Positions 1-35,201 of a DNA stretch of 35,201 nt are shown piece after piece. The translations under genes and the position numbers were made by a program. The notes under the pieces were generated by a model. That model did not search any database, was not told where the DNA came from, and worked only from the letters and a program-made list of their open reading frames with translations. This DNA is from Paracoccaceae bacterium (GTDB lineage: Bacteria > Pseudomonadota > Alphaproteobacteria > Rhodobacterales > Rhodobacteraceae), in contig JAQWUC010000054.1 of assembly GCA_029242355.1 (NCBI GenBank), positions 1 to 35,201 on the forward strand, written 5' to 3'. The stretch's first letter is position 1. Each line of letters opens with the position of its first letter.

Positions 1-317
1 ATTAAATTCATACCTTTTAACTTATAAAAAATATTAACTTTATGAAAAAATTGTTCGCTATGGCTAGATCAAACGAGACTTCCTTCAGAATAAAAATCAA
101 ATATTCGTAATTTTAGAACACCTTCGTCTGACGCCGCTCAAGAAGTTATTACCAGTCAAATACATAGTTCAGGTAAAGAGCCATTTTTTAGGGTTTACGT
201 TTTTATATTACTAACATTAAATCAAATAACTAAATGGTTTGGATTAAAATACCCTCTATAAAATAAACTTAAAACAAATACAAAATTAAGACATCACTAA
301 AATTTGGTGGGAGATCC
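1..317. other. Left-edge spacer without a recognisable gene
   Basis: I see no gene I can name here. A 22-codon plus-strand reading frame starts ATGAAAAAATTG near base 43 and stops at TAA. In another plus-strand frame, codons from about base 120 to 260 are open and end in TAA, with a hydrophobic run near the end (FRVYVFILLTLNQITKWFG). This could be the tail of a decayed gene that begins outside the window, but I do not recognise the family. The rest is AT-rich. Confidence 0.4.
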
Positions 318-1511
318 TTAAGATGAAAGATCGTAAGCTCGCTCACCGTGAACGGTAATATCTAACCCATCAAATTCAGTCTCCTTATCAACTCTCATTT
401 TAAGAAAAAATCCTAACGATTTTATAATAACAACTGTTACAAAAATTGTATAAAGAGCGACAACAATTAAAGACACAATTTGAGATATCCAACTTGATCC
501 GTTTTCAAAACCTAAAAATGATAAAAAAGGGAGCATCACTATTCCAAAAATACCACCAATTCCATGAACTGCAAAAACGTCTAATGTGTCATCTATCTTC
601 AGTACATTGCGCACGATGTTAACTGCTTCTTGACATAGGACGCCCGCTATACCGCCAATAATCACTGCTTCAAGTGGCCCAACAAAACCAGAAGCCGGAG
701 TTATAGAAGCTAATCCGGCTATAGTACCTGTAACCAGACCAACCAAAGAAGATTTACCATACTTTATTCTTTCCCATCCAGCCCAGGTTAACGAGGCAGT
801 AGCCGCAGATAAGTGCGTTACTGTCAGAGCCATAGCCGCACCAGCATCGGCTGCTAATTGAGATCCTCCGTTAAATCCAAACCAACCAACCCAAAGAAGT
901 GCTGCACCAATCATAACAAAAGTAGGATTATGGGGTGGTTTAGTAAGGTCTGATCGTGGTCCTAAAAAATAAGCAATAATAAGTGCCGCTATGCCAGCCG
1001 TTTCATGAACCACGATACCTCCTGCAAAGTCAAAAACCGGGACATCGAAAAGTGAACCATCTGATAGAATTCCGCCGCCCCACACCCAATGCACAATCGG
1101 CGAATACACTAAGCACATCCATAGACCTGCAAAAGAAAGAATAAAAACGAATGAAATTCGTTCAACAAATGCACCAACTATCAACGCGGGTGTTATTACA
1201 GCAAACGTCATTTGAAATGCAAAAAACAAAATCTCAGGGAGAGTACCAGAAACATTTTCAGGATCCAAATGAATTAAAAACGCTTTTTCAAATCCACCCC
1301 AAAAAGAATTCTGGTTTCCAAATGCAATGGAATAGCCAAAAGCAAACCACAGTAGGCTCATTAAACACGCTATAGTATAGGTTTGCATAAAAACACTTAA
1401 AACATTTCTTGATCGTACGAGTCCGCCATAAAACAGAGCTAAACCAGGCAATGTCATCAAAAGTACTAACGTTGTTGCGACTAGTATCCAAGCTGTGTCT
1501 GCACCATTCAT
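318..1511 (-). CDS. amtB: Ammonium transporter, Amt family
   Basis: Channel-type ammonium transporter of the inner membrane (Amt/MEP/Rh family), conducting ammonium for assimilation by glutamine synthetase or glutamate dehydrogenase. Visible family marks are the GLALFYGGLVRSRN segment after the first membrane helix, the FDFAGGIVVHETAG stretch carrying the conserved Asp and the first pore histidine, and AVHGIGGIFG carrying the second. About eleven hydrophobic segments fit the family. The ORF track opens 19 codons earlier, but I prefer the ATG at 1511 (protein begins MNGADTAWIL), because AAGGAAG lies just upstream of it and the extra residues look like read-through of the leader. That gives 397 residues. 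There is no separate signal peptide; helix 1 follows directly. Unusually for bacteria, no glnK adjoins it; the only PII gene in the window is 25 kb away. TAA stop. Function is very likely. Confidence 0.95.
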   Translation of the reverse strand: MNGADTAWILVATTLVLLMTLPGLALFYGGLVRSRNVLSVFMQTYTIACLMSLLWFAFGYSIAFGNQNSFWGGFEKAFLIHLDPENVSGTLPEILFFAFQMTFAVITPALIVGAFVERISFVFILSFAGLWMCLVYSPIVHWVWGGGILSDGSLFDVPVFDFAGGIVVHETAGIAALIIAYFLGPRSDLTKPPHNPTFVMIGAALLWVGWFGFNGGSQLAADAGAAMALTVTHLSAATASLTWAGWERIKYGKSSLVGLVTGTIAGLASITPASGFVGPLEAVIIGGIAGVLCQEAVNIVRNVLKIDDTLDVFAVHGIGGIFGIVMLPFLSFLGFENGSSWISQIVSLIVVALYTIFVTVVIIKSLGFFLKMRVDKETEFDGLDITVHGERAYDLSS

Positions 1512-1852
1512 TTTCACTTCCTTATCTATCATGTTACATGCGTCTTGAGATGTAAGTTCTAAACACAAGACGCAACAAGCAAGTAAAAAAATTACAAGTT
1601 CATGTACCCATTTGCTTAAATTTTGATCTTTTTTTTACAAAATGCAAAAAAAATAACCAGATTCAAACTACCGTGTTAGATTTACGCATGTATTTTATTA
1701 ATGATTATAAAATATAAATGATTACACATTCGAAAATTTGTTAAAATTTGCAATTGAACAGTATTCACACCAAAGCTAAACTCTGGAAACGCGATCGGCT
1801 TAGTTTGCAAATTGTAACGTCGAGAAATATCGAATATCGGCAAACCAGAACC

Positions 1853-2673
1853 AAGCATTGCATTAAAAAACCACATCATAGCATTTGTGGTTAGAACTGG
1901 TTATTCACGAGTTATAAAGTGTCCACTGTCTAAGACTAAAATAACTTCTAAACCTGGTAAATATTTTTCTAACCCAAAACAATATTTTACGGGTTACCTA
2001 GGATCAAATTCTCCTCGAATGTATAATATTGGCATTGTGAATTTACTTAAATTAACTTTTTTGCTTTTAAGTATCCTTAAAATAAACGGGAACAGCATCG
2101 GCGACACCTTCATAAGCAAATTCACTTATAATTTCTTTCAATTCCGTTTCATCAGGTAATAACCCTTTTTTACAAGAGTTTTCAAACAAACTCTAACATA
2201 AGCTTCCCTTTTACTCATTAACTTTGAGGCTTTTTCGGGGTTTAATGAATTTCATTGATGATGTAAGGAATTTCTTGGATCATAATTATGAAGTGACAAA
2301 CAAGACCACACATATAGCTCCACACGATGAGAAATTTGATTTACAATATTATCACTAATGGCAACACCACAATCATGTCTAGCTAATCGAAAATTTATAA
2401 CACCAATCATATCTAAAAGATCAATAACTTGAGAGGTAACCTTATTCATCGAATAATCTCTCTCACTTTTATCAGACTGCCCGTAACCTTTCAAATCAAT
2501 AGCTAATACTTTAAATTGTGTTGTAAGTTTGGGTATCTGATGCTTCCAGCATTTCCAGCTTTCGGGAATACCATGAAGAATAACTACGGGCCCACCCTCT
2601 CCTGCTTCAACCCAATATCATTTTAACCCTTTAAGGTCTTATAATGATGTTTAAATTTAAAATCACTGCTCAT
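1853..2673 (-). pseudogene. Decayed alpha/beta hydrolase (epoxide hydrolase-like)
   Basis: Reading the minus strand from the ATG at 2673 gives MSSDFKFKHHYKTLKG then a TAA stop at 2623-2625. In a shifted frame the homology resumes as WVEAGEGGPVVILHGIPESW (the HG oxyanion region), then KGYGQSDKSERDYSMNK and FRLARHDCGVAIS, where HDCG stands for the nucleophile-elbow motif usually seen as GHDWG. Further on come MPILYIRGEFDP and LEVILVLDSGHFITRE, the latter with the catalytic histidine, followed by TAA at 1901-1903 where a Gln codon is expected. Several stops and at least one frame change show that the gene is dead. The order of motifs matches the family over a full-length span, so the whole gene decayed in place. 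ORF-track entries 1682..1879, 1887..2159 and 2252..2494 are pieces of it or its antisense. Confidence 0.85.
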
Positions 2674-2797
2674 TTTACATTAAACCTTTAATAATTTTCA
2701 TTATCTACGTCATTAAACGCCTCACATAATATAACGTTTGACGGAAGAGTTCAAAGATGCATTTAGGAAAGCTAAGTAACTATAGTTTTATTAAATA

Positions 2798-4423
2798 TTA
2801 ATCGTTTTTCAAAATTTCAGAAGCAGCCTTTTCCGCAATTGCTAGCACTGCAGCGTTAACATTTGAAGAAGGGATCATCGGCATAATTGAAGCATCAATT
2901 ACCCGTAAGTTTTCGAAACCCCGTACTCGAAGTTTAGTATCAACAACTGATGTTTTGTCTGTCTCAGGTGCCATACGGCAGGAACCTACTAAATGATAAG
3001 CAGTATTACTGCGATCTCTTGCCACATTAAGCAATTCTTCATCTGAATGGATTTCTTTTCCCGGATAAATCTCATGATCAAAGTATTTTGATAAGGGTTT
3101 ACTGTGCATCAAACTGCGAGAGATTTTAATTCCCTCAATGAGGATTTTTTGATCTTCAGTCGCACTTAAATAATTAGGTTGAATGAGTGGTTTATCAAAA
3201 GGATTTTTTGAATTTACTTTTACCCAACCTGAGCTTTCTGGTCGTTGACCCCAACAAGCAATACTAAAGCCTGGGAAAGTGTCTAATTCGGCCTGTCGAC
3301 CCAGAGCATAACTGGCTGGGGTAAAACTTATTTGCAAGTCATTATTGCGAATTAATTCATTTGAGTGCCAGAAGCAATAAACAAGTGTAGGCCCTAAGGA
3401 AAGTATTGATTGGCGCCCCAGTGCATATTTAATTATTTCTTTAACTAATAATGGACCTTTGGACATTTCGTTGATCGTTTTGGTATTTTTAACGCGTCCA
3501 GTCAGTCGTGTAGCATAATGATCTCTGAGATTTTTCCCAACTCCAGCAAGTTCTTGGCGAACTTCAATACCTATTGATTTAAGTAAATCACCTGGTCCAA
3601 TACCAGCTAATTGTAAAATTTGAGGAGAATTTATAGCGCCAGCAGACAAAATAACCTCATTAGCAGTTTTCACTAAAACTCCTTTTGTATCAAACCGAGA
3701 TTTTTTATATTCGACTCCAACAACCCGTTGGTTTTCAAATTGAAGATTCGTAACATGAGCATTCGTAATAATGTGAAGGTTTTTTCTTTTTTTTGCGGAT
3801 TTTAAATACGCCTTGGCAGAACTCATTCGTCGCATACCACTCACTGTGCGCTGCACATACGATACTCCCTCTTCATTCTCCCCATTATAATCGTCGTTAA
3901 TAGGCATACCCATTTCAACGGCAGCTTTAATAAAAGCATCACACAATGGATGGCGCCAACCTAAGTCAGAAACTATCATCTCTCCATCATTACCACGCAA
4001 AGAACGGTCATTTGATTTATTATTAGTACCACACGGCACATATTTCTCTAAGCTTTTAAAATGTGGAAGAAGATCATCATAACTCCAGCCATTATTACCG
4101 CGCTGAGCCCAATTATCAAAATCCATTTTTTGACCACGATTGAAAATTAATCCATTTATAGAACTTGAACCGCCAATAACCTTCCCTCGAGGGGTCGGAA
4201 TTGATCTTCCGTTAGTTCCCCAACTAGGGAGCGTGTCATAAAGCCAATTAAGTTTTTTATTCGTTACTGTTTTTATGAAACCAGCAGGAATATGAATAAA
4301 TGGACTCCAATCTGTAGGTCCTGCCTCAATTAAGCACACATTAGTTTGAGAATTGGCACTAAGTCGATTGGCCAACAAACAACCAGCAGAACCTGCACCA
4401 ACAATAATATAATCAAATTCCAT
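2798..4423 (-). CDS. GMC-family FAD-dependent oxidoreductase (alcohol/choline dehydrogenase-like)
   Basis: Glucose-methanol-choline family flavoprotein that oxidises an alcohol group to an aldehyde or ketone with FAD. The N-terminus carries the dinucleotide-binding GAGSAGCLLANRLS. The GMC signature region reads PRGKVIGGSSSINGLIFNRG, the second signature is GAINSPQILQLAGIGP, and the C-terminus has YHLVGSCRM and SSNVNAAVLAIAEKAA with the catalytic His and Asn positions. Length (541 residues) is normal for choline dehydrogenase/AlkJ-like members. The track starts at a TTG (4426), but the ATG directly after it at 4423 is the simpler start; there is no strong ribosome binding site for either. It stands alone, divergent from the glutamate dehydrogenase. 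The substrate cannot be read from sequence, and no betaine aldehyde dehydrogenase is nearby, so I do not call it betA. Confidence 0.88.
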   Translation of the reverse strand: MEFDYIIVGAGSAGCLLANRLSANSQTNVCLIEAGPTDWSPFIHIPAGFIKTVTNKKLNWLYDTLPSWGTNGRSIPTPRGKVIGGSSSINGLIFNRGQKMDFDNWAQRGNNGWSYDDLLPHFKSLEKYVPCGTNNKSNDRSLRGNDGEMIVSDLGWRHPLCDAFIKAAVEMGMPINDDYNGENEEGVSYVQRTVSGMRRMSSAKAYLKSAKKRKNLHIITNAHVTNLQFENQRVVGVEYKKSRFDTKGVLVKTANEVILSAGAINSPQILQLAGIGPGDLLKSIGIEVRQELAGVGKNLRDHYATRLTGRVKNTKTINEMSKGPLLVKEIIKYALGRQSILSLGPTLVYCFWHSNELIRNNDLQISFTPASYALGRQAELDTFPGFSIACWGQRPESSGWVKVNSKNPFDKPLIQPNYLSATEDQKILIEGIKISRSLMHSKPLSKYFDHEIYPGKEIHSDEELLNVARDRSNTAYHLVGSCRMAPETDKTSVVDTKLRVRGFENLRVIDASIMPMIPSSNVNAAVLAIAEKAASEILKND

Positions 4424-4696
4424 CAAGTTCTCGCGAAAAAAATTACTAGAACAAAACTTATTCCATATTCAAACTATTCTCTTTAAAGTAACAAAATCGA
4501 TCAACTCTTATTTTTACGAGCACCTACCTATACCCCTGCAATTTATTTTACACTCTCGAGCAAATTTATTTTATATTTTTTTTAATTGCAAAGTGTTCTG
4601 CATTCTGCGATCAATAAGACGTAAGAAAAACGGAACGCTACCTTAACTTTTTCTTTTATAGTTAACGGTGCAATAATAAAAGAACGGTGAAATTTT

Positions 4697-6118
4697 ATGG
4701 CAGGGACTGAATTTCTTAAATCGATTGAAACTAATTTTAAAAATGCGACAGAGGCCCTTCAAAAAAGTGAATTTAAGGACTCCATAACACCTGATTTAGC
4801 ACACCAAATTATGATGGCGAATGCAACATACGTCGTACGTTTTGCAGTGAGGTTGCGAGGTACCGTACATACATTTACAGGGTATCGATCAGTGCATTCT
4901 GACCATTTCGAACCAGTAAAAGGCGGAATAAGGTACGACTTAGCAGTAAATCAAGAGGAAGTAGAAGCTCTTGCAGCCTTGATGACCTATAAGTGTGCTT
5001 TAGTTGAAGTGCCTTTCGGTGGATCAAAAGGTGGCTTAATTATAAACGTGAATGATTGGTCCGAAGAAGAATTAGAGCGCATAACGCGACGGTTCACCCA
5101 AGAACTTGCTAAGAGAGATCTCATCCATCCGTCGCAAAATGTCCCAGCACCGGATGTTGGAACTGGCGAAAGGGAAATGGCATGGATGGCAGATGAATTC
5201 CGTAGGTTAAATCCAACTGATCTGAATGCATGGGCCTGTGTTACAGGAAAACCTGTGAGTAAAGGTGGCATTTCAGGAAGAACAGAAGCAACTGGTCGAG
5301 GTGTTCAATACGCCCTTCGTGCTTTTTTTGATCACCCAAACGACGTAAAGCGAACGGGATTAACACCAGGCTTGAGCGGAAAGAGGGTAATTATCCAAGG
5401 CCTTGGTAACGTTGGCTTTCACGCTGCTCTGTTTCTATCCACCGAAGATCATTGTGTAATAACTCATGTATTAGAACGAGATGGTACGATAATAGACCCA
5501 AATGGAATTGATATTCTCGCTCTTAAAGAATATCTTTCTGCAGAACGAACCATAAAAGGATACAAAGGATTTACTCAATCCGGTCTCGAGGCATTAGAAG
5601 ACGATGCGGATATTCTTATCCCTGCTGCTATGGAACTTGTTATAACGGATAATAATGCAGAGCGTATTAAAGCCCCTTTGATAATAGAAGCTGCCAACGG
5701 TCCAATATCAGCAGATGCTGATGTAATACTAAATGATAGAAACATTGTAATTATACCAGATCTGTATGCTAATGCTGGAGGTGTAACCGTAAGCTATTTT
5801 GAGTGGATTAAAAATCTTAGTAGAATTAGATTGGGGCGACTGCAAAGAAGAGCTCAAGAAAATCAAATTTCAATTCTTGTGGACGGCATTGAAAAGATGA
5901 CAGGTAAGGTTTTTCCAGAAGATAATCTGAAGAAATCGTTAGATGGTGGTTCGGAGTTAGATCTAGTCCGATCCGGCCTAGAAGATACCATGCGCAACAC
6001 TTATAATGTCATTAGCGAGGTGTGGAATTCTGACAAAAAGTCGTTAAGTCTGAGAACAGCCGCTATGATGGTGGCACTCAGACGTGTGGCCCAAAGTTAC
6101 TCGACTCTGGGTATCTAA
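4697..6118 (+). CDS. gdhA: Glutamate dehydrogenase (Glu/Leu/Phe/Val dehydrogenase family)
   Basis: Interconverts glutamate and 2-oxoglutarate plus ammonium with NAD(P). The dimerisation/catalytic domain shows PVKGGIRYD (about 73-81), the substrate lysine in MTYKCALVEVPFGGSKGG (K99, K111) and the catalytic aspartate in PAPDVGTGE (D153). The Rossmann domain has GLGNVG (235-240), followed by IIEAANGP and PDLYANAGGVTVSYFEW. At 473 residues it is slightly longer than the common 410-450-residue form, with extra sequence at the C-terminus (LRTAAMMVALRRVAQSYSTLGI), where eukaryote-like members also have a tail. It is a single transcription unit, divergent from the GMC gene across about 270 bp. The upstream ribosome binding site is weak (GGTGA). 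Coenzyme preference and whether it works in the catabolic direction are not decidable here. Confidence 0.94.
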   Translation: MAGTEFLKSIETNFKNATEALQKSEFKDSITPDLAHQIMMANATYVVRFAVRLRGTVHTFTGYRSVHSDHFEPVKGGIRYDLAVNQEEVEALAALMTYKCALVEVPFGGSKGGLIINVNDWSEEELERITRRFTQELAKRDLIHPSQNVPAPDVGTGEREMAWMADEFRRLNPTDLNAWACVTGKPVSKGGISGRTEATGRGVQYALRAFFDHPNDVKRTGLTPGLSGKRVIIQGLGNVGFHAALFLSTEDHCVITHVLERDGTIIDPNGIDILALKEYLSAERTIKGYKGFTQSGLEALEDDADILIPAAMELVITDNNAERIKAPLIIEAANGPISADADVILNDRNIVIIPDLYANAGGVTVSYFEWIKNLSRIRLGRLQRRAQENQISILVDGIEKMTGKVFPEDNLKKSLDGGSELDLVRSGLEDTMRNTYNVISEVWNSDKKSLSLRTAAMMVALRRVAQSYSTLGI

Positions 6119-6149
6119 ATAAAATTAGATTTAATGACGGTAAATGATT

Positions 6150-6545
6150 TTTAACAAGTTCATTTCACCATCTACCATCAATTCAAAAATTTTGACTTGT
6201 AATCATATCTAACGAATGGGCTACTAAAAAATGAACAAGTTAAGCAACTGAATCTGGAAAGATACGTTGCTTTAAACATTGTTGATCTAGAACCCAGTTA
6301 CTATATTCTTCCGCTTTATGGCCAAATACACGAGACTCAGTTTCAGACACAACAGCACCTAGTGGCAATAGCATTTACGCAAATTACAAAAGAACCGAGT
6401 TCACGCGCCAAAGATTTTGTAAGACCAAGCATGGCCCCTTTGGAAGTAACATATGGGACATAACCATCGATCACCCCATTAAGAGTAACTATGTAAAGTT
6501 TATAATCTTGCTCCAGCGCATTTTTTTCCTGCGACAGGTTTAATT
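6150..6545 (-). pseudogene. 5'-truncated, frameshifted short-chain dehydrogenase (SDR) remnant
   Basis: The minus strand between the enolase-family gene and the glutamate dehydrogenase encodes only the second half of a classical SDR. GYVPYVTSKGAMLGLTKSLARELG contains the YxxxK catalytic pair. It is followed by VNAIA, a frame change, then GAVVSETESRVFGHKAEEY, a stop, LVHFLVAHSLDMITSQNF, another stop, and IDGRW. These match the usual NAxAPGxxxSE, ALVxFL and xMITGQNFxVDGGW elements. The N-terminal nucleotide-binding half is absent; the remnant starts directly after the stop of the neighbouring gene. By position it was the distal gene of the same minus-strand cluster. Confidence 0.85.
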
Positions 6546-6603
6546 TTTTTTCATGCTAACAACCTAAAATATATTGCTCTCATTAACTATTCAAATATTT
6601 GTT

Positions 6604-7812
6604 TTATAATTCACTTTTATCAGTTACCCGTCTAAACACGGTGAATCGCTTATCTATGTCTACGTGTAATTCCAATCCTAATCCAACTCCCTCGGGAACA
6701 GTTATCATCCCATCCTTTATTGTTGGTAAAGCAGTTACCAAATCTTTATACCAAGTTTTGTAAAACGCTCTAACACTTTCTTGAATTAGCACATTAGATA
6801 AATTTAAAGATAGATGTGTCGAAGCACAAAGAACTACTGGACCTGTACAGTCATGGGGCGCAACAGGAAGATGCCACGCTTCAGCCATTGCGGCTATCTT
6901 GCGTGCCTCAGACAAACCCCCGCACCAACTCACATCAAGCATAATAACACCTGCAGCATTGGTCTCTAAAAGATCACGAAAAGCTCCTCTTGATCCTAAG
7001 GTTTCAGAAGCGCATATTGGAGCTCTTGAAGCAGCAGCATAACGTTTCAGACTCGATAAACTATCCATCTTTATCGGATCTTCATGCCAAAAAGTTTTAT
7101 ATGGTTCAAGACTCTTTGCTATTTCTATGGCTGGTAAAAGCTGCCACATTGAATGAAATTCAATCATGATATCCATTTTATAACCAACAGAATTTCGTAT
7201 TTTTTCAATAGGTTCCAAACATTTTTTAATATCACTGTGTGAAATATACTGTCCTGCTGATTTTTCTGCAGCGAAATCAAACGGCCAAATTTTCATAGCC
7301 GTTATCCCATCCTCTAACAATGAACTAGCAAGTTCACCTGCTTGATTTAAGAACCAGTTTAGATCATCGTAAGGTTTAACACTATTTTTCATTAGGTCAT
7401 AATTACTGCTTTTTTGACCAGATCTTTTTTTGATATAATCAGTACCCGCACAAGTATTATACGTTCTGATCTCTTGTCGAGTAAATCCACCCAAAAGCTG
7501 GGCTATTGGTTGCTTAACAGCTTTGCCAAAAAGATCCCACAAGGCAATATCGAATGCAGAATTTCCTCGCACTTCAGCACCAGTTGATCTAAAACCAACA
7601 TACCCAACTAATTCAGCTGAGAGTAGATCAATTTGCAAAGGATCACGACCAATAACCCTTGGAGCAATATACTCATGAATATGAGATTCTACTGTTTCAG
7701 CTCCAAAAAACGTTTCGCCTAAACCAATTAAGCCTTCATTTGTATGTACATGTATCCATAGAAGATTTGGACGCTCTTTTATGCGTATTGTTTCAAGTTT
7801 TGTTATTTTCAT
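6604..7812 (-). CDS. Enolase-superfamily protein (mandelate racemase/muconate lactonizing type), probable sugar-acid dehydratase
   Basis: Members abstract the proton alpha to a carboxylate, usually dehydrating an aldonic acid or racemising a hydroxy acid, with Mg2+. The capping domain occupies roughly residues 1-115. The barrel has the lysine strand TAMKIWPFDF (K174), metal ligands E219 in MIEFHSMW, E244 in HEDPI and E270 in ASETLGSRG, and the histidine strand PVAPHDCTGP (H320). The ligand set is complete, so the enzyme looks active. The start is the ATG at 7812, sharing one base with the TGA of the upstream gene (TGATG), which indicates translational coupling; the track's TTG one codon earlier is less likely. 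Its partners are a D-2-hydroxyacid dehydrogenase and a dead SDR, the usual company of sugar-acid pathways. The exact substrate is unknown. Confidence 0.88.
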   Translation of the reverse strand: MKITKLETIRIKERPNLLWIHVHTNEGLIGLGETFFGAETVESHIHEYIAPRVIGRDPLQIDLLSAELVGYVGFRSTGAEVRGNSAFDIALWDLFGKAVKQPIAQLLGGFTRQEIRTYNTCAGTDYIKKRSGQKSSNYDLMKNSVKPYDDLNWFLNQAGELASSLLEDGITAMKIWPFDFAAEKSAGQYISHSDIKKCLEPIEKIRNSVGYKMDIMIEFHSMWQLLPAIEIAKSLEPYKTFWHEDPIKMDSLSSLKRYAAASRAPICASETLGSRGAFRDLLETNAAGVIMLDVSWCGGLSEARKIAAMAEAWHLPVAPHDCTGPVVLCASTHLSLNLSNVLIQESVRAFYKTWYKDLVTALPTIKDGMITVPEGVGLGLELHVDIDKRFTVFRRVTDKSEL

Positions 7813-8792
7813 CAAACAACCCTACTTGGATAATTCTTATTAAAAAAATGCGCTCTTAAATTATTAACAGCTAACATCCCCATCGCCTCTCGAGTCTCTT
7901 TCGTCGCCGAGCCCACATGCGGTAGTAAGGTTACATTGTTTAATGCAAGCAATCCATGAGGAACTTCAGGTTCGTTTAAGTTAACGTCAAGTCCCGCACC
8001 AGAAATTAAGTTATTCTTTAAAGCATAAATTAGCGCATGTTGATCAACAACATCACCTCTAGCTGTATTTATCAGAAACGCAGATTTTTTCATAATAGGA
8101 AAATGTTTACTTGACAGGATAGGACTAAGCGCTCCTCCTGGAGCATGTATTGATACTACGTCAGAGCACTCTAATACTTCATCTAATGTGTTGAATTGTA
8201 TAGCGTCAAAATTTAATCTTGCAACTGGCGAACGATTAAAGAATACCACTCGCATTCCTAAAGAATTAATTACTTTTCTGGCAGTTGCTTGCCCAATTCT
8301 TCCCATACCAATAATACCAAGGGTCTTGCCATTAAGACTTGTTCCTAAATCTTCGACAATTGAAAACCCTGTCCAATTTTGTTGTCTTAACTTGCTCTCT
8401 AAAAATGAAGTTCGACGACTTACCGCCAAAATAAGAAATAACGTAATTTCTGCCGTTGCATCAGTTAACACGTTAGGTGTGTTAGTTACCACTAAACCAA
8501 TTTTTTTTGAATATTCAATAGCAATGTTCGACACACCAACACCATAATTTGATAGGATCGATGCTCTTCTATTATGGATACGAAGGACATTTTCTGAAAT
8601 ATTATCGCTTACCGTGCTCAGGACACCATCAAATCTTTGAAAAGCACTCTTCAATTCATCTCTTGTAAAAGGTTTATCCGAAAAATTAAATTCTACAGAA
8701 AAACTAGCTGAAAGTGCCTTAGCTACAGAAGTCGGAATAGCACGAGTAACAATAATCTTTGGTGAATTTATTTCGTTCATTCTAATATCCAT
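7812..8792 (-). CDS. D-isomer-specific 2-hydroxyacid dehydrogenase (glyoxylate/hydroxypyruvate reductase-like)
   Basis: NAD(P)-dependent oxidoreductase that interconverts a 2-hydroxy acid and its 2-keto acid, in the cytosol. The Rossmann motif is GIIGMGRIGQATARK (glycines at about 162-167). The catalytic triad is present: R245 in INTARGDVVD, E274 in LNEPEVP and H292 in LLPHVGSAT. The protein is 326 residues, normal for the family. The first ATG is at 8792, but a second at residue 5 (8780) is also possible; neither has a clear Shine-Dalgarno. It is the first gene of the coupled pair with the enolase-family gene, ending in TGA one base into the next ATG. Together they suggest breakdown of a hydroxylated carboxylic acid. 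Glyoxylate reductase (GyaR/GhrB) and hydroxypyruvate reductase assignments are both plausible. Confidence 0.9.
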   Translation of the reverse strand: MDIRMNEINSPKIIVTRAIPTSVAKALSASFSVEFNFSDKPFTRDELKSAFQRFDGVLSTVSDNISENVLRIHNRRASILSNYGVGVSNIAIEYSKKIGLVVTNTPNVLTDATAEITLFLILAVSRRTSFLESKLRQQNWTGFSIVEDLGTSLNGKTLGIIGMGRIGQATARKVINSLGMRVVFFNRSPVARLNFDAIQFNTLDEVLECSDVVSIHAPGGALSPILSSKHFPIMKKSAFLINTARGDVVDQHALIYALKNNLISGAGLDVNLNEPEVPHGLLALNNVTLLPHVGSATKETREAMGMLAVNNLRAHFFNKNYPSRVV

Positions 8793-8974
8793 TATTGCAA
8801 ATAAAAAACTTTACTATAGCCAAAGAATTCGATCTTTAAAAGCATCGTGTAACCTAGTAAATCAATGGTACTTTTTTCCTTCTTCGACTTATTGTAGCAA
8901 GATATTATGTCAATTAATTTGACACAACCACCATGATATAAAATTGACGAATAAGTGTTATATTTTATCAGCAA

Positions 8975-10192
8975 TTAAAGTAAATGAAGATCAAGTTGCT
9001 CATATATTGGCAATCCGTCCTTAAATTTTGGAAAAGACTCCCCTTGAATAAGTGGACGAAGGTACTGTGTTCCCTCTTCATTTATGCGGAAACCACCCTC
9101 AGATATATAGTTAAATGGTAATATCTTTTCCTTGTTAGCAATATTAGTCAAATTGCCTTCAACGATTTCCCATGAATACGGATCATTTGATACCCGCCTA
9201 ATTGCAGGCATTACACCGGATTTTCCATTTAAGGCAAATTCTGCAGCGATTTTACCTACGGCGATAGCTTGTTCCATATCGGTTCTGGACACTAAATGAC
9301 GAGCACTTCTCTGTAAATAATCTGAGACCGCCCAGTGATACTTTACCTTAAGATTTCTACTTACAAGATCAGTTATCTTAGGAGCAACCCCTCCAAGCTG
9401 CTTATGACCAAAAGAGTCTTGTGTAGTCGACTCAGAGTAAAATGCTCCAGTTTGATCCTTCAATCCCTCAGACGCCACTATAACACAAAATCCATATTGA
9501 GAAATATCGCTTTCAACTCCAGTTAAAAAGTTTTCTTCATCTAAATTTATCTCTGGCAATAAAATTTTATGTACATAAGTAGAGTCTTTGGCATTCGCTA
9601 ATTCAGCTGATGCCGCTATCCAACCAGCATGTCGACCCATCACCTCTAAAACAAAAATATTTGTTGAAGTTTTACACATCGACTTCAAGTCTAGCGCAGC
9701 CTCTTTCACAGATGTAGCAATATATTTTGCGACAGAGCCAAAACCAGGGCAATTATCAGTGACTACCAAATCATTATCAATGGTTTTTGGAATAGCAATC
9801 GCACAGAGATCATATCCAAGTTTTTTAGCTGCGAGCGAGACCTTTAAACATGTATCAGCGGAATCATTGCCGCCGTTATAAAAAAAATATCTAATTGACG
9901 AAGAATCAAGTATTTTAAATAAATCTTCATAAAACTTCAAATTTTCAATTTCTGGAAGTTTAAAGCGACAAGATCCAAACATTCCCGCAGGAGAATCGAG
10001 TAAAAGCTCTAAAGGTTTCTTAGTTTTTCTGAGGTCATAAATTTTTCCCTCAATTAAACCTAAAATTCCATTTTGTGCCGCAAAAATATTTGTGTTAGGC
10101 GCCAACTTGGAAAGTTCAGACATCACGCCATAAGCAGACGCATTGATAACAGAAGTAACTCCTCCAGATTGGGCATAAATCGCATTATTCAT
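8975..10192 (-). CDS. pfp: Pyrophosphate-dependent 6-phosphofructokinase
   Basis: Phosphorylates fructose 6-phosphate reversibly, using pyrophosphate rather than ATP. The phosphodonor loop reads YNGGNDSADT (GGND at 107-110), with Asp where ATP-using enzymes have Gly. PKTIDND (135-141) carries the lysine typical of PPi enzymes and the catalytic aspartate, and MGRHAGW (185-191) binds the sugar phosphate. The 405-residue length fits the non-allosteric PPi-PFK group common in bacteria with reduced glycolysis. A ribosome binding site AGGAG lies about 14 bases before the ATG, rather far. It is separated by 182 bp from the dehydrogenase gene downstream (minus strand), so it may be its own unit. The 60-residue ORF listed in that gap has no support. 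Confidence 0.93.
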   Translation of the reverse strand: MNNAIYAQSGGVTSVINASAYGVMSELSKLAPNTNIFAAQNGILGLIEGKIYDLRKTKKPLELLLDSPAGMFGSCRFKLPEIENLKFYEDLFKILDSSSIRYFFYNGGNDSADTCLKVSLAAKKLGYDLCAIAIPKTIDNDLVVTDNCPGFGSVAKYIATSVKEAALDLKSMCKTSTNIFVLEVMGRHAGWIAASAELANAKDSTYVHKILLPEINLDEENFLTGVESDISQYGFCVIVASEGLKDQTGAFYSESTTQDSFGHKQLGGVAPKITDLVSRNLKVKYHWAVSDYLQRSARHLVSRTDMEQAIAVGKIAAEFALNGKSGVMPAIRRVSNDPYSWEIVEGNLTNIANKEKILPFNYISEGGFRINEEGTQYLRPLIQGESFPKFKDGLPIYEQLDLHLL

Positions 10193-10582
10193 GATGTCTT
10201 TTCTATCTCCTAAAAATATGAGTCTTCGGTAAAAAGATATTAAAAGTAAAGTTTTTAGTGTGATCTTACCGTAGATAAATACTTTAAAAGGTTCAAATGT
10301 AATATTTAGCTCAATTGTTTGTTTTAAATACTATTCCTTTTGAACCAGCTAAATTATAAACTTATAATCAGCACCAAATACCTGTTAAAAACTTTGTATA
10401 ATATACTAATTTTTAATGACTTTAACCAATTAAGGATTAAGTAATTAATAATAGTATTAAACCGACACGAATAATAAAAAATAATTCAAACTACTTTGTA
10501 TACTAATACTTTGTATACTAATACAGGGTTTAAAACTTTTTACGAAAAAATTTAAATAATAACGAAAGTATGACTCCCACTC
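10193..10582. other. Intergenic region between divergent pfp and photolyase genes
   Basis: Nearly 390 bp of very AT-rich DNA between two divergent genes. It must carry both promoters. I see no ORF or RNA gene. Its only clear structure is a 15-bp tandem repeat listed separately, plus a relaxed third copy (ACTTTGTATAATATACTAAT) starting at 10391. Confidence 0.6.
10492..10524 (+). repeat. Two tandem copies of a 15-bp unit (TACTTTGTATACTAA) upstream of the photolyase gene
   Basis: The unit TACTTTGTATACTAA occurs twice head to tail, followed by a partial TAC. Each copy contains the palindrome GTATAC. A third, interrupted version lies about 100 bp upstream. The tandem pair ends about 60 bp before the photolyase ATG, a position typical of regulator binding sites. 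This is seen directly; the regulatory role is inference. Confidence 0.6.
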
Positions 10583-12085
10583 ATGACAACTGATAATTTA
10601 TTAATTCTCCTCGGAAATCAACTTTTTCAAGTTTCAAAAATTAAACTGACAAAACCAAAAAAAATATTCATGGCAGAAGATTTTGATTTATGCACCTACG
10701 AAAAACAACACAAACTAAAAATTCTAATGTTTCTAAGTGCCATGCGAGAAAAACGCGATGAACTAAAAAAAAATGGATTTGATATCGAATATTACGATAT
10801 CAATCATCCAACATTCAAAGAACCCTTTGAACATAAAATAAAAAATGTTCTCGCAAAAAATCATCTTAAAAATATTGTAATGTTCGAGATAGAAGACAAA
10901 AATTTTGAAACCCGCATAATCGAGTTTTCAAAAAAGGAAAATTTAAATCTAAAGTTTATACCTTCACCTATGTTTTTAATCGATAGATCGCAATTTAAAC
11001 TTTACAAAACTAAATCGAAAAAAATTCAAATGGGTGCCTTTTATAAAGAGGTAAGAAGAAAGTTAAATCTTTTACTCGATCAAGACATGAAACCACTTGG
11101 TGGAAAATGGTCGTTTGACGAAGAAAACAGACAAAAAATACCGCACGAGCTTTTAATTCCTGAACAGTATCACGCTCAAAAGTCAAAATATTGTGAAGTT
11201 CTAAAGCCCTTTATCGAAACCACATTCCATGACCATCCAGGCAATTTAAAAAATATTTGGCCTCCGATGACAAGGAATGAAGCATTGAAAAGCTTAGATA
11301 GCTTTTTAAAAAACAAATTTAAAAAATTTGGCATTTATGAAGATGCTATTTTAACATCACATAATTTTTTGTTTCACTCTGGCATGAGCCCTTCTTTAAA
11401 TATGGGCCTTCTCACACCACAAGATATAATTGAGCGAACCTTGTCTTTTACACAAACAGAAAATATCCCACTTAATTCGGTCGAAGGATTCTTGAGACAA
11501 ATCGTCGGATGGCGCGAATTTATAAGAGGCATCTACCAAAATTATTCAGAAATTCAGATAAAAAGTAATTATTTTAACTTTTCACGTGGCCTTAAGGAGA
11601 GCTGGTACCTTGGGGAAACGGGCATTCAACCCCTTGACGATGCAATAAAGCACTCTATCAATTTTGGGTACACGCATCACATTAACCGATTGATGGTAAT
11701 TGCAAATATAATGACTCTTTGTGAAGTCAACCCAAAATTCATTTATACATGGTTCATGGAAATGTATATCGACTCTTCAGAGTGGGTTATGACACCTAAT
11801 GTATTTGGAATGGGTACCTTCGCAGATGGTGGAATTTTTTCAACTAAACCATATATCTGTGGCTCGAACTACCTTTTAAAAATGAGTAATTACTCAAAAG
11901 GTCCTTGGTGCGATACTATGGATGGACTGTACTGGAGATTTATTTCAAAAAATATTGAAGTAATTAGAAAAAATGCAAGAATGACTTTTGCTAAGAATAC
12001 CCTCAAGAAATTGGATTCGAACCGAAAAAATTATATTTTTGAATGCGCCGAATCTTTTATTAATAAAAACTGCTATTCAAACTAA
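10583..12085 (+). CDS. Photolyase/cryptochrome of the FeS-BCP (PhrB, deoxyribodipyrimidine photolyase-related) family
   Basis: FAD-containing light-driven DNA repair enzyme or photoreceptor of the prokaryotic (6-4) photolyase clade. The N-terminal antenna domain is about residues 1-140 (LLILLGNQLF..., then MAEDFDLCTYEKQHKLKILMFLSAMR). The C-terminal FAD domain has VEGFLRQIVGWREFIRG, the HH pair of FGYTHHINRLMV that corresponds to the (6-4)-specific histidine, YIDSSEWVMTPNVFGMGTFADGG and TKPYICGSNYLLKMS. Length (500) is normal. In the family the cluster ligands fall in TGxxCL, YCxxC and ACP; here these read TGIQPLDD, YSKGPWC and nothing further, with the intervening loop shortened. At most one of four ligands remains, so the [4Fe-4S] cluster is probably absent. 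Lysine-rich, AT-biased codon use matches the surroundings. The start ATG has no clear ribosome binding site. Confidence 0.88.
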   Translation: MTTDNLLILLGNQLFQVSKIKLTKPKKIFMAEDFDLCTYEKQHKLKILMFLSAMREKRDELKKNGFDIEYYDINHPTFKEPFEHKIKNVLAKNHLKNIVMFEIEDKNFETRIIEFSKKENLNLKFIPSPMFLIDRSQFKLYKTKSKKIQMGAFYKEVRRKLNLLLDQDMKPLGGKWSFDEENRQKIPHELLIPEQYHAQKSKYCEVLKPFIETTFHDHPGNLKNIWPPMTRNEALKSLDSFLKNKFKKFGIYEDAILTSHNFLFHSGMSPSLNMGLLTPQDIIERTLSFTQTENIPLNSVEGFLRQIVGWREFIRGIYQNYSEIQIKSNYFNFSRGLKESWYLGETGIQPLDDAIKHSINFGYTHHINRLMVIANIMTLCEVNPKFIYTWFMEMYIDSSEWVMTPNVFGMGTFADGGIFSTKPYICGSNYLLKMSNYSKGPWCDTMDGLYWRFISKNIEVIRKNARMTFAKNTLKKLDSNRKNYIFECAESFINKNCYSN

Positions 12086-12152
12086 TATTCAGCGTATGCC
12101 GGGTATTCATCCATTAAAAAATTACAAGCATTCTAGTTAAAACGAGCTGAAC

Positions 12153-12360
12153 TTAATTAGACGTCCAAACGGAGTGTCTTCCATAACCCATATATATCAT
12201 CGTTAAACTTCTGGGATAAGGCTTTACCCATTCAAATCGTTCAAACACGAAAGAAGTTTTTTCAAAAAATCTAACCCATATTAGCGTTTTACTTTTTAAA
12301 CAGCAAATAAAAGCATTTTCTTCCCAGTCTTGGAATTTTGTTCCGGAATGAACCATGCGT
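12153..12360 (-). pseudogene. Fragment resembling the C-terminal part of a PQQ-dependent sugar dehydrogenase
   Basis: The 67-codon minus-strand ORF reads MVHSGTKFQDWEENAFICCLKSKTLIWVRFFEKTSFVFERF... and later YMGYGRHSVWTSN. This resembles the late blades of soluble aldose/sorbosone dehydrogenases (family pattern SGxxFPxWxGNLFVGxLKxxxLxRV...RIRDVxxGxDGxIW). The N-terminal three quarters are missing, and what remains is out of register in places. I infer a remnant, not a working small protein. The rest of the 12086-12563 spacer holds nothing else I recognise. Confidence 0.5.
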
Positions 12361-12563
12361 GCTTAAGGTAAATTATTGTCAATGGAATTAAGCGTACGAT
12401 TGCAATCAACTCTGAACCCTTCTTTACTTATTTTTTTTTAAAAAAAAATATAAGATCAAATTTCAATAACAACCTATCGTAAATCAAAATTAAACTTGGG
12501 TGAATAATTTTGTAGATTAAAGTTTGATAAACGGTTTCACAAAATTAATTCCTGAAATTTTTG

Positions 12564-13391
12564 CTAATAATTTCTTTTTTCAACGGCACCATTATACAAA
12601 ATATCACCCCACTCGTGGTTTACTTTATTTCTAATCTTAATTTGACTTGTTTCCATATTTATGCTCGGCCTTTCAAGTAAATCAAAATTATTGTGTTCAT
12701 CCGTACCTCTTACAAGTTGAGCAGAAGTTCTGCCTAACGTCTGTTTTATATCAGTTCGCATATAAGTTTGAATTGCAAATCCAATCCTTCGATAATCGCT
12801 TTTGTTAGGCTGAGATCCGTGAATAACCGTCGGACAATGCAACGAACATTGTCCAGGCCTCAATGGTGTAAGAACCGCCTTTGTTTCGTCAACAGCATCA
12901 ATTTTTTGGCCTCGCGTTAAAATATTATTTTTTCCATATGTGTCGATATGTTCATGCATATACTTATGACTACCTGGAATCATAGACATACAACCGCTTA
13001 GCGCATTAGATTCCGTTAAAGCCATCCAAGAGGTGACACCAACATCTTCGGACAGGCCCATGTATTTACCATCCTGATGCCAACTAACAAAGCCTTCATC
13101 CTTAGGTTCTTTTATAAATAAAACAGTATGATATGCTAAGATGCTGATACCAATTAGATCCTCAACAGCATCAAGCAACCGTTTATTATGTACAATCTCA
13201 TCAAGAAATTTAAAAACTAGATGAGGATTATTCCTTGCCGTTCCTTCAAACGCCTCAGGCCAAGTTTTTTCAGCATCTTCAAGTTCATCTTTTATCTGCA
13301 AACACTCTTCCACTGAAAGTATATTTAAGGGAGATACAAACCCATCTTTTTCAAAGTTATTAATTTGTTTTTGTGTTAAAAACTTTGGCAA
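12564..13391 (-). CDS. Phytanoyl-CoA dioxygenase (PhyH) family Fe(II)/2-oxoglutarate oxygenase
   Basis: Cupin-fold oxygenase that hydroxylates an unknown substrate using Fe(II), O2 and 2-oxoglutarate. The iron facial triad is visible as H105 and D107 in SWHQDGKYMG and H191 in VIHGSQPNKS; the nearby arginine in YRRIGFAIQTY is placed to bind 2-oxoglutarate. WMALTESNALSGCMSMIPGSHK is the typical core strand. At 275 residues it fits the PhyH family, whose bacterial members include ectoine hydroxylase and many small-molecule tailoring enzymes. The start codon is TTG and the codon just before it is TAA, so no upstream extension is possible, and no ATG occurs near the N-terminus. The start of homology (FLTQKQINNFEKDGFVSP) agrees with this start. 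TAG stop. No neighbour points to a substrate. Confidence 0.87.
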   Translation of the reverse strand: MPKFLTQKQINNFEKDGFVSPLNILSVEECLQIKDELEDAEKTWPEAFEGTARNNPHLVFKFLDEIVHNKRLLDAVEDLIGISILAYHTVLFIKEPKDEGFVSWHQDGKYMGLSEDVGVTSWMALTESNALSGCMSMIPGSHKYMHEHIDTYGKNNILTRGQKIDAVDETKAVLTPLRPGQCSLHCPTVIHGSQPNKSDYRRIGFAIQTYMRTDIKQTLGRTSAQLVRGTDEHNNFDLLERPSINMETSQIKIRNKVNHEWGDILYNGAVEKRNY

Positions 13392-13775
13392 TTAAACAAC
13401 CGTATCTTCAATCAGAACCTGAGCAGCCCAAGATTCATCAAAAAACTGACAAATGTCGACATAAAATATCCTATTAAAACACCTAATGTTTGAACACGTA
13501 GTATAACAAAATATGGAGTTCAAGTAAACGATGTGTCCATAATAGTAAAGATTATTAATTCTCATCTCAAGGAATCAAGATTGACTATTAAGAGCCTATA
13601 ATTAAAATGGATTAAGCAAGTGGGTTCAAAACTGAATTTAGATCGTATTAATCGGTTAAATCATAGTTTGTAATGGTTTATACCTATTATGCATCACTAA
13701 AATGTCCGATCATACCAACTATTGTAACCAAATCGAATGTATATTGTGATAATTGCAAATTTTCGATAAGTAAAT
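13392..13775. other. Spacer between the PhyH-like gene and tRNA-Asn
   Basis: No complete gene. On the minus strand, the frame that ends at the TAA immediately before the PhyH TTG start is open for about 35 codons and reads YVDICQFFDESWAAQVLIEDTVV at its end. This could be the tail of a lost upstream gene that was once coupled to the PhyH gene. I cannot assign it to a family. The remainder is AT-rich and unremarkable. Confidence 0.35.
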
Positions 13776-13850
13776 TGGCTCCGGTGGATGGGTTCGAACC
13801 AACGACCAATTGATTAACAGTCAACTGCTCTACCACTGAGCTACACCGGA
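13776..13850 (-). tRNA. tRNA-Asn (anticodon GTT)
   Basis: The minus strand folds as a standard cloverleaf. The acceptor strands TCCGGTG and CACCGGA pair perfectly, the D arm is GCTC...GAGC, the anticodon loop CTGTTAA gives GTT (bases 13816-13818 on the plus strand), and the T arm carries GGTTCGAACC. The discriminator is G and the 3' CCA is encoded in the DNA. GTT decodes AAC/AAT. It stands alone with AT-rich flanks. Confidence 0.96.
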
Positions 13851-14290
13851 ACACTAATTTCATATATCAATCCCCAAACTGGCTTTCAAGCTATAATTTT
13901 TGAGTTCTTAATAATTCTTTAAGTGGGCTTCTTACCACCGTGCCCATGAGTAAGTTAATTTGTTAAACTTTTTTGATCTTTGTAAATCCCACGGAAACAT
14001 TTTTTCTCAAAACGAATAGACGGATCGGAAATTGAGATTGCTGATACAACTCTTCCATAACCATTAAAATCTGTAGCGAATTTTACAAATTTTTCGGTCT
14101 TCATTGCAGATAGTAAACGATGCGTCCTACTAGTTGTTAAACACTAAGCTTTTGGAATTGATCATAAATTACGCATTGAACCATCTTAAGCTAAATATCT
14201 TACGATCTGTAAAACGCAAGTTACAAAGCGAACATAATCAGCCATTTCAATAGATCTCTTCTTTAAATACTTCTATAATTTTACATACTT
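13851..14290. other. Spacer between tRNA-Asn and the MBL-fold hydrolase gene
   Basis: About 440 bp on the minus-strand upstream side of the tRNA. It holds one possible small ORF (listed separately) and a tandem 18-bp repeat at the 3' end of the hydrolase gene. Otherwise I see nothing. Confidence 0.5.
13955..14104 (-). CDS. Possible small ORF, 49 residues, unknown
   Basis: An ATG at 14104 opens 49 codons ending in TAA. The product begins MKTEKFVKFATDFNGYGRV and continues SAISISDPSIRFEKKCFRG. It is too short for the supplied ORF track. The composition is protein-like and richer in Gly, Asp and Arg than random AT-rich translation, but there is no Shine-Dalgarno and I recognise no family. It could be a fragment of a decayed gene. 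Confidence 0.25.
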   Translation of the reverse strand: MKTEKFVKFATDFNGYGRVVSAISISDPSIRFEKKCFRGIYKDQKSLTN

Positions 14291-14302
14291 CTATAATTTA
14301 TA
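14267..14302. repeat. Tandem 18-bp repeat (ATACTTCTATAATTT...) over the end of the MBL hydrolase gene
   Basis: ATACTTCTATAATTTTAC is followed directly by ATACTTCTATAATTTATA, so a 15-bp core is repeated with an 18-bp period. The second copy contains the TAG stop of the hydrolase gene; the first copy repeats the same TAG in the same frame. Because 18 is a multiple of three, the duplication keeps the reading frame. Confidence 0.75.
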
Positions 14303-15211
14303 AAAAAACTTAGATTTAATAGACATTTTACCTTTATTAGAAATTTTGGTCTTGCTTGCTAAATCAATTAAATGAGCAAAAATGTTGCTTTCTGCGGCCT
14401 CTCTCAACTCAGAGTTAATATCAGGATATATTATATTAATTAAATCTTTAGATGTAAAAGGCCTTGATTTAATTAAATCAAAAATTTGCAATTCACGATT
14501 TTTTCTGTGGTTAAGTTGAGATTTCACATAATCCTTTGCATTAGTAATAAGATCTCCGTGACCCGGTAAGTACAAATTTTCATCTCGCTCTAAAAGTTTC
14601 TCTAGGGATAAAATAAAATGGCTCATATTACCCATAGGTGGTATAATAACAGTAGAAGACCAACCCATTACATGATCGCCTGAGAAAATTGCATCGCTAC
14701 CGTGTAATGCTAAGCAAATATGGTCATCCATATGCCCGGGAGTTGCGATAACCTTCAAGCACCATTCTTCATTTGATATTTGCTCAAAGTCTTTGATGGT
14801 TTGAACTTGCACGTTAAAAATTTTGTTACAAAATTTTTGATCCTTATCAGATTTGTCTTTGATTTTATTGAGTAAATCGATTTTAGAGAGATTTGGGTCG
14901 GCCAACAAATAGATTTTTGAGCCAGTTTCATATGCAAGCCTAATCGCCATAGCACAATGATCTTGATGAGAATGCGTAAGAAAAATGTGCGTTAATTTAG
15001 CCGATCCAATTGTATTTAAAACGTTTTCAAAATGGCTTGTTAAATTTGGTCCAGGGTCAATTATCGCTAAATTTTGCGTTCCGATAAGATATGTGTTCGT
15101 CCCAAAGTTTGTGTAAGCATTGCTATTTTTAGCAGTTATTAATCGCACACGCTCATTGAGCATATTCTCTGCAACTCTAACAATTTTATAATGGTTCGAA
15201 ACTATTGCCAT
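14291..15211 (-). CDS. MBL-fold metallo-hydrolase, LACTB2-like
   Basis: Zinc-dependent hydrolase of the metallo-beta-lactamase superfamily. Metal ligands lie in THSHQDH (H80, H82, D84, H85 from the ATG), TPGHMDDH, SGDHVMG and the late LPGHGD. The stretch GWSSTVIIPPMGNMSHFILSLEKL and a C-terminal winged-helix-like region (about 230-290, REL QIFDLIKSRPFTSKDL...) match the LACTB2 group, which includes RNA- and thioester-cleaving members. I start it at the ATG at 15211; the track uses the TTG one codon earlier. It diverges from the histidine kinase with only 45 bp between the two starts, so the promoters must overlap. It ends with TAG inside a tandem repeat. The substrate is unknown. Confidence 0.85.
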   Translation of the reverse strand: MAIVSNHYKIVRVAENMLNERVRLITAKNSNAYTNFGTNTYLIGTQNLAIIDPGPNLTSHFENVLNTIGSAKLTHIFLTHSHQDHCAMAIRLAYETGSKIYLLADPNLSKIDLLNKIKDKSDKDQKFCNKIFNVQVQTIKDFEQISNEEWCLKVIATPGHMDDHICLALHGSDAIFSGDHVMGWSSTVIIPPMGNMSHFILSLEKLLERDENLYLPGHGDLITNAKDYVKSQLNHRKNRELQIFDLIKSRPFTSKDLINIIYPDINSELREAAESNIFAHLIDLASKTKISNKGKMSIKSKFFYKL

Positions 15212-15256
15212 CAATACTGCTTTAAAGAATTTAATCTCGTGTTAAAGTGAGCTCAA

Positions 15257-16585
15257 ATGAAAATAAACCTATTTAAACAGTACCTACCTAGAAAACTTTT
15301 TGGAAGAACAATTTTAATTTTTCTTCTCCCAATTGTTTTAATTGAAACAGTAGTGTTTATAGCTTTTATTCAACGCCATTTCGAACAAGTCACGAGCCAG
15401 ATGTCTGATGCTTTTGCATATCAGGTAAAATATATTATCAAAAATGCAGTAGAAGAAACACGAGAGCCCAAATACTTATCTTTTTATAATATGGGAAAAG
15501 ACTTCGGACTTGATGTGAAAACAATTCAACATGAGCCTACTTTGAGAATTAAGAGTCTTGATATCTTCGACTTTTCTGGTCGAGCGTTCGTGAACACAAT
15601 GACTAAAAACTTTGATAATAACATTTTTTTTGATTTCTCTAAATCCAGGCAAATTACTTTAATCGTATCTTTAGATGATCGATATTTATCCATCAATGTT
15701 CCAAGAGGAAGAATTAGCGCCGCTAATCCTCATCAGCTACTAGTCTTAATGGTATTTGTGTCTATCTTTTTAGTATTGTTAGCAATTATTGTTTTTCGAA
15801 ATCAATTAAAACCACTAATTAAATTAGCAGAAGTATCCGAAGCATTTGGAAAAGGACAATCATTGCAATTTAAACCATCTGGTTCTGACGAAGTCCGAAG
15901 AGCTGGTTTAGCTTTCATCGCTATGCGATCACGAATAGAAAGACAAATAGAACAGAGAACTCAAATGCTTTCTGGAGTAAGCCATGATCTTAGAACCCCA
16001 CTCACAAGACTTAAATTATCCTTAGCTCTATTAAAAAATACGAATGAGACAAAAGAAATGCTTGCCGATGTAAATAGCATGCAATCAATGCTGGATGAAT
16101 TTTTAGCATTTACCAAGACAGAATCATCTGAAGAAGTAAGCTTAATTGATCCAGTTAAATTTATTAAACGAATAGTTAAAAGGAACCAGAGAATATTTGA
16201 AAAAATTGAACTAATAATCCAAAATAACCAGTTAAAGTTTGAAAAGTTACCTTTAAGAAAAAATATTTTCGAACGAGCAATACAAAATATTATTGATAAT
16301 GCTATAAACTTTGGATCCCGAATAGTAGTAAAAGTCGAACGAAATAAAAAATATTTACTAATTAAATTAGAAGATAATGGACCAGGAATTGAGCCAAGCG
16401 ACCGTGCTACAGCCCTTAAACCTTTTACTCGATTAGATCAGTCTCGCAACCAAAATAACCACTCAGGAGTTGGTCTTGGCTTGTCAATTGCCCTTGATAC
16501 CGTAAGAAGTCATGGAGGAAATTTATCGTTAACAAAAAGTAATGAACTAGGCGGATTACAAGTGAGAATAGTGATTCCAATGTAA
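15257..16585 (+). CDS. Two-component sensor histidine kinase, EnvZ-like
   Basis: Inner-membrane sensor that autophosphorylates a histidine and passes the phosphate to a response regulator. Layout: TM1 about 17-39, periplasmic domain about 40-157, TM2 about 158-180, HAMP about 181-233, dimerisation helix with SGVSHDLRTPLTRLKL (H243), then the catalytic domain with NIIDNAINFG (N box), EDNGPGIEPSD (G1) and SGVGLGLSIALDTVRSHGG (G2). All the kinase boxes look intact. At 442 residues it matches EnvZ-type kinases, and the short periplasmic region without PAS domains agrees. No response regulator lies on either side, which is unusual since EnvZ-like kinases normally sit beside an OmpR-like partner. 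The gene is convergent with the phosphotransferase gene, with 8 bp between them. Confidence 0.92.
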   Translation: MKINLFKQYLPRKLFGRTILIFLLPIVLIETVVFIAFIQRHFEQVTSQMSDAFAYQVKYIIKNAVEETREPKYLSFYNMGKDFGLDVKTIQHEPTLRIKSLDIFDFSGRAFVNTMTKNFDNNIFFDFSKSRQITLIVSLDDRYLSINVPRGRISAANPHQLLVLMVFVSIFLVLLAIIVFRNQLKPLIKLAEVSEAFGKGQSLQFKPSGSDEVRRAGLAFIAMRSRIERQIEQRTQMLSGVSHDLRTPLTRLKLSLALLKNTNETKEMLADVNSMQSMLDEFLAFTKTESSEEVSLIDPVKFIKRIVKRNQRIFEKIELIIQNNQLKFEKLPLRKNIFERAIQNIIDNAINFGSRIVVKVERNKKYLLIKLEDNGPGIEPSDRATALKPFTRLDQSRNQNNHSGVGLGLSIALDTVRSHGGNLSLTKSNELGGLQVRIVIPM

Positions 16586-16593
16586 GTAACGAG

Positions 16594-17619
16594 TCAAATT
16601 TTGAGGTAATTTAAAGCTGCTCGAGCAAGCACCTTAACATATTTACCCATTGCAATTCCTTTTGCTGGATTTGAAGCATTCCCATCTATTGCTCTTCTTT
16701 TCACTCCTTGTAAAATTGCCGCCATTCTAAAAAAACTTATAGCCATAGCGAATTCAAGTTCAGGAGGTTTTATTAATCCGACTCGTTTGGAATATAAATC
16801 AACATATTCAGAATCCTCTGGAATACCAAGTCTTCTCCTATTAACACCTGAAAGTCCTCGACCGTCTTTACCTATTGGCATTGACCACTGCATTAATTGC
16901 ATCGCTAAATCAGATCTTGGGTCTCCAAGGGTTGATAACTCCCAATCTAAAACTGCTTGCAACGAAAAGTCTTTTTTTGAAAAAATTAGATTATCAATTC
17001 TCCAATCACCATGTACAAGCCTATTTGGTAAAATTTGAGCAGGAATGTTATTTGATAACCACTCTTTTAGAATTTCCATTTCGATAATTTTTTCAGTAAA
17101 ACTGTTGCTAAATTGCCTTGACCAAACTGATAATTGTCGTTGAAAGTAATTGCCTGGGGCCCCATAATTAACAAGACCAACGCCTTCGGGGTCAATTTTA
17201 TGTAATGAAGCAAGTCCAAAGTTCATTTCGTCATATACACGAGCTCTTTGCTCCCTTGTTAATTTTGGAAGCTCTGGTTGATTAAACGTGAATCCATCGA
17301 TATAATCCATAACAAAGTAGACATTACCTATTTCAGTCACATCCTCTGAAAGATAAAAAACCTTAGGAACAGGAACCTGTGTATCATATAATGATTTCAT
17401 GACAACATATTCTCGTTCGACCATGTGAGCTGACTTTAGTAAGTTTCCGTCAGGTTTTCTTCTTAACACCAGACTTTTATTCTTACCTTTTAAAATAAAG
17501 GTTGGATTAGATTGACCTTCTGTCGTTTTTTTTCCACTCCACGGTCCCAAAAATTGTGGTAATCGAGCAGCTAATACCTCGTTGACCTTGACCATGGGAA
17601 GTAAAGGAATCATAGACAT
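16594..17619 (-). CDS. Phosphotransferase (APH/ACAD10-11 kinase-like), possible hydroxyacyl-CoA kinase
   Basis: Aminoglycoside-phosphotransferase-fold kinase of the type that accompanies acyl-CoA dehydrogenases. The nucleotide-binding lobe includes GQSNPTFILKGKNKSLVLRRKP, the catalytic loop is LVHGDWRIDNLIF (HGDxxxxN), and the metal-binding Asp is in AVLDWELSTLGDPRSDLA. The protein is 341 residues. Its ATG follows the TAA of the acyl-CoA dehydrogenase without a gap, so the two are surely cotranslated. In known relatives (LvaA of Pseudomonas putida and the kinase domains of ACAD10/11), the enzyme phosphorylates 4-hydroxyacyl-CoA and the partner dehydrogenase-like protein removes the phosphate. 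I infer a similar job here; substrate chain length is unknown. A second ATG two codons in is also possible. TGA stop. Confidence 0.87.
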   Translation of the reverse strand: MSMIPLLPMVKVNEVLAARLPQFLGPWSGKKTTEGQSNPTFILKGKNKSLVLRRKPDGNLLKSAHMVEREYVVMKSLYDTQVPVPKVFYLSEDVTEIGNVYFVMDYIDGFTFNQPELPKLTREQRARVYDEMNFGLASLHKIDPEGVGLVNYGAPGNYFQRQLSVWSRQFSNSFTEKIIEMEILKEWLSNNIPAQILPNRLVHGDWRIDNLIFSKKDFSLQAVLDWELSTLGDPRSDLAMQLMQWSMPIGKDGRGLSGVNRRRLGIPEDSEYVDLYSKRVGLIKPPELEFAMAISFFRMAAILQGVKRRAIDGNASNPAKGIAMGKYVKVLARAALNYLKI

Positions 17620-18855
17620 TTATTTTATTTGTTCGTTTGAGTATTTTTTCAGTTCACTTCTAGCCACTTGTCGTCTGTGAACAGCATCCGGTCCATCAGC
17701 AAGACGAAGCGTTCGTAAATGTGTCCACGCAGCAGCTAACGGTGTATCCTGACTTATTCCCTGACCGCCATACATTTGAATTGCCTCATCAACCACCTTC
17801 AGTGCCACTCTTGGAGCAACTACTTTTATTTTACTTATCCAAGTTGAAGCTGTTCGTTCATCTTCATTATCCATCATCCAAGCGGCTTTTAAACAGAGTA
17901 ATCGAGCCATTTCAATATTGATCCGAGACTCCGCTATTATGTCAAAATTTGCACCCAAATTTACAAGTGTTTTTCCAAATGCAGTTCGGGAAAGCCCACG
18001 GCGACACATAAGTTCTAAAGCAACTTCAGCTTGTCCTATAGCTCTCATACAATGATGGATGCGACCAGGGCCAAGCCTCCCTTGCGCAATTTCGAAACCT
18101 CTTCCCTCCCCTAACAACAGATCTTCCGTAGGGATACGAACATTATTAAAAGAAAGATGCATATGCCCATGTGGGGCATCATCATGACCATATACTTCCA
18201 TCGGTCGAAGAATCGTAAGACCGGCAGCATTAGAGGGAACTAAAACCATGGAATGTCTAGAGTGTTTTTTAGAATTATCATCACCAGTCTTTACCATTAC
18301 AATATAAACCATACATCGAGGGTCCCCAGCTCCGGAAGCCCACCATTTTTCTCCATTAAGGATATAACTTCCATTTTGCTTTAAGGCAGTCAACGACATG
18401 TTCGTTGCATCCGACGATGCAACCTGAGGTTCCGTCATACAATAAGCAGATCGAATTTCACCGCTCAATAAAGGTTCTAACCACTTTTTCTTATGTTCAG
18501 CACTGCCATAACGTTCAAGCACTTGCATATTGCCTGTATCAGGCGCAGAACAATTAAATACTTCAGCACCGAGCCTACATTTTCCCATTTCTTCGGCTAA
18601 GTATGCATACTCTACAGTTGACAACCCAAACCCTTTTTTAGAATTTGTAAGCCAAAAGTTCCACAAACCTTTTGCTCTTGCCTCAGATTTTAGAGTTTCT
18701 AAAATTTCAGTCATTCGCTTTGAATAAGAAAATCGATCTGAAGACGCTGCAACTTCCGCAAAAAATTCTGCTTCAAATGGAATGATACGATTATTTACTA
18801 AATCTCTGACATCATTTACCAAACATGATATCTTTTCAGTCATCCCCAAATTCAT
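17620..18855 (-). CDS. Acyl-CoA dehydrogenase family protein (ACAD11/LvaC-like)
   Basis: FAD-dependent acyl-CoA dehydrogenase fold. The N-terminal helical domain is about residues 1-130. The middle beta domain has AYCMTEPQVASSDATNM and NGEKWWASGAGDPRC, and the C-terminal domain includes GRIHHCMRAIGQAEVALELM, SRTAFGKTL and AIQMYGGQGISQDTPLAAAWTHLRTLRLADGPDAVHRRQVAR. The closing LRLADGPDAVH is characteristic of the subgroup paired with APH-type kinases. Length 411 is typical. The ATG at 18855 is preceded by AAGGGA at a good distance. The downstream kinase gene starts on the base after its stop. It may act as a dehydrogenase or, as in LvaC/ACAD11, convert a phosphorylated 4-hydroxyacyl-CoA towards the 3-hydroxyacyl-CoA; the sequence does not decide. 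Confidence 0.9.
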   Translation of the reverse strand: MNLGMTEKISCLVNDVRDLVNNRIIPFEAEFFAEVAASSDRFSYSKRMTEILETLKSEARAKGLWNFWLTNSKKGFGLSTVEYAYLAEEMGKCRLGAEVFNCSAPDTGNMQVLERYGSAEHKKKWLEPLLSGEIRSAYCMTEPQVASSDATNMSLTALKQNGSYILNGEKWWASGAGDPRCMVYIVMVKTGDDNSKKHSRHSMVLVPSNAAGLTILRPMEVYGHDDAPHGHMHLSFNNVRIPTEDLLLGEGRGFEIAQGRLGPGRIHHCMRAIGQAEVALELMCRRGLSRTAFGKTLVNLGANFDIIAESRINIEMARLLCLKAAWMMDNEDERTASTWISKIKVVAPRVALKVVDEAIQMYGGQGISQDTPLAAAWTHLRTLRLADGPDAVHRRQVARSELKKYSNEQIK

Positions 18856-19119
18856 TTTGTTGTCCCTTCACCAAATTAAATTAAATACCTAGCTATATTA
18901 GACAAACCTTTTTAAGTGAATTTATTTTTTTACGTTACCAATTCAAAACAATAAAAAACCATTTTGGTTAATCCAGACCGCAAATATCTGATATTCGATC
19001 TCTTATTATTTAAAATTGAAAATTTCAATTTTTTTTATTAACGTTAGAGAATACTATCGACTCTTGCTTAATATATTAAATATTTTATGATTTGACTTAA
19101 TTGTCAAAGAGAAAATTGA

Positions 19120-20034
19120 TTGGATGGTAGCTTGGCAATATGGATCTGGATAACAATACTTGCAGCTATTTCTCAAAGTTTTAGAACTGCACAGCAAAAA
19201 AACTTAAAAGTTCGCCTAGGCGATTTTGGTGCAAGCTACGTTCGTTTTTCATACGCGCTTCCGTTTGCTTGGGTTTCGTTAGTTAGTTACATTTTTTTTA
19301 CTGGAACTAGCTTTCCTACCCTCACTTATACTTTTGGTTTTTGGGTCACACTCGCTGGGGTGCTTCAAATTATTTTTACAGTCCTTTTAATAAAACTTTT
19401 TTCGCATAGGTCATTTGCAGCCGGTACAGCTTTTTCTAAAACGGAAGTAATCCAAGTCGCCTTGTTTGAAGCTTTGATTATTGGATCCATTGTAAGTTTG
19501 CAAACAGGTTTAGCTATAATTTTAGGTTTTGTAGCAATTATTTTGCTATCGATTGGTAAAGGCCTGATCAGTTTTTCAAACCTAATAAGTTCACTACTTT
19601 CTAAGCAAGCCGGGATTGGATTAGCAAGTGGAGCATTTCTAGCGCTTTGCAGTGTCTGTTTTAGAGCGGCTACAGACTCACTTTCAGGAAACGATTTAAT
19701 TGTGAAGGCAGGAACGACTTTAAGTATTTCTTTAGTCATACAAACATTTTTGATGGGGATATGGATGAAAATAAATGTGAAATCAGAGTTAATTCTTTCC
19801 TTTAAAGAATGGCGAGGTTCTACAATTGTTGGTTTCTTTGGCGCTTTAACCAGTTTTTGTTGGTTTTATGCATTTTCTGCAAATGCTGTTGCACCCGTTA
19901 AAGCTATTGGTCAAATTGAATTAGTCTTAGCGCTTCTTATTTCTATGATCTTCTTTCGAGAGCGCCCATCCTTAAAAGAAGCGACAGCAATACTTTTACT
20001 CCTTTTATCAATTATCTTAGTTTTATTTGATTAA
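19120..20034 (+). CDS. DMT superfamily (EamA-type) membrane transporter
   Basis: Ten-helix inner-membrane transporter or exporter of the drug/metabolite superfamily, 304 residues. Hydrophobic segments alternate regularly, with two EamA halves: the first ends near IILLSIGKGLI, and the second starts at GIGLASGAFLALCSVCFRAA and ends with ILLLLLSIILVLFD. A typical motif before the last helix is PVKAIGQIELVLALLISMIFFRERPSLKEA. The start is uncertain: the track uses TTG at 19120, just after an in-frame TGA, with GAGA a short distance upstream; no ATG exists until the middle of the protein. It precedes the ABC importer genes by 120 bp in the same direction and could share regulation with them, but the palindrome between them argues for a separate promoter. 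The substrate is unknown. Confidence 0.85.
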   Translation: MDGSLAIWIWITILAAISQSFRTAQQKNLKVRLGDFGASYVRFSYALPFAWVSLVSYIFFTGTSFPTLTYTFGFWVTLAGVLQIIFTVLLIKLFSHRSFAAGTAFSKTEVIQVALFEALIIGSIVSLQTGLAIILGFVAIILLSIGKGLISFSNLISSLLSKQAGIGLASGAFLALCSVCFRAATDSLSGNDLIVKAGTTLSISLVIQTFLMGIWMKINVKSELILSFKEWRGSTIVGFFGALTSFCWFYAFSANAVAPVKAIGQIELVLALLISMIFFRERPSLKEATAILLLLLSIILVLFD

Positions 20035-20044
20035 ACCCCTGTAC

Positions 20045-20062
20045 ATCTTCATATATGAAGAT
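20045..20062. promoter_or_regulatory. 18-bp perfect palindrome upstream of the ABC importer operon
   Basis: ATCTTCATATATGAAGAT is identical on both strands. It lies 10 bp past the transporter stop codon and about 90 bp before the binding-protein ATG. An outer inverted pair, CCTGTA (20038) and TACAGG (20074), surrounds it. There is no T tract after it, so an operator is likelier than a terminator. No regulator gene is nearby. Confidence 0.5.
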
Positions 20063-20153
20063 TATATAACTTTTACAGGAAATAATATGCAAATCGCCTC
20101 AGCGGTGATTGCGTGTTAGAACCAACAAATTCATTTGTTTCTGGGAGGAAATC

Positions 20154-21371
20154 ATGATTAATAAATTAATTTTAGGAATAGGAACATCGTTAGTTCTTTC
20201 CTTAATGGGATTAACGACTACCGCATCTGCAAAAGTAGAAGGTGATACAATAACGCTTGGATCGTCCATCTCCTTAACTGGTAAGTACGCTACAAACGGA
20301 CTACATACTCAAAGAGGGTATGATTATGCTGTAGACGTGATTAATAACTCAGGTGGAGTAAAGGTAGGTGGCAAGACCTATAAACTCGCTGTTAAATACT
20401 ATGACGATGAGTCGACACCAGCGCGAGGAGCTCAACTTGCCGAACGACTTATCCAACAGGATGGAATCGAATTTATGCTTGGACCATACAGTTCGGGAAT
20501 GACAAAAGCTATTGCGCCAGTCTCAGAAAAATTTGGGGTGCCAATGGTAGAGGCAGAGGGAGCATCTAGGTCTCTTTTTACTCAGGGCTATAAATATCTT
20601 TTCGCGGTGCTTTCAACTTCTGAGCAGTATTTATCAACTGCCATAGAGCTAGCGGCACAATCATCCTCAGACCCTTCATCAGTAAGAGTTGCGATGGCCT
20701 TCGAAAGCGACCCTTTCTCGATGGATGTTAGAGCAGGAGTAGTTGACGCAATAAATAAATATGGCATGAAAACAGTTATTGATGACCAATTACCAGCTGA
20801 TCTTTCGGACATGTCAACTACTTTAACTAAAGTAAAGGCCTTGAAGCCAGATATACTCATCGTATCAGGTCATTCTAAAGGTGCTGCAACAGCTGCTCGA
20901 CAAATAAATGAGATGAAAATCAACTTACCAATGATTGCAATGACACATTGCGAGGCAGCAAAAGTGCAAGAAAAATTTCCTAAGGCGGCCAATGGTTTTC
21001 TTTGCCCAACACAGTGGGTTGAGACTCTATCAAAATCAGATGCCATGTTTGGAACTGCCGCAGAATGGAACGCAGGGTTTAAAAAAGCTCACCCAAGTTA
21101 TTCGTCTGTGCCTTACCAATCTGCCCAGGCTTCAGCAGCGGTTTATGTCTTCAAGGAAGCGTTTGAAGCAGCAAACAACTTTGATCAAGATGATGTAAGA
21201 GACGCGATTTCTGGAGTTGAAATGGAGACATTTTATGGAGATATAAAGTTTTCTGATGCGGGTAATAATATTGCAAAGCCAATGTTTATGCGGCAGATTG
21301 ACTCTAGTGGAAGCTATAACTTAGTTGAATCGTCAAAAGATATGACCTTTCCAAGAAACGTTTCATACTAA
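20154..21371 (+). CDS. ABC importer periplasmic binding protein, branched-chain amino acid/amide type (Peripla_BP_6)
   Basis: High-affinity solute receptor for the LivHMGF-type importer that follows. The start is the ATG at 20154, not the track's earlier start: GGGAGG lies six bases upstream, and the product then opens with a clean signal peptide, MINKLILGIGTSLVLSLMG, cut after TASA. The mature protein opens GDTITLGSSISLTGKYATNG, the classic type I binding-protein first strand, and continues with YYDDESTPARGAQLAERLI and MLGPYSSGMTKAIAPVSEKF. Length is 405 residues including the signal. A strong intrinsic terminator follows directly, as expected where the receptor must outnumber the membrane parts. 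Ligand specificity (amino acids, amides, urea or others) cannot be read from sequence. Confidence 0.92.
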   Translation: MINKLILGIGTSLVLSLMGLTTTASAKVEGDTITLGSSISLTGKYATNGLHTQRGYDYAVDVINNSGGVKVGGKTYKLAVKYYDDESTPARGAQLAERLIQQDGIEFMLGPYSSGMTKAIAPVSEKFGVPMVEAEGASRSLFTQGYKYLFAVLSTSEQYLSTAIELAAQSSSDPSSVRVAMAFESDPFSMDVRAGVVDAINKYGMKTVIDDQLPADLSDMSTTLTKVKALKPDILIVSGHSKGAATAARQINEMKINLPMIAMTHCEAAKVQEKFPKAANGFLCPTQWVETLSKSDAMFGTAAEWNAGFKKAHPSYSSVPYQSAQASAAVYVFKEAFEAANNFDQDDVRDAISGVEMETFYGDIKFSDAGNNIAKPMFMRQIDSSGSYNLVESSKDMTFPRNVSY

Positions 21372-21391
21372 AACATTTTAAACGCCTATCA

Positions 21392-21426
21392 GAGGAAAGC
21401 AACTTATTGCTTTCCTCCTTTTTTTT
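21392..21426 (+). terminator. Intrinsic terminator/attenuator between the binding protein and permease genes
   Basis: GAGGAAAGCAA and TTGCTTTCCTC form a perfect 11-bp stem around a CTTA tetraloop, followed by C and eight T residues. This is a textbook rho-independent terminator. It sits 20 bp after the binding-protein stop and 27 bp before the permease start. Partial read-through would give high receptor and low permease expression. Confidence 0.92.
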
Positions 21427-21452
21427 AATTTAATTTACTACTGGAATTAAAT

Positions 21453-22358
21453 ATGCTTGATAATATTCAGCTACTCTTCGTATGGGCACCTATAATAAAC
21501 GTACAAATCATTTTAGAAGGTATTTTTCTTGGAGCAGTCTTTGCTTTAAGCGCTTATGGTCTCGCGCTTGTTTGGGGTGTCATGAATATAAAAAATCTCG
21601 CCCAGGGTGATTTTGTGATCATGGGCGGATATCTATCCTTAGCATTTAGTCAGTACAATCTTAGTATTTTTTTAATATTACCGCTCGTTATGATCATAAT
21701 GTTTTTTTACGGTTTAATCGTTTATCGCCTTATGATACGGCGCGTAATCGATCAAGATATGTTTACGTCTCTTCTTGCAACGTTTGGACTCTCTCTCTTA
21801 ATGCAACAGGTTATGAACTTAATTTGGGGTCCAGAAGTACAAATCATTGATTTAGATTTTCCTGTCTATGACGCGTTTGATGGATTTGTAACTATACCTT
21901 CAATTAAAATCATCTCATTAATACTTGCCGGAATGCTCTCCTTAGGAATTGTTCTTTTTATGAAAAAATCAAGAACGGGACAAGCGATTCGAGCTACAGC
22001 ACAGGATCCACGAGCAGCCAGAGTTCTTGGAATTGATACTGATAAAATTTATGAATTCACATTCTCACTAAATTCAGCCATCTGTGGGGCGGCCGGGGTG
22101 TTTGTATCAGTGATTTGGGTGCTTCAACCCTTTTATGGTATAACATATTCAGTGCGATCATTCGCTATAGTAACAGCAGCAGGACTCGGGAACTTGCCTG
22201 CAGTAATAACTGCAGGTTTTGGGATTGGACTTTTCGAAAAATATGTTGGAGCAATAATAGGAACTGCCTACGAAGTAGCAGCACCGGTCTCGATGTTATT
22301 GATCGTTCTCGTTTTCAGACAAATTAGTATGAAAAAGAATAGGCAGGCCGTAAAATGA
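21453..22358 (+). CDS. livH: ABC importer permease, LivH family
   Basis: First membrane subunit of the branched-chain amino acid-type ABC importer. It has about eight hydrophobic helices in 301 residues. Family marks are LEGIFLGAVFALSAYGLALVWGVMNIKNLAQGDFVIMGGY near the N-terminus and the coupling-helix region FMKKSRTGQAIRATAQDPRAARVLGIDTDKIYEFTF, where the EAA-like loop meets the ATPases. The stop codon overlaps the livM start by four bases (ATGA), so the two subunits are translated together. The ATG is the first in frame and lies just beyond the terminator hairpin. The symbol marks the family; the solute is not established. Confidence 0.92.
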   Translation: MLDNIQLLFVWAPIINVQIILEGIFLGAVFALSAYGLALVWGVMNIKNLAQGDFVIMGGYLSLAFSQYNLSIFLILPLVMIIMFFYGLIVYRLMIRRVIDQDMFTSLLATFGLSLLMQQVMNLIWGPEVQIIDLDFPVYDAFDGFVTIPSIKIISLILAGMLSLGIVLFMKKSRTGQAIRATAQDPRAARVLGIDTDKIYEFTFSLNSAICGAAGVFVSVIWVLQPFYGITYSVRSFAIVTAAGLGNLPAVITAGFGIGLFEKYVGAIIGTAYEVAAPVSMLLIVLVFRQISMKKNRQAVK

Positions 22359-23410
22359 CTACTAAAAAAACTATTCTCACATATACGGGTCTTGGCTTAT
22401 TCGGCATATTAGGACCGTTTTTATTCCCAGCTTACACATTATCAATTGCGTACTTATGGATGATGGTCCTGATGGCCTCAACTTGGGATATCTTAGGAGG
22501 TCAAATGGGTTATAATTCGCTTGGAAACATAACTTTTTTTGGAATTGGTATGTACGTCTCAGCGGTTGTTCAAATTTCAGTTTTTTATCCGGGAGGTGTA
22601 GCAGAATATACCTCTGCAATGGGATCGATAAAACCTGAATTTTCTAATAATCAGTATTTTACTGGCCTATATCTTGGTATTTTAGCTGCAGGTATAATCG
22701 CTATGCTGTTCTCTCTTGTGTTTGGATCTTTCATGTTTGGACTAAGAGGGCCCTATTTCGCGATAGGCTCACTGGGTCTTGCGATTGCAGCGGCGGAGAT
22801 AACTACTACCATTGATTATGTCGGCGGCGCCTCAGGTATATCCATGCCATTATTTCCAGGCGACATAGAATTCCGTTCTGTATTTTTTTATGTTTTGTGC
22901 TTTTTGATAACCTTAACGGCACATTTTTTATTACGCTGGCTTTTTTCCACGCAGTTTGGCCTTGCTATAAATGCTATTAGAGACGACGAAGACAAAGCTG
23001 AGGCTATGGGGATCCCCACCAGAATATATAAACAAATAGGATGGGGCATAACCGCATTCTTTATGGGAGCAATGGGCGCAGTAGCCGGTAACATGGCTGG
23101 ATTTATTGACAAAGAGGTAGCATATCCTATTCCAACTTTTGGAATATTTATGGTGGCTATGGTTCTATTGGGTGGGAAAGGTACACTTTGGGGCCCAGTT
23201 CTTGGTGCAATAATCTTTCATGTTATAAAAGAAACTACTTGGACTTACCTACTTGGTTGGCAATGGGTTGCACTGGGGTTAATACTCATCGTAAATATTG
23301 TTTATTTTCAACAGGGTCTAATGGGTTGGCTGCAAAGCCGCTACCCTGAAATGTTTGGAATTGTAGTAGATAAAACAAATTTGCAAACCAAAGAACAAAG
23401 CAAGGCCTAA
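22355..23410 (+). CDS. livM: ABC importer permease, LivM family
   Basis: Second membrane subunit, pairing with LivH. It has 351 residues and about nine to ten hydrophobic segments. Typical family segments are WDILGGQMGYNSLGNITFFGIGMYVSA, FGLRGPYFAIGSLGLAIAAAEI and the cytoplasmic coupling loop STQFGLAINAIRDDEDKAEAMGIPTRIYKQIGW, followed by MAGFIDKEVAYPIPTFGIFMVAMVLLGGKGTLWGPVLGA. The start overlaps the livH stop (ATGA), and the ATPase gene follows after two bases. The C-terminal tail, after the last helix, is about 35 residues of hydrophilic sequence in the cytoplasm. The subunit looks intact and functional. Confidence 0.92.
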   Translation: MTTKKTILTYTGLGLFGILGPFLFPAYTLSIAYLWMMVLMASTWDILGGQMGYNSLGNITFFGIGMYVSAVVQISVFYPGGVAEYTSAMGSIKPEFSNNQYFTGLYLGILAAGIIAMLFSLVFGSFMFGLRGPYFAIGSLGLAIAAAEITTTIDYVGGASGISMPLFPGDIEFRSVFFYVLCFLITLTAHFLLRWLFSTQFGLAINAIRDDEDKAEAMGIPTRIYKQIGWGITAFFMGAMGAVAGNMAGFIDKEVAYPIPTFGIFMVAMVLLGGKGTLWGPVLGAIIFHVIKETTWTYLLGWQWVALGLILIVNIVYFQQGLMGWLQSRYPEMFGIVVDKTNLQTKEQSKA

Positions 23411-23412
23411 TT

Positions 23413-24156
23413 ATGAATGATATCATTGAAGTTAAAGAAGTTTCAAAGTCATATGGCGGGGTAAAGGCCAACATTGATATATCGATGGTGGTTAAAAAAG
23501 GTTCTATTACTGGAATTATTGGGCCAAACGGTTGTGGTAAAACAACTCTCTTCAACTCAATTGTGGGATATCATCCTATCGATAGCGGTTCCATAAAATT
23601 TGCTGGTAGAGAAATCTCAAAACTATTAGTTGGCGATATTGCAAGGTTAGGTTTATTGAGAACTTTTCAACAAACTCGTATTTACTCTAAAATGAATTGT
23701 GTTGATAACATGCAAATTTCAGTGTCCAGAAGAAAAGATGCCAAATACGGTCTATTTGCCAGTAGAAAAGGTGAGATTAAACAAAAAGCAGAACATTTGT
23801 TGGATTTTGTTGGCCTTTATTCTAAGAGAAATCTTATTTCAGGAGATCTTTCTTTTGGCCAACAAAAGCTTTTAGAATTTGCAATGGCGTTGATGAATGA
23901 ACCCAAAGTCCTTCTTTTAGATGAACCTACAGCAGGTATTAATCCAACATTAATAAATGGGTTAATTGACAGGCTCCAAAAAGCTAATCAAGAATTAGGC
24001 ATAACATTGTGCGTTATCGAACATAATATGCGAGTTATTATGAATTTAGCATCAGACATTTATTGTTTATCTAACGGAAAAATGTTAGCGAGTGGCAAGC
24101 CAAAAGACCTTCAGAATGATCCAAAAGTGATCGATGCATACTTGGGAGGTCATTAA
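23413..24156 (+). CDS. livG: ABC importer ATPase, LivG family
   Basis: One of two ATPases that drive the importer. It has Walker A GPNGCGKTTLFN, the ABC signature LSFGQQKLLEFA, Walker B VLLLDEPTAGI and the switch histidine in CVIEHNMRVI, in 247 residues. The family's insertion after Walker A, which contacts the permease, is present (ARLGLLRTFQQTRIYSKMNCVDNMQIS). The signature has Phe-Gly in place of the usual Gly-Gly, which is frequent in LivG-type subunits. Its stop shares one base with the livF ATG (TAATG). There is no sign of a truncation. Confidence 0.93.
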   Translation: MNDIIEVKEVSKSYGGVKANIDISMVVKKGSITGIIGPNGCGKTTLFNSIVGYHPIDSGSIKFAGREISKLLVGDIARLGLLRTFQQTRIYSKMNCVDNMQISVSRRKDAKYGLFASRKGEIKQKAEHLLDFVGLYSKRNLISGDLSFGQQKLLEFAMALMNEPKVLLLDEPTAGINPTLINGLIDRLQKANQELGITLCVIEHNMRVIMNLASDIYCLSNGKMLASGKPKDLQNDPKVIDAYLGGH

Positions 24157-25052
24157 TGGCTAAAACATCAGATGTAACAAAATTAAATCAAAAGAAAAAT
24201 TTAACAAAAGAAGTTACTGGATACGGTGCCGGTTCTGTAGATTTAGTAATGTCTGTCGATCAAGTTGCAAAGGAGGCCGCATCAATATCTAAAAATGCCC
24301 CTTCAGTCAAAGCTTTGGAATTGTTAACTGACAACCAAACCTTTTTGTCAATTAAAGATTTAAGGGCTGGTTATGGTAAGATGGAAATCTTACATAATTT
24401 CAATCTCCGAATAAGGAAAGGACAGTCTTTATGTCTTATTGGACCCAATGGAGCTGGAAAATCGACTATATTGCACTCTATTTTTGGTTTCACTAATATC
24501 TTCTCCGGTAAAATAGAAATTAATGGCGAAGATGTTACTAATCTCACACCATCACAAAAATTAGCAAAGGCTGGAATAGCCTATATTTTGCAAGATAAAT
24601 CAGTATTTCCTCAAATGACTGTTGAAGAAAATCTGTTAATGGGTGGATTCTTGAAAGGTAAGCCTAAAGAAGCTCAAGAATCGGCCGAAATGGTCTTTGA
24701 TAAGTATTCTCGGCTAGCAGAGCGACGGAACAAACCAGCCGGTGTGCTTTCAGGAGGCGAAAGAAGACTTTTAGAAATCTCTAGAGCTTTGGTAATGCAA
24801 CCAGATGTCCTTCTGGTTGATGAACCCTCTATCGGCCTTGAACCACGGTTTATTGACATGGTTTTCGGTATTCTGAAAGACCTTCAGCAAAAAGATGGAA
24901 AAACAATAATTATGGTTGAACAAAACGCTAAGAAAGGTTTAGCCTTTGCCGATCTTGGGTATGTACTCGTCTCTGGTGAAACTGCGATTGCGGATGAAGG
25001 AAATAAACTTCTTGATAATCCTGATGTTGGCAGGCTTTTTCTAGGTGGTTAA
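24156..25052 (+). CDS. livF: ABC importer ATPase, LivF family, with an N-terminal extension
   Basis: Second ATPase of the importer. The conserved domain starts near residue 64 (FLSIKDLRAGYGKMEILHNF) and shows Walker A GPNGAGKSTIL, signature LSGGERRLLEIS, Walker B VLLVDEPSIGL and the switch His replaced by Gln in IIMVEQNAKK, as is usual for LivF. LivF proteins are normally about 235 residues; this one is 298 because of about 62 extra N-terminal residues (MAKTSDVTKLNQKKNLTKEV..., then VDQVAKEAASISKNAPS). The extension is in frame, begins at the ATG that overlaps the livG stop, and is hydrophilic with a probable helix. No start codon near residue 60 has a better context, so I accept the long form. 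The role of the extension is unknown. Confidence 0.9.
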   Translation: MAKTSDVTKLNQKKNLTKEVTGYGAGSVDLVMSVDQVAKEAASISKNAPSVKALELLTDNQTFLSIKDLRAGYGKMEILHNFNLRIRKGQSLCLIGPNGAGKSTILHSIFGFTNIFSGKIEINGEDVTNLTPSQKLAKAGIAYILQDKSVFPQMTVEENLLMGGFLKGKPKEAQESAEMVFDKYSRLAERRNKPAGVLSGGERRLLEISRALVMQPDVLLVDEPSIGLEPRFIDMVFGILKDLQQKDGKTIIMVEQNAKKGLAFADLGYVLVSGETAIADEGNKLLDNPDVGRLFLGG

Positions 25053-25067
25053 AGAAAAGCAGTTTGA

Positions 25068-26294
25068 ATGTTTTTTGACGTTAAACAAAAATCAATATTA
25101 TTACCAACTGTTTGCATTTCGTCTATTCTATCTCTCGTAAGCTTTGCACTTTGGCCCGTTTTTCTGATTGAGTTACGTCATTCATGGGCACTATCAAATA
25201 TTGAAATTGGATTAATAAGCGGGGCGTATTTTTTTGGTTACGTCATTGCTACCCCACTTTTTGTAGGTTTTACGGATAAATTTGATGCTAAATGGATCTT
25301 CATCTGCGGCTGCATAGTAGCTACAATAGGAAATCTAGGTTTTCTTTTTATTGTTGAGGGGTTCTGGGGTGCAATGATATTTTGGCCATTTGTGGGAGCA
25401 GGTTTGGCTGGAACATATATGCCAGGTCTACAAATTCTTAATGCTCGCCTAAAAGATACGGAGCGAATTAGCGCCGTTCCATGGTACACATCATGTTTTG
25501 GAATCGGAACTGGACTGTCCTATTTCATAATGGGAAACATAATCGAAAAATTTAATTATCATTTTGCCGCTGCACTAAGCCTTCTTGGACTTAGTTTGAG
25601 TATGGTAATAATAATAAGCTTAGTACAACCTATTCCAATATTAATAAATTCTACAATTGATAGGCATCCATTAGATTTTCGTCCTGTCTTTAAAAGATCT
25701 AGATCTATGAGTTATATACTTGCTTACGGTGCCCATACTTTTGAACTTTTTGCTTACCGTTCATGGAGTGTCGCATTATTCTTTTTCCTTGGCACAAAAA
25801 GCTCACCAACCTTATCAATGACAACCATAACATCGATTGTTAGTTTAATTACTTTAACAGGAATGATTGCTTCTATACTGGGTGCCAAAGTGGCACAAAA
25901 ATACAACAGAAACGACGTAATTATTTTAATTGGATTGAGTAGTTTTCTTGTGGCAATTTTTGCCGCAATTTCAGTTAACACCATCCTTGTATTAGCTATC
26001 ATTATCCTTTGGATCTATAATTTTTTTATTATGCTTGATTCTGGGGCCCTTACAGCTGGAGCCATTGAATCTAGTGACCCAGATATAAGAGGGGCAGTCC
26101 TGGCAGTTCATTCAGTGGTAGGATTTACTGGAGGTGCGCTCGGAGGACCTTTAATTGGCTTAATTTTAGATCACTTTGGAGGTGAAACTTCAGAAGTTGC
26201 ATGGAGATGTGCTCTAATTTTTATGGGATTAGGATCACTCATAGTCTTTTTAATTCAACTCAGATTTCGTTCATCAAAAAATCTTAAAGATTAA
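25068..26294 (+). CDS. Major facilitator superfamily transporter
   Basis: Twelve-helix secondary transporter of the inner membrane, 408 residues. The loop between helices 2 and 3 has FVGFTDKFDAKWIF, corresponding to the MFS motif GxxxDxxxRR in a relaxed form, and each half has the expected six hydrophobic segments. The central cytoplasmic loop is around STIDRHPLDFRPVFKRSRSMSYI. It starts 15 bp after the livF stop in the same direction, so it is probably cotranscribed with the importer. No close family name is evident; it could move the same solute, a related one, or a breakdown product outward. The ATG is the first in frame, with a poor Shine-Dalgarno (AAAG). Confidence 0.86.
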   Translation: MFFDVKQKSILLPTVCISSILSLVSFALWPVFLIELRHSWALSNIEIGLISGAYFFGYVIATPLFVGFTDKFDAKWIFICGCIVATIGNLGFLFIVEGFWGAMIFWPFVGAGLAGTYMPGLQILNARLKDTERISAVPWYTSCFGIGTGLSYFIMGNIIEKFNYHFAAALSLLGLSLSMVIIISLVQPIPILINSTIDRHPLDFRPVFKRSRSMSYILAYGAHTFELFAYRSWSVALFFFLGTKSSPTLSMTTITSIVSLITLTGMIASILGAKVAQKYNRNDVIILIGLSSFLVAIFAAISVNTILVLAIIILWIYNFFIMLDSGALTAGAIESSDPDIRGAVLAVHSVVGFTGGALGGPLIGLILDHFGGETSEVAWRCALIFMGLGSLIVFLIQLRFRSSKNLKD

Positions 26295-26327
26295 AAATAA
26301 TTTTATAAATAAAAAAAATGTTTTAAA

Positions 26328-26412
26328 TGGTACGGGTGAAGGGACTTGAACCCCCACGCCTCACGGCGCCAGAACCTAAATCTGGTGCGTCTACCAATTC
26401 CGCCACACCCGC
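26328..26412 (-). tRNA. tRNA-Leu (anticodon TAG)
   Basis: The minus strand gives GCGGGTG...CACCCGT with a G-T first pair, a long variable arm typical of leucine tRNAs (CGCCGTGAGGCG), an anticodon stem CCAGA/TCTGG with loop TTTAGGT (TAG, plus-strand bases 26376-26378) and the T arm GGGGTTCAAGTCCC. The discriminator is A and CCA is encoded. It decodes CTN codons. It lies tail-to-tail with the MFS gene. Confidence 0.96.
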
Positions 26413-27102
<690 letters not shown>

Positions 27103-27155
27103 CGAGACCCTTGCTGACGAAAAACTTTTCACGAAACATGAAGAAAGAGGAAAAA

Positions 27156-28565
27156 ATGAGTGAGATTAATAAGGTATTAAAGTCAATTAAAGATAACGAA
27201 ATAGAGTATGTGGATATACGATTCACCGACCCTAGAGGGAAGCTTCAACACGTTACTGTCATCGAAGATCAAGTGGATGAAGATTTCCTAAGTGATGGAT
27301 TTATGTTTGATGGCTCATCAATTGCAGGTTGGAAATCAATATAGCAATCTGATATGAAACTAATACCTGACTGTGAATCCGCTTATGTTGATCCCTTCTA
27401 CGCGGAGAAAACATTATGCCTACATTGTAATGTTGTGGAACCAGACACGCTAGAACCATATGGAAGAGATCCACGAGGAACTGCCTTGAAAGCCGAAGAG
27501 TACTTAAAATCTACAGGGATAGGAGACACTGCTTTCTTTGGACCCGAAGCAGAGTTCTTTTTGTTTGATGATGTCCGGTTTTCGAATTCAATGAATAAAG
27601 TTGGCTTTGAAGTAGATGCCACTGATGCGGCGTGGAATACAAATTCTGATTATGAAATGGGAAACATGGGTCATCGCCCAGGAGTGAAAGGTGGATACTT
27701 TCCTGTTAACCCAACTGATGCTGCGCAAGATATTCGCTCCGAAATGCTTTCAACAATGCGACGAATGGGGATGAAGGTTGACAAACATCACCACGAAGTA
27801 GCCTCCTGTCAACATGAACTTGGGTTGATATTTGACTCCCTGACAAAACAAGCTGATGAATTGCAGAAGTATAAATATATTATTCATAATGTAGCTAACG
27901 CTTATGGCAAGAGTGCGACATTTATGCCAAAGCCTGTCGCTGGAGACAATGGGACTGGCATGCATGTAAATATGTCAATTTGGAAGGACGGGAAGCCGTT
28001 ATTTGCGGGAGATAAATACGCTGATTTGTCTGATGATGCATTGTTTTTTATTGGAGGAATACTAAAGCACGCCCCCGCTTTAAATGCGATAACTAACCCG
28101 TCTACTAATTCATATAAAAGGTTAATCCCTGGTTTTGAAGCCCCCGTTTTACGCGCATATTCGGCAAGAAATCGGTCAGGTTGTGTTCGAATACCATGGG
28201 CGGAATCTCCAAAAGCTAAGAGAGTAGAAGCAAGATTTCCAGATCCATCTGCCAACCCGTATCTAGCTTTCTCAGCTCTATTGATGGCGGGATTAGATGG
28301 GATAAAAAACAAAACGGATCCAGGAGAAGCCTCCGATAAGGATCTTTATGATTTACCCCCAGAGCAATTAGAAGGGATACCAACTGTCTGTGGCAGTCTC
28401 CGGGAAGCTCTCGTAGCGTTAGAACACGACCATAATTTTTTGTTAGCTGGCGATGTTTTCACAAGAGATCAACTTAAAGGGTACATGGATTTAAAGTGGG
28501 AAGAGGTACATAACTACGAGCACACGCCTCATCCCATTGAGTATAGTATGTATTACTCTTGCTAA
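27156..28565 (+). pseudogene. glnA: Glutamine synthetase type I, interrupted by one in-frame TAG (codon 63)
   Basis: ATP-dependent ligation of ammonium to glutamate, the dodecameric type I enzyme. The frame from the ATG at 27156 (AGAGG six bases upstream) to TAA spans 470 codons, exactly the length of classical GlnA, with no frameshift. One codon, TAG at 27342-27344, interrupts it between GSSIAGWKSI and QSDMKLIPD. Everything else is well conserved: [97 protein letters not shown] and the adenylylation loop KDLYDLPPE. The track splits the gene into 27111..27344 and 27354..28565. The second part begins with an internal ATG nine bases after the stop. It may be a recent nonsense mutation, a sequencing or assembly error, or a restart site. 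The N-terminal beta-grasp domain would be severed, so activity of the split product is doubtful. Confidence 0.93.
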
Positions 28566-28605
28566 TAAATTCTATAGAAAATAGAAGCTAAATCAGAAGA
28601 TATTT

Positions 28606-29391
28606 CTATACCAACACTGTCTCTAATGTTCGCTTTTGATAATTTGTTAGCTTTGAATACGGTACAACAAAGGTATGAATACTGAATAGCACTGTGTCAC
28701 TAAGGGGAAGTTTTTTTAAAGTTTGTCGCTCTACTCTCATAAATTGCGACAATTTTTTGTGTGAATTTCCCTTTTCATCTTGTTCAAGGCGAGGTTGAAA
28801 AAGTTCGTAATCGTCATAAAGTAAGAAGTTAGCCCGCCATATTGGTAGTTCAGATTTAAGATTTCTGAACATTTTTTCAATCCGGAGCGCAATATCCGGT
28901 TTATATTCTTTGACGGGTCCATGTATTGATGTTAATGATTTATTTTTTTTCTCACTGAGCGTCCATGAAGCAGGAAAACATAGGACAGCAGCACGCAAAA
29001 CATGCTCAAGACCTTCTTTTCGAAGTAATAAAAGGTCTTCTTGTACCAAGCTGGAAGCAACTCTTAGTGGATCTTTCTTCAGTAAATCAACCTCGACACC
29101 ATCAGGCCTAATCACTTTATTACCACTAAAGGAATACTGCGCGTTTTTCTTTACTTCTCCAATCACAAACTTTAGTAATTCCATACAAGCGTTATCTGTT
29201 TCGAAATTATTGAAATATACCTTATCTTGTTTTGTATCCAATAACTCTTGACGGTAGGCCATTTGAAGATGGAATACATCGTCTGTAACGAAAAAGCTAT
29301 CAGATTTAATTGGCTGAACACCAGGCAATCTTAACGTCACTGGATTCATCCATGGCGATAATTCTAAACGATCTTGGCATATGTATGGCAT
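28606..29391 (-). CDS. DUF3445/HODM alpha-subunit-like haem protein (oxidative N-demethylase-like)
   Basis: Member of the family named after the haem-dependent oxidative N-demethylase alpha subunit, whose characterised member oxidises dimethylamine. The core motifs are present: YRQELLDTK, SSLVQEDLLLLRKEG, LRAAVLCFPASWTLSEKKNKSLTSIHGPVKEYKPDIALRIEKMFRNL and PIWRANFLLYDDYELF. About 261 residues from the ATG at 29391, which has AAGGTGG seven bases upstream; the track's GTG three codons earlier would overlap that site. It is convergent with glnA and divergent from parE. The partner subunits of the dimethylamine enzyme are not in the window, so the reaction of this protein is unproven. Its position beside glnA fits a nitrogen-related role. 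TAG stop. Confidence 0.86.
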   Translation of the reverse strand: MPYICQDRLELSPWMNPVTLRLPGVQPIKSDSFFVTDDVFHLQMAYRQELLDTKQDKVYFNNFETDNACMELLKFVIGEVKKNAQYSFSGNKVIRPDGVEVDLLKKDPLRVASSLVQEDLLLLRKEGLEHVLRAAVLCFPASWTLSEKKNKSLTSIHGPVKEYKPDIALRIEKMFRNLKSELPIWRANFLLYDDYELFQPRLEQDEKGNSHKKLSQFMRVERQTLKKLPLSDTVLFSIHTFVVPYSKLTNYQKRTLETVLV

Positions 29392-29481
29392 TTGCCCCAC
29401 CTTTGGTTATAGCACCAACTAAAAACAGATAATAAAGTTCTTAGTTTCAATGAAAAAAACCTATCATTTGTTTGCATTCAT

Positions 29482-29493
29482 ACTGTATACAGT
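29482..29493. promoter_or_regulatory. 12-bp palindrome in the parE/DUF3445 divergent spacer
   Basis: ACTGTATACAGT is perfectly self-complementary. It lies 54 bp before the parE ATG and about 90 bp before the DUF3445 start, so it could serve either promoter. It superficially resembles a compressed LexA box (CTGT...ACAG), but the half-site spacing is too short for the gammaproteobacterial form. The role is unknown. Confidence 0.35.
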
Positions 29494-29546
29494 GCCTAAT
29501 GAAAAAAAAATACTACAATTAGTGATTTAGCTACTAAAGTGGAAAA

Positions 29547-31532
29547 ATGACAAAAAAAGATTTATTTACTCTTAAACGTGAAAAAGATAGTTACAACGCC
29601 GATGCAATAGAAGTTCTTGAAGGATTGGAACCTGTTAGAAAACGCCCTGGGATGTATATCGGAGGGACAGATGAGCGAGCGATGCACCACCTTGTCTCAG
29701 AGGTACTTGACAACTCAATGGACGAGGCTGTTGCAGGCCATGCTACCAAGATTGAAGTGAATATGCATGAGGATTTTTCAGTATCAATAAGCGATAATGG
29801 TAGAGGAATTCCTGTTTATCCACATCCTAAGTACCCTGACAAATCTGCCCTCGAAGTTATTTTATCCACGTTGCACGCTGGAGGAAAATTTTCAGGTGAT
29901 GCATATCAAACTTCAGGCGGTTTACATGGAGTTGGAATATCTGTGGTCAATGCATTATCCTCTAACTTAGAGGTCGAGGTAGTAAGAGATCATAAAGTTT
30001 TTCGACAATCGTTTTCACGAGGTCTGACCACATCAGCATTAATCGTTGGGAACAACGCTAAGAAAAAAAGCGGAACAAAGATAACATTTAGCGCTGATTA
30101 TCAGATTTTTGGATCTAACAAGAAATTTAAACCTTCAAAACTCTTTAAAATGGCAAGATCAAAAGCTTACCTTTTCTCCGGTGTAGAAATTAAATGGCGC
30201 TGTGCGGAACAATGTCTTGAAAAACAGGAAAACATTCCATTAACCGCACGATTTCATTTTCCAGGCGGACTGGCGGACTATTTGGCAGAAAACCTTAAAT
30301 CAAACCAAACTTATGCCCCTTCCGCATTCTCAGGTAAGATTCTCTTTGGAGAAAAGTTTAAAGATAATACTATTGGATCAGTTGAATGGGCCATAAATTG
30401 GACCCCACAAAAAGATGGTTTTGTTTCTTCGTATTGCAACACAATCCCAACAGTCGAGGGTGGAACACATGAAATTGGTTTTTGGACAGCGATTTTAAAA
30501 GGGGTTAAATCGTTTGGGGAATTGATTGGCAATAAAAAAAGCTCTCAAATTATGAGAGAAGACATAATGTCAGGCGGATGCACGCTAGTTTCAGTTTTCA
30601 TTAGAGAACCTGAGTTCGTTGGGCAGACAAAAGATAGACTAGCTACTTCAGAAGTATCGCGTTTAGTTGAATTATCCATAAAGGACCATTTTGAAAATTG
30701 GCTCGCAAATGATACTAAAACCGCAAATTTACTACTAGATATTATTATCCTTAAGTCTGAGGAAAGATTAAAGAGACGATTAGAAAAAGAAACGCAAAGA
30801 AAATCCGCAATAAAAAAGCTACGATTACCAGGAAAGTTGACGGACTGTTCTAGCACTAAAAAAGAAGACTCAGAATTATTCCTAGTCGAAGGCGATAGCG
30901 CAGGTGGAAGTGCAAAACAAGCTAGAGATCGAAAAACGCAAGCAATTTTACCATTGAGAGGTAAAATTCTTAACGTGCTCGGTGCCTCATCAGGGAAAAT
31001 GCTACAAAATCAAGAAATATCTGATCTCTGTCAGGCTTTAGGAGTCGGGATGAATGCGAAATTCAATTTGGATGACTTACGTTATGATAAAATAATTATT
31101 ATGACTGATGCTGACGTAGACGGAGCCCATATTTCTGCATTGCTCATGACTTTTTTCTTTACACAAATGAAACCGCTTGTGGATAAAGGGCACCTTTATT
31201 TGGCGGTTCCGCCACTTTATCGTCTCTCCCAAGGTGGTAAATCATTGTACGCTATAGATGAATCAGAGAAAGAATATCTTCTACAAAATGGTTTTAAACC
31301 AAAAGCAAAAGTAGACGTTAGTAGGTTCAAAGGACTTGGAGAAATGAACCCACAACAATTGAAGGAAACTACAATGGCTCCGAACGCTCGAAAATTAATT
31401 CAAGTTGTTGTACCAAGCGAAGCATCCAAGACAACTACAGACCTAATTGATCGGTTAATGGGAAAAAACCCTGAAATGAGATTTCGGTTTATAACTGAAA
31501 ATGCCCAATTCGCAGACGAACTTGATATATAA
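29547..31532 (+). CDS. parE: DNA topoisomerase IV subunit B
   Basis: ATPase subunit of topoisomerase IV, which with ParC decatenates daughter chromosomes. The GHKL domain has EVLDNSMDEAVAGHA, DNGRGIPVYPHPKYP and TSGGLHGVGISVVNALS; the transducer follows; the TOPRIM domain has LFLVEGDSAGGSAKQARDRKTQAILPLRGKILNV and IIIMTDADVDGAHIS; the C-terminus ends VDVSRFKGLGEMNPQQLKETTMAP. At 661 residues it is ParE-sized, without the extra 160-residue insertion of proteobacterial GyrB, which supports ParE over GyrB. No parC is adjacent. The first in-frame ATG is used. It is convergent with the ABC-F gene, 8 bp apart. Confidence 0.93.
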   Translation: MTKKDLFTLKREKDSYNADAIEVLEGLEPVRKRPGMYIGGTDERAMHHLVSEVLDNSMDEAVAGHATKIEVNMHEDFSVSISDNGRGIPVYPHPKYPDKSALEVILSTLHAGGKFSGDAYQTSGGLHGVGISVVNALSSNLEVEVVRDHKVFRQSFSRGLTTSALIVGNNAKKKSGTKITFSADYQIFGSNKKFKPSKLFKMARSKAYLFSGVEIKWRCAEQCLEKQENIPLTARFHFPGGLADYLAENLKSNQTYAPSAFSGKILFGEKFKDNTIGSVEWAINWTPQKDGFVSSYCNTIPTVEGGTHEIGFWTAILKGVKSFGELIGNKKSSQIMREDIMSGGCTLVSVFIREPEFVGQTKDRLATSEVSRLVELSIKDHFENWLANDTKTANLLLDIIILKSEERLKRRLEKETQRKSAIKKLRLPGKLTDCSSTKKEDSELFLVEGDSAGGSAKQARDRKTQAILPLRGKILNVLGASSGKMLQNQEISDLCQALGVGMNAKFNLDDLRYDKIIIMTDADVDGAHISALLMTFFFTQMKPLVDKGHLYLAVPPLYRLSQGGKSLYAIDESEKEYLLQNGFKPKAKVDVSRFKGLGEMNPQQLKETTMAPNARKLIQVVVPSEASKTTTDLIDRLMGKNPEMRFRFITENAQFADELDI

Positions 31533-31540
31533 TAAATAAA

Positions 31541-33349
31541 TTATGAGCTGGATCTTAATTCCTCAAATCTAAGCCATTTCTCTTCAGCTTCAAGAATCAT
31601 AGCTTGGCGAATCGCGAGTTCTCTCGAAGCGGACTCAAACTTTTTTTTGTCTTCCACATATAACTTTTCATTCGATAAAAATAACTCTAACTTTTTTATT
31701 TCGTTATTTAATTTTTCAATTTTAACTTCGATTAACAAAAGATCTTTGGATAGATTTTGGGTTAAGTTTTTATTTGATTTTGGCTTATTTGTTTGGTCCT
31801 TAGTCTCCCTTGATGAAGATTTTTCTTTTTTTTGTTTAGTTTCTTTTTTCTTTTTACTGCGAAAATCAATGAAGCTACCTGCGTGAACAGTAATTGATTT
31901 GTTTCGTTCTAGTAACAAAGTGTGAGAAGCTACAGAATCAATAAAATCACGGTCATGACTCACAAAAATAACTGTACCTACGTATGAGGCGATCAATTCT
32001 TTAAGCAAATCCAAAGTCTCTAAATCTAAATCATTAGTAGGTTCATCAAGAACTAACATATTGCTCGACTTAGCCATTAATACTGCAAGTAAAAGTCTTG
32101 ATTTTTCTCCCCCTGACAGGTCCGATATTTTTCCATACACTTGCTCACGCGTGAATAGAAAATCATTTAAATAACCAACGATATTTCGTGATTTATTTTG
32201 AACCATTATACAATCATTTTTTCCACTTACTCCCAAGTCACTCATGCCTGATAAAAAATTCCATAAGCTCATCTCACTTGGCAAAGAACCCTTATTTTGA
32301 TCAAATACGGCAATATCTAGTGCCATTCCCAATTTAACAGTTCCAAAATCAGGATTCTCTTTTTTCAAAAATAAATTTATTAACGTAGTTTTCCCAACAC
32401 CATTCGGTCCGACAATAGCGATCCTATCACCACGATGTATAGAAAATGAAAATTCTTTTATTACTTTAAGCGCATTAAATTTTTTTGATATATTTTTAAC
32501 TTCTACAACTAACTTTGAGGATCGGTCGCTTTGAGAAAATTTGAATTTTGGCAAACCAGGAATTGAGCTCTTTTGAGATTTTTGTAATTTGAGTGCTTGT
32601 AATTCTTTTAAACGCTTCTGGTTACGTTTTCGTCGCGCTGAAATCCCCTCAATCGCCCAAAGCGCCTCTCTTTTAATTTTATTTTTGAGTTTCTGAACAC
32701 TATCAACTTCCCTAGCGTAACTCTTATCTCGAAAATCTTCAAAATAGCGGAAAGTTTTATTTATTTTTTGGGCTGATCCCCTATCAAGCCACAAAAGTTT
32801 ATTGCCAACTTTTTCAAGAAACAAACGATCGTGAGAAATTAGCACAATCGCTTTGCGCGTCTCTAATAAATATTGTTCAAGAAACTCGATTGCTTCAATA
32901 TCAAGATGATTTGTTGGCTCATCTAACAAAAGAACATCCGACGGTAAAATAAAAGTACGAATTAATGAAGCGCGCCTGAGTTCTCCTCCAGAAGCGTTTT
33001 TTGGATCCTTGTCAAAATCAACGCTCAACTGTGAAAATCTATTTTCCTGTTTAAGGTAATCAACTTTTGTTAATCCGTTTAAAACGAAATCACCAAGGGT
33101 CTCAAACTTAGAAAAATCATCGCTTTGCCTTAAAAAGGCTATATTCGACCCAGGTTTTAAAAAACGATCACCCGTTTCTTGCACCAAAGATCCAGAAATT
33201 ATTTTTAGTAAAGAAGATTTTCCCGAACCATTTCTCCCAACAAGACATACTCTATCTCCCTTTAGAATTGATAAATTAATGTTATAAAACAAATTCTTAT
33301 TATCGAACTTTAAACTTAAATTTGACAGAGTTATGATTGGATAATCCAC
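31541..33349 (-). CDS. uup: ABC-F family ATPase, Uup-like
   Basis: Soluble protein with two ABC ATPase domains and no membrane part, acting on ribosomes or on DNA structures. Domain 1 (about 1-230): Walker A GRNGSGKSSLL, signature ASGGELRRASLI, Walker B VLLLDEPTNHLD. Domain 2 (about 280-500): Walker A GPNGVGKTTLI, signature LSGGEKSRLLLAV, Walker B MLVLDEPTNDLD. The interdomain P-site linker is the basic stretch around REALWAIEGISARRKRNQKRLKEL. The C-terminus (about 505-602) is a very lysine-rich linker then a coiled coil (LLLIEVKIEKLNNEIKKLELFL), matching the Uup C-terminal DNA-binding domain. At 602 residues it fits Uup better than the shorter EttA. It diverges from the aminotransferase gene across about 100 bp. 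Confidence 0.9.
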   Translation of the reverse strand: MDYPIITLSNLSLKFDNKNLFYNINLSILKGDRVCLVGRNGSGKSSLLKIISGSLVQETGDRFLKPGSNIAFLRQSDDFSKFETLGDFVLNGLTKVDYLKQENRFSQLSVDFDKDPKNASGGELRRASLIRTFILPSDVLLLDEPTNHLDIEAIEFLEQYLLETRKAIVLISHDRLFLEKVGNKLLWLDRGSAQKINKTFRYFEDFRDKSYAREVDSVQKLKNKIKREALWAIEGISARRKRNQKRLKELQALKLQKSQKSSIPGLPKFKFSQSDRSSKLVVEVKNISKKFNALKVIKEFSFSIHRGDRIAIVGPNGVGKTTLINLFLKKENPDFGTVKLGMALDIAVFDQNKGSLPSEMSLWNFLSGMSDLGVSGKNDCIMVQNKSRNIVGYLNDFLFTREQVYGKISDLSGGEKSRLLLAVLMAKSSNMLVLDEPTNDLDLETLDLLKELIASYVGTVIFVSHDRDFIDSVASHTLLLERNKSITVHAGSFIDFRSKKKKETKQKKEKSSSRETKDQTNKPKSNKNLTQNLSKDLLLIEVKIEKLNNEIKKLELFLSNEKLYVEDKKKFESASRELAIRQAMILEAEEKWLRFEELRSSS

Positions 33350-33450
33350 AATGACACTTATTTATTGGCTACTGCTTTACTGATTATCATTGTAGTGCTC
33401 CAACAGCAATACTAAGCTATTAATTATAAATTTAATAGCGATACCAAAAA

Positions 33451-34701
33451 TTGATTAACAACAAAATTAATGCAAATTTGCTAAACAGTTCCAATCCTCC
33501 AATCGAGGAAATGATATCGCTTTTGCAAAACTCTAACGTAAACTTAAATGTTCCAATACTAGATTTAAGTCAAGCGGCACCCAATTCCCCTCCTCCAATC
33601 ACTCTGCAAAAAGCTATTGGAAGGGCTGCAATGAAGCCAGAAAACTACCGATATGGGGCTGTTCTTGGCAAACTCAAGTTGCGGAAGATGATAGCATTTC
33701 GTTGGAACTTAATTTATAAATCAGATATCACATTTTCTGAAGTTGGGGTAACTTCAGGGTGCAATCAAGCATTCTGCGCAGCAATCACATCCGCAACTTC
33801 TCCAGGAGATAGTGTAATACTTCCTTCTCCTTGGTATTTTAACCACAAAATGTGGCTCGATATACAGGGGATCAACATCCTAACTCTACCTTGCACTAAA
33901 AATTTTATTCCTGATTTCAATGCTTTAGAAAAGCTATATAACAAAACGGTAAAGGCTATTATTCTAGTCACTCCAAATAACTCGACTGGTCAGGAGTATC
34001 CAAGAAAACTTATTTTGAAATTTGCACATTTTGCTCGACATAAAAATATCGCTTTAATTATTGATGGAACTTACAGAGATTTCATTTCAAAAAGTTCTAA
34101 TTTGCACAATCTATTCCAAACCGAAGACTGGAGACATTGGTTAATCCACTTATATTCCTTCTCCAAAGCCTACCACATACCTGGACAGCGCATAGGGACC
34201 ATTGTAACAGGTCAAAAACGTTTAGAGAATATTAAAAAATTCTTGGATACCCTTAATATTTGTCCAAATTTAATAGGCCAAGACGCTTCTATTTATGGAT
34301 TAAAGTATTTAACAAAATTCATCGAAGAACAAAGACTTGAGATTATTAATAAAAAACAATTACTTCAAGAAGTAATGAGTGAACTGCCAAATTGGCAAAT
34401 TTTAAGTATCGGAGCTTATTTTGCTTATATTAGATATCCATTTCCCCTTTTATCAATTAAATTTTGCGAACTTCTGTTAAAAGAACAATCTGTTTTAGTA
34501 ATGCCGGGCTCTTTCTTCGAAGACGAAGACAAAGACAGTGCAACAAAAAATAATGACCAAAAAATAAGAATAGCTTTTGCAAACGTTGATAAGCGTTCTC
34601 TTTTTGATTTAGTTAAACGTTTAAAATCATTTGAGCGCTTATTTTCTGACAAGTATTGCTTCCCACAAAAGACTTCTTTAGAAGATTCAGATACAAAATA
34701 A
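33451..34701 (+). CDS. Class I/II pyridoxal-phosphate aminotransferase
   Basis: Fold type I PLP enzyme transferring an amino group between an amino acid and a 2-keto acid. The PLP lysine is in LYSFSKAYHIPGQRIG; the cofactor-binding Asp is in ALIIDGTYRDF, and NNSTGQEYP carries the conserved Asn-x-Thr-Gly element. SGCNQAFCAAITSATSPGDSVILPSPWYFNH is the phosphate-binding helix region. At 416 residues it is family length. The start is unsettled: TTG at 33451 without a Shine-Dalgarno keeps the usual N-terminal arm, while the next in-frame ATG (codon 21) would remove part of it. The gene is followed 15 bp later by the foldase gene. Substrate not determined. Confidence 0.87.
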   Translation: MINNKINANLLNSSNPPIEEMISLLQNSNVNLNVPILDLSQAAPNSPPPITLQKAIGRAAMKPENYRYGAVLGKLKLRKMIAFRWNLIYKSDITFSEVGVTSGCNQAFCAAITSATSPGDSVILPSPWYFNHKMWLDIQGINILTLPCTKNFIPDFNALEKLYNKTVKAIILVTPNNSTGQEYPRKLILKFAHFARHKNIALIIDGTYRDFISKSSNLHNLFQTEDWRHWLIHLYSFSKAYHIPGQRIGTIVTGQKRLENIKKFLDTLNICPNLIGQDASIYGLKYLTKFIEEQRLEIINKKQLLQEVMSELPNWQILSIGAYFAYIRYPFPLLSIKFCELLLKEQSVLVMPGSFFEDEDKDSATKNNDQKIRIAFANVDKRSLFDLVKRLKSFERLFSDKYCFPQKTSLEDSDTK

Positions 34702-34716
34702 TCTAGGAGAGAAAAC

Positions 34717-35201
34717 TTGGTATCAATGCGTTCAAAAACATCAAAAACTTTTGCCTGGATAATTGTATTCATTTTAGTAATTGGTCTGGCAGGCTTTGGA
34801 ATTCAGGATGTCCTAAGATCTTCTGGTAAAAACGAAGTTGCCTCTTTTGGGAATCAAAAAATTTCATCGGATGACTATGTTCGTATGATACAACAGGAAA
34901 TCAGAAACTTATCTCAACAATTTGGAACTAACCTTACTTTTGAACAAGCACAAAGCCTTGGAGTGGCACAGACAGCGCTTCAGAAACTAATCTCCAGTGC
35001 CGTCTTAGATCAAACTTTAGAAGATCTTGGAATTTCTCAAAGTGATTCCACTTTAGAAAATTCGATAAAAAACAATGCTGCTTTTTTAGATATTGCCGGA
35101 CGTTTTAGCGCAGAAAAATATCGAGACGTCCTCCTAAATGTAAATCTTCAGCCAAACGAATATGAAAAGATATTAAGAAAGGAACTTTCCAGAGAGTTGT
35201 T
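34717..35201 (+). CDS. ppiD: PpiD-like membrane-anchored periplasmic chaperone/prolyl isomerase, N-terminal part (cut by window)
   Basis: Partial gene running off the right edge. The TTG at 34717 has TAGGAGAG seven bases upstream and fits better than the ATG three codons later (34726), which sits 15 bases from that site. The product opens with a short positive segment (MRSKTSKTF), one membrane helix (AWIIVFILVIGLAGFGIQDVL), and a SurA_N-type chaperone domain (VASFGNQKISSDDYVRMIQQEIRNLSQQF, then LISSAVLDQTLEDLGIS). This is the layout of PpiD/SurA_N_3 proteins, which assist folding at the periplasmic side of the inner membrane. The isomerase domain would lie beyond the window, so its presence is inferred. 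The aminotransferase ends 15 bp upstream. Confidence 0.88.
   Translation, partial: MVSMRSKTSKTFAWIIVFILVIGLAGFGIQDVLRSSGKNEVASFGNQKISSDDYVRMIQQEIRNLSQQFGTNLTFEQAQSLGVAQTALQKLISSAVLDQTLEDLGISQSDSTLENSIKNNAAFLDIAGRFSAEKYRDVLLNVNLQPNEYEKILRKELSREL

Follow-up and report, generated by a model that had tools for sequence, protein, structure and literature searches.

The window analysed here is the whole 35,201-nucleotide stretch of contig C54 from a draft Rhodobacteraceae genome, and it carries a glnB-glnA pair together with several other genes of nitrogen metabolism (Table 1). The draft comprises 1.73 Mb in 75 contigs and is 61.45% complete, a degree of fragmentation and completeness that suggests a metagenome-assembled origin. 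On translation, the glnA frame opens with ATG at 27156, closes with TAA at 28563–28565 and is not uninterrupted: as an earlier note on this DNA had claimed, it contains an in-frame TAG, which is the sole stop inside the frame and the only lesion in the gene. The same note had credited glnA with the canonical length of 469 sense positions; this holds for the 469-codon frame but not for the sense positions, of which there are 468, the TAG being one of the 469 codons. The stop is thus confirmed as a real observation in the assembled sequence.

Table 1. Coordinates of glnB, glnA, the interrupting codon and nearby nitrogen genes in the window
Feature	Position	Strand	Basis or remark
glnB, P-II nitrogen regulatory protein, 112 aa, intact	26764–27102	+	open frame and profile matches
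glnA, type I glutamine synthetase	27156–28565	+	469-codon frame, one interruption
In-frame TAG, glnA codon 63	27342–27344	+	translation; D/E/N in relatives at the same column
ATG, glnA codon 67, Met of SDMKL, poor restart site	27354–27356	+	9 bases past the TAG
Ammonium transporter	318–1568	-	
Glutamate dehydrogenase	4697–6118	+	
ABC transporter cluster (urea/branched-chain amino acid type)	20109–25052	+	

The part of glnA downstream of the TAG scores 562.7 bits on its own against the TIGR00653 GlnA profile (cut-off 429), and the 62 codons preceding the TAG score 56.5 bits. The whole 469-codon frame aligns end to end, at 92.5% identity, with glnA of the only same-genus genome compared (G001, 2.2 Mb, 96% complete, hereafter the congener). 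Directly upstream, glnB was found intact, as previously described; it matches NCBIfam P-II models with an E-value of 1e-51, slightly under their curated cut-offs, and is 93.75% identical to its counterpart in the congener. In gene length, active-site motifs, adenylylation-loop region and the presence of upstream glnB, the locus conforms to the alphaproteobacterial glnB-glnA order with a type I GlnA (TIGR00653), from which this glnA is set apart by the single TAG that occupies codon 63. Elsewhere in the window, the protein encoded at 12564–13391 on the reverse strand resembles chlorinating enzymes and ectoine hydroxylase weakly, with matches under the cut-off; it is presumably phytanoyl-CoA dioxygenase-like.

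Conservation of glnA and of codon 63

Apart from its interruption, glnA is a highly conserved gene. A set of 101 relatives shares 226 invariant columns, of which it retains 225, and it has only four private residues besides codon 63. The conserved active-site residues are kept, with the Asp50' loop segment FDGSSIAGW preceding the TAG; the preservation of the active-site motifs and of the adenylylation-loop region, asserted in the earlier note, was borne out, and the match is to type I GlnA. The dN between glnA and its counterpart in the congener is 0.045, within the lowest tenth of 295 genes and similar to that of glnB (0.039), which argues that glnA was fully constrained until the lesion. Decayed pseudogenes combine relaxed constraint with several lesions; glnA has a single lesion and a low dN, and to judge from its sequence there is no sign that it was ever released from selection.

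At codon 63, a column of 100 relatives holds Asp in 49, Glu in 47 and Asn in four (GAA 36, GAC 33, GAT 16, GAG 11, AAT 2 and AAC 2), and more distant Alphaproteobacteria carry Asn, His or Gln; the named protein-level relatives belong to the Rhodobacteraceae/Paracoccaceae and to other Alphaproteobacteria. The Asn or Glu anticipated at this site is therefore there, but so is Asp, in 49% of the column. No relative examined has a stop at this codon. All of them have a sense codon, an outcome which the earlier note had equated with either an error or a private mutation. GAG, which it named as one base from TAG, is found in 11 of the 100 relatives; the nearest relative, the congener, carries GAT (Asp), which is two changes removed from TAG. 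A single error at this position would have had to start from another codon, for instance GAG, and this counts against it.

A close glnA match is present in 375 of 397 family genomes sampled. As no other stop occurs among the glnA matches listed from this sample, an in-frame stop in a gene as conserved as glnA is not chance background. No relatives turned up in a search of IMG/VR viral contigs, and phage records gave distant glnA/glnK matches only.

Suppression, restart and other glutamine synthetases

One way to reconcile an in-frame TAG with a functional gene is its decoding as an amino acid (by a suppressor tRNA, pyrrolysine or another recoding signal), yielding a full-length glutamine synthetase (GS). 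The frame is conserved across the TAG and glnA is normally needed, and an in-frame TAG within a conserved frame is what this case has in common with amber suppression and pyrrolysine recoding. It differs from them in having no detected CTA tRNA, no PylS above cut-off and no conservation of the TAG. ARAGORN found no CTA anticodon among the 22 tRNAs of the 61%-complete draft or among the 27 of the congener, so the suppressor tRNA contemplated in the earlier note did not come to light. TAG terminates 44 of 244 aligned genes at conserved ends (17 of the 44 end in TAG in both genomes), and RF1 is present and intact in the draft; on the evidence of terminator use and RF1, TAG is neither avoided as a terminator nor reassigned genome-wide. 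Searches of the incomplete draft for PylS returned sub-cut-off matches only, as they did in 12 of 14 control genomes. Nor does TAG recur at codon 63 in any relative examined (in the family sample, in any of the matches listed). Genome-wide recoding was rejected on the strength of the ordinary TAG terminators, RF1, the absence of PylS matches above cut-off and the lack of a CTA tRNA among those found, and decoding of this particular TAG in any form seems to us highly improbable; nothing points to a new reading of the codon. The 22 tRNAs come from an incomplete bin and a suppressor may consequently be encoded in its missing part, but we see only a very slim chance that the TAG is both real and fixed and that full-length GS is made with such a tRNA. 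Were this so, ammonia assimilation would depend on readthrough.

Translational restart fares no better. The ATG reported nine bases downstream of the TAG is indeed present at 27354, in frame and followed by an intact frame, and initiation there would give an N-terminally shortened GS of 403 residues. This product would lack residues 1–66 and with them FDGSSIAGW, the segment of the Asp50' loop; in GS this loop binds ammonium and deprotonates it, and its Asp is strictly conserved (PMC7948447). The stretch upstream of this ATG, GGAAATCAATATAGCAATCTGATATG, has no Shine-Dalgarno sequence at the usual spacing (AGAGGA is found at the true start), and in the aligned relatives the ATG itself corresponds to the usual conserved Met of SDM. 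That a working enzyme is produced by restart is barely credible.

The TAG could also be a genuine and very recent nonsense mutation, private to the strain or species, which would cut glnA after 62 residues, so that the cell would have to take up glutamine from outside or live on low-level readthrough. In favour of this, the TAG is a clean in-frame stop, the remainder of the gene would have had no time to decay, a real pseudogene lies on the same contig (see below), and the unseen part of the genome, the draft being 61% complete, could encode another source of glutamine. Set against this, no other canonical GS is present among the GS homologues found in the draft or in the 96%-complete congener. 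The search for a second GS, raised in the earlier note, did turn up homologues on contigs C40 and C68, neither of them convincing as a replacement. The one on C40 passes the type III model and has Rhodovulum GmaS (7cql, 603 bits) as its best PDB match; it carries GAGFAGFA in place of the Asp50' motif, with Ala replacing Asp50', and GmaS, which is without Asp50', prefers methylamine. It was rejected as a backup GS for its likeness to GmaS and this replacement. The C68 homologue, which falls below the type III cut-off, lacks the DGSS motif and adjoins a class II glutamine amidotransferase-type gene along with a second gene that we take to be GXGXG-like, was rejected for its score, the missing motif and its amidotransferase-type neighbour. 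Loss of GS activity typically renders bacteria auxotrophic for glutamine (PMC9249168), and since no homologue found looks fit to replace glnA, a real knock-out would probably be a glutamine auxotroph. The recurrence of lone lesions in the draft, a homopolymer indel among them, likewise speaks against a genuine mutation, which we regard as the most serious alternative to an error, possible though on balance unlikely.

Lone lesions in the draft and the origin of the TAG

The frequency of such lesions was estimated by comparing 0.90 Mb of the draft (about half of it) with 0.96 Mb of the congener, covering ~296 orthologous regions and 94,000 codons with the count confined to genes whose ortholog lies in the compared 0.96 Mb. 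Three lone lesions were found in these ~296 genes, or about 1% of genes in the draft: the TAG of glnA, a TGA within a gene for an amidohydrolase and a frameshift within one for a DNA glycosylase. In the opposite direction, with lesions sought in the congener, the comparison gave no convincing one in 294 regions. The amidohydrolase gene is otherwise intact, and its lone TGA (C35:10838; L258) corresponds to Arg in the congener. The frameshift in the AlkA-like glycosylase gene falls in a run of ten A (C36 near 35840; L146 near 15840), which is either a homopolymer error or a slippage site. Several stops near gene starts that were flagged in the survey were taken to lie in translated upstream sequence before the true start and were discarded as lesions. 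At a rate of roughly one lone lesion per 100 genes, the lesion in glnA requires no special mechanism, and the other lone lesions favour an error or a private mutation.

The same window also holds an alpha/beta-hydrolase-like gene (1751–2635, reverse strand) that shares ~69% identity with a gene intact in the congener. It is interrupted in frame by at least five stops, both TGA and TAA, and its central part is degraded and apparently frameshifted. It is a true pseudogene, so this lineage does undergo genuine gene loss, a point that counts against an error in glnA.

An error and a recent knock-out, two of the possibilities listed in the earlier note, both fit the evidence; of the others, suppression is unsupported and restart unlikely. 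We favour, with a probability of roughly 0.6, the explanation that the TAG stems from an error in the sequence or its assembly, or from a minor allele that was taken into the consensus. It is supported by the lone lesion in a gene whose remainder is constrained, by the sense codons in relatives, by the other lesions in the draft and by the use of TAG as a usual stop. On this view the TAG would have arisen in the incomplete draft through an isolated error at the level of the base, or through a minor allele entering the consensus; the base in question would then be unrepresentative of the living population, and the organism itself would carry an ordinary, uninterrupted type I GS. Should the TAG instead be real and fixed, the bacterium would either be without its only canonical GS or read through the TAG, and either would be surprising.

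The main lesson of the case is that a lone stop in a draft genome should be interpreted only once reads support it and lesions have been counted across the genome. The case resembles other lone base-level lesions in draft genomes, with one lesion in an otherwise intact, constrained gene and more elsewhere, and differs from the usual ones in that the gene affected is normally indispensable.
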